Assembly (NCBI GenBank): GCA_028710485.1
Contig: JAQTTZ010000003.1
Span: forward strand, 1-64,000
Source of the DNA: Bacteriovorax sp.
Lineage (GTDB): Bacteria; Bdellovibrionota; Bacteriovoracia; Bacteriovoracales; Bacteriovoracaceae
DNA: 64,000 bases
Direction: 5' to 3'
The position numbers and the translations under genes are program-made. Shown in pieces: positions 1 through 64,000 of the stretch. The first letter of the stretch is position 1. The number at the start of each line of letters is the position of its first letter. The notes below the pieces were generated by a model. The model saw only the letters and a list, made by a program, of their open reading frames with translations, had not been told where the DNA came from and made no database searches.

Positions 1-1
1 A

Positions 2-1855
2 AGAATTAATTAATCCTTCAGAATAAGAATTTGTAATGGCTCCAAAATTATTAGTACCAACGAGACCACCGGCACTGGTACCTGTTGAGTCTGAGGCCTT
101 AATTGTTCCATTGAATGAAGACTTCGTAAGCATTCCATAATTTATTCCTACGAGGCCAGATACATTATTACTTCCTCGAATCGAGCTATGGGACACATGT
201 ACGTTATCGATAAATACATTACTAGGTGAACCAGAGGTTTCCGAACCGACAATGCCGCCGGCATTATTGCCACCGATACCACCGTTACTTTGGGCCTCAA
301 TTCTTCCATGCTCTATGTTAATATTTTTAATATTAGCAGTGGTGGTCGGTACAACTGTTCCCGCAACTCCGCCGACATTCATTTTTCCATTTACCTCTAA
401 ATTCTTAAAATTAAGAGATCTAATTGCACCACCGTACAATTTACGAACAAAACCAAGTCCGTCGACACTTTTGGCGGAAATTCTTCCGTTGCTTATCGTT
501 TTATTGTTTCCGTTAAAATTCCCCGAGAAACCAATATTTGATGATTCAATTGTCGTGCAAGAAGCACTATCGACAATTCGATCCAGTGAATTTAAATTGT
601 GATGATCTGAGATTAATGATCCGATAGCTCCCATACATAAAGGAGGTGAGTAAATCCCCGCCAAATCTGTTTTATTCATATCTAGATCATTCATTAATTT
701 ATAATCTGAAGATTCATAATTGGCGGCCGCAGTATACTCTCCAATTTCATTAAGTTGCCATTCAGTACAAATTTTATAAGGATGCAAACTAGATCCATCA
801 CCGCCAGCAAAGGGATGAGCACCTAATGGCGTTGAAGAATTTATATAAGGCGCGCATAAATCCGCTGTAGAAATAGCAACCATGTGCTTGATTGAACTGT
901 GGGCAGGTGCACTTCCAGCGAAACAAGCAGTAACAAATCGATTAACGATTGGAGGAGACGAATTACATAAGGTTGATGGATTGCCTAGTACTTCTTTACA
1001 GCTTTCTATTTCTGCAGGAATGCTGCTATTAACAGCAAAGAGATCAGTACAACTGGTTGTAGAAAAAAGGACTTTATCGTTAGCACCATTTTGTAATCCA
1101 ATTCCTCCTCCAAAAGCGACTGTGCGAACACCTTTTGGATCTGTATCATCACAAGCATTGTTCATATACATTTTAACATTAACACCAAATCCGTTCCCGC
1201 TCGGAAAATTTACCGGCAAGCCTTTGCCAGCTAAATCATACATACCACCAGTAGTAGATCCTGCATTCATACAAGCAGATTCAATTATTCCGTTGCCAGT
1301 AGAAAATCCTGAAGTGTATTCGTGAAAGACAACTTTATATGAAAGAGCACCACCTTGATTTTTTAGTCCGCAAGTATAACCTGGAACGGCAGTTAGTTCG
1401 TCACACTGTTCAAAAAAGAATTCCGCGAATCTTATAAAAGCGGGTGTTTGTGTATCTGGAAAAAATTTTCCATTCGAAAATGCAGGGGCAGTACAGTTTG
1501 CATTTGTTAAATTCATAGAAAGATTTACGTCACTACCTGAAAGTGATGATGATGTAGATCCACAATAAACATTACCATTCATATGTGTAGCACTAGATGC
1601 TGCATCCCAAATAAAAGCTTGAAAAGTCCAATTACCATTGGGCATACTAAATGTTTCACTAGCTGAATTGATCACATGTCCGAAATAATCCCCATGGTCT
1701 GATTTCCCATAAAGAATTCCATCACTGATCGCAATGCCGTTTACTGTGCCTGTCATGCTCGCAATATGTAATTTAAACTTTGCAGGTGTAACTCCTTTTT
1801 TGGAGCAGCCTACAAACGTTAGTAGCAACATAAAAATAAAAAATGAATTTTTCAT
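2..1855 (-). CDS. Secreted lipoprotein with GLUG-like repeats (partial; continues off the left edge)
   Basis: Manual minus-strand translation from ATG at 1855: MKNSFFIFMLLLTFVGCSKKGVTPAKF... with a lipobox (FVGC), open through position 2; C-terminal part contains GGVAGT..., GGIVGSETSG..., SGLVGINYG..., GGLVGTNNFGAITNSYSEGLINS. Not in the ORF track, probably because it has no stop inside the window. Confidence 0.85.
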   Translation of the reverse strand, partial: MKNSFFIFMLLLTFVGCSKKGVTPAKFKLHIASMTGTVNGIAISDGILYGKSDHGDYFGHVINSASETFSMPNGNWTFQAFIWDAASSATHMNGNVYCGSTSSSLSGSDVNLSMNLTNANCTAPAFSNGKFFPDTQTPAFIRFAEFFFEQCDELTAVPGYTCGLKNQGGALSYKVVFHEYTSGFSTGNGIIESACMNAGSTTGGMYDLAGKGLPVNFPSGNGFGVNVKMYMNNACDDTDPKGVRTVAFGGGIGLQNGANDKVLFSTTSCTDLFAVNSSIPAEIESCKEVLGNPSTLCNSSPPIVNRFVTACFAGSAPAHSSIKHMVAISTADLCAPYINSSTPLGAHPFAGGDGSSLHPYKICTEWQLNEIGEYTAAANYESSDYKLMNDLDMNKTDLAGIYSPPLCMGAIGSLISDHHNLNSLDRIVDSASCTTIESSNIGFSGNFNGNNKTISNGRISAKSVDGLGFVRKLYGGAIRSLNFKNLEVNGKMNVGGVAGTVVPTTTANIKNINIEHGRIEAQSNGGIGGNNAGGIVGSETSGSPSNVFIDNVHVSHSSIRGSNNVSGLVGINYGMLTKSSFNGTIKASDSTGTSAGGLVGTNNFGAITNSYSEGLINS

Positions 1856-1982
1856 GCCTAATCCTTAAATCCTAAAAAATTCCAATGAAACTTAAATGTT
1901 TCATCAGTAAGTATTCTAGAAGATTATCGGCAATCTAAATAAAGAGATGAGATTATAGTACCTTAGTGATTAAGTTTAATTC

Positions 1983-2025
1983 TCCCACCAACTGGAGTGC
2001 GTCTAATTATTGCCAGTTGATGGGA
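1983..2025 (-). terminator. Possible hairpin terminator downstream of the nitroreductase gene
   Basis: TCCCACCAACTGG (1983-1995) and CCAGTTGATGGGA (2013-2025) pair over 13 bp with one mismatch, 17-nt loop. Confidence 0.4.
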
Positions 2026-2045
2026 TAGTAAATAACGGCCGTTGA

Positions 2046-2696
2046 CTACTTATGAATAATCAAGTCTTTAGTATCAAATCTCACTTTTTTCGCCGATGAA
2101 TATTTATCATCGAGAGCTCTGTGGCCAGCAGGACAGGCCACGACAGTTTTCCAACCAGATCCAGTCAGACCTAAAATTTCATCGTATTTTACCGGATCAA
2201 TTCCTTCAAGTGGACAAGTGTCCACTCCGATAACAGCAGCGGCAGTCATGAAATTTCCAAGAGCAATATAGGCCTGGCGAGTGGCCCACTCAGTGATCAC
2301 GTGACTTCTAGGTCCCGTCACCAAATCTCCTATCATCATTTTTTTATACCCTTCCATGCTTTCTGCATCGAGGCCTCGAACAAGTGCGGTCTGATTGATA
2401 AAATGAGTAATATGCTCCTCATCCATTTTTTCTTTAATTACAAAGACCACATGGTGAGAGCAGTCTGAGACTTGAGATTGATTCCAAGAAACAGCTTTTA
2501 ATTTTTCTTTGATTTCTGGATTTTGAACCACGATAAATTTCCATGGCTGAAGGCCATAAGAAGAAGGACTTAAGATTAACGCCTGCTCTAAACATTCCCA
2601 GGTTTTTTCATTGATTTTTTTTGTCGCATCAAATTTCTTGGTAGCATAACGCCACTCTAGAGATTCAATTAATTTGGCCGGTGATAAGTTTTCCAT
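2046..2696 (-). CDS. Nitroreductase family NAD(P)H-dependent oxidoreductase
   Basis: RYATKKFD start, SPSSYGLQPWKFIVV motif, C-terminal GHRALDDKYSSAKKVR typical of NfsB-like nitroreductases. Confidence 0.85.
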   Translation of the reverse strand: MENLSPAKLIESLEWRYATKKFDATKKINEKTWECLEQALILSPSSYGLQPWKFIVVQNPEIKEKLKAVSWNQSQVSDCSHHVVFVIKEKMDEEHITHFINQTALVRGLDAESMEGYKKMMIGDLVTGPRSHVITEWATRQAYIALGNFMTAAAVIGVDTCPLEGIDPVKYDEILGLTGSGWKTVVACPAGHRALDDKYSSAKKVRFDTKDLIIHK

Positions 2697-2756
2697 TTGT
2701 GCTCCTATAAATTAAAATAGAGGTTAATCAATTTATTCTTTCGTCATTGTCGTTCT

Positions 2757-4091
2757 TCATTGTCGTTCTTCCAGCTCAAGATATATATCCTGATCTGGCC
2801 TTAATGAAACTTGCGCGTTCATTTGAACATTAATGCTTTTTGATGAATTTGTTAACTTAAATTCTTTGATAACCTGAAGAAGAAACATACACATTTCTAA
2901 ATTGGCCAATCTCTCTCCCATGCAAATTCTAGGTCCCGCGCCAAATGGAATAAAAGTATAAGGTGTTGGCTCCTTAAGGAATCGATCTGGCTCAAAGGCT
3001 TCAGGATTCTCCCAAAAATCGGGGTGATGATGGATAAGAAATGGTGAAATAGAAATTAAATCCCCTGGATGCACTACTTCACCATGAATGCGGTCTTCTG
3101 AAATTGCAACACGTCCAAAAGACCAGGCCGGTGGTCTCATTCGCAGGACTTCTTTTAAAAATAAATTAATAGTCAAAAAATTTTTTAAATCGTCCTCACC
3201 GGAAATACTAAAATTTCGATCCCGAAATTCAGCATAGATTTTGTCCTGCCACTGTGGATACCTTGCCAAAAAATAAAAAGACCAAATGATGACATTGGCG
3301 GTGGTTTCATGACCGGCGAAAATCATCGTCTTAACCTGAGAAAGAATTTTTTTATCTGTAAAATTTAAAGGTGATTCAAGGAGCGCGTGAATCATATTCT
3401 CTTTTGGTTTTCTTTCTTTAATCTTTTCCTTTGCAATAATTTTTTCAATCTCTTCATCCAAAATTTTAAGTGTGAGATTAAAGTCTTTAAGAAGAGCTCT
3501 TTTGGACAGCGTTTGAAAAGGAGTAATATAAGTCATTTTTTTTTCAGTCAAATCAATTAAATGTGAAAGTTTTTTACTGATGATATCAAAGCTATTTTCC
3601 AGTGTTTCATTAAATAAACTTCTTCCAATAACGTGCAAGGCATAGCGAGTGGACCAAGATGACATATTAATCGAACCATCAACGCTTCTGGAATTCTTCA
3701 TCCGCAAAATAGTATTTTTCGTTTCATCGGAGACAAGCGAGAAATAGTGATCAAATTTACTCGGATTAAAGGTCGGTGCAATGGCCCGTCTGCCATTTTT
3801 CCATTCCTCGCCGATATCAGTAAAAACTCCCTGTCCTAAAACTTCAGCAACTCTTTGATAGCCCGGAGTATTTTTGGGATAGTTTTTACTATGATCAAAC
3901 AAAACATACTTCAAACCCACGGGATCATTTACGAGAAGAGTTCTTTTTTTTCCTAAGTACATCTCCATAAAATCACCGTACTGTTTTAGGCAGGCATACA
4001 TATAATTGAGGCGACTTTTTCTCAAGCTCAAGGCATGGCCGGTGATCAGTCCCCAAAAAAAATCTCGCGGTGGTTGTACTGCTCGTCTCAT
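2757..4091 (-). CDS. Cytochrome P450
   Basis: I-helix AGHETTAN, ExxR (EVLRMRP), heme-binding FIPFGAGPRICMGERLA. Confidence 0.95.
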   Translation of the reverse strand: MRRAVQPPRDFFWGLITGHALSLRKSRLNYMYACLKQYGDFMEMYLGKKRTLLVNDPVGLKYVLFDHSKNYPKNTPGYQRVAEVLGQGVFTDIGEEWKNGRRAIAPTFNPSKFDHYFSLVSDETKNTILRMKNSRSVDGSINMSSWSTRYALHVIGRSLFNETLENSFDIISKKLSHLIDLTEKKMTYITPFQTLSKRALLKDFNLTLKILDEEIEKIIAKEKIKERKPKENMIHALLESPLNFTDKKILSQVKTMIFAGHETTANVIIWSFYFLARYPQWQDKIYAEFRDRNFSISGEDDLKNFLTINLFLKEVLRMRPPAWSFGRVAISEDRIHGEVVHPGDLISISPFLIHHHPDFWENPEAFEPDRFLKEPTPYTFIPFGAGPRICMGERLANLEMCMFLLQVIKEFKLTNSSKSINVQMNAQVSLRPDQDIYLELEERQ

Positions 4092-4134
4092 ATTTCCTTA
4101 TTTATATTTTCGTAAATTGCTTTATAATTTTTGA

Positions 4135-4803
4135 ATGAATATACATAAAGATAATATCTTAAATTTTTTGTTTAAACGCCTACAGCATTTTTTTCCATTG
4201 ATCTTTTTTTCAATCATGCTTTATTTATTCGCTCAATTTGTACTAACCAAATGCCTTATATATTTTGTTTTATTTTGTCTCATGCCTTATTTACTTCCTC
4301 TAATGATTCAACGAATTGTTCTGGGCATTTACCCCTTAAAAGAAGGCGGCAATTATATTGGTCTTGCTGAAAAATCTTTTTCACCATGGCTTTTTTCTCT
4401 TAGAGTTCAGCAAATCTATTTGGTTTTCCCGCAATTGGAAAGACTCCTCTTTTTTCTTCCAGGACTCTATAGTGCGTGGCTTCGCGCTTGGGGAAGTCAA
4501 ATTGGCAAGAATGTTTTCTGGACCCCGGGGACAGTGGTCAACGATAGAAGTCTAATGGAAGTTGGAGATTTTGTGATCTTTGGTCACAACACTTATATGT
4601 CATCGCATTTACTGCGGGTAAAAAACGGAAAGTTTTTTGTCTATGTCAGGAAGATAAAAATTGGAAGTTACTCTTTTATTGGCGCCTTTACTAAAATGGG
4701 ACCAGGGACAAAAATTAGCAGTGGATCTCAAGTTCAGGCAATGAGTAATTTTTCAATAAATCAAAATTTTCCAGCGAACGTTGCTACTAAGGAGCAATCA
4801 TGA
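4135..4803 (+). CDS. Membrane-anchored left-handed beta-helix (hexapeptide) acyltransferase-like protein
   Basis: N-terminal hydrophobic segments, C-terminal hexapeptide-like repeats (IGKNVFWTPGTVVNDRSLMEVGDFVIFGHN...IGSYSFIGAFTKMGPGTKISSGSQV); overlaps the next ORF by 4 bp (ATGA). Confidence 0.55.
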   Translation: MNIHKDNILNFLFKRLQHFFPLIFFSIMLYLFAQFVLTKCLIYFVLFCLMPYLLPLMIQRIVLGIYPLKEGGNYIGLAEKSFSPWLFSLRVQQIYLVFPQLERLLFFLPGLYSAWLRAWGSQIGKNVFWTPGTVVNDRSLMEVGDFVIFGHNTYMSSHLLRVKNGKFFVYVRKIKIGSYSFIGAFTKMGPGTKISSGSQVQAMSNFSINQNFPANVATKEQS

Positions 4804-5384
4804 CCATATACGATTTAAAACCAAAATTTCAAAACATTCTTCGACCACTTGTTAAAAGTATTTGGAAATTGGGCATTACCCCTAATCAGATTACTGCCAG
4901 CACTTGCTTATTATCAGTGGCAGTGGGCCTTTGGCTTTTATGCTCAAAGAACGAAATGTTTTTCATCTTACCTGTATTTTTCTTTATAAGAATGGCCTTG
5001 AATGCCATTGATGGAATGCTGGCCAAAGAACATAATTTAAAATCTCCAATCGGTGCCATATTAAATGAAGTCACCGATGTAGTTTCAGATGGATTTTTAT
5101 ATTACGCATTTTCGCGCTTTGATTTTATTAACACTCACCTTTTAATGTTTGTTATTTTCTTTTCAGCTATTTCTGAAATTACCGGTCTTGCTGTTTTACT
5201 AAATGGAAGTACCAGACAATATGCTGGACCCATGGGAAAAAGCGATAGGGCCTTTGTCTTCAGTGTGCTCGCCATACTTATCAGCTGTCACTTAACTTCA
5301 GCATTTGTTTATAACGGAATTCTTACGCTGATTGCTTTATTGTTAGTTAAGACTATTTTAAATAGGGCCAAAAAAGGTATGTGA
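4800..5384 (+). CDS. CDP-alcohol phosphatidyltransferase family protein (YnbA-like)
   Basis: NAIDGMLAKEHNLKSPIGAILNEVTDVVSD = variant of the D(x2)DG(x2)AR(x8)G(x3)D(x3)D motif; multiple TM segments. Confidence 0.8.
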   Translation: MTIYDLKPKFQNILRPLVKSIWKLGITPNQITASTCLLSVAVGLWLLCSKNEMFFILPVFFFIRMALNAIDGMLAKEHNLKSPIGAILNEVTDVVSDGFLYYAFSRFDFINTHLLMFVIFFSAISEITGLAVLLNGSTRQYAGPMGKSDRAFVFSVLAILISCHLTSAFVYNGILTLIALLLVKTILNRAKKGM

Positions 5385-5706
5385 ACATTGGGGCCAGCTG
5401 CCAAGATAATAAATTAGCAAAAGTGCTGATAAAAAGGCATGGCATAAATTTCTCTTTAAGGGATAATTTTAAAATCATGGCCTCGGTAAAAATGGCAAAA
5501 GCTTCGGCCAGCAAAATATTCTGGAGATAAGTGAGTCTTAAATTCATGATTAAAAAAAAGACTATGGGATGAGTAATAGCATTTAGTCCTGTAACGAAGA
5601 TAAATCTTTCAAAAAAGTTCCACTTCGATCTTTTTGATTTTAAAAATAAGAAATAGGCCGGCATTTCTAAAATATTGGATTGGAAAAAAATATAGAGATA
5701 TGCCAT
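5353..5706 (-). CDS. Small integral membrane protein, unknown function
   Basis: 117-aa hydrophobic ORF, convergent 32-bp overlap with the CDP-alcohol phosphatidyltransferase gene. Confidence 0.5.
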   Translation of the reverse strand: MAYLYIFFQSNILEMPAYFLFLKSKRSKWNFFERFIFVTGLNAITHPIVFFLIMNLRLTYLQNILLAEAFAIFTEAMILKLSLKEKFMPCLFISTFANLLSWQLAPMFTYLFWPYLK

Positions 5707-5709
5707 TTT

Positions 5710-6036
5710 CTAAAGATCCTTTTCCTTTAAAGTTTGAATTAGTTTTAAAAAAATACCAAATAAAAACAAAATGATTAAGGCCATTAGTATGATTTTCGAA
5801 AGAGGAAGGAGAACTTGCCCCTTCCCGTAATCCGAATAAAAAGATTTCATAACAGGATTTTTTGCTGAAAGATTTTTAATGATTCCCAGAGGAGTCAAAA
5901 ACAAAACAGTATCCCAACTGGCCTCAGATAAATCCGGAACCGTGTAAGTAGAAATTAATGAAATACAAGTAAGGCCTACCAATTGAATCAAAAATAAATG
6001 ATAAATTCTTATTTTTTGCACGTTTTTGGTTCCCAA
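5710..6036 (-). CDS. Small membrane protein with two predicted TM segments, unknown function
   Basis: 108-aa ORF with N- and C-terminal hydrophobic segments, 3 bp from the downstream membrane ORF and overlapping the upstream ORF. Confidence 0.5.
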   Translation of the reverse strand: MGTKNVQKIRIYHLFLIQLVGLTCISLISTYTVPDLSEASWDTVLFLTPLGIIKNLSAKNPVMKSFYSDYGKGQVLLPLSKIILMALIILFLFGIFLKLIQTLKEKDL

Positions 6037-6518
6037 GGAAATCCATCGCCGAAGATATCACCGTTATCTCCAACCACACTTCTTGGATAAATAGAAATTT
6101 TGCAGGTTGATTCACCGGACTTCACAATTTGGTATTTATCTCCAACCAGCTTAAGTTCACCATCATTGCATTCAAAGGTCATGACTTTTTCACTCACACC
6201 TGCCTTTGGAGGATTATAAATCCCGAGATTTTTAAAAGTTTCTGCAAAGACAATTTTTAACTCTGGCTGCATGACAGTTATGACTGAGGCGACTGAAGGT
6301 AAAACCTTTTGAAGTTTGGATGCTTCAGCACCTTTTATTATTATTTTGTAGTAAGGATTAGCGATACGATTCACTTCAGTTTCCTGATGATTGATTATTT
6401 TATATTCACGCATTTTAATCTCATCGACTTTAATCACAGCGATTCCGCCATCATTTGCCAGTGCCGTAGACAATTGATGACTAAAAGACAATGCCGCGAT
6501 AAATATAATTCTTTTCAT
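6009..6518 (-). CDS. Secreted protein of unknown function
   Basis: Start re-set to MKRIIFIAALSFSHQLSTALA (signal peptide) behind an AGGGA Shine-Dalgarno; ORF track starts at 6563. Confidence 0.65.
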   Translation of the reverse strand: MKRIIFIAALSFSHQLSTALANDGGIAVIKVDEIKMREYKIINHQETEVNRIANPYYKIIIKGAEASKLQKVLPSVASVITVMQPELKIVFAETFKNLGIYNPPKAGVSEKVMTFECNDGELKLVGDKYQIVKSGESTCKISIYPRSVVGDNGDIFGDGFPWEPKTCKK

Positions 6519-6658
6519 TTTTACTTCCCTGGTAAAGTTAATCTTGAAGAACTTAGATATCACAATAAAAAGATATATACATTTAAGGCATTCTTAATTT
6601 GATTTCATAATATTTTTAGATGAGATCCATACAAAGATGGAATGAAAAAAGAGCTAAT

Positions 6659-7021
6659 CTAACTAGTTTTTTGTAAAGACACTAGACCAATTCCCAGGAT
6701 AATACAGAAAACCCCAGTAACTTGAACCAGGTTGACGGGAGATTTATCAAAGTAGTGAGAAATAAGAAGGGCCCAGATATAAGTTGTTCCGTAGGCAGGA
6801 TAGACAACCATCATTAGGCCGCCAAAACGAAAAGACATAGTCATCAAAACCAATACCCAAAAAAATGAAACAAGCCCGGCCAGAAAAAACCAATTTCGAT
6901 AAATGGGAATTTCCACAATTTTAAGCGAACCAAGTTTGAAAAAATATTGGGCACAGGCACCAATAAAGGCCGCCACCAAAATAAGCAGAATCGGTATTGT
7001 TTGTGACGGCATCTCTTTCAT
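6659..7021 (-). CDS. Small four-TM transporter of the SMR/EamA (DMT) type
   Basis: 120 aa, four hydrophobic segments, GACAQYFFKLGS near the N-terminus and GVFCIILGIGLVSL at the C-terminus; 4-bp overlap with the upstream methyltransferase gene. Confidence 0.7.
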   Translation of the reverse strand: MKEMPSQTIPILLILVAAFIGACAQYFFKLGSLKIVEIPIYRNWFFLAGLVSFFWVLVLMTMSFRFGGLMMVVYPAYGTTYIWALLISHYFDKSPVNLVQVTGVFCIILGIGLVSLQKTS

Positions 7022-8016
7022 TTTTTAGCTATCAGCATTCCCATTGAGTAAGGAACAACATCGAGGGAGTGAAACTCAAAAGACGAAAACCCCGCTTCCT
7101 TAAGCCATGGTTCTAGCTCACTTGGCCCATAGACCTTTCCCTGAACTGTTCTGATCGTCAGCCCCATTTGGTACAATGAGCGGGCCAGCGCGCCCTCTTC
7201 TACTTTCCCATAGGCATCGAGTATAACAAGTCTGCCTCCTGGTAGAAGAGCATCGTAAATCTTTTTAAAGATTCTCTTGTTTTCTTCTGGAGTTTGGATA
7301 TGAGTGACATTTCCCAAAGTAGCATAATCAAATCGAGGAGCACCAAAATCAGAATGATGAAAATTTCCTTCGATATAACTAACTCGAGCATCTATTTTAT
7401 TTTTTTCTGAAGTTTCTTTTGCTACTTTCAAAACTGCTGGCCAGTCTGCCAATGTGCAATTGGCCTTAGGGTTGGCATATAAAAAATTAAAACTCCATAC
7501 TCCGGACCCGGCACCTATATCTAAAACATTGATAGCAATGTCTTTGATTTTTTTCTCTGGATGCAATTTGGAAATTATCTCAACAGTTAATTCCGCACAT
7601 GGAGTCATCATCCACTCAAGAGATTTTACCTGTACCTGATATTCTTTCTCACTGTTTTCGACAGTATCCATTCGCTTGAAAGGAGTCCCCGATTTTAGCA
7701 GCGTTGGAAGATGGGCCCAGTATTCAGAACTTAAATTTTGATAATTTCCTGTTAGGAGATTCATCACATTTGAAATGGTGTAAGACTCACCAGCTTTTTC
7801 CACTAGCCCCAAGGTTACCAGAGAATCCAGTAAAACCTTGGTAGGAAGAAGTTTAAACTGATGTTTTAGGGCCAGGTCCTCGGCCGTAAATTTTTCACCT
7901 AGTTTATAAGAATTTAAAATTTCCATCTCTTGAACAATTCGGTAAAGAGAGGAAGCGCCATTTGCCAGCATTAAATCAAAATACACTTCCAAATCTTTAT
8001 ATTTTTTATTTTGCAT
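7018..8016 (-). CDS. SAM-dependent methyltransferase with N-terminal winged-helix/dimerisation region (O-methyltransferase type)
   Basis: NVLDIGAGSGVWSFNFLYANP (motif I), later ...LPGGRLVILDAYG; N-terminal helix-rich region resembling plant-type O-methyltransferases. Confidence 0.8.
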   Translation of the reverse strand: MQNKKYKDLEVYFDLMLANGASSLYRIVQEMEILNSYKLGEKFTAEDLALKHQFKLLPTKVLLDSLVTLGLVEKAGESYTISNVMNLLTGNYQNLSSEYWAHLPTLLKSGTPFKRMDTVENSEKEYQVQVKSLEWMMTPCAELTVEIISKLHPEKKIKDIAINVLDIGAGSGVWSFNFLYANPKANCTLADWPAVLKVAKETSEKNKIDARVSYIEGNFHHSDFGAPRFDYATLGNVTHIQTPEENKRIFKKIYDALLPGGRLVILDAYGKVEEGALARSLYQMGLTIRTVQGKVYGPSELEPWLKEAGFSSFEFHSLDVVPYSMGMLIAKK

Positions 8017-8018
8017 AA

Positions 8019-9770
8019 TTACCTAGTGAATTTAGCTGTTGCAACTGTAAATATTCCCCACTGATCAATCTTCATATCCAATTTATTTGCACCATGTTTG
8101 GCAAATAATTGATCTATCTCTAACTGAGTTCTTCTTCTCATAACCCAGTTTACTCCCTCACGGTTGGGAAGAGTATGAGCAATCATTTCTAATTGTGGGT
8201 GCCATGGCTGACCAGTGTAAACAATATAACTTTCTGGATCCAGGATTGAAGTCGCACCAAGCACCGCTTTTAAAACGGTTTCATTACTTGGAAACAATTC
8301 AAAAAGACCAGAGACAATTAAAATATTCGGTTTAAATTCTTGATCTGTGTAAGTTTTTGGATCAAAGGCATCTGCCACCAAAAAATCGGCATTCGTGCAT
8401 CCAATTTGCTTGGCTATTTCACGGGCCTCGTTGATATTGCTATCAGAGTAATCACGCAATAAAACTAATACATCACTCTTTTCATATTTTTTGGCCGTCT
8501 CTAATAAATAGCGTCCGGGTCCAGAACCAATATCCATAATGCGTACTGGTTTGCCTTCTTTGATTAACGAATCAATACAATAATTGAGAGACTCTCTCAT
8601 ATGAACTCTGCGAGCTCTAATTCCCTTCCATCCAACTGCGTTGATATAGAAAAAATCGATAATTTGCCCAATGATTAAGTCACCGCGCGCCTTATTTTTA
8701 TAAACATGGTCGAGAGAAATCCCCGAATCAAATCCATGTTTATAACCGATGCGAATCCCCTCTGATAATTTCCCTAAAGTTTTCATCGAAAGAACTTGAA
8801 TAGCATAATTAATTTTATTAACAAAACTTACGTCACCTGACTGAATCGATTTATATTCATTGAAGGTATAACCTTCATGATCAGCGCGAACCATATCGAC
8901 GGACATCGCTTCTGCGGCAAAACATTTATCAATAAAGCGGTGAATATGGTCCAGGGGAATTTTTTTGTCTTTTTCATACAAGACACCATGATAAAATCCA
9001 TCGAGTACAATATACTCTTTCATCTTTGAGCTTAAACTATTAAAAAACTTCTTTTGAGGTGTATTGCTTACAACCCAATCACTTCCTGCAGAAAAAACAA
9101 TGGCCGGCGTATGAATGGCCCCAGCATCGTTTACCACTCGTTCTGAAGTATCATGAAGTCCAACCAGAATATTGACTGCAATTTGAGGAGTAATCAACTT
9201 ATCATCGTCGTATTTTTTTTGCTCAACAATGTCATGAGTTAAGAATTTAGATTTAACATAACTTGAAATATAGGCCGGATTTTTAACAGCATCTAAGATC
9301 CTACAACCTAAAAGTGCCCCTGGAACATAGAGTTTTATTTCAAACGCCGGTGCGGCCAAGGCCATACCACGAATCTTCGGTGCGTAATCATGAACCCAAG
9401 TGCTGGTGACCACTGCACCAACACTATTGGCGATGATAAAAATATTTTCAATTTTAATTTGATGCTCTTTAGAAATAAAACTAACAAAAGTATCGAGATC
9501 TTTTACGATATGTGAAAATGACGGAGCATAGCCGCGCGGACCTGTTGACTCTCCATGACCTCGTGAATCGTATCCAAAGGCCCAAAATTCAGGCTCCTCA
9601 ACCCCATTGATTAAATCAATAAGCCTTCCTGAGTGTTCATGTCCTCGGTGGATAACGATCAAAGCTTTTTTATCACCGGTTGATTCTTTTTCTGGTGCCC
9701 ATGAACGATATACTAATTTTTCACCATCGAAGGTAGAAAAAGTAGATTTTTTTTCTTCTCTTTTATTCAT
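8019..9770 (-). CDS. Bifunctional alpha/beta hydrolase + class I methyltransferase (YnbC-like)
   Basis: N-terminal half: YDSRGHGES, IANSVGAV nucleophile elbow, FYHGV His; C-terminal half: IMDIGSGPGRYLLETA SAM motif. 583 aa, same domain order as E. coli YnbC from memory. Confidence 0.8.
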   Translation of the reverse strand: MNKREEKKSTFSTFDGEKLVYRSWAPEKESTGDKKALIVIHRGHEHSGRLIDLINGVEEPEFWAFGYDSRGHGESTGPRGYAPSFSHIVKDLDTFVSFISKEHQIKIENIFIIANSVGAVVTSTWVHDYAPKIRGMALAAPAFEIKLYVPGALLGCRILDAVKNPAYISSYVKSKFLTHDIVEQKKYDDDKLITPQIAVNILVGLHDTSERVVNDAGAIHTPAIVFSAGSDWVVSNTPQKKFFNSLSSKMKEYIVLDGFYHGVLYEKDKKIPLDHIHRFIDKCFAAEAMSVDMVRADHEGYTFNEYKSIQSGDVSFVNKINYAIQVLSMKTLGKLSEGIRIGYKHGFDSGISLDHVYKNKARGDLIIGQIIDFFYINAVGWKGIRARRVHMRESLNYCIDSLIKEGKPVRIMDIGSGPGRYLLETAKKYEKSDVLVLLRDYSDSNINEAREIAKQIGCTNADFLVADAFDPKTYTDQEFKPNILIVSGLFELFPSNETVLKAVLGATSILDPESYIVYTGQPWHPQLEMIAHTLPNREGVNWVMRRRTQLEIDQLFAKHGANKLDMKIDQWGIFTVATAKFTR

Positions 9771-9838
9771 TGAATTCTCCGCCTATAATTATTTTTTAAG
9801 ACTAATCGACTAAAAAATAAGAAAATTGAGGAATATTT

Positions 9839-10783
9839 ATGCTCTCGTACCTATCCATTGGCGAACAAACTCAAATTTCAGTTATTACTACTTTTTCTTT
9901 AATATTCTTTTTTACTCTTCTATTTTATGGCTGGGATTATTTTGCTCCTCGAGATTTTCTTCACGTCTTAAAACAAAGAGTGAATTCCTGGTGGATTATT
10001 TTTATCATTGTGCTGATTATGATTGGGATCAAGAGAGAAATTCTTTTTTGTATGATGGCCATAATTTCTATCATTTCATTTAGAGAACTAACTAGTAAGC
10101 TCAATTTTAATACCAGTCATCGAAAAACTCAACTCATCGCCTATATTGCCATTCCCATTCAATATTATTTTGCTTACTCAAAATTATTTATCGCCTTCCT
10201 CACCTTCATACCGGTGGGAATGCTGATACTGCTGCCCTTTAGGTCAATTCTGGAAGATTTAAGCGAAGAGAGCATCAAAACCTTCAGCCAACTTCACTGG
10301 GCCTTAATGCTAACTGTTTTTTCGTTGTCTCATATCGCCTATATTGCTTCTCTGCCTAATATTGAATTTCAACGAGAAGGTGCCGCTGGAATGATATTTT
10401 TTTTAATCGTCATCACTCAACTCAATGATGTTTCGCAATTTGTTTCAGGTAAATTATTTGGGAAAAGAAAAATTTCTCCACTAATCTCACCAAATAAAAC
10501 ATGGGCCGGTTTAATTGGCGGGGTCTTAGGATCTGTAATGTTCGGTTATCTTTTTAAAGGTCTGTTACCACTAACAACTCCACAAACAATCTTGATTTCA
10601 ATGCTGATAGCTATCGCTGGATTTTTTGGTGACTTGAATATATCTGCCATCAAAAGGGATTTAAAGATTAAGGATATGGGAGATTTAATTCCGGGACATG
10701 GTGGGATTTTAGATCGAATGGATTCATTGATATTTTCTAATTTGGTTTTTTTCTACTTAACCTATTATTGGCTTTATAGTTAG
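9839..10783 (+). CDS. Phosphatidate cytidylyltransferase (CdsA/YnbB-like)
   Basis: SPNKTWAGLIGG and GDLNISAIKRDLKIKDMGDLIPGHGGILDRMDSL = CTP_transf_1 signature; multiple TM. Confidence 0.92.
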   Translation: MLSYLSIGEQTQISVITTFSLIFFFTLLFYGWDYFAPRDFLHVLKQRVNSWWIIFIIVLIMIGIKREILFCMMAIISIISFRELTSKLNFNTSHRKTQLIAYIAIPIQYYFAYSKLFIAFLTFIPVGMLILLPFRSILEDLSEESIKTFSQLHWALMLTVFSLSHIAYIASLPNIEFQREGAAGMIFFLIVITQLNDVSQFVSGKLFGKRKISPLISPNKTWAGLIGGVLGSVMFGYLFKGLLPLTTPQTILISMLIAIAGFFGDLNISAIKRDLKIKDMGDLIPGHGGILDRMDSLIFSNLVFFYLTYYWLYS

Positions 10784-10791
10784 TGGCCATA

Positions 10792-10923
10792 CTAGTTAGT
10801 ATAAGAAATAAATTTCTGATCGCCTACGACACTTTTAGGACTCTGTGAATTGCTATCAGCTTTAAGCATCGAAGCAGCTACAACCGTGAATGAAATAACT
10901 AGGACAAAAACTAAATCTTTCAT
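10792..10923 (-). CDS. Small ORF (43 aa) with N-terminal hydrophobic/signal segment
   Basis: MKDLVFVLVISFTVVAASMLKADSNSQSPKSVVGDQKFISYTN*, preceded by AGAAGG; below the ORF-track length cutoff. Confidence 0.5.
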   Translation of the reverse strand: MKDLVFVLVISFTVVAASMLKADSNSQSPKSVVGDQKFISYTN

Positions 10924-10951
10924 AGATGCCTTCTATTAAATTTATGATCTC

Positions 10952-10972
10952 TTTTAGGATAATATCCTAAAA
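10952..10972. promoter_or_regulatory. Perfect 21-bp palindrome, operator-like
   Basis: TTTTAGGATA-A-TATCCTAAAA, 28 bp upstream of the small ORF start. Confidence 0.5.
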
Positions 10973-11060
10973 TTAAGAAGCTCAGATGATTCATGAATTT
11001 ATTACACTTACTTCAGTTAGAAGTGCTTAAAATATAGACAGATTTAGTGGCAAATACTTT

Positions 11061-12146
11061 TTAGGGTTCATAGCGATAAATACAAATATCATACATCTGA
11101 ACTTTCTCAGACTCGATTAAGTCCTTATGTTCCTTGGTAATATCAACAAATCCCGCTAAATTACATTTAGCTTTTCTCAGATAGTATCGGTTGACAATAA
11201 TGGCCCCAGGATTAAGTCCTGGACGTATATTTTGCATAAAATTCTCTTCAAGATCGCCTCTAAAATAAGAAGGAACATCGCTGAGCGAGAGAAAGTCGTA
11301 AGACTTGACGCCACTTTTTAAATGAGTGATTAAATCCTCATTGAGATAATGGGTCTTGGTTTTAGAGCTAGAAATTCTTTGGTGAGTTTCTAAACTCGCT
11401 TCAACTGGGACACCGGCCAGGGAATTAATTTTTCCATAAAAGCATAAATGCAGGAAAAAACTTTTCTGAGCGATATCATGAGTGAACAGGCGATCAAAGG
11501 CATTATAATAATAATCAAAATGCGATTCAGAAGAATTTTTTTCAATAAAATCTCCCTTGTATAAAAGGGCATTGAAAAGAGCTTTATTTCCCAATAAAAA
11601 AATAACGGCCATCCATCTTTTATGAGGAAATTCATTCTGATAATATTTTTTCTGAGCATTCAAATCATCAAATCGCAAAATACGATCAAAATCATGCCCA
11701 AGAAGCGCGCGATTAATTTTGGCAAGAACTTGAAAAGTCCGCTCCCACTTTCCTAGGTATAATAGTGAAGAATATTGAATTTCATCAAAGATGTTTTGAA
11801 AATAGAAGCGAACTTCTGAGGCAAGTTCTAGCTTTAAAAAAATATTTTTTCGGGCATCACAAAAATTATTATCCGAATATGGAAAATATCCCCAAAAACA
11901 CAAAAAATCCTGATGGGATAATTGTTTGTAGGTTGCCTCCCTTAACATCGCCAAATGGATCTGCTCTTTAGACAAATCAGAAAGACTCAAGTCTTGGGCC
12001 TCACCACATAATGGAAGCGCTCTTCCTCCACTGCCACAGACACTAAAAATAGATTTTGGTTTGAACTTACTAACGAGTTCAATCTCTACGCTAGTATCCT
12101 CATTTCCTAAAGTATAATTTAAACCAGTAAAATATTTTTGTGCCAT
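11061..12146 (-). CDS. DUF3419 / BtaA-like protein (S-adenosylmethionine:diacylglycerol 3-amino-3-carboxypropyl transferase-like)
   Basis: IFSVCGSGGRALPLCGEAQDLSLSDLSKEQIHLAMLREATYKQLSHQDFLCFWG and YDFLSLSDVPSYF...PGLNPGAIIVNR resemble the BtaA/DUF3419 pattern. Confidence 0.65.
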   Translation of the reverse strand: MAQKYFTGLNYTLGNEDTSVEIELVSKFKPKSIFSVCGSGGRALPLCGEAQDLSLSDLSKEQIHLAMLREATYKQLSHQDFLCFWGYFPYSDNNFCDARKNIFLKLELASEVRFYFQNIFDEIQYSSLLYLGKWERTFQVLAKINRALLGHDFDRILRFDDLNAQKKYYQNEFPHKRWMAVIFLLGNKALFNALLYKGDFIEKNSSESHFDYYYNAFDRLFTHDIAQKSFFLHLCFYGKINSLAGVPVEASLETHQRISSSKTKTHYLNEDLITHLKSGVKSYDFLSLSDVPSYFRGDLEENFMQNIRPGLNPGAIIVNRYYLRKAKCNLAGFVDITKEHKDLIESEKVQMYDICIYRYEP

Positions 12147-14230
12147 TACTTTTTCTCACTTAATTTTTTGAGGGCGTGTTCCTGACATAAACTGAATTCT
12201 TCATCCGTGATAAAACCATTATGTCCCATGATATGTGATAGTCGGACACCATGCTCGTTGGCCAATTTGTCGATTTCAATAACTTTTTCATAATTAATAT
12301 TGCGAGAAAGAGTGAACGATTCAAATTTTCCTTCCATCGCTAAAAGTGCTGTTTCTGCTAAACAGGCATAGACAATATTTCCTTCTAATCCTAAATCTAT
12401 ATCAATATGTAAGTCCTTTCCAGGTAATTGAACTTCTCCGCTGGCGATGACTAAAACATCAGGTCTTTTGGTTGCATCTTTTTCACTTATATCAAATGGT
12501 CTTGAGACATCGCAAATCACACAACCGGGTTTAACTTTCATAATATCTAAAACCGTTTTGCCTTGACCGGAAGTGGTGGTGATAATCAAGTCACATTCAA
12601 AAGAATGAGAGTCTGCATCCGTAGATATTTGAACTTTAGCTTCCGGATTAATTTTTAATATTTCTTCTTTTAACTCAATTAATTTGTAAGCTCTCGGAGC
12701 AACAATAATAATATCTACCCAAGAGAAACTCAAAATTTTCGCTGAAACGGCACCGATGCTACCAGTGGCACCAACAACCATAACCTTGCCTTTGAAAAGA
12801 TTATTTTCTTTTTTTACAAACCCCAGTTTATCAACTGCTACTTTTGCTGCCCAAAGAGTAGAAGCAGCAGATAAAGAATTTCCTGTCGTTACAGGAATTG
12901 GACTCAAGCGATCAATCGTAACACCTGCGTCGCCTACAATTTTAGTATAGGCCCCAAGTCCCATAATCTTTGATCCTTTGGCATTAGCTTTTTCACAAAG
13001 TTTAAGTATTTTTTTGTAAATAACATCGGGTTCGGCCTCCATGAGTTTTTTAGGAGTTTCCGTAACAGTATAAATTAATCCATGAACCCTTCGTCCATTT
13101 TTCTCACTGACGATTCCATCAATTTCTCCATAATAAAAACCAGGGGAATAAGAAAATACTTCCTCAGTCAATTTTTCGATGGGTTTTGAATACTTCCTGA
13201 TAAATTTCAAATAAGGATGTTTAAAGAGAAACGCCGCACTGAGTGGGTGAATTACAAAAGAGAAATTTATCACTTCATCAGTATTTTCATTGAACACTTT
13301 AATTTCTGGAACAAGCTTAATATCATCCACTAATTTAATGACGTCATCTTCTTTTACAACAACCCCTACTCCTTTTTTTAATTGAGCGATACCTTCAAGG
13401 ATAGAGTAATTAATTTTTGAGTATTTTGATAATTGTGGCAGACAAATAAGTGCGTCTTTTAGACCTACTTCCCGAAGTTTTTGTTCTAATTGAGGTGTGA
13501 CAATATCAATAATAAGTGATTTCCCTTTTAAGTGAGTTAGATTTAAAAAATTTATATTAGCTTCATTTCCAACCAAAACATCACAAGATAAAAATTCATC
13601 CAAGGCCCGGTTAATTTTTCTAGTCGTCATTGAAAAAGAAGGGACATTACTCTTTTTAATTTTCAATCTTCTTAAAACGGGAGCAATCGTTTTTAGATAC
13701 TGACCAAGGCTTTTGCTGCTGTGAAGATTAAAAGGCATTTTAGTTAAAAAATAAGGATCGGCCATCACGAGCTCATTACCTAAGTCTTCTAAGACTTCCA
13801 CAAAACTTTGTTGCAAGGCCGCGGAGTAAAATCCAATTTTTTTCTTTGATAAAAATTGTTGATTTTTAAGATAGAACATCCTTAATGCATACGGAATATA
13901 TACATCCTTAATGATCTGTCCATCAACTAAAGGTGTTTCTTTGGCCGCAGCTCTAATTCGGTATGTCTCAGGATGAAGAAAAAAACCTTTTTTAAATTTA
14001 ATTTTTTGAGGAAGTCCTGAAATACAGATCACGTCGCAAAGGCCATCGTATTTTTTAATAATGCTCTCAGTAAGTTCAATATCAAAGTTGGTTGAGTATT
14101 GAGTGATACGATAAGTTTCACCAAAGAATTCAACTTCTTCATCAAAATTATATTGATCTTGGGCAAAGGCCAAAGAAAGGATATGTTTCATACACTCTAC
14201 ACTTTTTAAATTATTAGAGAGTTTTTCCAA
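12146..14230 (-). CDS. Acyl-ACP/acyl-CoA reductase (cyanobacterial AAR)-like protein with ~330-aa N-terminal region of unknown function
   Basis: C-terminal half GLGAYTKIVGD...TTGNSLSAAS...VMVVGATGSIGAVSAKIL...VYACLAETALLAMEGKFE resembles cyanobacterial AAR, including the Cys in the FACFAEA-type motif. Confidence 0.7.
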   Translation of the reverse strand: MEKLSNNLKSVECMKHILSLAFAQDQYNFDEEVEFFGETYRITQYSTNFDIELTESIIKKYDGLCDVICISGLPQKIKFKKGFFLHPETYRIRAAAKETPLVDGQIIKDVYIPYALRMFYLKNQQFLSKKKIGFYSAALQQSFVEVLEDLGNELVMADPYFLTKMPFNLHSSKSLGQYLKTIAPVLRRLKIKKSNVPSFSMTTRKINRALDEFLSCDVLVGNEANINFLNLTHLKGKSLIIDIVTPQLEQKLREVGLKDALICLPQLSKYSKINYSILEGIAQLKKGVGVVVKEDDVIKLVDDIKLVPEIKVFNENTDEVINFSFVIHPLSAAFLFKHPYLKFIRKYSKPIEKLTEEVFSYSPGFYYGEIDGIVSEKNGRRVHGLIYTVTETPKKLMEAEPDVIYKKILKLCEKANAKGSKIMGLGAYTKIVGDAGVTIDRLSPIPVTTGNSLSAASTLWAAKVAVDKLGFVKKENNLFKGKVMVVGATGSIGAVSAKILSFSWVDIIIVAPRAYKLIELKEEILKINPEAKVQISTDADSHSFECDLIITTTSGQGKTVLDIMKVKPGCVICDVSRPFDISEKDATKRPDVLVIASGEVQLPGKDLHIDIDLGLEGNIVYACLAETALLAMEGKFESFTLSRNINYEKVIEIDKLANEHGVRLSHIMGHNGFITDEEFSLCQEHALKKLSEKK

Positions 14231-15218
14231 AGAGAATACTTTTAAAAGTACTGTAAGTACTTTCTTGTATCTCCGGTAACTCCTCTATTGTACGAGTCTT
14301 ATCGTATGAGAGTTTTGAAAACATGAATGGAACAAGTTCCCGGGGAATACCCAACAGTTTTAGAAGGGAATCGTGGATTGGATTTCTTAAAACGGGAAAA
14401 TACAGAGTTTTTACACCGAAGGCCTTATTTAAATCTATCAAAAACTCTTTGACCGTGGGAATTTCATTGCTTACCAGATGATAAGTTTTCAATTCAGGAG
14501 CACCTGTATCTCGAGAGATTAATAAAGAAATATACCGAGCACAATGGTCAACCGGAATTAAAGGGATTTTGGTGCGAGGATTAAAGCTTAATGGAATAAA
14601 CGGAATAGACTTTAAAAGGGTCGAGTATTTTTCCATGGCATGAATAAAGTAATATGGCCCATCTGTCTTATCCATTTTACCGGTCAGAGAATCCCCTATT
14701 ATGATTCCAGGACGAATAATTCTTACTGCTCCCATGGAGTGAAGTTCACGAACCATAATTTCTGCTAGATATTTAGTTTCAGAGTAAAAATCATCGAAGT
14801 GTTTTCTAAGAGGAAGATGATCTTCTTCCAGGAAAAAAGACTGGTCATCTCCCACTGCAATAGTAGAGATATAGTAAAAAGCTTTTAGTTTTTTCATTTT
14901 TTTTACAAAATGAATTGTATTTTGAGTTCCTACAACATTTTGTAAATAACAATCCGAGTGGCAGGCCTTTAGGTCATACAACGCTGCTGCATGAAGAACA
15001 AAGTCGCATTCTGCAAGCAACTGATCGCGCATTTTTTGATCTTCTATAATTTCTAATTGAGTAATGTCCCCTTTTACAAGTTGAACATTTGCAAGATCAC
15101 TAAGGCCTTGAAAAGAAGAATTCCGTGAGAGAATATAAATGCTTTCAAATTTAGAACTCAACTCCCTAACTAGGTATTGTCCCAAAAATCCTGTAGCACC
15201 TGTTATAAGAATTTTCAT
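14214..15218 (-). CDS. Extended SDR / NAD-dependent epimerase-reductase family protein
   Basis: MKILITGATGFLGQYLVREL Rossmann motif, YSETKYLAE (YxxxK) active site. Confidence 0.85.
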   Translation of the reverse strand: MKILITGATGFLGQYLVRELSSKFESIYILSRNSSFQGLSDLANVQLVKGDITQLEIIEDQKMRDQLLAECDFVLHAAALYDLKACHSDCYLQNVVGTQNTIHFVKKMKKLKAFYYISTIAVGDDQSFFLEEDHLPLRKHFDDFYSETKYLAEIMVRELHSMGAVRIIRPGIIIGDSLTGKMDKTDGPYYFIHAMEKYSTLLKSIPFIPLSFNPRTKIPLIPVDHCARYISLLISRDTGAPELKTYHLVSNEIPTVKEFLIDLNKAFGVKTLYFPVLRNPIHDSLLKLLGIPRELVPFMFSKLSYDKTRTIEELPEIQESTYSTFKSILFGKTL

Positions 15219-15233
15219 AAGAATAACTATACA

Positions 15234-16190
15234 TCACATTAAAGTAACTTGGGTACACAGATTAATTTCTTTTTGATCCTTAGGAGAAAAGACTGAAAGG
15301 AACTGGTGATGACATTTAATATCCCAGCTAGTACTTTGATTTAAAATTTCTCCATCACCAAAAAATGAAATTTTGTCATCGTCAATTAAATCTATTTTAA
15401 CGGCGGTAGTTTCAAAGCTAATTAGATTTTTATCATTTAAAGGATAATTTCCACTTAAAATTTTTAAAATGCATTGAATAAGCTCCAAGCGATTTTGGTG
15501 CTTAAAAACAGTGATATTAACTGTCCCGTCCTGGTGGTTCGTGTTTGGAGCAACGTTAAAATCGCCAGCAAGGGCCGGCTGATTATTGACCAAAAGAAGT
15601 GGAGATAAAAGTGTTTCTGAAAATTCAGCTGACTGAACTTTAAATTTATAGCTTTTGATTTCTCGATTAAGTAATTTTTTTGCCAAAAAAAGCGAATAAA
15701 CACTTTTACCTGACAATTTCATAAAACTTTTAAATTGTGGCAAACTGGTGCGCAGTTCATTGATCTCATTGGCCACTTCAGACGCAAATCCAATGCCACC
15801 ATTAGTGGCCATAAATTTTCCATTAATACTGATCAGATCTATTTTCTTTTTAACGTTTTGGCGAATAGTCTGAGTAATGCGTTTTATATTTGAACTTGAC
15901 CCCAAGACTCTGGCAAAGTCATTGGCAGTTCCACCAGGGACGACTAATAGGCCTATTTCAGTTCCAGCGAGTCTTTGAATGATAGTATTGACCGTTCCAT
16001 CTCCACCAACAGATAAGATAGCATCGACGTTATTAACTACATCCAATTCAAGTTTCTCATAAAGTTCATCAAGATCTTTTGGAGTTTGATATTCAATATT
16101 ACTTCTAAAAAGAGCATTGTTGATTTGCCCTTGCCAGTCCTGTGCCCCATTCGAGGCCCTCTGATTCAAATAGACAGAGATATTTTGCAT
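15234..16190 (-). CDS. Diacylglycerol/lipid kinase family protein
   Basis: AILSVGGDGTVNTIIQRL and VPGGTANDFARVLG motifs (DagK catalytic domain). Confidence 0.92.
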   Translation of the reverse strand: MQNISVYLNQRASNGAQDWQGQINNALFRSNIEYQTPKDLDELYEKLELDVVNNVDAILSVGGDGTVNTIIQRLAGTEIGLLVVPGGTANDFARVLGSSSNIKRITQTIRQNVKKKIDLISINGKFMATNGGIGFASEVANEINELRTSLPQFKSFMKLSGKSVYSLFLAKKLLNREIKSYKFKVQSAEFSETLLSPLLLVNNQPALAGDFNVAPNTNHQDGTVNITVFKHQNRLELIQCILKILSGNYPLNDKNLISFETTAVKIDLIDDDKISFFGDGEILNQSTSWDIKCHHQFLSVFSPKDQKEINLCTQVTLM

Positions 16191-16301
16191 AAAAATTCCT
16201 AAGGATAATAAGTGTTATTTGTCCCTGGATTGTAACAATATTCAAAAATCTCGCTATGAAACTTGAAAAAAGTACATGTCTGTATGAATTATAGACAGCT
16301 C

Positions 16302-17327
16302 TTAAGCTATGGGAAGTTCGAGAATTTCATAAAGATGGGTCCATAAATGCTTCATCTTGCGCCCGTAAGATTCGCTTTGTGCGCCTTCTTTCACCATTGC
16401 AGCTACCATTTTATGAATCCCCATATCTGCAGCTTTTTTTAGAGACAGGTACATCGAACCATTGGATAGACCACTTCCTCGATAATTTCTATCGATACCA
16501 ATTGTTTTCACGACACAATAATCATGTTCGACAAAATTAATAAAATATCCAATTCTCTCACCAGTTGAAGATTTAATAAAAAGGGAAAAGGTGAAATCGT
16601 CTTTTTTTGATTGAGCGGCATAAAGTGTTCGAAATGTTTCAAAATCAATTGGTGTCGCAAGATAATTATCGTCAAAAATATTAAGTGAAAGGCGATGAAG
16701 ATCTTTCATGTCTTCCAGGTTAAGCTCCTTTGGAAAAAATTCAAAAGTAAATCCAAGCCCCAAAGCTTTCTCATAATCACTTTTAGAAAGGTTGATAATA
16801 TTGTCGAGTTCTTCATAACCTTTGGAAGAGAATAATTGATTTGTAGAAAAACCAGCTTCTTTTAGTAGCTGGCAATACTCAATCGGCCTGTCAGGCTCAA
16901 AAGAGAACATTGGGCCTCCATCCACTGAACTCAAAAGGCGATATGGAAGCCATGTGGAAAAGTTAATAGGTCCGTAAATTTTTGAAGCCCCTTGTGATTG
17001 GCACCAGGAATTAATAATTTTTTTGAATTCACTTAAAATACTTTTAATTTTAAAATTTTTATAATCAAAATCCAATAGTCCGAAATAGGCCAGGTCAGGA
17101 AAGGGAGTCAGGCAAATCATTGAGCGCAATACAACAACACCACTTTCTTTGATTAGAAAAAAATCATGGGTCAAATGATGTAATTTAAAATAAAGGGCCT
17201 CTAATTCAAAGGGTAGTTTTTTTACTTTATTATTATCAGCGTAAAGTTTTTTCGGAAAATCAATAAATTCTAAAATAAAATCATTTTTATTTTCAGCTGT
17301 ACTATAGAATTCAATTTGTAATGACAT
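16302..17327 (-). CDS. GNAT-like acyltransferase, unknown substrate
   Basis: C-terminal VVKTIGIDRNYRGSGLSNGSMYLSLKKAADMGIHKMVAAMVKEGAQS resembles a GNAT acetyl-CoA site. Confidence 0.6.
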   Translation of the reverse strand: MSLQIEFYSTAENKNDFILEFIDFPKKLYADNNKVKKLPFELEALYFKLHHLTHDFFLIKESGVVVLRSMICLTPFPDLAYFGLLDFDYKNFKIKSILSEFKKIINSWCQSQGASKIYGPINFSTWLPYRLLSSVDGGPMFSFEPDRPIEYCQLLKEAGFSTNQLFSSKGYEELDNIINLSKSDYEKALGLGFTFEFFPKELNLEDMKDLHRLSLNIFDDNYLATPIDFETFRTLYAAQSKKDDFTFSLFIKSSTGERIGYFINFVEHDYCVVKTIGIDRNYRGSGLSNGSMYLSLKKAADMGIHKMVAAMVKEGAQSESYGRKMKHLWTHLYEILELPIA

Positions 17328-18174
17328 ATAAAATTCCTGAATAAAGAAATACTAATAGATTAAGCGTCGCCAGTGATTCAACAATTTTAAATTTTATCAT
17401 TTTTCCACTTAATGCCATCAAGCTGGCAAAAAGCAAAATAATTGGAATATAGAAAAAATATTGATTGTAATTATCCTGGAATAAAAAACGAATAGCACAA
17501 AGATGAAGAACTAAAAGAGTTGTAACAATTTTAATGACACCATCTATTCCATATACCGAAAGGTAAGTTTTTAAAACGGGGTGCGCGGCAGGGTCAAGCT
17601 TTCGGCAAACTTCATAACTAAAAAAAGCAAAAAGAACAGAAAGGGAATACACCAGATCAATTCTGGTAAAGATCAAGGGTTCTAAATTTCTATAAACAGA
17701 GATACAGTACAGGCAAAGAGTAACTAGGATTAACTGATGAGTGACAGCATACAAGAGCGGTCTTGCATTAATCCATTTGGCCACATAAAATTCTTTATAC
17801 ATCAACCATAAATGAACAATCACCAAAGAATAGAGATAGAAAGAATTTACATACCCCGCAAGCAAAAGAACAAAATCAAAACCGATGAGAGTAAACAAAC
17901 CAATTGTGATTCCCATTTTAAACTCAGGCAAAGGAATCAATCCTCTAGGTAATGGTCTTTTGGGATGGGCAAGCACATCTTTATCATAATCTTTATATTC
18001 ATCCATCATTCGTAAAAGCAGAAAAAAAAGAAAAAAACCTATAAAGGCCAGGCATAAAGATAAATAATTTCGATTATTAGCAAGAGCATAACCTGAAGTT
18101 GCAGGACCCATCGTAATGAGCAAGTAACTGGCAATTGGAGTTCGCTCTTTAAAAAATATCATCCAGTTTCGCAT
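17311..18174 (-). CDS. UbiA-type prenyltransferase family membrane protein
   Basis: LLLRMMDEYKDYDKDVLAHPKRPLPRGLI matches the first Asp-rich motif; many TM segments; 17-bp overlap with the GNAT gene. Confidence 0.8.
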   Translation of the reverse strand: MRNWMIFFKERTPIASYLLITMGPATSGYALANNRNYLSLCLAFIGFFLFFLLLRMMDEYKDYDKDVLAHPKRPLPRGLIPLPEFKMGITIGLFTLIGFDFVLLLAGYVNSFYLYSLVIVHLWLMYKEFYVAKWINARPLLYAVTHQLILVTLCLYCISVYRNLEPLIFTRIDLVYSLSVLFAFFSYEVCRKLDPAAHPVLKTYLSVYGIDGVIKIVTTLLVLHLCAIRFLFQDNYNQYFFYIPIILLFASLMALSGKMIKFKIVESLATLNLLVFLYSGILYVITN

Positions 18175-18180
18175 TTTATT

Positions 18181-19590
18181 TCATCCTAATTTTAATTTTG
18201 CCAAGATGGCCTTGCGGTCAATTCTAGCTCGGTGCCTGATATCTTTAATAATTTTTGAATCAATAAAACTATCAATTTGTGGAAACTTTTGTTTTAAGAT
18301 TATCTGAGTAGATTTTAAATTTTCTCCAATCAACATTATTTGATTGTTTGAATTTCGATGAATGAACGCCAGATCATTTCCCAATATATTATACAGATTT
18401 TGTTCCATGAAAAAATCATCCATACTCATTTGAGATCTGCCGCTGTACCACCAGTCCTGATCAGAATCGATTTGAATTCGATCGCCCATAAAATGCCAAA
18501 CGCGATTTTGCTCATCTTTTCTTTTGTTTAATTCATTTTCTTTTTGGTTGTTTAAATAAAAAGGGCAGACATGAGGACCCGTTACCCACATCCCATCGCT
18601 TTTATTTTCAAAGGAAATTTCTTCAATCGGTTTACCCAGGTATAGAGTATGATAAAAATTTCGTTCTTTCGATTTGGTAACTGCAGGCCTTGCATCTATA
18701 GTGCAAACAGGTTCAACCTCACTAGAGCCATAGACTTGTGAAACCTGCACATCGGGGTAAGTTTTAAAAACATCTTCAAACAACTTGCAAGGTGTCAGCG
18801 CCCCACCGATATGAATGTCTTTTATATTATGTAATTTTGTCTCTTGTAGAATATTTTTTATAAAGGCGGGGCCACAAGTAAGAGTTTCAATATTATAAGT
18901 TTTTGAAGCCTGCTCCAGCCAGTTGAAATTTTTTTTCGACCATTTTGCTGGAAAAAAAACAGTTGGTCTTCCTTGAGCTAAATTAAGAAGTGCCCAGTTG
19001 GCAAAAATACAAAGGTCACTTCCTGCATACTGATCAAAATGAAGAGATTTTTTTAAAACAGAAAATTGTCTTAAAAGATAGCCCTGTTCTCTGACAACTC
19101 CCTTGGGTGTTCCGCTGGTTCCAGAAGTAAAGGTGATAACTCCTGGAGTTTTTTCGTCAACTGCTTCACAAATTAATTCATTTTTTTGTCCACTAAGCAA
19201 AGAGCTTGGCCTTATCCAATGAGGAATACTTCGAATCTCCGGGACTCGCAGCCCCCATATATTCCCGACTAAAGAGCTCACAAAGAATTTAGGACTTACG
19301 CTCTTGATGACCTCAGAAATTTTTTTAATGGGCATCCATGGCTCCACCAGAATGATGGTTCCACCAAGTCCCATAACGGCAATGACCGTTGAATAAAGAT
19401 CTATCGAGACATCTATGGCAATCAAGACTGAATCGCCACTCTTAAAATTTTTATCTAAAAGATAACTTTGAACTCTCATGACTCGCTCACGCAAGTCAGA
19501 AAAAGAAAAGGCAGTTCCATAAGGAGAAACAAAGGCCAATTGGTCTTTTATCTCAAGAGATTTTTGAGCAAATAAATCTATACAATTCAT
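18181..19590 (-). CDS. AMP-dependent synthetase/ligase (acyl-adenylate forming)
   Basis: GVITFTSGTSGTPKGVVREQGYL (P-loop A3), SQVYGSSEVEP, MGDRIQID. Confidence 0.93.
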   Translation of the reverse strand: MNCIDLFAQKSLEIKDQLAFVSPYGTAFSFSDLRERVMRVQSYLLDKNFKSGDSVLIAIDVSIDLYSTVIAVMGLGGTIILVEPWMPIKKISEVIKSVSPKFFVSSLVGNIWGLRVPEIRSIPHWIRPSSLLSGQKNELICEAVDEKTPGVITFTSGTSGTPKGVVREQGYLLRQFSVLKKSLHFDQYAGSDLCIFANWALLNLAQGRPTVFFPAKWSKKNFNWLEQASKTYNIETLTCGPAFIKNILQETKLHNIKDIHIGGALTPCKLFEDVFKTYPDVQVSQVYGSSEVEPVCTIDARPAVTKSKERNFYHTLYLGKPIEEISFENKSDGMWVTGPHVCPFYLNNQKENELNKRKDEQNRVWHFMGDRIQIDSDQDWWYSGRSQMSMDDFFMEQNLYNILGNDLAFIHRNSNNQIMLIGENLKSTQIILKQKFPQIDSFIDSKIIKDIRHRARIDRKAILAKLKLG

Positions 19591-19765
19591 TTCTTTAGTT
19601 TAATGAAAAAGTACTAAATTTGGAAAAATAAAATGATAAGAGTAAATAATTCGGCCAAATAATTCATTTTAAGTTAAAAGCATTTTTCTCAACTAAATAT
19701 ATCTATCAAAAATTATTATAACTTGCCGACTAGGCTTATAAAATAACGAATTAAGGAATATTTGC

Positions 19766-22465
19766 ATGAACATAAAGCGACTTTTAACGGTTACATCAAA
19801 CAGCACATACCATTTTGCCAGAAAAGAAAGTGGCGGAAAAGGATTCAATCTTTTTCTTTTAAATGCCAATGGTGTAAATGTTCCACCCTTTGTAACGCTC
19901 ACTCCGCAATTTTTTGAAAAATTTAAAGAAGCAACAAAGATTAATGATTATATTGATAACATTTTTGTTGATCAACATCTCTCTCTTTTAGACGTATCAG
20001 AAAAAATTAGAACCAAAATTGTTGAAACTCCATTTACTCCTGAATTAGAAAAACAACTGGCGCTCATTTATAAAGAACTTGATAAGAGTCTTATATCAGT
20101 TCGTTCATCTGCTCACGACGAAGACAGTGCTCTTCACTCTTTTGCCGGACAGCTTAGCAGTTATCTTTATATTTCTGATTTCCAAAATACACTGAAAGCA
20201 GTAAGAGAGTGCTGGGCCTCGGCCTATTCAGAGCGCTCTCTTCACTATCGAACAATTAATAAATTAGAATTAAAAAATATTCGAGTCTCAGTTATTTGGC
20301 AGGAAATGATTGACCCCGATATCAGTGGAGTGTTTTTTACCTGTAATCCAGTTACCGGAAATACTGATCAGGTTTTTATCAATTCTGTATACGGCGTTGG
20401 TGAAGGATTAGTTTCAGGGTTATTAGACGCAGACACATTTGTTATCTCTAAAATTGATGGACTGGTGCTGGAAAAAACAATTGTTGAAAAAACCAAGAAA
20501 CTAATTCGCGATACAGCAAAACAGCAATGCCTGGAAGTTGAAGTTGAAAATACCTTACAAAATACTGAGTCAATTAGCGCCAATGACATAAAGAGACTTC
20601 ACGCCATAGCTGCTAAAATTGAACTTTTTTATGGTCGACCTCAAGACGTTGAATGGGCCATCAAAGACAGTGAACTCTATATTTTACAATCTAGACCTGT
20701 CACGACGGCCACTGAAAATAACCGGGGAATACTTTATATTTGGGACAATTCCAATATTGTAGAAAGTTATGGCGGATTAACAATGCCACTAACTTTTGGA
20801 TTTGCTCATTATGTTTATCATCAGGTCTATATTCAATTTTGTGAAGTTCTTTTAGTTCCTCAAAAAAGCATTAAAGAAATGGATTCATATCTAAATAATA
20901 TGCTTGGTCTGTTTTACGGGCGTGTTTATTATAATTTATTAAACTGGTACAAACTCATTTCAATTCTCCCTGGTTATAAAAATAACCGCTCATTCATGGA
21001 AACCATGATGGGAACAAATGAGGCGATACATGATGAAGTGGCAGAAAGAGTAAAACCTTCTGATTTTCAAAATGGAGCTGGTGCTTTTATTCGCCATTGT
21101 ATCACGGGAATGAAGTTTCTTTATTTTCATTATAATATTCAAAATGTGGTAGATGATTTTCAAAAAGAATTCCATGTCGTTTATAATAAATTTAGAAAAA
21201 TAGACTATTCTAGATTAAGTGCTGATAAAACCTATGAGCACTTTCAAAAGTTAGAAGCTGAAATCCTAAGAAAATGGCATGCACCAATTATTAACGATAC
21301 TCTTTGTATGGTTCATTACGGTACTTTTAAAAAACTTACCAGCAAATGGCTCTCTCACCTGGGCGATTCATTTTATAATGATCTTCTGGCCGGAAATGGA
21401 AATCTTGAATCTGCAGAACCGACAAAACGTTTAATTGTTCTCTCGGGAATTGTTTCTAAAAATGAAGAATTAAAAAGTCTTATCTTAACAACTCCCAACG
21501 AGCATTGCCTTGAAGCTCTTAAGCAAAATAACCAAAATGAATTTTATGACATGGTTCTCGACTATATCGATCGGTATGGTTTTCGCTGCATGAGTGAAAT
21601 GAAATTAGAACAAAAAGATTTACATCAGGAGCCTGGTCTATTTTTTGTATTTTTAAAAAACTTAATTAATTGTGGTCAAACGGATCTCCATGAATATGAA
21701 CGACGTGAAAAAGATATTAGAAATAATGCTGAAGCGTTATTAGAAAAAAATATTTCAGGTATTAAGAAAGTAATCTATAAATGGTCGCTTAAACATGCTC
21801 GTAAGGCCGTTATGAACCGTGAAAACACTCGTTTTTGCCGTACCAGAATTTATGGTGTCGTTCGATCAATGTTCTATGCCATTGGGGAAGATTTCACTAA
21901 GTCCAATATCATCGATAAAAAAGAAGATATTTTTTATCTCTCTTTTGAGGAATTAAAAGGGGCCTTTGAAGGAACAAACACCATTCAAAACCTTCGCGCA
22001 GTTATTGAAGTCAGAAGAAAAGAATACGAAGGTTATAAAGATGTTGAACCAGCACCGCGCTTTACGACGAGAGGTCCAGTGTACTGGCATAATATTCACA
22101 CCGAAAAAGAAGAAGTTGTAGTCTTCGATGAATCAAGCCTTCTTCCCAATCAAATGAAAGGAACACCTTGCTCGCCAGGTGAAATTACTGGAATTGTAAA
22201 AGTGATCATGGGCCCAGAAGACGATATGGTTTTAAATGGTGAAATATTAGTCACAGATCGAACCGATCCTGGTTGGATTCCATTATATCCATCTGTGAGT
22301 GCCTTATTAGTCGAACGTGGAGGTCTGCTCTCTCACTCTGCAATCGTAGCTCGCGAAATGGGACTTCCTACCATCGTTGGGATTAAGGGTCTGACTAAAA
22401 AATTAAAATCAGGAATGAAAGTAAAAATGAACGGTGAAACAGGGCTTATCGAAATTCTCGAATAA
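19766..22465 (+). CDS. PEP synthase / rifampin-phosphotransferase-like phosphotransferase (ATP-grasp + PEP-utilising His domain)
   Basis: N-terminal SVRSSAHDEDSALHSFAGQ...WAIKDSELYILQSRPVTT; C-terminal ERGGLLSHSAIVAREMGLPTIVG His-domain motif; long central region. Confidence 0.88.
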   Translation: MNIKRLLTVTSNSTYHFARKESGGKGFNLFLLNANGVNVPPFVTLTPQFFEKFKEATKINDYIDNIFVDQHLSLLDVSEKIRTKIVETPFTPELEKQLALIYKELDKSLISVRSSAHDEDSALHSFAGQLSSYLYISDFQNTLKAVRECWASAYSERSLHYRTINKLELKNIRVSVIWQEMIDPDISGVFFTCNPVTGNTDQVFINSVYGVGEGLVSGLLDADTFVISKIDGLVLEKTIVEKTKKLIRDTAKQQCLEVEVENTLQNTESISANDIKRLHAIAAKIELFYGRPQDVEWAIKDSELYILQSRPVTTATENNRGILYIWDNSNIVESYGGLTMPLTFGFAHYVYHQVYIQFCEVLLVPQKSIKEMDSYLNNMLGLFYGRVYYNLLNWYKLISILPGYKNNRSFMETMMGTNEAIHDEVAERVKPSDFQNGAGAFIRHCITGMKFLYFHYNIQNVVDDFQKEFHVVYNKFRKIDYSRLSADKTYEHFQKLEAEILRKWHAPIINDTLCMVHYGTFKKLTSKWLSHLGDSFYNDLLAGNGNLESAEPTKRLIVLSGIVSKNEELKSLILTTPNEHCLEALKQNNQNEFYDMVLDYIDRYGFRCMSEMKLEQKDLHQEPGLFFVFLKNLINCGQTDLHEYERREKDIRNNAEALLEKNISGIKKVIYKWSLKHARKAVMNRENTRFCRTRIYGVVRSMFYAIGEDFTKSNIIDKKEDIFYLSFEELKGAFEGTNTIQNLRAVIEVRRKEYEGYKDVEPAPRFTTRGPVYWHNIHTEKEEVVVFDESSLLPNQMKGTPCSPGEITGIVKVIMGPEDDMVLNGEILVTDRTDPGWIPLYPSVSALLVERGGLLSHSAIVAREMGLPTIVGIKGLTKKLKSGMKVKMNGETGLIEILE

Positions 22466-22468
22466 GAA

Positions 22469-22497
22469 AAGGCCAGCATAAAAGCTGGCCTTTCTTT
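22469..22497. terminator. Rho-independent terminator between convergent genes
   Basis: GGCCAGC-ATAAAA-GCTGGCC followed by TTTCTTT on + strand. Confidence 0.88.
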
Positions 22498-22522
22498 ATA
22501 AATATAAATTTTTAAATTTAAA

Positions 22523-23896
22523 TTAGTTTGAAAAAACAATTGGGCTGGGAAGAGACTGAATAAATTGTTTTGGAATTTGAAAGTAACGAGGTCCCATGGC
22601 CTTATCATTTTCAGATTTGGCCAAAATATCATTCTTAGACTGAGCAATCGCAAGCGTTAAATCAAGAGTTCTTGAAAGTTCTGCAGCTCTGATTGCACGG
22701 TCGCGGTTTACTAAACCAGAAGTTTTAACTTTTCCAACTAACCATGATTTAACATCAACTGTTTCCATGATAATTTTTTTAATTTCTCTAAATCCTAATT
22801 TTGGATTTACGTCTTTAATTCTACCGGCGATATTGGCCACGTAAGGCGACGCTTGGCTTGTACCACTTACTGCTAGGTAGTTATTCATAGGAATGGTTGA
22901 AAGAATCCCAACTCCAGGAGCGGCAACTTCTACGTTTTTAACTCCGTAACAAGAAAAATTAGCAAGGGCCTGGTCACCTAAAGTTGCAGCAACAGAAATT
23001 TTATTTTCCGCTTGAACGTTAGTTGGTGAAGAAGGAATTTCATCATTGTTTGAACCTTCGTTACCAGCAGCAAAAACGAAAAGCGTATTTGGAGCAGAGC
23101 TTAAGAATTTTTTTGTTTCTTCCAGATTTACTGTGAAGAAATGAGTCGTATAAAGTTTTAATTCATCCGCTGTAGGATCTTTCTTGAAAAACGTTTTATA
23201 AAGTTGAGAGATCACTCCAGACATGGCCTCGTAAGATGTACCAAAAGATCCGTTCATAACGTCAGCTTTTGTTCCATTGATATAGCCCCCGATCTCAACA
23301 TAAACTTTTGTTTGTTGTTGAGCTAATGCTGTTAGAGCAGCTTTAAGAAGAGCATCTTTTACTGCACCCTTTTCAGCAAGCATTGTTTCTACTACTTTTT
23401 TCCCAGGAAGCTTAATTTCGGTTGGAATTAATTTTATCCCGACAGCTTTCGCGTCTGGAGAATTTTTAACAGTAATACCTGTGACGTGAGTTCCATGCAT
23501 CCAGTTACCAAAGAGTTGAAGATTTTTGACGAAAGCTTCATCTTTAAATTTTGCATTTGCCCAGTCGCGGTCAGCCTGGGTGATCGTTCCTAAAAAAGAT
23601 TTTAATTGAATATCAAAAAATCTTCTGGCGTCTTCTGTGTTGGTTTTTGCGTATGAATAATCAACGAGGATATTATTGCCTTCAGCAAAGTTCCATCCAT
23701 TAACATCATCCGGGTAACCATTTCTGTCTTCATCGCGATCATTCCCTGGGATTTCAAGAGGATTTACCCATGCTTTGACAGCAAGATCCTTGTGCTTGAA
23801 GTCATTTCCCGAATCAACAACTGCGATCGTGGAAGCGCTTAGAGAATTTACTGATAGTAGTAAAACTAGACTTAATAAACTTGATAATTTTGTCAT
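22523..23896 (-). CDS. Secreted subtilisin-like serine protease (S8)
   Basis: Signal peptide; Asp VVDSG, His MHGTHVTGI, oxyanion AAGNEG, Ser SGTSQASPYVANIAG. Start placed at the ATG behind TAGGAG (track starts 3 bp upstream at GTG). Confidence 0.93.
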   Translation of the reverse strand: MTKLSSLLSLVLLLSVNSLSASTIAVVDSGNDFKHKDLAVKAWVNPLEIPGNDRDEDRNGYPDDVNGWNFAEGNNILVDYSYAKTNTEDARRFFDIQLKSFLGTITQADRDWANAKFKDEAFVKNLQLFGNWMHGTHVTGITVKNSPDAKAVGIKLIPTEIKLPGKKVVETMLAEKGAVKDALLKAALTALAQQQTKVYVEIGGYINGTKADVMNGSFGTSYEAMSGVISQLYKTFFKKDPTADELKLYTTHFFTVNLEETKKFLSSAPNTLFVFAAGNEGSNNDEIPSSPTNVQAENKISVAATLGDQALANFSCYGVKNVEVAAPGVGILSTIPMNNYLAVSGTSQASPYVANIAGRIKDVNPKLGFREIKKIIMETVDVKSWLVGKVKTSGLVNRDRAIRAAELSRTLDLTLAIAQSKNDILAKSENDKAMGPRYFQIPKQFIQSLPSPIVFSN

Positions 23897-24030
23897 CACT
23901 GACTCCTAGGTCACCGTTTTTGGTAATACCTAATTATCGCTCAATTTGTGGGCCGGTCTATAGGATATTTCTGACTAAAACTTACTATGAAGGGGTTGTG
24001 TAATTGTACGGAGGTTCTGAATACGGAGAA

Positions 24031-24062
24031 TTATTAAGGCACCCCGAAGAATGCCTTAATAA
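24031..24062 (-). terminator. Hairpin terminator downstream of second subtilisin gene
   Basis: Perfect 11-bp arms TTATTAAGGCA / TGCCTTAATAA, 10-nt loop. Confidence 0.6.
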
Positions 24063-24101
24063 TATCCCTCTCAGCTTGGGTGCTAAAAAGAGACAATTTA
24101 A

Positions 24102-25490
24102 TTATATTTTTGGAATAAGTAAACTTGGACGCAATGGCCTAAAGTTAAGTGTTAGTCCTGTTGGTTTAACAGAAAGTGATTTCTCAACTGCAATATCCAA
24201 AATTGTCGCGCGGGCATTAGAGATTGCAAGATCCACAGTCTGTGACTTTGCCAGCATAGCTGCTTTAAGAGCACGAGGCTTATTGACGATACCGGAAGTT
24301 TTAACTTTTCCTTTTAACCATGACTTCACGTCAACAGTTCCAAGAATGATGGCCTTTAGATCGCGAGCACTAAGTGCAGGGTTTAGGTCCTTCATCGCCG
24401 CTATGATATTTGTTACGTATGGAGTTGCCTGACTTGTTCCACTTAGAGCGATATAAACATTTGTTGGAGCTGTCGAAGTGATCGCTACCCCTGGAGCTGC
24501 TACATCAACTTTAGTAGCACCGTAATTAGAGAAGTCTGCAATTGATTTATAACCAACTGTAGCTGCTACAACGATTTTATTTTCAGCTTGAACATCGGCC
24601 GGGTAGTCTGGAAAAAGATCATTATTTAAGGCATCGTTTCCTGCCGCAATTGTAAATATTGTATTAGGAGCGGCCGCAAACATCCTTCGACCATCTTTTA
24701 ATAATTGAGAAAAATATGCTTTTACGAGAAATGCCATTTCTGCATCAGTTGGATCACGTTTAACTTCCTCAACAAATCCGGCCTTAATAAAACTGCAAGC
24801 GTCACCATAACCAATTCCAAAAGATTGGTTAACAACATCTACCTTGTGAAAATTAATAAGAGCATGAAAGCCTACCATTTGATCAACTTGTTGAGTTGCA
24901 CTGTCTAAAATTTCTGCTGTGTATTCATCAACTGTTTTAGTAGGTACTTCAAGTACTGCATTTTTAATAACTGTTTTTGGAGTACTATGGTTTGCTGTTT
25001 TTAGTTCCTGATAAACTGTAGGAATAATTTTCAATGAAAGAATTTTAACTTGAGCATTATTCAAAGAAGAAATTCCAGCGACGTGCGTTCCGTGGATATA
25101 ACCACCAACAAAATTGACCTTGTTCATTAGCTCTTGGTCTTGAGTATGCGATTTTAACCACACGAGCTCTGCAGAAGTTTGGTTTAATTTTCCAAGCTCA
25201 TACATGCTGTAGTAATTATAAAATGTTTTAACATCAGCAGTAATCAAATCGTTATGGTCATCATTGAAAACTTTTGCAGAATTTTCAGTGAAGTCCCATC
25301 CATGAATATCTCCAGGAAGACCATCATTGTCTAAATCTCTTAAACTCCCTGCTTTCTCGTTTCTATTAAACCATGCTTTTGGTGCCAAATCTTTATGAGT
25401 AATATCTGTACCAGAATCCATGATTCCTACTAATGAAGCATTAGCAGTACTTAATTGTACAAGGGCAAGTAAAGGGATTAAAATTTTCAC
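24102..25490 (-). CDS. Secreted subtilisin-like serine protease (S8), paralogue of the adjacent gene
   Basis: MDSGTDITHKDL, IHGTHVAGI, IAAGNDA, SGTSQATPYVTNI. Start re-set to GTG at 25490 (MKILIPLLALVQLSTANA) behind AGGAGA; track start at 25529 adds a non-signal-like extension. Confidence 0.92.
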   Translation of the reverse strand: MKILIPLLALVQLSTANASLVGIMDSGTDITHKDLAPKAWFNRNEKAGSLRDLDNDGLPGDIHGWDFTENSAKVFNDDHNDLITADVKTFYNYYSMYELGKLNQTSAELVWLKSHTQDQELMNKVNFVGGYIHGTHVAGISSLNNAQVKILSLKIIPTVYQELKTANHSTPKTVIKNAVLEVPTKTVDEYTAEILDSATQQVDQMVGFHALINFHKVDVVNQSFGIGYGDACSFIKAGFVEEVKRDPTDAEMAFLVKAYFSQLLKDGRRMFAAAPNTIFTIAAGNDALNNDLFPDYPADVQAENKIVVAATVGYKSIADFSNYGATKVDVAAPGVAITSTAPTNVYIALSGTSQATPYVTNIIAAMKDLNPALSARDLKAIILGTVDVKSWLKGKVKTSGIVNKPRALKAAMLAKSQTVDLAISNARATILDIAVEKSLSVKPTGLTLNFRPLRPSLLIPKI

Positions 25491-25627
25491 GAGATCTCCT
25501 GCGTAGAAGTGATGGCCGGAAGCTAGCATTCTTTATGAAAAATTGAATTAAAAAAAAGGTTGACCAAGACTATTTCTACAGAGTGTAAGCAATTGTTAGA
25601 AACCATGCTTAAAGAAAGGAATTTGTA

Positions 25628-26602
25628 ATGAGAAAAAAGGTATTTATTACACGCTCAATCTTACCTGACGGCGCAGATCTTATGCGCGCAGAAGGACTTA
25701 TTGTTGATATTAGTGAACTTGATCGACCAATGACTTATGAAGAACTTAAATCCAAGGCCCATAGTTACGATGCTTTGATAACCATGCTAACCGATCAAAT
25801 CGACGAAGCGTTCCTTCATGATAACTCTCATTTGAAAGTTATTTCAAATTACGCGGTGGGTTTTAATAATATAGATGTCTTAAAGGCCAGTGCCCTCAAA
25901 ATTCCAATCGGCAACACGCCAAATGTACTTACTGAGGCCACTGCAGAAGTGGCCTTGGGTTTAATGATCGCTGCTTCTAGAAATTTCCTTTCTGCCGAAA
26001 GATCTGCCGAAAATGGCCTTTGGAAAAACTGGCATCCAACCGAACATATAGGGTTCGCATTAAGCGGAAAAACTTTAGGGATTATAGGCCTTGGCCGCAT
26101 TGGCCAGCGCCTGGCCGGCATGTGTGCTCACGCCTTTAACATGAAAATCATTTACCTCGCTAATAGTGAAAAAGAGAACTCACTGTCCGCCACTAAAGTC
26201 GAACTTTCAGAACTTCTGGCCAACAGTGATTTTATCTCCCTGCATGTTCCTCTTAATAACTCGACGAAAAAAATGATTGGAAAAGCTGAATTCAAATCGA
26301 TGAAAAAAAATGCCGTTTTAGTGAATACTTCCAGAGGCGAAATAATCGATCAAGCGGCGCTGATTAATGCTCTCAAAGAAAATTTAATCTTTGCAGCGGG
26401 CCTTGATGTAACAGACCCTGAACCACTACCTAAAGACAATGAACTTTTTCAATTGAAAAATGCGATTGTGCTTCCACATATTGGATCTGCTACTTATGAA
26501 GCGAGAAGAGCAATGTCAGTTTTAGCTGCGAAGAATATTATTGCGGGACTAAAAGGCCTGCCACTAGAGGCCTGGGTGAACAAAAAAGACCTCCTTCCTT
26601 AG
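25628..26602 (+). CDS. D-isomer-specific 2-hydroxyacid dehydrogenase (glyoxylate reductase-like)
   Basis: GKTLGIIGLGRIGQRLA NAD motif, VNTSRGEIIDQAAL, GLDVTDPEPLP, LPHIGSAT. Confidence 0.93.
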   Translation: MRKKVFITRSILPDGADLMRAEGLIVDISELDRPMTYEELKSKAHSYDALITMLTDQIDEAFLHDNSHLKVISNYAVGFNNIDVLKASALKIPIGNTPNVLTEATAEVALGLMIAASRNFLSAERSAENGLWKNWHPTEHIGFALSGKTLGIIGLGRIGQRLAGMCAHAFNMKIIYLANSEKENSLSATKVELSELLANSDFISLHVPLNNSTKKMIGKAEFKSMKKNAVLVNTSRGEIIDQAALINALKENLIFAAGLDVTDPEPLPKDNELFQLKNAIVLPHIGSATYEARRAMSVLAAKNIIAGLKGLPLEAWVNKKDLLP

Positions 26603-26607
26603 AGGTC
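26582..26607 (-). terminator. Terminator for the minus-strand protease gene, embedded at the 3' end of the convergent dehydrogenase gene
   Basis: Minus strand reads GACCTC-TAAGGAAG-GAGGTC-TTTTTT. Confidence 0.6.
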
Positions 26608-26681
26608 ATTAACGAGCGTCTGCTTTGGCCCTGCCTCTCGCAAACAAAATATCCCATCCATAGAATAAAAAGCGAGAAACA

Positions 26682-27587
26682 CTAATTTTTTGGTAGAACT
26701 TTAATATTTGTAATTCTTGTTACGTCTTCTCCACGCCCACCATTTTGATCGCGGTGAACAGAGACTAGGCATGTATCACTATCTGATTGTGTGTAATCCT
26801 GATCTCCACGAACCAAAATACCTTCAACAACTCCCGTTCTAGAATCAACAACCGCTGAGCCAGAATTTCCTCCGTAGGTATCAGCATTAGTCCTAAAGAA
26901 AACTGGATTTGTATTGTCTCTCATATCAGCGGCCGCGGTAATTTTTGTGGGAAGGCCTGTCGGGTGACCAATTACAGTGAAAACTGCATCGTCGGCCGCT
27001 TTTCCAGATGTTCTGAATTTAAGAGCAGCTCTTCCAGGAACCGGATGGTCAAGTTTTAAAACTGAGTAATCGTTCATTGTCGTAGAATTTTTTTCGCGAG
27101 CGATAATTTTTGTGCAATGGAAAACTTGATCTTTAGTAAACGTGAAAGATGTTTTTTCTTCAGTGGTATTGGCAAAATCAAAAACCCAGGCGTGATTACT
27201 GCAATCACTTACAGTATTGATGCAGTGGCCGGCCGTCACAAGAGTATCTGCTGAAACTAAAAAGCCTGAGCAGTTAGCTGCTGCCAATTGATTTGAGAAA
27301 CGTTCACTTTTACAAATCCCTTCATCGGCAAGTGTTCTCGATTTTACCGTGTAAACATCACCTTCAAGGGTAATATTATCATTGAGAATTTGAGCGGCAG
27401 TTGAGCGAGAAAGCTCTCTCATTAGAGAATCTGAACTTTCATAAACATCCAAACGATCGTCATTTCCATAAATAACTTTCGGAACAATCTTAATTGGAGA
27501 AATATTTTTTACTGCAGCTTGGGCATTTAAAAAACTTAGAGCTAGAAAAGAGCAAAAGATTAATTTTGATTTCATTTTTGTCCTCAT
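26682..27587 (-). CDS. Secreted trypsin-like/V8-like serine protease (S1 family)
   Basis: CSGFLVSADTLVTAGHCI, MNDYSVLKLDHP, GGNSGSAVVDS; signal peptide. True start may be the second Met at 27575, which has a better-placed AGGA. Confidence 0.9.
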   Translation of the reverse strand: MRTKMKSKLIFCSFLALSFLNAQAAVKNISPIKIVPKVIYGNDDRLDVYESSDSLMRELSRSTAAQILNDNITLEGDVYTVKSRTLADEGICKSERFSNQLAAANCSGFLVSADTLVTAGHCINTVSDCSNHAWVFDFANTTEEKTSFTFTKDQVFHCTKIIAREKNSTTMNDYSVLKLDHPVPGRAALKFRTSGKAADDAVFTVIGHPTGLPTKITAAADMRDNTNPVFFRTNADTYGGNSGSAVVDSRTGVVEGILVRGDQDYTQSDSDTCLVSVHRDQNGGRGEDVTRITNIKVLPKN

Positions 27588-27693
27588 AACTTCGACCGAT
27601 TTACCTAATTTAAATAAATTAGAATAGCGTTATGATTAAAGAACATATCAATCAGCATTTGCACTTACAAAAGCTTACACTTGACTTTATTTG

Positions 27694-28989
27694 TCAGACT
27701 TTAGGAATAATATTACCACCGATAAAAACGGCCTCAAGTGACCCTGGAAAAGTTATATTTAAAAACGGCGACCAACGGGCCTTTGTTTTGATATTAGCAG
27801 TGGTTACAGTATGGGCCTTATGTAAATTGATCACTGTGAAGGAAGCCGAGAAATCGGGTTCTAAAAAGCCCATTCCCTTGCCCCATCTTTTATACAATCC
27901 TGTTTTTTCATTGAGGCCTTCTAAAAATTGATTAAAAAATCGACCTGGATTTTCAGCAGTAACGCGGGCCACAGTCTCAGCAGCTATCCCCTGATCTATT
28001 AGAAGCCAGGTGACAAAAGCAGCGTAAGTATCAAGCCCTGGCAGGCCACTCATGCCCTTTGCTTTCTCTTCTGGAGAATGAGGTGCATGATCTGTCGCAA
28101 GATAATCAATTTCGTTATTTCTGAGAGCTTCCAAAAGTTTTTTTGAATCACTCAACTCTCGAATAGGTGGATTCATCTGAAAAAGAACTTGCTCGGAAGG
28201 CTTCATTGCACGAATGCCTTCTTCTGAAAAAAACAAGTGTTGAGGTGTGACTTCGCATGTGACGTCCACGCCTTTTTTGCGAGCGGCCCTTATGGCATCA
28301 AGGCCCGCGCCTGCACTATAATGACAAAGTTTTCCTTTGAGTTCATATTTTTCAATAAGGGCCAAGGCAAAATCCGTGGCCATCAATTCTGCTTCCAGTG
28401 GTCTTTGTTTGAAATGATCAGATTTATTTTTATTCTGCTCTAAAATTTCAGGATCTTCACAATGAAAACTTACCCATTGATGACGATAATGTTTTAAAAC
28501 ATTCTCCAGTTCTGAATTGCTTTTAAAATAAAGATCCCCAATAGATGGCCCCATATAGGCCTTGTAGGGAACAGTAAAACTCAGAGGTCTGGTTGTAGGG
28601 CCAATCCCTGCGTACATCAAAATGGGAAGCTGGCCTTTGCTTGCGAGAATCACTTTGCTCAAATAACTTTCATCATCAATCGGTGGCACTGGATTATTGG
28701 GCATATCTGCGACGTGAACCAGGCCGCCATTTAGAGCAGCACAACAGACGGAGTTAAAGTCTTCTTTGTAATTATTCTTGCCGGAAATATCTTCACGGGC
28801 ATGAATATGAATATCTCCCATACCGGCAAATAATAAAAAATTATGGTCATAGAAAAAATCTACTTTATCTCTTGGGAGTTTGCATTCACCTACATTTTTA
28901 ATTAATCCCGATTCAGAATCAAAAAGAATTTCTTGGCGAGAAACGCCCTTACTCGTCGCACAGGTTGCTTGAATAGATTTGATAGACAT
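27694..28989 (-). CDS. Dihydroorotase / amidohydrolase family
   Basis: FAGMGDIHIHAREDI, SFHCEDPE, CHYSAGAG, CEVTPQHLFF, LATDHAPHSPEEK...GLPGLDTY. Confidence 0.88.
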   Translation of the reverse strand: MSIKSIQATCATSKGVSRQEILFDSESGLIKNVGECKLPRDKVDFFYDHNFLLFAGMGDIHIHAREDISGKNNYKEDFNSVCCAALNGGLVHVADMPNNPVPPIDDESYLSKVILASKGQLPILMYAGIGPTTRPLSFTVPYKAYMGPSIGDLYFKSNSELENVLKHYRHQWVSFHCEDPEILEQNKNKSDHFKQRPLEAELMATDFALALIEKYELKGKLCHYSAGAGLDAIRAARKKGVDVTCEVTPQHLFFSEEGIRAMKPSEQVLFQMNPPIRELSDSKKLLEALRNNEIDYLATDHAPHSPEEKAKGMSGLPGLDTYAAFVTWLLIDQGIAAETVARVTAENPGRFFNQFLEGLNEKTGLYKRWGKGMGFLEPDFSASFTVINLHKAHTVTTANIKTKARWSPFLNITFPGSLEAVFIGGNIIPKV

Positions 28990-28991
28990 AA

Positions 28992-29387
28992 TTAGACATC
29001 CGCGGAGGGTTTAAACTCAAAACGCCAAAGTCTCTGATCAATATCGGAAATGGTTAAAACTTTTTTGGTTCCGTTTTGAATAAGTTCAAGTTTTTCAGCA
29101 ATATTATTTGAATTTGATTTACGGTAAAGAAAAAAATTATACTTGCTTATTATTTCTTTAAGCTCTTCCTCACTTTTTACTTTAAAAGAAAAAACAACGC
29201 CATTGTTATTAAAGGCCTCATTGAAAGTACCATCCGATTCTAATTCAAAAAGCTTTAAATAAAGAGGTCCGCGCTGAACACTGTCAGAGACACAATCGAC
29301 GTCGAACTCAAAAACATCTGAGAGGAAATCCATCATTCTAATTTTGTCCTGACTGTATAGGAGAAGAGGGCCGCATTCATATTCCAT
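28992..29387 (-). CDS. Glyoxalase/VOC-fold-like small protein
   Basis: 131 aa, one-domain pattern LLYSQDKIRMMDFLSDVFEFDVD...RLWRFEFKP; immediately upstream of the dihydroorotase gene. Confidence 0.45.
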   Translation of the reverse strand: MEYECGPLLLYSQDKIRMMDFLSDVFEFDVDCVSDSVQRGPLYLKLFELESDGTFNEAFNNNGVVFSFKVKSEEELKEIISKYNFFLYRKSNSNNIAEKLELIQNGTKKVLTISDIDQRLWRFEFKPSADV

Positions 29388-29426
29388 AGATTAATGGTAT
29401 GAGAACTTGGATTAGAAAACAACTGC

Positions 29427-30338
29427 TTAAATTTTTGGAATTAGTTTTAAAGGAAGAACTGTAGTTCGTTGAACCGTCTCACCTCTGCATTCTGGTCCTT
29501 GGCAGTGATTGGATCGGTTACAGCCTAGATTAATATCCATTCTAAAATCTTCGTCCCCTCTCACTAATATTCCTTCAACTAACTTTGTGTTTGGGTTTAT
29601 CACGGGAGAACCGGAGTTGCCGCTGAATGTGTCGGCATTAGTAACGAAGGTGTAAGTTAAAGAGTTGTCTCGTATTCTCGCTTGGTCGGCCATGATCTTT
29701 GGCAACCCCATCGGATGGCCTATGACCAAGAGAGAGTCATTTTTATCTACAGCTCCATTGCGCCGAATTTTTAAAGGAGTGCGGTCAGTAATTTTTCTGT
29801 TTATTTTTATTAAAGCATAATCCAATTTTGGATTTTCAGACCATGAAAGAATTTGAGCGCAAGTCACAATATTTTCTTTTTTAAAGACCACCGTCCCATT
29901 TGGGCCCTCAAACCCGGAGGCATTGTTATAGTCAAGTACCCAGTAATTCTTTTGGCATTGGTATTTGTCTTTTACACAATGGCCTGCAGTTAACAGCAGA
30001 TCCTCTCCTACCAAAAATGCTGAACAACTCGAGATCAATGGTAAATCACTAAATTTTTCATCGGCGCAAAAATTCATTCCACTAATCAGACTCTTGGTTT
30101 GAATTGATATAGTGGTTGTATCTTCGCTAGAAACTCTCCATTTTGGAACTTGAGCTAGAACTGCTTTCGACTGCTCGATTTGTTCAACATCAATTTGCTT
30201 ATCGAGCTCCTCTATCAATCTGCGATTATCATCACCATAGATCCCTTTATCGAATGAATAATCCCATATGCTATGGGCCTGTGTTCCCATTGAACAAAAC
30301 AAAGTTGTAAGTGCCGCGATTAATAATAAAAATTTCAT
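29427..30338 (-). CDS. Secreted trypsin-like/V8-like serine protease (S1 family), paralogue of 26682-27587
   Basis: CSAFLVGEDLLLTAGHCVKDKYQC, LDYALIKINRKI, SGNSGSPVINPNT. Confidence 0.9.
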   Translation of the reverse strand: MKFLLLIAALTTLFCSMGTQAHSIWDYSFDKGIYGDDNRRLIEELDKQIDVEQIEQSKAVLAQVPKWRVSSEDTTTISIQTKSLISGMNFCADEKFSDLPLISSCSAFLVGEDLLLTAGHCVKDKYQCQKNYWVLDYNNASGFEGPNGTVVFKKENIVTCAQILSWSENPKLDYALIKINRKITDRTPLKIRRNGAVDKNDSLLVIGHPMGLPKIMADQARIRDNSLTYTFVTNADTFSGNSGSPVINPNTKLVEGILVRGDEDFRMDINLGCNRSNHCQGPECRGETVQRTTVLPLKLIPKI

Positions 30339-30430
30339 AATTGGCTATTTACCTCCCAGCAATTGAGCTTGTAAGCCAAAAAAATGAAAGGCCGTAATAT
30401 TTACAAAATCTAGAGAACTCAATTATATCT

Positions 30431-31318
30431 CTATAGTTGTTTTGATTGTTTTTTGATTGATTTTTGTACTAGCTCTGGATCGTGTGCCCTAAAAAGCAAG
30501 TGCCCCAATTGGGCCGAAACTAAGTCTTCAATTATTTGAGCATGTAGTATTTCTGAATCATTAAAAGGATCTATTGAATCAGGAAGTGATTTGCGAAGAA
30601 AAGATTTTTTTGAAATTCCAATTAACCAAGGCACATTTATTTTATTATTTTTTAACTTTAAAACTAATTCATCAAAACGATTAATCAGATCCCAATTTTG
30701 TTGATAAGATTTGGAAAAACCAAAGCATGGATCAAATAATATTTTATCAAGGAATCCAATTTCTCTAAATTGAGCGTGTCCTTTGGTGAAGTGTTCAAAA
30801 GACATCTGGATAATATCGCCGTCATTGATAAATTTCATATGGTCTAAAACATTATTGCGCGAAGGAATATGCGTACTGGAATATAGGTAATAAAAATTTT
30901 CTTGGTATTGTTTGCTTTTTAAAAGCTGCAGAACTTCAGAGTCCAAGACACCGGAGACATCATTGAAAATGAAGCCGCAGTCATGATACCTGGTTTTAAA
31001 TTTCTCTTCAAAATACAGGTAATTTTGGGGTTTATATGTATCAAAAGATATCCAGCGATTACTTAAGTCCATGTCTTTGATAGTATCAAAGAATGAATCA
31101 AATCTTAATCTTTCCTCTTCTTTAGAAATGGCCAAATTCATAGGTGCAGTCGATTCGAAGCCAAAATCTATGACTAGACTTGGAATGGCCAAAAAATGGT
31201 TGAGAGTTGATTTGAGAGTTTCTGAATTTAATAAAATATTCTGACCTGAAAAAGAATTGGGGGTTATATTAATAACCCCCAATGTATTTAATTCTGAAAA
31301 ATTTATGAGCTTAGGCAA
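30431..31318 (-). CDS. folP: Dihydropteroate synthase
   Basis: [37 protein letters not shown]; adjacent to ftsH (8-bp overlap). Confidence 0.82.
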
Positions 31319-33212
31319 GGATGGGATCTAGAGATGCTGGTGCCAGAGGTCCTGGCTTTTCAGTCTGTTGTTCGCCATCTATTTTAGGTTTCTCGGCCTT
31401 TAGCGGAACACCGATATCAATTCCTGCAATTACATCTTTGACCTGTTGGAAGTCAATTGTTTCCCAGGCCATAAGAGCTTTCGCTAAACGATCGAGACCA
31501 TCGCGATTAGATTTAAGAATATTGATCGCTTGTTTGTAGTTTTTCTCAACTATGCGATTAATTTCTTCATCGATCTCTTGGGCCGTTTTTTCAGAGTAAT
31601 CGGTATTATCACCCATTCCGGAAAATGGTGAAGTCGAAGATTTATTATAATTAATCGGACCCATCTTAACCGACATACCCCATTTGCAAACCATATTGCG
31701 TGCCAAACCAGTAGCTCTTTCAATATCATTTGAAGCACCTGAAGTCATTTGCCCGTAAACAATTTCTTCAGCACAACGTCCCCCCATTAAGAAGGCAATA
31801 AAATTTTCGGCGCGATCATTAGTTAATGAAAGCAGATCTTCATTTGGAAGTGTTTGAGTCACACCCAGAGCACCACCACGAGGCATGATCGAAACTTTAT
31901 GAATCGGATCGGTGTGAGGTAGATTCATCCCAACTAATGTATGTCCCGCTTCATGGTAAGCAGTCATTAATTTTTCTTTATCAGAGATAACAAGAGATTT
32001 TCTCTCAGGTCCCATTAGTACTTTATCTTTTGCTTGTTCAAAATCTTCGTTAGAAAGTTTTTTCTTGTTTAAGCGAGCAGCATTTAGGGCCGCTTCATTA
32101 ACTAAATTTGCGAGGTCTGCCCCCGTAAATCCGGGAGTTCCTTTAGCGATAACTTCTAAGTCAATATTGTCTTCAAGCGGAGTTTTTTTAGTGTGAACTT
32201 TTAATATTCCTAAACGACCACGAACATCCGGAGCTCCAACCATTACTCTTCTATCAAAACGACCTGGACGCAAAAGAGCTGGATCGAGAACGTCAATTCT
32301 ATTGGTAGCTGCGATTAAAATAACGCCTTCATTCGATTCAAATCCATCCATCTCAACTAATAGTTGGTTAAGAGTTTGTTCGCGTTCGTCATGACCTCCG
32401 CCCATCCCCTGGCCTCTATGGCGTCCAACTGCATCGATCTCATCGATAAAGATAATACATGGAGCGTGCTTCTTTCCTTGCTCGAATAAATCGCGAACTC
32501 TAGAAGCCCCGACCCCCACAAACATTTCAACGAAGTCTGAACCCGATATAGAGAAGAAGGGAACGTCTGCTTCACCAGCAACAGCTCTTGCCAATAAAGT
32601 TTTCCCTGTACCAGGAGGGCCTACGAGGATTACACCTTTTGGAATTTTTCCACCAAGTGCCGTGTATTTTTTTGGATCCCTTAAGAAGTCTACAACTTCT
32701 TCAAGTTCTTCTTTTGCTTCTTGAACACCAGAAACATCACCGAAAGTAATTTTTTTCTCATGTGGACTAAGCATGCGAGCGCGAGACTTTCCAAAGCTCA
32801 TAGCTTTTCCGCCACCTGCTTGAATTTGGCGAAGGAAGAAATAAAAAATAACAATTAAAAGAATCATCGGTCCCCAATTCAAAAGAAGTGAGGTGAAGAA
32901 AGTTTGTTTTTCTTCTTCTTCATACTGAGGAATAATTCCATTCTCGCGCAAAATATTAAAAGTCGCGTCTCCAGTATTCCCGGTTAAACTAAAGCGAGAT
33001 CCACTTTCGTAGCCGGCCTTAAATTTTCCCATGATTGTGTCTTTGCCTTTAAAGACAACTTCTTCGATATTTTTTTCCTGAACAGCTTTTACGAAATCAG
33101 GATACTTAATAAATTTATGGTTAACCTTATCAACCGTTGCGACTTTCGCCACAAGGGCCATAAGAAGAATTACGACAATCCAGAGAGTGAGTGTTTTTTG
33201 CTGAGGTTTCAT
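31311..33212 (-). CDS. ftsH: ATP-dependent zinc metalloprotease FtsH
   Basis: [18 protein letters not shown] Walker [39 protein letters not shown] zinc motif. Confidence 0.98.
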
Positions 33213-33271
33213 TTATTTCCTATTCCTTCATAACTATTATCTAATCTTCGTTTTTTTAATGTTGAACTATT

Positions 33272-34579
33272 CTATAAACCAAGCGCGGAAGAATCAAGTA
33301 TGACAGCAGTGTGAACTATCTTTTGTCTACTTTTTCTTGAAATTAATGGATAAAAACTATAGGGAATTTTTCTTTGCTTTAGCCACAAAGTACTTTTTGG
33401 CAGCAATGGATGAGTGAGTTTCGAAGACTTATTGCGATCTTCTGGGCGAAGGAAGCATAAATACGGGAAAAAAATTTTGGAGGGATTTTTTAGACGCACA
33501 TCGGTAATCTGCGAAATATCACCCGAATGCTCCAGTAATCGCAAGAGCAGCTCGTCACACTGCTGGTAATAATCCAGGTGCAAATCATTGCAGATTAAAA
33601 GGCAATCATTCAAAATAAAAATTTTTACTCCACCTGAAAAAGACAGAGGCCCTTTCATTTTTAAGGCCCTGGGATCATCTATAACTTTTTTATGGGCAAG
33701 AATTAATTTATCAACTTCGTGATCAATTTCTCCCCTGTGAGTTTTGGAAAAAAAATGAATCCATTCTTTGATATGATGCTTATGAAAACTAAAATCCCGA
33801 GATCTTAAAACCATCGCCCCTGAAGCCTCACGCTTTTCAGACATGTGAGATTTATTAGCTGTGGCCTTATTTAAAAAAAGACTGCGGTGCAGATTTAATT
33901 GCAATGCCAATTGATTTTGGCGGGCCACATAATGGCACAAGTATTGTGGGTAGCGCTTGTGAATGGTCTCCGTTAAATTTGCTCTGAAAAAGTTTCTCTC
34001 AAATCGAGTATCGCGATTGCTTGAATCCTCTGCCCAAGTTAGACCTAAAGACTTTGCATAGGCCCGAATTTGATTTTTACTGGCGCACATAAAAGGTCTG
34101 ACCAGTCCCCTATTAAAAACAGGGATTCCCAAGGTAGAGGCAAGGGAGCTTTGCTTAAATGACTGAATCATACTCCATTCAAATGAATCATCGAGATGAT
34201 GGGCAGTGTGTACCCAATAATTTTTTTGAATATATTGTTTATAGACTTCTGCTCGTAAATTTCGAGCTACGGCTTCAAAATTATTTTGATCTAAATTGAG
34301 GGTAAATTTTACGATATCAACTTCTAGCCCCAGAATTTTACAATGCTTGATCACTAAATTTTCTTCGTCAATATTCTCAACCCTTGTTCCATGATTGATG
34401 TGTAGCACTCTCAATTGACCCTTAAAAATATCTGCCAGAACATACATTAGAGCGATAGAATCTACGCCACCTGAAACTGCCACCAGAACCGATTTGTCAA
34501 AATTAATCAACTGCATTGAGCCCATAAACAATTGAACATGTTTAACAAACTGCCTGGCCCTAAATTTAGATATGCCCAT
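33272..34579 (-). CDS. tilS: tRNA(Ile)-lysidine synthase
   Basis: VAVSGGVDSIALMYVLAD PP-loop, HINHGTR, WAEDSSNRDTRFERNFFR. Confidence 0.92.
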   Translation of the reverse strand: MGISKFRARQFVKHVQLFMGSMQLINFDKSVLVAVSGGVDSIALMYVLADIFKGQLRVLHINHGTRVENIDEENLVIKHCKILGLEVDIVKFTLNLDQNNFEAVARNLRAEVYKQYIQKNYWVHTAHHLDDSFEWSMIQSFKQSSLASTLGIPVFNRGLVRPFMCASKNQIRAYAKSLGLTWAEDSSNRDTRFERNFFRANLTETIHKRYPQYLCHYVARQNQLALQLNLHRSLFLNKATANKSHMSEKREASGAMVLRSRDFSFHKHHIKEWIHFFSKTHRGEIDHEVDKLILAHKKVIDDPRALKMKGPLSFSGGVKIFILNDCLLICNDLHLDYYQQCDELLLRLLEHSGDISQITDVRLKNPSKIFFPYLCFLRPEDRNKSSKLTHPLLPKSTLWLKQRKIPYSFYPLISRKSRQKIVHTAVILDSSALGL

Positions 34580-34687
34580 GATGCTTTATCCTCAGGCCAA
34601 TCATAGTGCCAAAGTCCATTAATGCCTAGAGAGGCCCGATTAAAATATAAAAAAAGCAGAGAAATGCTTGGAATTTATTAGTAATTC

Positions 34688-34716
34688 TTGACAGACAAGT
34701 CCCTTAAATTTAGGAT
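34688..34716 (+). promoter_or_regulatory. Sigma70-type promoter for the tRNA
   Basis: TTGACA (34688-34693), 17-bp spacer, TAGGAT (34711-34716), 16 bp before the tRNA 5' end. Confidence 0.8.
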
Positions 34717-34732
34717 GAGTCAAACTTTTTTT

Positions 34733-34809
34733 GGCTTGGTAGCTCAGTTGGTTAGAGCGATGGATTCATAACCCATAGGTGGGCAGTTCGATTCTGCCCC
34801 AAGCCACCA
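34733..34809 (+). tRNA. tRNA with CAT anticodon (elongator tRNA-Met favoured over tRNA-Ile2)
   Basis: GGCTTGG TA GCTC AGTTGGTTA GAGC G ATGGA TTCATAA CCCAT AGGTG GGCAG TTCGATT CTGCC CCAAGCC ACCA; complete cloverleaf apart from an A31/C39 mismatch, encoded CCA. Confidence 0.95.
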
Positions 34810-34830
34810 TAATCTTTTTCTCTCAAAAAT

Positions 34831-35121
34831 ATGAAAAAACCTATTATCCAAATGTTCTTAGCTTTATCACTGATTTCGTTACTTCCTGCCTGTAGCGAGC
34901 AGCCTATTAACAATAAAAATATTGCAACTGAAACAGCACCAATCAAAATAGAACCCTCTGAATCTAATAAATCCAGCATCGATATGAAAAAATGCATCTG
35001 TGTTCAATTGTGGATGCCAGTTTGTGGCGAGAATGGAAAAACCTACTCAAATTCATGTTTTGCCAAATGTGCGGGAGTAAAATTCAAACAAGGCTCGTGC
35101 GCTAAAATGATTACAGATTAA
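34831..35121 (+). CDS. Kazal-type serine protease inhibitor lipoprotein
   Basis: Lipobox LLPAC; six-Cys domain CICVQLWMPVCGENGKTYSNSCFAKCAGVKFKQGSC. Confidence 0.88.
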   Translation: MKKPIIQMFLALSLISLLPACSEQPINNKNIATETAPIKIEPSESNKSSIDMKKCICVQLWMPVCGENGKTYSNSCFAKCAGVKFKQGSCAKMITD

Positions 35122-36139
35122 TTTCACTCAATACTTTTTTGGCGCATAAATGTGAAAAGGTATATCCGTTTTTATACAGACCATTAATCATAAAAATATT
35201 TTTTTCAAGGTCGAGAGCTCTCGCAATTGGTCTGCGCTTGGCCCCTTTATGCCTAAGACCCGTCACAATTTTAAAATCACTCAAATCACCAATGGAAAAA
35301 TTACATTGCTGAGTAAATTTGGCCAATATTTCAGCTAAGATTATATGATCGGCCATAATAATTCCATCATTCATGGAGGCACTACCTAAAATCAATTGTT
35401 GCTCATTACTCCTGTAAATTAAATTATGATCATCTATAGTCAGATAAAAAGATGGTCTAAACAAATTAATGGATCTCTCTAAAAAACTTCCGGCCACAGT
35501 ATAGGTATTTTTTAAAAATTCAGTTTCACCGCAGAACTCGGAAAATAATTTAGCATAAGCTCCAGTACATAATACTATTTTCTTTGTTTTTATAATTTCA
35601 CGGCTTAGCAATTCACATTCAATGATTCCCCCATTATTTTTTGTAATCTTTTTAAGAAAATTTTTCTTTGGCACGATTCCGTAAGGAGAAAGCTGCTCAT
35701 TAAACCAGCGATGATACAAGTGTGGCTTAACTAAATAAGAATTGAGTTCCGTTCCTTCCATTTCCTCTTTCAAGATGAGATGATTTACCTTTTTTAGTTC
35801 TTTATAGCGTCTTATCATTTTTGCTCTATCTTTGGGGGAGCTAAAGCCTACAATTTGACTGATTTTTTCGACGCCTATTGGATTGTGGTTTTTTTGAAAA
35901 TCCTCGAAAAGAAAAAATGATTCACGCAATTCATTGCCTAAATCACTTACTCCTTTCTCTATTCCACTCAGGGAAACGGTGGCAGTTGTGCGCAAAGAGC
36001 AAGAAGCGGCAATTTCTTCAGAGTATATTTGAGCAACAGAAAAATTCTGTCTTTTTTTCACATCTAGCTTTGTAAATAATTCAAATAGAAAAGTCTGCGC
36101 AGCAATACCATTTCCCACAACTATTAAATCGTAAATCAC
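35111..36139 (-). CDS. FAD-dependent oxidoreductase (DAO-like)
   Basis: DLIVVGNGIAAQTFLFEL dinucleotide motif; IVLCTGAYAK; GLRHKGAKRRPIA near C-terminus. Confidence 0.75.
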   Translation of the reverse strand: MIYDLIVVGNGIAAQTFLFELFTKLDVKKRQNFSVAQIYSEEIAASCSLRTTATVSLSGIEKGVSDLGNELRESFFLFEDFQKNHNPIGVEKISQIVGFSSPKDRAKMIRRYKELKKVNHLILKEEMEGTELNSYLVKPHLYHRWFNEQLSPYGIVPKKNFLKKITKNNGGIIECELLSREIIKTKKIVLCTGAYAKLFSEFCGETEFLKNTYTVAGSFLERSINLFRPSFYLTIDDHNLIYRSNEQQLILGSASMNDGIIMADHIILAEILAKFTQQCNFSIGDLSDFKIVTGLRHKGAKRRPIARALDLEKNIFMINGLYKNGYTFSHLCAKKVLSEINL

Positions 36140-36259
36140 ACAAATTCCTCAATATCTCACGTTTAAACAATCATAGCGTATTGCCAACAGTTTTTAAAAT
36201 GATTATCGTTTTTCCTCACACAATTTCTGAAAACGTAATTTTTTAAGGAGAATCTCTAC

Positions 36260-38581
36260 ATGTCACTTGAACAAAGCGCTGTTATTTTTGCCGCCCAAGA
36301 AACAAATATAAATGCGCGATCAGTTTTAAGCGTTCTAAATCTTCTTATCACTGAACAAAGTACCGTCCCATTTGTCGCTCGCTATAGAAAGGAAGTGACT
36401 GGTGGAATGGACGAAGTGCAAATTAGAGCAATCCACGAATCGTATGACAATTATATTGAACGAGAAAAGCGCCGCGAATTCATCCTCGATGCCGTAAAAA
36501 AAATGGAGTTATTGACTCCCGATCTAGAGAAAAAAATTAAGGCAGCAGACACTATCAATCAACTGGAAGATTTATACGCTCCATTTAAGGCTAAAAAGAA
36601 ATCAAAAGGAATGCTCGCGATAGAGGCCGGACTTCAACCATTAGCTGATGTAATTTTAGTAACACCTAAAACTAAACAACAATTAAAAGATGAATATGGC
36701 GATAAATTTAATAATCCCGAGTTGAAAATTACAACTTTTGAAGAGGCCTATGCGGGGGCATTTGATATCATCATTGAAATGATGGCCCATGATCCAGAAA
36801 CCAAAGAAATTCTCCGCAAAGATTATTGGAAAGACGCTGTTGTTAAATCAACCAAGAGAGACAAAGCGGAAGTTGAAGATAAAGATTGGATGAAATACAA
36901 AGATTATTTTGAATTCTCTCAACGTGCGATTGAATTAAAAGATCCAAAAGCGGGACACCGATTCCTGGCGATGCGAAGAGGAATGACCTCTAAAACGCTA
37001 AAAGTAGAAATTGATTTTCCAGAAGAAGGTGCTTTGGGGCTTTTAAAGAAAAGATTTTTCTCTGCTGGAAACCTGGGTTGTTTCAGCGATTTAGAATTAG
37101 CAGCTAAAAAAGCATACCTTAATTATATTCACCCGAGCCTGGACTTAGAAATCAAATCTGAACTTAAAAAAGTTTCAGATGAAACAGCAATAAGCGTTTT
37201 TGGTATCAATTTAAAAAGTCTTTTGCTCCAACCTTATCTTGGACCGAAATCGGTGATAGGAGTTGATCCAGGAGTGCGCACAGGCTGTAAAATTGTCATC
37301 GTTGATAATACCGGGAAATTTTTAGCAGATTGTGTAATCTATCCTCACGAGCCACGGATGCAAGTCCGTGAATCAGCGGCCATTTTAGACGCGATTATTG
37401 AACAATTTAAAGTCGAACATATCGCCATTGGAAGTGGAACATATGGCAGAGAAACTCTGACCTTCATTCAACAAAATGTAAAAAAAGTAAAAGAAGGAAG
37501 TGTAAATGCGACCCTTATTTCTGAAGCGGGAGCTTCTGTTTATTCTGCTTCTGATATTGCCCGCGCAGAATTTCCAGATAAAGACCCGACAGTAAGAGGT
37601 TCAATTTCAATTGCCAGAAGGTTCCAGGACCCTTTGGCAGAATTAGTTAAGATCGATCCAAAATCAATCGGTGTAGGTCAGTATCAACATGATGTAAATC
37701 AAGCGCGTTTAAAAAAATCCCTTGAAGGTGTGGTTGAATCTTGTGTTAACTTTGTTGGCGTTGATTTAAATACCGCTTCTGCTCCTTTGCTGGCCTATGT
37801 CTCAGGAATTGGTCCAACTCTCGCACAAAACGTGATTAAGTATCGCGAGCAAAATGGCGGATTTAAAAATAGAACTGAAATTTTAAAAGTCCCAAGATTT
37901 TCTGCAAAAATATTTGAACAAGCAGCAGGCTTTCTTCGCATTTATAATGGAGAAGAGCCTCTAGATGGAACTTTTATTCACCCTGAGCGCTATGAAGTTC
38001 TTTCAAGCTGGGCAAGAAAAAATGCGACTCAATTAAAAGACTTAATAACAAACAAAGACTTGATCATGAAACTTGAAAAAGACCATGATTTTAAAGCAGA
38101 AGTTGGAGAATTTACTTTTAACGATATTGTGAAATCACTCAAAGCTCCATCTCAAGACCCGCGCACCGAATTTAAATCTTTTGAGTATAGAAAAGATATT
38201 TCTAAGATCCGCGACCTGAAAATTGGTGAATGGTATCCAGGTCTCGTGACCAATATCACTCAATTTGGTGCATTCGTTGATATTGGGATCAAAGAAAATG
38301 GCCTGCTTCACGTTTCTCAAATCTCAGATACTTTTGTTGAAAATGCAATGACTGCCCTTAAAGTTGGCCAGGAAATAAAAGTTCAGGTTCTAGAAATCGA
38401 TTATGACCGCGGTCGAATATCTTTAACTGCTAAAAAAGGCGAGCAAGTAAATCGCTCTAATGCCCAAGCAAGTTCAGCAGGACCGAGACATAATCAGTCT
38501 AAAGCGGTGCAAAGTATTGCCCCTAAAGTGCCTGAGTTAAAAAATAGTGCTTTCGCTGGCCTTAAAAATTTAAAATTATAA
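36260..38581 (+). CDS. tex: Tex-family transcription accessory / S1 RNA-binding protein
   Basis: VPFVARYRKEVTGGMDE, GVDPGVRTGCKIVIVD, GVGQYQHDV, C-terminal S1 domain VTNITQFGAFVDIGIKENGLLHVSQ. Confidence 0.96.
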   Translation: MSLEQSAVIFAAQETNINARSVLSVLNLLITEQSTVPFVARYRKEVTGGMDEVQIRAIHESYDNYIEREKRREFILDAVKKMELLTPDLEKKIKAADTINQLEDLYAPFKAKKKSKGMLAIEAGLQPLADVILVTPKTKQQLKDEYGDKFNNPELKITTFEEAYAGAFDIIIEMMAHDPETKEILRKDYWKDAVVKSTKRDKAEVEDKDWMKYKDYFEFSQRAIELKDPKAGHRFLAMRRGMTSKTLKVEIDFPEEGALGLLKKRFFSAGNLGCFSDLELAAKKAYLNYIHPSLDLEIKSELKKVSDETAISVFGINLKSLLLQPYLGPKSVIGVDPGVRTGCKIVIVDNTGKFLADCVIYPHEPRMQVRESAAILDAIIEQFKVEHIAIGSGTYGRETLTFIQQNVKKVKEGSVNATLISEAGASVYSASDIARAEFPDKDPTVRGSISIARRFQDPLAELVKIDPKSIGVGQYQHDVNQARLKKSLEGVVESCVNFVGVDLNTASAPLLAYVSGIGPTLAQNVIKYREQNGGFKNRTEILKVPRFSAKIFEQAAGFLRIYNGEEPLDGTFIHPERYEVLSSWARKNATQLKDLITNKDLIMKLEKDHDFKAEVGEFTFNDIVKSLKAPSQDPRTEFKSFEYRKDISKIRDLKIGEWYPGLVTNITQFGAFVDIGIKENGLLHVSQISDTFVENAMTALKVGQEIKVQVLEIDYDRGRISLTAKKGEQVNRSNAQASSAGPRHNQSKAVQSIAPKVPELKNSAFAGLKNLKL

Positions 38582-38584
38582 AAA

Positions 38585-39739
38585 TTAGCTAACTGAGCGA
38601 ACATGATCTAATAAATTGTGTTCGCGTTTAAATTGCGAAAGAGCAAACGTTACAAAGATCGATGAAATTATATATGGTACCAGGAATGAAATCACTAACC
38701 CTTTCATCGTGATGAGAATGGGAATTTTGCGATCTACAAATACATCAGGCATAATCTCTGGGGCGTAGTGGTCAAAAAACCAGAGAAAAACCAGACCTGA
38801 CAAGACTCCAGCTATTATTGAAACGAAGCTCATCAAATGCAAAAAGTATTTGGTCGAACGATTTATTTTATCTAATGAAGCCCCTAATATCCAAAAACTT
38901 GCAAGATCCGTTTTAATTTTATTAAAAAAGATTAAAAGTCCAGATGAGATACAAAGAGAAACCAATAAGCTCATCGCCGCAAATAAGAAAATCATCACTG
39001 AGCTTTCAAGATTGAGGGCCCAAACCAGTGTGCTGTTTTCATCTTCCCATGTTTTGAACTGAACCCAATTTGGAAGAATCCCGGCCAATTTTTTAAAATC
39101 AGTTTTTGAATAAATGCGAATGCGGTTTAAATTTTTTGCCTGGATAAGATTTTGAATCAAAGGAAGTCTTACCCATAAATGGCCTACATCAATTTCAGGT
39201 ACGTCGGAATTAAAAGTTTTATCTATCTTTATCGATTGGGCACGAGGAATTTCGCCTAAGAGATCATCTACGTGAGAAGGAGAAATAAGCTGCAGTATTT
39301 CAGGTGGCGCCACTCCAACTTTATAAGCAAGCTCGGTGGGAATCAAGGCTTCAAATTTGTGTTCATTGGCCAAAAACTGAGGCAAAAAACCTTTTTGATC
39401 AATACCGTGGACAGTGACGGGCGCAATATAAGTGAGATAACGAAGTAATAATTCAATTTCATACTCGCGGGTATATGACAGATGCTCTTTGCTAAGAATA
39501 CTCTCTAACTCAATTAGCCGTGGATCAGACTCATTAGTTTTAAAAATAATTGTAGCACGACCTATAACGGCCTTAGAGCGCTCCATCAACTTATTTTGAA
39601 GTCCCCCCATAGTGCTTTGAAGAACAATCAAGGCAAAGGAAGAAATAAATAAACCAACGACTGCTAAAATAAGCAATCGCTGGCGGTTTTTTGCAGAAAT
39701 AATATAGAAGAAAAAATATTTTAGATATGTACTAAACAC
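38585..39739 (-). CDS. FtsX-like / LolC-LolE-like ABC transporter permease
   Basis: N-terminal TM, periplasmic domain and three C-terminal TM segments; no ATPase gene adjacent. Confidence 0.65.
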   Translation of the reverse strand: MFSTYLKYFFFYIISAKNRQRLLILAVVGLFISSFALIVLQSTMGGLQNKLMERSKAVIGRATIIFKTNESDPRLIELESILSKEHLSYTREYEIELLLRYLTYIAPVTVHGIDQKGFLPQFLANEHKFEALIPTELAYKVGVAPPEILQLISPSHVDDLLGEIPRAQSIKIDKTFNSDVPEIDVGHLWVRLPLIQNLIQAKNLNRIRIYSKTDFKKLAGILPNWVQFKTWEDENSTLVWALNLESSVMIFLFAAMSLLVSLCISSGLLIFFNKIKTDLASFWILGASLDKINRSTKYFLHLMSFVSIIAGVLSGLVFLWFFDHYAPEIMPDVFVDRKIPILITMKGLVISFLVPYIISSIFVTFALSQFKREHNLLDHVRSVS

Positions 39740-39744
39740 GGATT

Positions 39745-41877
39745 TTAACGGATCGCTTTTTCATAAAAACTTGTTTTATTGGCAACTAATTCCTCTAAGT
39801 AAGTACTAGCGAGGTAGCGTTCTTTATCCACAGTTTCGCTAAAATGTTTTAGGGCCGCTAAAATTTTGTCTAGCCCTTCGCTATCGGCATAGCGAAGGAG
39901 TCCCCCACGAAATGGAGGAAAACCAATTCCAAAAATAAGACCTAAATCCACTTCTTCAGCAGACCTTACAATTCCATCTTTTAAGATCGCAGCTGCTTCA
40001 TTGATCATTGGTAAAAATAAGCGCATTTGCAGGTCTGTTTCGCTCATTTTCTTTTTAGTGGCGGGAAGAAGCGCTTCCACTTCTAGATTAGGACCGATAA
40101 CTTTTCCTTTTTCATCATATAAATAAAACCCTTTGGCCGACTTTTTACCTAAAAATTTCTTCTCAGCAAGGATGCTTGAGAATTTTGAAGGATGAGCACG
40201 TTCTCCCAGGCCTTCATGCATAACTTTTGCAACTTTTACCGCAACATCAATTCCAACTTCATCCAAGAGCCTACAAGGTCCCATTGGCATTCCAAAATTA
40301 AGTGCAGCTTGATCGAGGTCCTTTACAGAAACTCCCTCTTCAATCAGATATCCGGCCTCATTGAGATATGGCATAAGAATTCGGTTCACTAAAAAACCCG
40401 GGCCGTCTTTAACAATCACTGGAGTTTTCTTCACTCGCAAAACCCATTTATAAAGAGCTTCAACTGTTTCCGGATCTACTTTACTATGAACAATAATTTC
40501 AACTAAAGGCATTAGATGTACTGGATTAAAAAAGTGAAGTCCGGCAAAGCGACCTGGATATTCCAAGGCCTTCGACATTTCTTCAATAGAGAGAGAAGAA
40601 GTATTACTGGTTAGAAGACAATCCTGATGAACATTTTTTTCAACTTCAGAAAAAACTTTTTTCTTCACATCCATGATTTCAACTACAGCTTCAATGACTA
40701 GATCAACTTTTTTAAATCCACTATAGTCAAGTTGAGCGGTGATTGAACGCTGCTTTCTTTCAAATTCATCAGGTGAAATTTTCTTTCTCTTTAAGGCCCC
40801 TGCAAAATTTTGTGAGGATTGCTTTAATCCTAAGTTAAGAGCGTCTACCGTTAGATCCTTCATGATTGGATGCATTCCAGCGTCGGCCATAAGCCATGCA
40901 ATCCCACCACCCATTGTTCCGGCACCAAGCGCCGCTCCACGATCTAATACAGGAAGTGGCTTAGTGGATTTTGGACCATTGTATTTTTTTACAGATTCAG
41001 ACATGAAAAAGATATGTTGAAGATTTTTACTTTGTTCACTGATTGCCAGTTCACCAAAAGCTTGAGCCTCAGCGGCCAGATAGCTAGTTCGTCCTTTCAT
41101 CATTCCAGAGTCCATGACATCTAAAATTTTGAGAGGGGCCTGATAAAATCCATTTGTTTTTTTTAAAACACTTTCACGAACTTTTTGAAATATAATTTTT
41201 CTGGTTACAAAATTTTCTGTGGCCAATTCTTTGAGGGATTCTTTTAATGTATGGTGGGATTCTTTTTTATTAAAGAATTTGGGTGCCATTGAAAGAAGAT
41301 TTTCACGATGGTAAACTTCCGTTACAAGGCCCAATCTTTTTGCCTTATCAGCACGCAATGTTTTCCCGGTAAGAATCATATCTAGAGCATTTGGAAGTCC
41401 AATTTTTCTTGGCAAGCGGTATGTACCACCAAACCCCGGAATAATTCCAAGCTTAACTTCAGGCAGCCCCAAAGAAGTCTTGGAAGAATTTGAAGCGATG
41501 ATTGTATTACAAGCAAGACTTAATTCAAGACCGCCTCCAAGACAAATACCATCAACACAAGCGACAGTTGGAATGCTTAGGTCTTCAATGCGGTTGTACA
41601 GATTCTGGCCTTGTTCTGATTTATCAGCGGCCTCTGCTTCTGTGACTAACGAAGAAATCAGGTTAATATCGGCACCGGCAAGAAAACAATTTTCAATATG
41701 CGAAAAGAAAATAGCTCCGATCAATTCATTGGACTTGGTGTGAAGCTCTTCTACAATGCTGGCGAGTTCATTCATTGTTTCAATGTCTAGAGCAGTCATA
41801 CTTTTAGTGCTGTTGTATCCAAAACCAATATAGGCAGTTTTGTCTTTAATTTCTAAGCTGATCTTTTTGTAAATCAT
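39745..41877 (-). CDS. Fatty acid oxidation multifunctional protein (enoyl-CoA hydratase/3-hydroxyacyl-CoA dehydrogenase, FadJ/FadB-like)
   Basis: FLAGADINLI, GLPEVKLGIIPGFGGTYRLPR, GAGTMGGGIAW, FAGLHFFNPVHLMPLVEII. Confidence 0.95.
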   Translation of the reverse strand: MIYKKISLEIKDKTAYIGFGYNSTKSMTALDIETMNELASIVEELHTKSNELIGAIFFSHIENCFLAGADINLISSLVTEAEAADKSEQGQNLYNRIEDLSIPTVACVDGICLGGGLELSLACNTIIASNSSKTSLGLPEVKLGIIPGFGGTYRLPRKIGLPNALDMILTGKTLRADKAKRLGLVTEVYHRENLLSMAPKFFNKKESHHTLKESLKELATENFVTRKIIFQKVRESVLKKTNGFYQAPLKILDVMDSGMMKGRTSYLAAEAQAFGELAISEQSKNLQHIFFMSESVKKYNGPKSTKPLPVLDRGAALGAGTMGGGIAWLMADAGMHPIMKDLTVDALNLGLKQSSQNFAGALKRKKISPDEFERKQRSITAQLDYSGFKKVDLVIEAVVEIMDVKKKVFSEVEKNVHQDCLLTSNTSSLSIEEMSKALEYPGRFAGLHFFNPVHLMPLVEIIVHSKVDPETVEALYKWVLRVKKTPVIVKDGPGFLVNRILMPYLNEAGYLIEEGVSVKDLDQAALNFGMPMGPCRLLDEVGIDVAVKVAKVMHEGLGERAHPSKFSSILAEKKFLGKKSAKGFYLYDEKGKVIGPNLEVEALLPATKKKMSETDLQMRLFLPMINEAAAILKDGIVRSAEEVDLGLIFGIGFPPFRGGLLRYADSEGLDKILAALKHFSETVDKERYLASTYLEELVANKTSFYEKAIR

Positions 41878-41908
41878 ATATCTCTCTCTTGATATTTATT
41901 TTAATAAA

Positions 41909-43204
41909 TTAACGAATTAGGTTCTCGATAATGACAGCTCCACCTTGTCCACCACCGATACATAAAGAAGCAAGACCATAACGCCCATTTCTTCTTCTTA
42001 ATTCATGCATAAGAGTAACAATTAAACGAGATCCTGTTGAACCCACAGGGTGACCAAGAGCGATTGCTCCGCCGTTAACGTTCACTTTACTCCAATCCAA
42101 CTCTCCCCACGCGCGGTCAACATTGAATTTAGCAGCAACCGCTTTATCTTTTAAGCCAATAGAGACTGCAAGTATTTGAGCAGCAAAGGCTTCGTTCAAT
42201 TCAAGCAGATCAAAGTCCGAAAGAGTTAGACCAGTGCGCTTCATAACTCCGTCCATAGCAAGAAGTGGCCCCATTCCCATTCTCTCAGGCTCTAAACCGT
42301 GAAAGTGATAATCAGTTAATTTGGCCATAGGCTTTAGGTTATATTTTTTTACAGCGTCTTCAGAAACAAATAAGAGTGCCGATCCACCATCAGTGAGCGG
42401 ACAACTATTTCCAACAGTAACTGTTCCAGATTTTTTATCGAAATATGGCCTCATTTTAGCCAGGCCTTCAACCGTAGAATTTTCTCTAGGCCCAACATCA
42501 TTGATTAAAAGCTTGTTCAAATTTCCACCGATCGTGATCGGAAGAATTTCATCTTTAAATCTTCCTTCCTTGATTGCAGCGACGGCCTTCATGTGAGAAT
42601 TATTGGCATATGCATCCTGCATTTCGCGAGTGATTTTAAGTTCTCGAGCAAGTAGATCAGCAGTTTGTCCCATATTCAAACCACAAAATGGATCAGTAAG
42701 CCCTTGTTCAACTGCTACAATTGGAGTGAGATAATTTGGTCTGAATGCAGTTAGCGCTGAAAGTTTTTCGCCAAGCGATTTTGCTTTCATCAGTTTGGCA
42801 AACAGAGCAGTCATTTCTTTGTTGTAAATCAAAGGCATTTGCGACATGCATTCCACACCACCAGCAACGATAATGTCACTGCGGCCGCTGGCAATTTTAA
42901 TAAAGGCCTGAGACGCGGCTTCCATTCCTGAAGCGCAATTCCTATGAACTGAGTAAGCGGAAGTTTTTTTATGCAGACCTGCTTCAAGGGCAATGACTCT
43001 CGCGACGTTTGGATATTTGGCAGGAGCTCCAGTGTTTCCAAAAATAACTTCATCCACCATATCAGTGGGAATTTCAGTATTATCAATTAAATGTTTTACG
43101 AGATAGGCCCCTAAATATGGTGCTTGAACATCTTTAAGATCTAGACCTGATTTTGCCTGCGGGGTTCTTTTTCCATCAACAATATAGACGTCTCTCAATG
43201 ACAT
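41909..43204 (-). CDS. Acetyl-CoA C-acyltransferase (thiolase, FadI-like)
   Basis: [39 protein letters not shown]. Confidence 0.95.
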
Positions 43205-43336
43205 AATTCTTCTCCATGATTTTTAGGATTATCAATTTTATATAAGATAAATTCTAAGGGAAGTTGAGCATTAAAGAAAGGATGGAATATTTTAAGAGCG
43301 AGGAATTAAAAGAAATTGAACAAAAATAATAATTGA

Positions 43337-43370
43337 CAAAAAAAAACGGACATCGTAGCGATGCCCGTTT
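43337..43370 (-). terminator. Rho-independent terminator downstream of the OM protein gene
   Basis: Minus strand AAACGGGCATCG-CTA-CGATGTCCGTTT TTTTTT (one mismatch in stem). Confidence 0.8.
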
Positions 43371-43396
43371 GTTAGTTTTTTGTTAAGAGTAACAGC

Positions 43397-44491
43397 TTAA
43401 AATTTTACGACTAACCCAGCTTGGATCGCAGTAATGTCCGAATCTTCCATCGACTTAGTAATGTTTTGAAGTCTTCCTTGGTCTGGGTTGCTGTTTGTTG
43501 TGTCAGCATTACTTGAAATCCCGGAAGAAAGAGTCTTTGTATAAGAAAGATCAATATTAAGGCCAACAGTTGCATTGAAATCAATTTCCGCACCTAACTT
43601 CGCAGTTGCTCCCATTGCTGTTGAAGAATAACCTTCGTTACCAAAGTTACCGCCATTATTATTATAGCTATATCCATTTCCATTATCGTCATATTTTAAA
43701 TTAGAACGGTTATAGCTTAACGCTGCACCCACAAATGGTTTAATTCTAGATTCTTCAATTAAAAAGTACTTCGAGTTCGCTTCGATCGTCACTTTACTTG
43801 AAGACATCTTTCTACCGATATAATTAACAGGTAAAACACTTCCGCTAGGTAAGTAAGTATTTGCCACATCAGTAATGTCGAGAGATGTGTATCCAACCCC
43901 AAGACCAACACTTAATTGAGGAAGAACCATTGTCTCAAGGTTTACACCGATATTAAGTTTTGATTCGAAATCAACTTTATCACCCTTAATAGACTGAGCA
44001 CCTAGGTAAGGAATAACTTTTGATTTCTTAACTTCAGGAAGTTTTTCTTCTTTTACTTCAATAATCTTCGTTTCAATCACAGGCACAGGTGCGGCCACGA
44101 CTATCGGTTGAGGAGCAACAGGTGCTGCTTGAACCACTTGAACTTTATCTTCATTAAGATTATTCAAACTTTTTCCAAAAGCATCTTGAAGTTTATTAGT
44201 AAGTGCAATTTCTTGTTTTACACGAATATCTTCAATTTTCTTTTCAACCATTATTTTATTTCTTTCTTCCAGTTTCTCTCTTCTTTGACGAAGTCTCTCT
44301 GATGGAGAAAGTTTTCCTTCAAGGTTGATATCATCCATTTGAAGTGAATCATCTCCACTTAATGAATCATTGGCCTCATCAAGCATATCGTCTTGAGCAA
44401 TGACTGAACCTGTGTGAATTCCAGCAATCAATGCTGATGCTAAAAATAAACTCATGAAAGTTGATCTTCTGTTTTCTTTAGTAAGTTTCAT
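43397..44491 (-). CDS. Outer membrane beta-barrel protein with periplasmic coiled-coil/Pro-rich N-terminal part
   Basis: Start re-set to MKLTKENRRSTFMSLFLASALIAGIHTGSVIAQ behind AAGGAGA; charged coiled-coil-like stretch, then amphipathic beta strands ending in ...AGLVVKF. Confidence 0.75.
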   Translation of the reverse strand: MKLTKENRRSTFMSLFLASALIAGIHTGSVIAQDDMLDEANDSLSGDDSLQMDDINLEGKLSPSERLRQRREKLEERNKIMVEKKIEDIRVKQEIALTNKLQDAFGKSLNNLNEDKVQVVQAAPVAPQPIVVAAPVPVIETKIIEVKEEKLPEVKKSKVIPYLGAQSIKGDKVDFESKLNIGVNLETMVLPQLSVGLGVGYTSLDITDVANTYLPSGSVLPVNYIGRKMSSSKVTIEANSKYFLIEESRIKPFVGAALSYNRSNLKYDDNGNGYSYNNNGGNFGNEGYSSTAMGATAKLGAEIDFNATVGLNIDLSYTKTLSSGISSNADTTNSNPDQGRLQNITKSMEDSDITAIQAGLVVKF

Positions 44492-44644
44492 AACTTCTCC
44501 TTGGGGGCAAAAAAGCTGGTGAGTTTCAGTCACGGCCCTGATGATTTAATTCCAATTCGTATTCTCCCAGTTATATCAGACTGAGAATTATTCACATCAT
44601 GTTTTGACGTGCTGTGTAGATTTTACAAATAGGATTTAAATAAT

Positions 44645-44896
44645 CTATTTTTTGAAGGGGTAGTACTGGAATTTCTTCTCAGTGCCGTGGGGCTCAATAA
44701 TGCTGTTGATTTTACAGAGTAATGTCTTAGCAAATGCTGGCTTGCTGCATTTGGTAGCATCCCCTAAGTACTTGGTTCTTATATAACCCAAAATGGACGT
44801 TATAATACTCACCATCACCAAAAGCATCAGGAGATACTCGAGAACGGTTTGTCCTTTTTGGCAGTTAACGGCCTGTCTCAAAGGGACTCTCTCCAT
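44645..44896 (-). CDS. Flp/type IVb prepilin-like small protein
   Basis: QKGQTVLEYLLMLLVMVSIITSILGYI: prepilin-like K-G/Q with Glu +5 followed by hydrophobic helix. Confidence 0.5.
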   Translation of the reverse strand: MERVPLRQAVNCQKGQTVLEYLLMLLVMVSIITSILGYIRTKYLGDATKCSKPAFAKTLLCKINSIIEPHGTEKKFQYYPFKK

Positions 44897-46269
44897 TTTT
44901 TAATCTCAATTAATGAGGAAAAAGTACCTAGCGCATCTTCATTATAAGGACCGAAATAAAGCACATTTTTTAGGCGGGAAAATATAAGGGGTGCAGTGCC
45001 TTCTAAAACTTCTACTAATTTCATTCCCAGGGAAGCTTCAATTCTTTTATAGGCCAAATAATCCTTATCCTCTATAAAAACATCGAGAGTAAACTTCATT
45101 TCAACGCTTTCAATTTCAAATTCATACTCAGGAAAGAGATAGGCTAAATCATCTTTTAAAAGATTGATTACTCGCTCCTTTATGAAATCGATCTTTGTCC
45201 CTTCCCGCTTTGCCATAATAATATTAAAGACTGCGCTGTTATCGCCAAAATATACTTCCCAGAAAGGCCGGTCGGTTCCAATTTTCATTGGAGAAGAAAA
45301 GATCACTTTTTTATCTTTTAAAAGATTGGGCAAAGAATTTTTAAAACGAAGAGATACGTTCAAGCAATTATAAGACGAGGTAGAAGTTTTTAGACGAATA
45401 GGAAGACCTACGGGATAGCCACCTATAAAGGCCATTTTTTTGGGCTTAATAATTCCTTCAAAACTTTCCAGTTCAAAACTCTTCACTAGCCCACTTTGAA
45501 ATTTAAGATCGGCCAGGTTTAATTTTTTAAACTCTCCTCCGGCCGATTGATGAACTTCCAGCAGATCGCGAATCAGTCTTTCGTGGTCCAATTTAAAATA
45601 GGGAGAGATGAGAGAAAAAAAGAGATGCATGATCTCAGAGCGGCTACCGGTACTAGATAACCTATTTTGAAAAAAACCTCTGGTCATGAAAATAAGAGCA
45701 TTAAATTCAGAACGGTCAACTTCAGTCATATTATCTTTATGAGCAAAATGAGAAAAGAAATGCTGAAAATGATACTGAAGCTCGGAGGGGATAGACGTCT
45801 CAAAGAGCTTCGATACTTTTGATGAGTTTTTTTCCTGGAATATAGCACTCGTCACTTTAGAGCAAAAATCATTATAGTTAGTATTAAAATCCATTACATC
45901 ATTTTGTAATGAAAGAGAGCCTGACTTTTCATTCATAAAGAGTTGAGGAAATTTTCTGCAAAGTTCGCGGTAATTCCTGGCCGGTGTATCGCCCAGAACA
46001 ATTTGCTTTTTTCCCACATAAAAATAAATGGATTGAGGAGAGAGGTAGTTATCTATATTTTTAAGAGGAGATAAATCGCCTAGTTCTCCCCATATTCGCA
46101 AAAATTCCACGTCTAAAAAGGTGAGCGAGTTAGTAAAAAAATCACCATAATTAAATCGATCATCGTCGAGCACTAATACTTTCTTGCCTCTATTAAGAAG
46201 ACCAATAGACAGCAAAAAAGTAATGAAATTATGTCCCACTAAAGCGTAATCAATATTTTTATTCAGCAT
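44878..46269 (-). CDS. Putative NAD(P)/FAD-binding protein of unknown function
   Basis: N-terminal Rossmann-like DYALVGHNFITFLLSIGLLNRGKKVLVLDDD; 19-bp overlap with pilin-like ORF. Confidence 0.5.
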   Translation of the reverse strand: MLNKNIDYALVGHNFITFLLSIGLLNRGKKVLVLDDDRFNYGDFFTNSLTFLDVEFLRIWGELGDLSPLKNIDNYLSPQSIYFYVGKKQIVLGDTPARNYRELCRKFPQLFMNEKSGSLSLQNDVMDFNTNYNDFCSKVTSAIFQEKNSSKVSKLFETSIPSELQYHFQHFFSHFAHKDNMTEVDRSEFNALIFMTRGFFQNRLSSTGSRSEIMHLFFSLISPYFKLDHERLIRDLLEVHQSAGGEFKKLNLADLKFQSGLVKSFELESFEGIIKPKKMAFIGGYPVGLPIRLKTSTSSYNCLNVSLRFKNSLPNLLKDKKVIFSSPMKIGTDRPFWEVYFGDNSAVFNIIMAKREGTKIDFIKERVINLLKDDLAYLFPEYEFEIESVEMKFTLDVFIEDKDYLAYKRIEASLGMKLVEVLEGTAPLIFSRLKNVLYFGPYNEDALGTFSSLIEIKKWRESL

Positions 46270-47591
46270 GTTTCGATCTCTTTAATAATAGACTCCATCA
46301 AGTGATCCGCCTCTTTCGATAAATTGGCGCGGATACTTTTCACAGGAGTCATTGAAGCATTTACTTTCATTAAATTATAAAAGCTTTCAGCATTTTTGAG
46401 AAGATGAATCTCATTAGGGGCAATTTCTAAAATATAATCGTATTCAGTCGACCTGCTAATCTTTGGGCCCACGGCCACCTGACAGCCACTTAAAAACGGC
46501 TCTAAAACCGAGTGAATTGATCGCTCATAGCCTCCACCAACGTAGGCAAAAGAAAACTTTGAGTAGAGTTCACATAAAATGCCGCTCAAATTTAAGACGA
46601 TAATTCCAGGTTTAGTGAAAAACATCGAAGTATCAAGTGGGACGCCCTTGGAGATTTCATAAATTGGCACGCTGGGCATGATCGAGCTTAATGACTTTTT
46701 TAATTGGATGATTGATTCACTATTAAGTTTGTGTGGAACAATTAATATATGCTTTGTTCCAGCGAGCACTTCATCTGTCCATTTTTTTGCATCGGCCTTA
46801 AAAATAACTAAATCACTCTCCCATGCACTTCCTACTATTAATTTTTGAGATGGGTCTTTTGAATCGAGGTAACTTAAATAAGAAGACATGTCAGAAACTG
46901 TTTGCAGTATTTGTGGGGCAAGCTCTAATCGTTTAAAAATTCTTGGCACCCTAAAATCAAAGGCCATGACCAAAATGTCCCGAGTATTTTCTCTAAAATA
47001 ACGGGCCTCAGTTTCGTTAGCGGCCACAATTAAATTAAATAGAGAATGAGATTGAGTTTTAAACCATGATGGATTTTTGCTGGCCGCGGATAAAAGAATA
47101 AGTTTTTTTTTGAAAAATTTAAAACTAAGAAGCTCTGGAAAAAAATCGTAACGACAAAAAATAATAACGGGAGCACTTACCCAAGACCACGGACTTTGAA
47201 AAAAGAGAAAAGACATCGGTGCAAAGCTTGCAATCGGCAAACGCATGATTCTGATTTGATCTTTATAGTCCCAGGCCAACTTCAAGCATTTAGTTTCCAC
47301 CGAAGGAGATGCAAAAAGAATTTCAATTTTTTTGTTATGGTTGAGATAGTGCTCAATTAAGGGACGGACTTGCTCTAATTCGCCCTCGGAGGAAACCTCG
47401 AAGCAGTAATCTGCGTTCTTTTTATCTAATTTAAAAGAGCTACATCCATCTTGGAATAAATTCTTTCGTTCAAAATCGATTCTCTTTTTTAGAGGTTTTG
47501 ATAAATTTTTTAAAATGATTAGCAATACCGATAACGGTCCGCGAATGAGGGCCGCCACAAAGAGCAGAAAAATAAAAATTATCCGTGACAT
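46263..47591 (-). CDS. 3-deoxy-D-manno-octulosonic acid transferase (KdtA/WaaA)-like glycosyltransferase
   Basis: N-terminal TM; KLIVGSAWESDL; GILCELYSKFSFAYVGGGYERSIHSVLEPFLSGCQVAVGPKISRS matches the WaaA C-terminal pattern. Confidence 0.7.
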   Translation of the reverse strand: MSRIIFIFLLFVAALIRGPLSVLLIILKNLSKPLKKRIDFERKNLFQDGCSSFKLDKKNADYCFEVSSEGELEQVRPLIEHYLNHNKKIEILFASPSVETKCLKLAWDYKDQIRIMRLPIASFAPMSFLFFQSPWSWVSAPVIIFCRYDFFPELLSFKFFKKKLILLSAASKNPSWFKTQSHSLFNLIVAANETEARYFRENTRDILVMAFDFRVPRIFKRLELAPQILQTVSDMSSYLSYLDSKDPSQKLIVGSAWESDLVIFKADAKKWTDEVLAGTKHILIVPHKLNSESIIQLKKSLSSIMPSVPIYEISKGVPLDTSMFFTKPGIIVLNLSGILCELYSKFSFAYVGGGYERSIHSVLEPFLSGCQVAVGPKISRSTEYDYILEIAPNEIHLLKNAESFYNLMKVNASMTPVKSIRANLSKEADHLMESIIKEIETC

Positions 47592-47707
47592 AATTGATTA
47601 GAATCGCAGACTAGTGCCAGCTTGTCACTTTAGCTTTCGAAAACAAACAAATTAAATAAAGTATTAAAAATATTTGTGAGATTTCCTTACTATTTCTTAC
47701 AATTATC

Positions 47708-47733
47708 CGTTTTAGCGGCAACTAGCTAAAACG
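47708..47733. promoter_or_regulatory. Inverted repeat upstream of OM protein gene, possible operator
   Basis: CGTTTTAGC-GGCAACTA-GCTAAAACG, perfect 9-bp arms. Confidence 0.35.
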
Positions 47734-47857
47734 CCGTTGTATTCTTGAGTAAAAAACATAAGAATATATCTTTCTATTTATAGAGAAATGTTTTGGATCT
47801 TGCCAATTACTAAATGATTACTTTTTTAAACAACCGACAAAAAGGGGAGCAATTTCA

Positions 47858-48994
47858 ATGTACGCAAAGATTTTATTAATGACTGCGGTTTTATTATCAG
47901 GTCAAGTTTACGCTCAGAGTGCACCTCCGACTACACCTGTTGTAAAAGCTAAAACTAAGAAGAAAAAGAAAGTAGCTCCGGTAACTAATGCTTCGACTGA
48001 AGTCGCAGCTACTCCTATTATAGCTCCAGCAGAAGAAGTTAAAAAAGTAGAAGTAAAATCAGTTATTGAACCAGCTAAGCCTTTTGATTTGGCAAAGGCC
48101 ATTGCTCCCTTAACTGTTGGGGAACTACATACATTTCAGTATATCAAGGAACATATCTCAGCTTCTTACCATGGTGAGTATTACGCGGTAAGACGAGATG
48201 CGACTAGTCCAAATCATAATGATCGCAGTATCCAAGATATCAAGATCATGCACAACCCCACTGTTACCTTTAAACCATCAAACAACTGGCTGTACCTTGC
48301 TACTGGTGAATTTAAATACAGCGATATGCCTTCAGTGGCCTACCCAAATAATTTTTACCGCGCACTTTTTACCGCGACTCGCAAAAATCTTTTTACTGAA
48401 AAAGAAAATGGGCTTCAAGTTGATGCAGGTATTGGAAGAAGGGTATTTAATGCGGGAGTCGCAACACCTTCTTATGGTAACAACCGTGTCTTCACTACAC
48501 TAACTAAAACCTTTGGCAAAAGTAACGCTTCGCTGTTTCTTCAGTATTTGCACAATGATTATAAAAATTCTTCGGCCACAACATGGAAACATGGCCTAGA
48601 AGTTATCCCTACTGTAAGCCTTCAACTGACTGAAAAACTTTCTTATTTATTCAACGATGATATTGTTTTCAACCTTCCCAAATACCAAAATACCGCCAGA
48701 GATTTTTCCACTTCTCACGAAATGAACTTGGCCTATATTAGCTACCAGTGGACTGATAAGATCAGTACATATTACCAATTTAAATACTATCACACAGATG
48801 ACTTCACCAAAGCTCCACAGACTCAAGATGATTGGTTCGAGCACTATGTTGGAGTTGGATATGCCTTTAATCCAAAAGCTACTGTAACTTTTGAAGTTGG
48901 TAGTGAGATTTTTCATGCAAGAGATAATGAAAAACTTTTCTCAATGAAAAGCAGATATCCTGAACTGGCCCTTTATTTAGACCTTTCACTTTAA
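47858..48994 (+). CDS. Outer membrane beta-barrel protein with Lys/Ala/Pro-rich N-terminal linker
   Basis: Signal peptide MYAKILLMTAVLLSGQVYA; KAKTKKKKKVAP linker; alternating aromatic strands and terminal LALYLDLSL. Confidence 0.7.
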   Translation: MYAKILLMTAVLLSGQVYAQSAPPTTPVVKAKTKKKKKVAPVTNASTEVAATPIIAPAEEVKKVEVKSVIEPAKPFDLAKAIAPLTVGELHTFQYIKEHISASYHGEYYAVRRDATSPNHNDRSIQDIKIMHNPTVTFKPSNNWLYLATGEFKYSDMPSVAYPNNFYRALFTATRKNLFTEKENGLQVDAGIGRRVFNAGVATPSYGNNRVFTTLTKTFGKSNASLFLQYLHNDYKNSSATTWKHGLEVIPTVSLQLTEKLSYLFNDDIVFNLPKYQNTARDFSTSHEMNLAYISYQWTDKISTYYQFKYYHTDDFTKAPQTQDDWFEHYVGVGYAFNPKATVTFEVGSEIFHARDNEKLFSMKSRYPELALYLDLSL

Positions 48995-49003
48995 TAAAAA
49001 AAC

Positions 49004-49035
49004 AAAAATGGTCGGTTTCTATACCGACCATTTTT
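49004..49035 (+). terminator. Rho-independent terminator
   Basis: Perfect 13-bp stem AAAAATGGTCGGT-TTCTAT-ACCGACCATTTTT. Confidence 0.9.
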
Positions 49036-49132
49036 CCCGACCATTTTTCCCTCAAAAATAAATTCAAACATCCGATAAAGTACCCGAGTACAACTGCATT
49101 TTCATTAATGCAAACTAACGGGACTTTTGACT

Positions 49133-50293
49133 ATGGCACTAAATAACTTAGCTGTTTTAGAAACTTACTTAAAGGACATCATAGTATCTGAAGAGATAAT
49201 CACGGCAAACGTGGAGATGCGAGAGCATATCTTCGAAATTAAAGATGAAGAAAAAACGCTGGGGTTTATTTCACTTTATGACCTAAAGGCCTATGTCTTT
49301 GAACATGAAGAAGATGCAAAAAATTATTATGTTAAAAATATTGATAGTGATGAGTGGAAAAATATTTATGAGCACCCCTTTTTCCAAAGAAGAAAACCAC
49401 AATTAATATCAAGCGAAAATCTAAAAGAAGCTAATGACTTAGAATTTTTTATTTTACAAAATGGTCAAAAGAACGGTCCATTTGAAAAATATAAACTAAT
49501 GGAGATGGTAGAAAAAAGAGAAATTCTCCTTTCAGATATGGTTTCATTTAATGGAGGTCATGTCTGGATTAAACTCTTTCAAGTTGATGGATTTGACCGC
49601 CGCTCATTGCGAGAGAATGCCCAACTTCCAGGAATGCCATCATTAGAATTTTTAAATAGACCAAGTGATTCCATTAATAATATTGGTGAAACGACAGATG
49701 CTATAACCTCTCTTGCTTTTTTGGGAAATCAAAAAAAAGGAAGAACACTAGAGCGCGAGCGCGAAGTTTCATATAAAGATGAAATGGAAAAAGGGGCCAA
49801 TTCAACCTCGATCTATAAATGGCTTTTAATTGCTTCGGTTTTCGGGATCGTTTATTTTCTTTTCAGTATCAAATCTCATTTGAGTTCTCCCTTTGGGCCA
49901 AGTCCAACGAGTTCGGTGGGAGAACAAGCAGAGATGCTGACGCCAATTGAAAACCCAACACCTTCTTATAGTGACAAAACAACAAATAATCATCCGCGTA
50001 ATAATGGAATCAATGACCAGGGGCGAATGGGAAAATTTGAAACTCGCAATATGAACCCGGTTAGACCTGTTGCTAGAAAATCTTTTATGGAAACAAATAA
50101 ATTTAGAGATAATACTGGTGACGCAGTAAGTGTGCCTTCATCTGAGGATGGAAATTATTTTTATGACAATGCGGCGCCCATGGAATTAGATCCGGTTCGG
50201 GCCCAAATTTCTAAAGAAAATTTTGATAATGGTGGAGAGCCAGGTCCTGCTCCAGAGGCAGACCCTCTCTTTAGTGGTGAAGTTTCTAATTAA
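49133..50293 (+). CDS. GYF_2/DUF4339-domain-like protein with a single TM segment
   Basis: EFFILQNGQKNGPFEKYKLMEMVEKREILLSDMVSFNGGHVWIKLFQV; TM IYKWLLIASVFGIVYFLF; Pro/Asn-rich tail. Start moved to ATG 49133 from TTG 49127. Confidence 0.65.
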   Translation: MALNNLAVLETYLKDIIVSEEIITANVEMREHIFEIKDEEKTLGFISLYDLKAYVFEHEEDAKNYYVKNIDSDEWKNIYEHPFFQRRKPQLISSENLKEANDLEFFILQNGQKNGPFEKYKLMEMVEKREILLSDMVSFNGGHVWIKLFQVDGFDRRSLRENAQLPGMPSLEFLNRPSDSINNIGETTDAITSLAFLGNQKKGRTLEREREVSYKDEMEKGANSTSIYKWLLIASVFGIVYFLFSIKSHLSSPFGPSPTSSVGEQAEMLTPIENPTPSYSDKTTNNHPRNNGINDQGRMGKFETRNMNPVRPVARKSFMETNKFRDNTGDAVSVPSSEDGNYFYDNAAPMELDPVRAQISKENFDNGGEPGPAPEADPLFSGEVSN

Positions 50294-50372
50294 GCGAATC
50301 CTTGTTGAACGAGTGAATTACGGGTAAAGTGATAGAAAATCACAATACTAAAATCTTGCTCACAGGACGAAT

Positions 50373-51089
50373 ATGAAAGAGATTACTCATGAACTATTAA
50401 GTTCATTCCGCGCTCCGGCCTTTCCTGGATCGTTCTTTTTAAGTTTTGAAGGAATCGAAGGGGCAGGAAAATCAACCCAAATTACCCGCTTAAAAAAATT
50501 TCTAGAAGAAGAGAAAAATTTTCGCGTTCTCGTTTTACGCGAGCCAGGTGGGACACCATTTGGAGAAAAATTGCGTCAGGCCATTCTAGAAACTAAAACG
50601 GAAATATCTCCTCTGGCCGAAGCTCACCTCTTTGCGGCCTCACGCTCTCAGCTGCTCACTGAAGTCATTTTAACTGAACTTTCGATTCCAAATACAGTTA
50701 TTATTTGCGATCGTTATATCGACAGCTCGGTCGTTTACCAAGGACACGCAAGAGGTCTAGGAGTGGCCGAGGTTTTAGAAATTCATGATATTTTTCCGCT
50801 TAATCTTGTTCCTCATTTAACTTTTTATTTGAGAATTGGAGTGGAAACTTCAGAAAAAAGACAAAAAATTAGAAATGCGCCAAAAGATTATTTTGAGGCC
50901 AGAGGAATCGAGTTTTATAAGAAACTAGTGGTTGGCTACGATTTAATGCATGAACTTTTTCCCAATAGAATTCTAAAATTAGATGCTGAAGGTTCGCTGG
51001 ATGATGTTACAAAATTGATCTTAACGACGATGGAAAATATGATCAATACCAATCGAGAAGGCCATAAAGAACTCTCGGATGAAGAATAA
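50373..51089 (+). CDS. tmk: Thymidylate kinase
   Basis: FEGIEGAGKSTQ P-loop, LREPGGTPFGEKLR, CDRYIDSSVVYQGHARGLG. Confidence 0.97.
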   Translation: MKEITHELLSSFRAPAFPGSFFLSFEGIEGAGKSTQITRLKKFLEEEKNFRVLVLREPGGTPFGEKLRQAILETKTEISPLAEAHLFAASRSQLLTEVILTELSIPNTVIICDRYIDSSVVYQGHARGLGVAEVLEIHDIFPLNLVPHLTFYLRIGVETSEKRQKIRNAPKDYFEARGIEFYKKLVVGYDLMHELFPNRILKLDAEGSLDDVTKLILTTMENMINTNREGHKELSDEE

Positions 51090-51102
51090 TTAAGCAGGAA
51101 TA

Positions 51103-51813
51103 ATGACAGATAATTTGCAAACCATTCTTTTCAAGAAGTACCAAGACAAGCTTCTTGCTTCGCTTTATATAGTCAATTACGATTCCCGCTCAATTGATCC
51201 GGACCTATGGGTGAACCAATTCATGACCCAGCTGACCTCGATTGCTGATCATCCAGATGTTCTAAAAATTCATAAGGCCGAAAAAGAAACTGAATACAAA
51301 GTCGATTCAATCCAGATCCGAGATTTTTTAAAATTTATCAATTACCGACCACTGCAATTGGAAAAGAAATTTATTTTCCTCTTCGATGCCCAAGACATAT
51401 CAACGATCCTTTCCAATAAATTATTGAAAGTTTTTGAAGAACTAGGGCCTAATTTTTGTCTTTTCCTAATGGTGCCAGACAATGCTCCTCTATTGCCGAC
51501 AGTTTTAAGCCGTGCCATTAAACTTCAAATTCCCAATAAAAAAGAATTAATCAGCACTGCCCCAGATTTTTCTGAGATCCAAACTCCACAAGATTTATTG
51601 GCGTACTTAAAACAAAATCGTGAGAGTGCCAGCGCAGCACAAGACGAGAAAAAATTTATTGAGCAGGTCATTCAGCACTGCCTTACGCAGAGCAAGTTAT
51701 CTTCAGAACCTTTTAAGAATCTCGACGAACTACTTAAGATCCTGGCCGACTATGAGACATATAGTAATTTCAACAATTCAAAACTGGCCCGAATGACCAG
51801 GTTTTTTCCTTAA
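51103..51813 (+). CDS. DNA polymerase III delta'-like protein (short form)
   Basis: KVDSIQIRDFLKFINYRPLQLEKKFIFLFDAQDISTILSNKLLKVFEELGPNFCLFLMVPDNAPLLPTVLSRAIKLQI; position between tmk and ricT. Confidence 0.75.
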   Translation: MTDNLQTILFKKYQDKLLASLYIVNYDSRSIDPDLWVNQFMTQLTSIADHPDVLKIHKAEKETEYKVDSIQIRDFLKFINYRPLQLEKKFIFLFDAQDISTILSNKLLKVFEELGPNFCLFLMVPDNAPLLPTVLSRAIKLQIPNKKELISTAPDFSEIQTPQDLLAYLKQNRESASAAQDEKKFIEQVIQHCLTQSKLSSEPFKNLDELLKILADYETYSNFNNSKLARMTRFFP

Positions 51814-51895
51814 TCTTATTGCCTTGTGCAGTGACAATTTTCAGATAAATCGAAATAATATTTAGTACTTAAACTCAATCATGGATTAACAAGCA

Positions 51896-53356
51896 ATGCA
51901 GCTCGCGGCCGATATACATACAAGTAGTGAAACTGTTTTAGAGGAAGTTTTAGAAATCGAAATCATCGATAATAAAAGTGAGCTCGACGACAAAGAAAAT
52001 TCCAATACATTCAATAACGATACTGAATACGTCTATAACAGTGAAGAGACCGAAGAAGATCAAAAGCTCCAAGAAGAAAAAGAAAACTCTCGTTTTAAAG
52101 AAGGCGAAAAGCTAATCATGATCCGCGTTCGATTTCCCGGTAATGCTCGTTCTTTTCCATTCTTAGTAGGAAAACGAAAATTTGCTTACGGTCAGAAAGT
52201 TGTAGCGATGAGTGATAGAGGAATGACGGTTGGTTATATCAATTCATTTCCCTATGAAGTCATATTTAATAAGTCTATGCTTCCTGTGCGATCAATTGCA
52301 AAAGTGGCAAGCCCAGAAGACATTCAAGCTCAAGTTGAATTCAGAGACTCAGAGAAAAAGGCCGAAGTCATTTGTATTCGTTTAATTGATCGCCATCAAT
52401 TAGATATGATTCTAACTCATGTTGAGTTTACTCAATTTGGAAAAAAGGCCGTTTTCTATTTCAATGCTCCTGCGAGAGTCGACTTTAGAGATCTGGTAAA
52501 AGACTTAGTTTACGACCTTAAAATGAGAATTGAATTGAGACAAATTTCAGTGCGCGACCGCGCAGCTGCACTTGGTTCAGTAGGTGCTTGTGGACTTCAA
52601 ACTTGTTGTTCATCTTTTTTAAAAAACTACGGTAATGTTTCGATAAAAATGGCGAAAAATCAAAACCTGGCCTTAATACCTACCAAGCTCAACGGAGTTT
52701 GTGGCCAGATAAAATGCTGTATCCGTTATGAAGATGATGTTTACACTGATAAGAGAAAAAATCTTCCACGTGAAGGTACTTTCATCCGCGCCATTAACGG
52801 TGATAAAGGTAAAGTTCAAAAGTTAAATATTCTCATCGAGCAATTTGAAATGCTGACAGATAATGGTGTTCGTCGCCGTTATTCTTCAAATCAATACAAA
52901 GCTCGAGAGTCTGATCTTGGCAGCGACTACCGTTTTCCGGAATTCTTTGACAATATAATCAACGAAACTCAGGCGGTCATAGGTATTTCGCTAGAAGATC
53001 AAATAAAAGCTGATAAATTTCTTGAACATAATTTAATAGCGACCCATGAGAGAGATCTTAATCAGAGTGATGCTAATTTCTTTAAAAAGAATGATCAATT
53101 TGAAAATTTTGTTGATGAAGATGACAATATAGTTGCTCCGAAACATGAGCATAAGCATGGGCCTAAGAAAGAGGTCCATCATCCTCCGCGACAAAACCCT
53201 AATCAAAACCCTAATCAGAAACGCGAGCAGAATGCTGGTCAGAACAATAGACCACAAAATCAGAATCGCAATCGCAATAATCCTAATCAAAACCGCAATA
53301 AGAAAGATAGCGTTACTCCGAGCAATAGCGGCGGCGGAAACAAACCAACAACTTAG
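51896..53356 (+). CDS. PSP1-domain protein (RicT/YaaT-like) with Asn/Gln/Arg-rich C-terminal tail
   Basis: RDRAAALGSVGACGLQTCCSSFLKNYGNVSIKMAKNQNLALIPTKLNGVCGQIKCCIRYE. Confidence 0.92.
   Translation: MQLAADIHTSSETVLEEVLEIEIIDNKSELDDKENSNTFNNDTEYVYNSEETEEDQKLQEEKENSRFKEGEKLIMIRVRFPGNARSFPFLVGKRKFAYGQKVVAMSDRGMTVGYINSFPYEVIFNKSMLPVRSIAKVASPEDIQAQVEFRDSEKKAEVICIRLIDRHQLDMILTHVEFTQFGKKAVFYFNAPARVDFRDLVKDLVYDLKMRIELRQISVRDRAAALGSVGACGLQTCCSSFLKNYGNVSIKMAKNQNLALIPTKLNGVCGQIKCCIRYEDDVYTDKRKNLPREGTFIRAINGDKGKVQKLNILIEQFEMLTDNGVRRRYSSNQYKARESDLGSDYRFPEFFDNIINETQAVIGISLEDQIKADKFLEHNLIATHERDLNQSDANFFKKNDQFENFVDEDDNIVAPKHEHKHGPKKEVHHPPRQNPNQNPNQKREQNAGQNNRPQNQNRNRNNPNQNRNKKDSVTPSNSGGGNKPTT
53191..53310 (+). 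repeat. Low-complexity degenerate repeat encoding Asn/Gln/Pro/Arg-rich tail
   Basis: aaaaccctaatc direct repeats followed by (aatcgc)n-like units; protein NPNQNPNQKREQNAGQNNRPQNQNRNRNNPNQNRNKKD. Confidence 0.7.
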
Positions 53357-53382
53357 TTTTTAATTATTTCAATAATGTTTCA

Positions 53383-53419
53383 ACTCCTCAGAATAAATTA
53401 AAAATTTATTCTGAGGAGT
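53383..53419. terminator. Long perfect hairpin between convergent genes
   Basis: ACTCCTCAGAATAAATT-AAA-AATTTATTCTGAGGAGT, 17-bp arms, no clear T-tract. Confidence 0.6.
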
Positions 53420-53437
53420 GATTCTTCTCAAATCAAA

Positions 53438-54850
53438 TTAGAAATCGCAATTTTTTGGAGTTCTTGGAAATGGAATAACATCACGGATATTATTCACACC
53501 TGTGATGTACATTAAAGCGCGCTCAAATCCCAAACCAAAACCAGCGTGAGGGACAGGGCCAAAACGACGAAGATCCAGATACCACCAAAGTGGATCTTTA
53601 TTCATATTCATTTCATCCATTCTTTTTTCTAGACGCTCTAAATTATCTTCACGTTGTGAGCCCCCGATAATCTCTCCAATTCCTGGAACGAGAATATCCA
53701 TGGCCTTAACTGTTTTACCATCAGTGTTTAACTTCATGTAAAAAGCTTTAAACTCTTTTGGATAATCAGTAACGATCACTGGCATTTTGAAATGCTCTTC
53801 TGCTAAAAATCGTTCGTGCTCAGTTTGGAGTTCATGGCCCCAAGTCGTTGGGTATTCGAATTTTTTTACAGCAGGGTCAACTTTAGATAAAATTTCAATC
53901 GCCTCAGTATAAGTAATGCGAATGAATTTAGAATCGCGAACGTGCTTTAATACTTCCATATGATCTTTTGAAGCAGTTGAGTCTTCACGAGAAAATAAAA
54001 ATTCTAATTCATCTGCTGCATGCTCTAGTGAATAAGAAATAAGAAATTTAATATAGTCAGTAGCAAGACTAGCAATCTCATCGAGATCAGCAAAGGCCAC
54101 TTCTGGTTCAATCATCCAAAACTCTGAAAGGTGACGGGTAGTATTTGAATTTTCTGAACGAAATGTTGGTCCGAAAGTATAGATAGACCCCAATCCCATT
54201 GCGTAACATTCACCTTCAAGCTGACCGGTAACAGCTAAGAAAACTTCTTTCCCAAAATAATCTTTTGAAAAATCTAATTTTCCGTCTTTTGTTTTTGGAG
54301 CTTTGGTAATATCGCTGGCAAGAGTTGAAATGGTAAACATCTCTCCAGCACCTTCAGCATCTACCCCTGAAATAATAGGTGAATTCAGATAGAAAAATCC
54401 ACGTTTTGAGAAAAATTCGTGAGTGGCCATTGCCAGGTGATGGCGAACGCGCATGATAGCGCCAAAAGTATTGGTGCGGATTCTTAGATGAGCTTGCTCT
54501 CTTAAGAATTCCAAAGAAGTTGCTTTCTTTTGTAAGGGGTATGTTTCATCTACTTTGCCGATAATCTCTACTGAGCTGGCCTGCATTTCGATTGATTGTA
54601 CTTTTCCGCCGCCCTTTACCAGGCGACCGGTAATGGCAACAGCTGACCCTGACAAGAGGCCTGCCACTTCGGCATAATTAGGAAGAACTTCATCCACTAC
54701 AATTTGCAGAGAATTTTGAGATGAGCCGTCGTTTAATACGATAAATGAAAACTTCTTTGAATTGCGGACAGTTCGAATCCACCCTTTTACCGTGGCTTCA
54801 ACATCGACAATATTATCTTTCAAAATATCTTTAACAAGTAAACGAGACAT
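53438..54850 (-). CDS. asnS: Asparaginyl-tRNA synthetase
   Basis: VKGWIRTVRNSKKFSFIVLNDGS OB fold, FRSENSNTTRHLSEFWMIEPE, GFGLGFERALMYITGVNNIRDVIPFPRTPKNCDF. Confidence 0.97.
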   Translation of the reverse strand: MSRLLVKDILKDNIVDVEATVKGWIRTVRNSKKFSFIVLNDGSSQNSLQIVVDEVLPNYAEVAGLLSGSAVAITGRLVKGGGKVQSIEMQASSVEIIGKVDETYPLQKKATSLEFLREQAHLRIRTNTFGAIMRVRHHLAMATHEFFSKRGFFYLNSPIISGVDAEGAGEMFTISTLASDITKAPKTKDGKLDFSKDYFGKEVFLAVTGQLEGECYAMGLGSIYTFGPTFRSENSNTTRHLSEFWMIEPEVAFADLDEIASLATDYIKFLISYSLEHAADELEFLFSREDSTASKDHMEVLKHVRDSKFIRITYTEAIEILSKVDPAVKKFEYPTTWGHELQTEHERFLAEEHFKMPVIVTDYPKEFKAFYMKLNTDGKTVKAMDILVPGIGEIIGGSQREDNLERLEKRMDEMNMNKDPLWWYLDLRRFGPVPHAGFGLGFERALMYITGVNNIRDVIPFPRTPKNCDF

Positions 54851-54862
54851 AAAATAATCCTT

Positions 54863-55858
54863 TTATAAAGTTTTAGCTTTAATTTCTAAAACTTGTTCTT
54901 TTTGCAAGCGAGCACCAAACTGAGTAACCAGTAATGAAGAGGCCGTACAACCAAGCTTGGCAGCTTCAGCGTAGCAAATTCCAGAGTTAATGGCATAGAG
55001 AAATGCACCTGCATAAAGATCTCCTGCTCCGTTAGTATCAATAGCTTCAACCGGAGTTGTAACGACATAAATTTCTTTTTCACCATCGTAAACGAAAGCA
55101 CCTTTGGCACCGAGAGTAATTGAAAATACTTTAGCAATTTTTTTCAAAGCTTTAGCAGCGTCCACAACATTATTTGTTTTGGTATAGGCGTAAGCTTCTG
55201 CTTCGTTACAGAAAAGTAAATCAACACCTGGGCCAACCATTTCAACTAGGCCTTCATTGAAATAAGTCACCATATTAACATCTGAGAAAGTAATTGCTGT
55301 CTTAACATTATTGGCTTCAGCTAACTTGCGGGCCTTGATCGCTGCTTCTTTTCCAGTTGGTGAAGCAACTAAATAACCTTCGATATAAACATAATTAGAG
55401 TTTTTGATACTATCTTCGATTAACTCTTTAGAAGAAATAGTTTGAGTGATTCCTAAAAATGTATTCATTGTGCGGTCAGCATCTGGAGTGATCAAAACGA
55501 TACATTTTCCAGTAACTCCTGACTCTAACGAGCTAGTTGAAAGATTAGTTTCAACTCCGTTATCCATAAGGTCTTTAAAATAGAAATCTCCAGTTTCATC
55601 ACTCGCGACTTTGCAAGAGTAAAAACTTTTTCCACCAAATTGCGAAACGGCAATCATAGTATTAGCTGCAGAGCCTCCACATGAACGCTTATGTTGAATT
55701 CCATGAAGAGTGGTAATAATTTCAGTCTGGCGGTCTTCATCAACTAAAGTCATTACACCTTTAGAAATGAGGGCCTTGCTCAAAAAATCGGCAGTTACTT
55801 CAAATTCCATGTCAACTAAAGCATTTCCAATTCCATAGACGTCGTATTTCTTTGCCAT
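54863..55858 (-). CDS. PfkB-family sugar/adenosine kinase
   Basis: GGSAANTMIAVSQFGG and DTNGAGDLYAGAFLYA PfkB motifs. Start re-set to MAKKYDVYGIGNALVDME. Confidence 0.92.
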   Translation of the reverse strand: MAKKYDVYGIGNALVDMEFEVTADFLSKALISKGVMTLVDEDRQTEIITTLHGIQHKRSCGGSAANTMIAVSQFGGKSFYSCKVASDETGDFYFKDLMDNGVETNLSTSSLESGVTGKCIVLITPDADRTMNTFLGITQTISSKELIEDSIKNSNYVYIEGYLVASPTGKEAAIKARKLAEANNVKTAITFSDVNMVTYFNEGLVEMVGPGVDLLFCNEAEAYAYTKTNNVVDAAKALKKIAKVFSITLGAKGAFVYDGEKEIYVVTTPVEAIDTNGAGDLYAGAFLYAINSGICYAEAAKLGCTASSLLVTQFGARLQKEQVLEIKAKTL

Positions 55859-55928
55859 ACTGGTTACATTCCTTTTAAAGTTTCTAGAAAATTTTAGATT
55901 CAAAAATATTAATCAACTTACCTTAAAA

Positions 55929-56363
55929 ATGAAACAAAATAAACCGCCTCAAAAGAATATCCAAAAGGGCCACCAAGAGAAACAAAAGAACAGTGAAACC
56001 AGGCTTGTCTATTCTAGTGATGGCTCTCATTTAAAAATTTGCAAAAAATGCGGTGAAGATCCCTGTGAGTGTCCGACTTCACTGCAAAATATTAAGGAAA
56101 TAACTCCTGACAAGACGACGCTCAAAATCAAATTGGAAAAAAATCAACGCGGTGGAAAACTAGTCACGGTTATTCACGAGCTTCCCTACAATCCTGCTTA
56201 TTTTGAAGATCTTACAAAAAAGTTAAAAAACCATTGCGGAACTGGTGGAACTTTTAAAAATGATGGAAACACCCAAATAGAGCTTCAAGGGGATCAAAGA
56301 GAAAAAGCTGAAGCTTACCTTCTCAAATTAAACTTTAAAACCAAGCGCAGCGGCGGCCAGTAA
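55929..56363 (+). CDS. SUI1/eIF1-like translation factor (YciH-like)
   Basis: KICKKCGEDPCECP, EKNQRGGKLVTVIHELP...LKNHCGTGGTFKNDGNTQIELQGDQREKAEAYL. Confidence 0.92.
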   Translation: MKQNKPPQKNIQKGHQEKQKNSETRLVYSSDGSHLKICKKCGEDPCECPTSLQNIKEITPDKTTLKIKLEKNQRGGKLVTVIHELPYNPAYFEDLTKKLKNHCGTGGTFKNDGNTQIELQGDQREKAEAYLLKLNFKTKRSGGQ

Positions 56364-56637
56364 TTAATATCAGTCAGCGGTGCAAGGAGCGATTTAAGCG
56401 AGTATGTAATAAATTCATGTGTCATAGAAGACTCAGCTATTATGGGCTTGTCACTCAGTATCAATTCTATTAGCTCGCAGACCGCGTTTTTTAACGCTAG
56501 AAAATTCAATACAAAACCCAAGGCCAGGCAAAAAATCTAGCCTTTTTTCTTGGGCCTGTTCGTTAAGGCCAACTTTTATATATTAAGTTTTAATTTACTC
56601 TTCCGATAAGAAATCATTCTTATGCCCAGGAGTAGTT

Positions 56638-57258
56638 GTGAAGCTAGCAATCTTTTTCATTATAACGATCTCAAACGTTCAGTTATCCTACGCCGGTATT
56701 ATCTGCCAAAAGAAAAACAATTTTTCACGCTCGTTAAAAGATCCAGAATCTACCTTAATTGCCGATTATACAGAAATAATAAGTTCACTAAAAAGAGTTA
56801 CGAATGGGAAACCAACACCTATTAAAAATATGTCCTCATCTCTGTTTAAGAATTTAAACCAAACTATCAGTGGAGTTATAGGGCAGGAATGTCTAAAGAA
56901 CATGAGCATAGAAGATTCAAAATTATTAGCGCTGGTTAAAAATGGCTGTTTTGAAAAATGCAGAGAGAATGTTCAAACAACCTTAAATATAAAGTCAGGC
57001 GAAGACGCAACTGAGGCTACAGTTCAAAGTATTGGTGCTGCTGTAATAATTTGTAAATCCGGCTGTGTCAGTGTTGTTCATTCCTACGAACAATTTTCTG
57101 ATGGATATACTGAAGTAAAATTAAAAAACGAAAAAAAAGAAGTTTGTACTAACTCAGGAGCAATTAATTCCACTCATGCTCTAAAAAAATTGGAAAACAA
57201 TGTTAACGATGTTAATGCAGGATTACCCATTTTTGGCAACGAGACAACATCTAAATAA
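56638..57258 (+). CDS. Secreted Cys-containing protein of unknown function
   Basis: GTG start behind AGGAG; signal peptide MKLAIFFIITISNVQLSYAG. Confidence 0.7.
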   Translation: MKLAIFFIITISNVQLSYAGIICQKKNNFSRSLKDPESTLIADYTEIISSLKRVTNGKPTPIKNMSSSLFKNLNQTISGVIGQECLKNMSIEDSKLLALVKNGCFEKCRENVQTTLNIKSGEDATEATVQSIGAAVIICKSGCVSVVHSYEQFSDGYTEVKLKNEKKEVCTNSGAINSTHALKKLENNVNDVNAGLPIFGNETTSK

Positions 57259-57272
57259 AATTTAGATGTTGT
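57244..57272 (+). terminator. Hairpin spanning the stop codon of the preceding gene
   Basis: ACAACATCTAAAT-AAA-ATTTAGATGTTGT, perfect 13-bp arms, no strong T-tract. Confidence 0.5.
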
Positions 57273-57562
57273 TAGAACACTACTAAAGATCTCAAGGCGC
57301 ACATTACTCTGGCAAACCCAAAGGATGGGGGATGAACCGCATTTATGGAAGTACGGCAGACCTTCCTTCAACAGAAGATGCCTAAAAAAAAATTTGCTCG
57401 CATTGATTTGAATGATTCTCAAAGAAGAAGGGCGTATTCATTATGCTAGTGGAGCATTCTCACACATCGGCCGTTTTTCTTTCATTAGTCATCGTCACCA
57501 AATCTAAATGTTAATTTTTTATCAACAGTAAAGTTTCAGTTATAAATGTCGATTATTAAGAC

Positions 57563-58561
57563 ATGAAGTTTCTGATTTTAATATCTCTATTCCTGTCTTT
57601 TTCTGCCTATTCGTTTGAAGTAGATAAGATTGATATTGAAAACCATCCTCAATCATCTTTTCCCACCATTTTAGTAACGATTGGAAACAAGACAGCTCCG
57701 TATTATGGAATGGATAGCTCGCAAGATGAGGATTTAAAATTTATGAAAGAAAGTTCTCAAGTAAAAGGTGAAATCCCTTTAAGTGGCTATATCTTTGCCA
57801 AAGAATTTGTGGAAAGCTTCAGACTTTCAAATTTAGTGAGTAATAAAAAAGAAAAAATTGAATTCGTTAAAATATTTGAAGAAAAAAATGTGGGAAAAAT
57901 GGTCGATTTTATTTTATCTGTCGATGAAAAAAAAAGACCTGCCAAGACTGAAAAAGAATTGAAGGTTATTTTAAATCTTATCAAACAAAAAAAATCAGAT
58001 GAACTTCCTGAAGAAGTTGCGATATTTTCAACTGGCTATATAGAACTAAAATCACCTAAAGGAAATAATGAAAGGTATTTCATTAAAGTCACCGACGTGA
58101 ATAAAGAGACAATGACTTTAAATAACAATAAGACAAAAATTAATTTATTAAAATCTATAACGATCTATAGTTTTCAAAATATCTTATCAGGTCTCAATTT
58201 TGGAGAAATTGAAAAGGGTTCTGTGGAAGATCAACTGTTTAACAAACTTGAATCACTCAATCTTTCCATATGTGGACTTAATTGCCCACTGACCTTTACG
58301 ACGGACTTAAGCTCACTGGCCTTGAATGTTGGGAAGATTGTGAACTTTGAAGTAGTGGGTAATAGTAAAATTGAAAATATGGATGATTTTAATAAGTATG
58401 TTTTAGCACAACAGTGGTGCGTTCTGAATAATTTCTCCAATGCTTGCCATGTCCCTGAGCTAGACAGTGAACTATTGAACATGAGTAAAAATAAAATTAT
58501 TAGTGAATTGATTACGAAACACGGTTCATATGAAAAAATGTGCAAATTCTTGCAGAAGTAA
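57563..58561 (+). CDS. Secreted protein of unknown function
   Basis: Signal peptide MKFLILISLFLSFSAYSFE; 332 aa ORF. Confidence 0.7.
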   Translation: MKFLILISLFLSFSAYSFEVDKIDIENHPQSSFPTILVTIGNKTAPYYGMDSSQDEDLKFMKESSQVKGEIPLSGYIFAKEFVESFRLSNLVSNKKEKIEFVKIFEEKNVGKMVDFILSVDEKKRPAKTEKELKVILNLIKQKKSDELPEEVAIFSTGYIELKSPKGNNERYFIKVTDVNKETMTLNNNKTKINLLKSITIYSFQNILSGLNFGEIEKGSVEDQLFNKLESLNLSICGLNCPLTFTTDLSSLALNVGKIVNFEVVGNSKIENMDDFNKYVLAQQWCVLNNFSNACHVPELDSELLNMSKNKIISELITKHGSYEKMCKFLQK

Positions 58562-58596
58562 CCTCTATCGAATTAGGTATTTGTGTCTGGGAATCC

Positions 58597-59355
58597 TTAA
58601 AAAATTTTATACATATCATAACGAGTACTTTTCCCATTATAACTGGCCGTGGGATTTTCTTTAATTGGCACGGCACTTAGAGAACGTTTTACAACGACGC
58701 GGGACTTTGCAGTCTTTAAGGCCCATTCTAAAAATTCAGCGGAATCAAAATCTTCACCCACCACTTCTTTAAAAATTCGCATTTCCTTTCTAGGCAGGGC
58801 CGATTTTTTAGATCCTGTTTTTTCTGGATACATCGGATCGTAATAAATAACATCCGGACGATTTTCTTCAGTTATTGTTGAAAAGAGCTGTGAGGCATCT
58901 GCGAAGACAATTTCAAAATCTAGGGGATATCTTCTGATAGCATCTGCCAATAGTAAATAAATGGCAGGATGGCGCTCGAAAGTGCGAAGTTTAGCTCCAA
59001 AATAATTTATTAAAAGAGAATCTTTTCCAGTGCCGCAAGTAGTGTCCCAAACAAAAGGTCTTTCAATTCCTTTAATTCCAAGGGCCTTCGCCAATGGCTC
59101 GCGACTGATGGCATACTGTTGGCGTTGGTGATAGCGATATGTTTCTTCAAAATCAAAACACATAATGCCGAGATCCACCGAATGAAATTTCAATTTACCT
59201 TCAGAAAAATATAAATAATCGCAAAGACCACAGAGCTTACGCTCTGATTCAATCTCTATACAAAACTTATTTTTGTCGTTAACGGCACCTTGTAGAAATG
59301 ATGGCCAGGCATCAATCTCTTGATCGCTCATTTTTATCTTTATTAATTCATTCAT
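58597..59355 (-). CDS. rsmJ: RsmJ-like 16S rRNA (guanine1516-N2)-methyltransferase
   Basis: VWDTTCGTGKDSLLINYFGAKLRTFERHP, IYYDPMYPEKTGSKKSALPRKEMRIF, RVVVKRSLSAVPIKE...GKSTRYDMY. Confidence 0.85.
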   Translation of the reverse strand: MNELIKIKMSDQEIDAWPSFLQGAVNDKNKFCIEIESERKLCGLCDYLYFSEGKLKFHSVDLGIMCFDFEETYRYHQRQQYAISREPLAKALGIKGIERPFVWDTTCGTGKDSLLINYFGAKLRTFERHPAIYLLLADAIRRYPLDFEIVFADASQLFSTITEENRPDVIYYDPMYPEKTGSKKSALPRKEMRIFKEVVGEDFDSAEFLEWALKTAKSRVVVKRSLSAVPIKENPTASYNGKSTRYDMYKIF

Positions 59356-59404
59356 TAATAGTTATTATACTGGCAAATAATTCATTTTAAAAGGACGTGT
59401 GCTC

Positions 59405-62400
59405 ATGACAGCAAAAAACTCTGAAAGCAATTTCAAAAATCTTCCTTACGACCCAAAAAAACTTAAAAGAGAGTTAACTAAGTATTATATTTCTTCCACA
59501 AAACCCGAGCAGGCAGAAATGCTAAGCTCGATTAAACTTAAAACTTTGAGTGACCTCTATGCTCATATCCCAGATGATGTGAAATTCGACCAAGTGCCAT
59601 TCGTAACTGAGGAGCTTTCTTATAACGACCTGATCGCTCATGTCGAAGAAGTTGCGGCCAAAAACAATGTAAAAACTTGTTTCATTGGCGACGGTTTAAA
59701 AAATTATAAAGTGAATGAAATCGTACCTTATGTTTGTGGCCTGCGCGGACTAACGACGGCCTATACGCCTTATCAGCCAGAGAGATCACAAGGAACATTA
59801 AACACTCTTTGGATTTATTCTTCAGCGCTTTCCATGCTGACAGGATTTGAAGCGGTTAACGCTTCTATGTATGACCGTTCGACAACTCTTTTTGAAGCGA
59901 TTCAAGCAGCTATGAGAATTGTTAAACATACCAATACAGCTCTGATTTGCGAATCAATCTACCCCGGTGATATCGAAGTTTTAAAAACTCTCGCACAAGA
60001 AACTGGTTTAAAAATTATCACGATTCCCACTGATCCAGAAACGGGAATAACTAATATTGAAATTGCTCGTGAGCTAGCACTCAAAATCGGATCTAACCTC
60101 GCGGCAATTGCTTTTCCTCAAGTCAATAATTTTGGAAACCTCGAAGACGTTCACGAACTAACAGATTTATGTACGGAACTCAATGTGCAATCAATTGCTC
60201 TGTTTGATCCAATATTACTAGCGACCGATGGATTAATTCCTCCAGTCGAATACGGAAGCCAAAAACAAGGTGCTAATATGATCGTGGGAGAGGGACAGCA
60301 TCTTGCTATCGCTCCCAATTTTGGAGGCCCTGGACTTGGAATATTTGGTATTCGTTATAATGAAAAAAATAAATTAGATATCCGCTCTACTCCTGGTCGA
60401 TTTATTGGACGGGCCAAAGACTCAGATGGAAAAAGTTGTTTATGCATGGTTCTCTCGACTCGCGAACAGCATATTCGCAGAGACAAGGCCACTTCAAATA
60501 TTTGTTCTAACCAATCGTTTATTGCAACTGCCGCAGGTGCCGCTATTTTAGCTCGTGGCGAAGAAGGAATGACCGAATCAGCTCTTTTAGGACGCGACTA
60601 CGCTCTTCAAATGGCACAAGTTCTCACGCAGTATAAAGGTGTGAACCTCGCCTTCCCTTCAACTCCTTTTTATAATGAATTCACGCTGGAACTTCCAATA
60701 ACAGTAAGTGAAATTCAAAAAAGAGCATCTAAAGCAAATCTTCAAGTGGGCGTTGACGTAAGCAATCGATTAAAAGACGGAAGAAATCTTCTTCTTCTTT
60801 CATTTTTTGATGTTCACACTGACGAAGATCTTGAAGCATTAGAAATCTTTTTCAGAGACAATTTCGAGGCGGAAGAAAATGACGAATTCCTTCCTGAAAT
60901 TCCTGAAAACTTTTTACGTACTTCAAAAGTTGGCCTGCCAACATTAGAGATGGAAGAACTTAAAACTTATTACAAAAAACTGGCAGACTTAAACGTAAGC
61001 CCTGATGATAATATTTATCCTCTAGGATCATGTACGATGAAATATAATCCGTACATCAACGATTATGCGGCTTCACTTCCAGGCTTTACTGATATTCACC
61101 CTCAAGCTCCGATTGAAGATGTTCAAGGATGCCTAAAAATTCTTTTCAGTATTCAAGAAATGTTCAAGTCTATTACCGGACTTCCTGCAGTAACAACTCA
61201 ACCTGTGGCCGGGGCCCAAGGTGAATTGCTTGGATTAAAATTATTTCAAGCTTATCACCGAAACAATGGTGAATCAGAATCACGCAATATTATTTTAATC
61301 CCTCGCTCTGCTCATGGAACCAATCCTGCCTCTGCTACCATGGCCGGATTTGAAACAAAAACTGTCGATGGAACTGACTACGGAATTGTAATAATTGAAG
61401 CCAATAAAAAAGGTCAGATTGATTTTGATCAAATGAAAGCGGCCATCGAAAAATACAATAATAGAATTGCGGGAGTAATGGTCACTAATCCAAACACTTC
61501 GGGAATTTTCGAAACCTGTTTCTGCGATCTGAGTAAACTTATTCATGCCGTTGGTGGATTAGTTTATATGGATGGCGCTAACATGAACGCCATCGCTGGT
61601 TGGATTGATCTCGATAAAATGGGTGTCGATGCTGTTCACAATAATCTTCATAAAACTTGGGCCATTCCTCACGGTGGTGGGGGCCCAGGAGACGGTATAG
61701 TTGCCGTATCTCATCGCTTGATTGATTATCTTCCAGGCATTCAGGTTACTAAAGATAGTGCTGGAATGTATGATGTGGTGAAAGCTCCTAAATCAATTGG
61801 ATCATTCCATCGCCACTTTGGAAACTTTGCTCATAAAATTCGCGCCTATGCTTATATCAAGTCTCTCGGCGGCGCCGGAGTGAGAGAGATGTCATCAGTA
61901 GCTGTTCTTTCAGCTCGCTATTTACATGAAAAATTAAAATCTACTTTTCCAAGTCTTCCTGAAGGATGTGACAACGAAATTCGTATGCACGAATTTATTC
62001 TTACGATCTCCAAAGACACTTTTGCTCGCATCGAAGCAGGGGGAACTCCTAAAGCTCAGACCTTAGCAAAAATCGGAAAACTCTTTTTGGATTTTGGTCT
62101 ACACGCTCCGACTGTCGCTTTCCCTGAAATTTATGGGTTGATGATTGAGCCAACTGAGACTTATAGCAAAGCGGAGCTAGATCGCTTTGCTGACGTGGTA
62201 AATGCGATTCAAGAGCTTATTAACGAGACTCCACATGTTCTTAGAACTGCTCCTCATTTTACTCCCGTAAAAAAGGTAGATGAAGTTGATGCCAATAAAA
62301 ATTTAACTTTCATGGAAGAGTTAAAAATGCTTCCGCCCCTTTACGAAAATATTATTGATCCTTTGAAACTCTCGAAAATGAATATTTCTGATATTAGTCA

Positions 62401-62431
62401 CGAGATTCTTCGGGCCCATAACGAAGCTTAA
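59405..62431 (+). CDS. gcvP: Glycine dehydrogenase (decarboxylating), single chain resembling a fusion of split GcvPA and GcvPB
   Basis: N-half YTPYQPERSQGTLNTLWIYSSALSMLTGFEAVNASMYD...; C-half YPLGSCTMKYNP, QPVAGAQGELLGLK, SAHGTNPASATMAGF, NNLHKTWAIPHGGGGPGDG (PLP lysine). Start at ATG 59405, 9 nt after AAGGA. Confidence 0.93.
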   Translation: MTAKNSESNFKNLPYDPKKLKRELTKYYISSTKPEQAEMLSSIKLKTLSDLYAHIPDDVKFDQVPFVTEELSYNDLIAHVEEVAAKNNVKTCFIGDGLKNYKVNEIVPYVCGLRGLTTAYTPYQPERSQGTLNTLWIYSSALSMLTGFEAVNASMYDRSTTLFEAIQAAMRIVKHTNTALICESIYPGDIEVLKTLAQETGLKIITIPTDPETGITNIEIARELALKIGSNLAAIAFPQVNNFGNLEDVHELTDLCTELNVQSIALFDPILLATDGLIPPVEYGSQKQGANMIVGEGQHLAIAPNFGGPGLGIFGIRYNEKNKLDIRSTPGRFIGRAKDSDGKSCLCMVLSTREQHIRRDKATSNICSNQSFIATAAGAAILARGEEGMTESALLGRDYALQMAQVLTQYKGVNLAFPSTPFYNEFTLELPITVSEIQKRASKANLQVGVDVSNRLKDGRNLLLLSFFDVHTDEDLEALEIFFRDNFEAEENDEFLPEIPENFLRTSKVGLPTLEMEELKTYYKKLADLNVSPDDNIYPLGSCTMKYNPYINDYAASLPGFTDIHPQAPIEDVQGCLKILFSIQEMFKSITGLPAVTTQPVAGAQGELLGLKLFQAYHRNNGESESRNIILIPRSAHGTNPASATMAGFETKTVDGTDYGIVIIEANKKGQIDFDQMKAAIEKYNNRIAGVMVTNPNTSGIFETCFCDLSKLIHAVGGLVYMDGANMNAIAGWIDLDKMGVDAVHNNLHKTWAIPHGGGGPGDGIVAVSHRLIDYLPGIQVTKDSAGMYDVVKAPKSIGSFHRHFGNFAHKIRAYAYIKSLGGAGVREMSSVAVLSARYLHEKLKSTFPSLPEGCDNEIRMHEFILTISKDTFARIEAGGTPKAQTLAKIGKLFLDFGLHAPTVAFPEIYGLMIEPTETYSKAELDRFADVVNAIQELINETPHVLRTAPHFTPVKKVDEVDANKNLTFMEELKMLPPLYENIIDPLKLSKMNISDISHEILRAHNEA

Positions 62432-62447
62432 AACAGATAGAATAAAT

Positions 62448-62486
62448 TGACAGGTGAGAAACTATATACATGTTCCTCACCTGTCA
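62448..62486. terminator. Hairpin between convergent genes
   Basis: TGACAGGTGAG / CTCACCTGTCA perfect 11-bp arms, 17-nt loop. Confidence 0.5.
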
Positions 62487-62507
62487 TTGATTCAAAATAA
62501 TAGGCCT

Positions 62508-64000
62508 TTATTCACCTAATTCTGCATTTTGATTGGGCATGATTAAGAGATGATTTTTTTCACTTATAGCATTCAAGCTTAATGACCCCACACTTTGTGC
62601 AACTTTTTCTTCCAGGGTAGTCCAAATTTTAAATTTTGTATTTTTTGGACTGCGAAGAATGGCCGTCGTATAAGGACTCACTCCTTCAGCTCCTTTAACA
62701 ATTCCTTCCGTAAAGGCCACGGTATAGTATTTATAAGGACTGATCGCTTTACCATTTATCAAGAGGCGTTTACTTTTTATTCCATGCTCAGTTTGCTTAT
62801 ACTCCATCGTGATACCCGAGAAAGTTAATGGCTGTCCAAAATGAGTAAGGGCCTCAAACACCAAATGCAACCAAACACCTTTAATTTTTGTAGTATAAAT
62901 TGTCCATCCATACTTTTCCGTTAAGTCGAAAACTCTTGGAATAGAATTAAAAAGATCGCGGCGAGAAACATTTCCAACTGGAAAATCTTCTCCATTCATA
63001 AAAGGCGTATGAATGGCAATATCAGCTTTTGCCTTTTCTTTCATCGAATCTGTGATGAAATATGCCCATTTGCGAGACCCATCTTTATCATTAGATTTTA
63101 AATCCGAAAATCCAACATGTTCATCAAGCCAATCTTTTCCATAAGTATTATCGAGATCATTATCCGCTTCTTCAACTAATGACTTAATTTTAAAATCACT
63201 CGCCTCATATTTTACTGGAATTAATTCGTAAGAAACAATTTTTAACGGGTGCCCAACTTCAAGATCAACAACCAGACGGCCAAGGTATTCAGTGTGCATT
63301 CCCGCTTGAACGATTGGCACAGGTACTTTTTTCTTATTAATACCATACGAAGGTTTAAAAAGGGCAGTATGTGAGTGCCCACCAATAATGAGATCAATGT
63401 ATTTTGTTCGCTCGGCGAGTTTGATATCATTTAATACACCAATATGTGTAAGGGCCAAAATGAAATCATTTTTTCGTTGCTTGAGAATTTGTTCATAGTG
63501 TTTTGCGGCCTTATATGGATTGGTAATTCGTCCTCCATCAATGCGCCATTTGTAGAAAATTTCATTGGTGGTTAAACCTAATATTCCTATTTTTATTCCA
63601 TCAATTTCAAACTCTTTAAATGGTTTTATTTTTGCCCGAATATTTTTGAACTCGTAATTCATTTGCAAATTAGCAGCAACTAATGAGAACTTTAAATCCA
63701 TCTCGCCTAAGATTTTATCGAGATCATGTGTGCCCATTAAATAGTCATGATTTCCAAGGGCCCCGACGTCGTATCCCATTTCGTTATGGACATCGAATAC
63801 TTTTCTTCCCTGATCGGCCATGTAATATAAATTTCCTTCAGAAAAATCTCCCGCATCCATGACAAGCGTCTTTACTCCTTCATCACTCATTTTATTTTTG
63901 TAAAAATCGATCAAGCTCTTAAGTCTTGCTGCCCCTCCACGAGTGCTATCATGATCCGAGCTATCGAGGTATGAATGGGTATCATTGGTATGAAGTATTT
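62508..64000 (-). CDS. UshA-like 5'-nucleotidase / metallophosphoesterase (partial; continues off the right edge)
   Basis: Track ORF 62508-63914 extends upstream in frame: ...ILHTNDTHSYLDSSDHDSTRGGAARLKSL-IDFYKNKM..., containing the metallophosphatase HTNDTH motif; also GNHDYLMGT and IIGGHSHT. Confidence 0.9.
   Translation of the reverse strand, partial: ILHTNDTHSYLDSSDHDSTRGGAARLKSLIDFYKNKMSDEGVKTLVMDAGDFSEGNLYYMADQGRKVFDVHNEMGYDVGALGNHDYLMGTHDLDKILGEMDLKFSLVAANLQMNYEFKNIRAKIKPFKEFEIDGIKIGILGLTTNEIFYKWRIDGGRITNPYKAAKHYEQILKQRKNDFILALTHIGVLNDIKLAERTKYIDLIIGGHSHTALFKPSYGINKKKVPVPIVQAGMHTEYLGRLVVDLEVGHPLKIVSYELIPVKYEASDFKIKSLVEEADNDLDNTYGKDWLDEHVGFSDLKSNDKDGSRKWAYFITDSMKEKAKADIAIHTPFMNGEDFPVGNVSRRDLFNSIPRVFDLTEKYGWTIYTTKIKGVWLHLVFEALTHFGQPLTFSGITMEYKQTEHGIKSKRLLINGKAISPYKYYTVAFTEGIVKGAEGVSPYTTAILRSPKNTKFKIWTTLEEKVAQSVGSLSLNAISEKNHLLIMPNQNAELGE

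Follow-up and report, generated by a model that had tools for sequence, protein, structure and literature searches.

The window analysed here, 64,000 nucleotides of a 4.3-Mb draft genome of Bacteriovorax sp., carries on its minus strand a gene for a two-half protein that we call AAR2, preceded by genes for a lipid kinase and an extended SDR and followed by a gene for a DUF3419 protein. The features are given below, with counts taken over 34 homologous loci with usable flanks. Residue numbers of AAR2 count from the ATG at 14191 (681-aa form).

12146..14191, minus strand: AAR2, two-half protein of 681 aa (start set from the orthologues)
13265..14191, minus strand: N-terminal half of AAR2, residues 1-309, probably an AAR-like domain that has degenerated and has none of the active-site residues (profile similarity, model)
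12146..13264, minus strand: C-terminal half of AAR2, residues 310-681, a predicted AAR/PigE-type thioester reductase domain (profiles, structure model, residues)
12878..12889, minus strand: TTGN motif, residues 435-438 (alignment)
12752..12772, minus strand: GATGSIG dinucleotide-recognition loop, residues 474-480 (aligned with AAR 162-168)
12362..12364, minus strand: predicted catalytic cysteine C610, the equivalent of AAR C294 (57 of 57 relatives)
14214..15218, minus strand: extended SDR (NAD_binding_4/thioester-reductase like), found immediately upstream in the same orientation in all 34 loci
15234..16190, minus strand: diacylglycerol-kinase-like lipid kinase (DAGK_cat), before the SDR (33 of 34 loci)
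11061..12146, minus strand: DUF3419 (BtaA-like) protein (28 of 34 loci; the next gene downstream in 19)
16302..17327, minus strand: GNAT-like protein of the accessory block (weak match, below the family cut-off; 9 of 34 loci)
17311..18174, minus strand: UbiA-like prenyltransferase of the accessory block (NCBIfam prenyltransferase, 1.8e-11; 22 of 34 loci)
18181..19590, minus strand: AMP-binding ligase of the accessory block (21 of 34 loci)
19766..22465, plus strand: PEP-synthase-like dikinase (PPDK_N + PEP-utilizers), divergent neighbour (25 of 34 loci)

The earlier note had described 12146-14230 as one gene for a 694-aa protein. The 694-codon open frame does exist and belongs to the minus strand (stops are frequent when the plus strand is read), but the length has to be corrected: the alternative TTG start at 14230, which overlaps the 3' end of the upstream SDR gene, is probably wrong, because in the alignment the orthologues have their start at ATG 14191. 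At the other end of the gene, the stop codon of AAR2 overlaps the start codon of the DUF3419 gene (TAATG).

Residues 310-681 are predicted to form a complete AAR-type thioester reductase domain. In NCBIfam, the PigE model NF053554 matches AAR2 at 2.4e-45, covering 323-687 in the numbering of the 694-aa frame. The AAR model TIGR04058 matches at 2.3e-13, with 50.2 bits against a curated cut-off of 449.7, and the score on the PigE model is likewise far under the curated cut-off. The PigE profile is covered at positions 2-358 of 837 only, and a Pfam search of AAR2 gave no aminotransferase match. Searching the PDB with AAR2 retrieves the PigE structure 4ppm at 5.6e-24, like the PigE profile match well outside what chance would give, and a profile of 19 C-terminal halves finds 4ppm at 9.1e-36 and the AAR structure 6jzq at 1.7e-15. 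By fold, the AlphaFold model of this half (pLDDT 85.6) has only AAR structures as its best Foldseek matches, with E 4.7e-18 and a TM-score by target of 0.79; next comes a thioester reductase domain from the carmabin pathway. The homology to AAR, PigE and TamH spans the whole domain and includes the catalytic Cys, a GxxGxxG-type loop and TGN. The profile and structure-model searches that had been proposed for this half thus came out in favour of an AAR-type reductase, and the AAR-like character claimed for it holds in sequence, model, Cys and NADPH loop, with the reservation that by profile the domain is nearer to PigE than to AAR. Since AAR2 falls so far below the AAR curated cut-off, we assign it to the wider AAR/PigE/TamH reductase superfamily, as a separate clade that is neither an AAR nor a PigE orthologue. 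The equivalog cut-off of TIGR04058 was passed by none of 144 genomes of Bdellovibrionota; a search with the family model NF053554 was swamped by ordinary aminotransferases.

The residues of the domain were checked one by one in 57 relatives drawn from several families of Bdellovibrionota. TTGN, GATGSIG and YACLAETALLAMEG are all found in AAR2. As the earlier note had supposed, its Cys stands at the AAR active-site position: C610 aligns with C294, the column in which PDB 6jzz, the C294S mutant of AAR, has Ser, and it is identical in all 57 relatives. The equivalents of AAR His7 and Thr128 are likewise invariant, as are G, A, T, G, I and G of the GATGxIG loop, with S or A at the variable place. 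AAR Y247, important in cyanobacteria, is replaced by an invariant Arg. The NADPH phosphate in AAR is held by R193 and R314 (PMC7089970); the first position is K/R in 56 of the 57 relatives and the second is R/K in all of them, while that of AAR R189 is Pro here, with a neighbouring Arg in 50 of 57. The aldehyde-forming role of the PigE reductase domain, which has the same Cys, is supported by complementation and in vitro work (PMC8341465), and the AAR-type domain of TamH, again with the same Cys, has been shown to convert acyl-ACP into aldehyde (PMC9594044). Taken together with the computed fold and the computed conservation of the catalytic residues, these precedents make the C-terminal half very probably an active, aldehyde-forming acyl-thioester reductase; this activity, and its cofactor, we infer. 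The hydride donor would be NAD(P)H, probably NADPH, although TamH prefers NADH (PMC9594044).

The N-terminal half, of roughly 309 residues, gave no match in Pfam, NCBIfam or PDB searches. Its AlphaFold model is a confident alpha/beta domain (pLDDT 86.8, pTM 0.85), for which Foldseek retrieves nothing but generic folds, Rossmann-like or periplasmic-binding-like, at low TM-scores. The checks suggested for this region therefore agree with the claim that it belongs to no known family; what has to be revised is its extent, given before as about 330 aa, and we think that it is probably a degenerate AAR-like copy and not an unrelated domain. Across the 57 relatives, it has a single near-invariant position (D145) against 62 in the C-terminal half. 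Bdellovibrio proteins share about 16-17% identity with the N-terminal half and 47-50% with the C-terminal one. Equivalents of TTGN, GATGxIG and the catalytic Cys are missing from it.

A common register was first suspected when the sequences of the two halves were read next to each other, and the likeness came out by degrees in hhalign. Narrow profiles gave nothing, a broader AAR-like profile aligned N84-233 with C121-256 at best (P 0.005), and the addition of more sequences gave two colinear segments in register, N84-118/C121-154 with 22.4 bits and N198-294/C219-320 with 27.5 bits (P 0.0066 for the latter). None of 300 block shuffles of the N-terminal half attained the best or the summed score, and seven neighbour families score 13-22, the SDR family, itself Rossmann, giving 17.3. 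We therefore have an in-register similarity, significant although low in score, to set against the rival view that the N-terminal half is an unrelated alpha/beta domain of its own family, serving for example in acyl-carrier or membrane binding. That view can point to the absence of AAR from the best 50 Foldseek matches, to an hhalign probability of only about 6%, and to the order of secondary structures, which is alike by eye in the two halves but does not discriminate (7 of 60 shuffles reach the observed score in a string permutation test). It can also point to five stand-alone N-half proteins of 313-329 aa, which occur alongside the full gene in their genomes and show that this half can be kept by itself; such proteins lie at L050:8887-9843, L051:11592-12545 and L104:8980-9918. 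The shuffles, and the much lower similarity to the SDR family, speak against it, and we consider an unrelated domain unlikely. The reading that we prefer, and judge likely, is that the N-terminal half is an old internal duplicate of the AAR-like domain that has lost the active site and kept a structural or binding role; its lack of conserved residues is a computed result.

AAR2 is spread across Bdellovibrionota, including Bdellovibrio, and is no local oddity. A profile of the N-terminal half, searched within this phylum, matches 108 of 369 genomes, among them complete genomes from another family, each a single contig of 3.8 Mb, and one of these is probably B. bacteriovorus HD100. The HD100 locus tags Bd3185-Bd3190 were tried as the AAR2 cassette and rejected, as they are unrelated neighbours of ftsA/ftsZ. 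Nearly all AAR-like proteins in Bdellovibrionota are either the two-half form or TamH-like fusions, and a plasmid search gave aminotransferase-type fusions only, matching the C-terminal half alone. The genome of the window itself holds such a fusion (C28:5557-8169, minus strand), an 870-aa protein that joins an AAR-type thioester reductase to a class III aminotransferase, and a genome of the same genus has a similar 884-aa protein (L053). This hints at a fatty-amine pathway, in a genome whose own estimate carries 8% contamination.

The lipid operon recognised in the earlier note is borne out by the counts for the kinase, the SDR and the DUF3419 protein. The accessory genes beside the cassette (window 16302-22465 and the same side in L031-L049) come in two types of block that are swapped between loci. 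The first combines a formyltransferase-like protein, an abhydrolase/AMP-ligase, a UbiA and a PEP-synthase-like protein; the second has an AMP-ligase, a UbiA, a PEP-synthase-like protein 38-40% identical to that of the window, a GNAT and a P450. In a locus of the Bdellovibrio family (L087:4022-13139), the genes around the cassette code for an ABC ATPase, a MacB/FtsX permease and a LolA_like protein (PF17131), and there is also an unassigned ORF of 355 aa resembling an outer-membrane barrel. These flanking genes are a possible lipid export module, and the ABC/FtsX permease and the LolA-like protein suggest delivery of the lipid to the outer membrane. Elsewhere in the window (8019-9770, minus strand) there is a 583-aa fusion of Hydrolase_4, of the serine-aminopeptidase type, with Methyltransf_20.

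The conserved grouping of kinase, SDR and reductase throughout Bdellovibrionota points to a lipid pathway. On balance, we think it probable that an active AAR-like C-terminal half, joined to a non-catalytic duplicate, hands its product over to the SDR as part of a hitherto undescribed lipid pathway in this phylum. In such a pathway, a fatty acyl group would be moved from ACP or CoA onto C610, and hydride from NAD(P)H, probably NADPH, would release it as an aldehyde; both steps are supported at the level of residues. The N-terminal half would assist in cis, whether structurally, by binding or by channelling. The aldehyde may then pass to the co-translated SDR, most likely to be converted to the alcohol or else to undergo a carbonyl step of another kind; further on, the kinase and the BtaA-like protein would act on later lipid intermediates. 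The basis of these last steps is the constancy of the gene order, a computed result, from which we infer both the transfer of the aldehyde to the SDR and the final product. A wider proposal is more tentative: an internal duplication of an acyl-thioester reductase, in an ancestor shared by most Bdellovibrionota, might have given a pseudoenzyme half for holding or channelling the acyl or aldehyde intermediate, which with the kinase and the SDR would constitute an undescribed aldehyde-based pathway to envelope lipids.

A different substrate has to be considered as well. AAR2 could act like PigE on a special acyl thioester, for example a branched or polyketide-like one, in a natural-product pathway with the AMP-ligase, the UbiA-like and the PEP-synthase-like proteins, and not on the usual fatty acyl chains. 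PigE is, by profile, the closest characterised relative, the neighbouring PEP-synthase-like protein gives scores with the prodiginine ligases RedH and PigC too, the AMP-ligase/UbiA/PEP-synthase block is near the gene in 21-25 of the 34 loci, and the same genome holds the TamH-like fusion elsewhere. The block is, however, absent or of another type in many loci, whereas kinase, SDR and reductase are constant, and the reductase has as its steady companions a lipid kinase and a protein of lipid-modifying type (DUF3419). Moreover, the PEP-synthase-like protein fits best the ordinary PEP-synthase model (1036 bits, above the cut-off), and bipyrrole genes were not recognised in the operon. We regard this route as rather improbable. 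Very improbable is the transfer of the aldehyde to the nearby P450 that the earlier note had speculated about, or to an alkane-forming oxygenase: the window does contain a P450 gene (2757-4091), and a few of the homologous loci border on such a gene, but P450 genes occur in only 5 of 34, the one in the window stands outside the operon, 7-8 kb from its last gene with opposite-strand genes between, and the ADO family PF11266, which the note had rightly reported missing, is absent from the own genome and 56 relatives, so that both a P450 as conserved aldehyde consumer and the alkane route via ADO are rejected. The plasmalogen route via CarF/TMEM189 was also rejected, as PF10520 is not in the own genome and is found in 2 of 57 genomes.

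Known AAR-type reductases are either free-standing enzymes of alkane pathways or fused to aminotransferases, and AAR2 can be compared with both. With AAR (TIGR04058; PDB 6jzq, 6jzu, 6jzy and 6jzz) it shares the fold, the GATGxIG loop, the catalytic Cys, H7 and, it seems, most of the basic pocket for the NADPH phosphate. However, AAR stands alone with about 340 aa, half the length of AAR2, it is partnered by ADO, which is absent here, and its Y247 is Arg in AAR2. The reductase domain of PigE (NF053554, PDB 4ppm) is homologous from the first strand to the end, with the same catalytic Cys (Cys296 in PigE) and His, but PigE has a C-terminal PLP aminotransferase that AAR2 lacks, and AAR2 instead carries the fused, presumably non-catalytic N-terminal half, with no prodigiosin genes recognised. 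PtTamH, of the tambjamine YP1 pathway, resembles AAR2 in having the AAR-like reductase as the C-terminal part of a two-part protein, although its N-terminal part is a transaminase. Among predatory bacteria, myxobacterial ElbD and MXAN_1675 use FAR1-type, SDR-family reductase domains for ether lipids, and they are similar in that acyl reduction goes along with an NAD-dependent epimerase-type SDR and lipid genes (PMC9131029). The elb operon was nevertheless rejected as a match because its reductase is of the other type, FAR1 instead of the AAR-type Cys reductase of AAR2 (PMC9131029); moreover, the genome of AAR2 is without the vinyl-ether desaturase family PF10520.

If the N-terminal half is indeed a dead copy of the reductase itself, AAR2 would represent a new, phylum-wide architecture for AAR-type reductases, and a natural test of the role of pseudoenzyme halves in aldehyde channelling. 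Bdellovibrio is genetically tractable, and the conservation of kinase, SDR and reductase in predators that include it makes this a putative lipid pathway open to direct genetic study.
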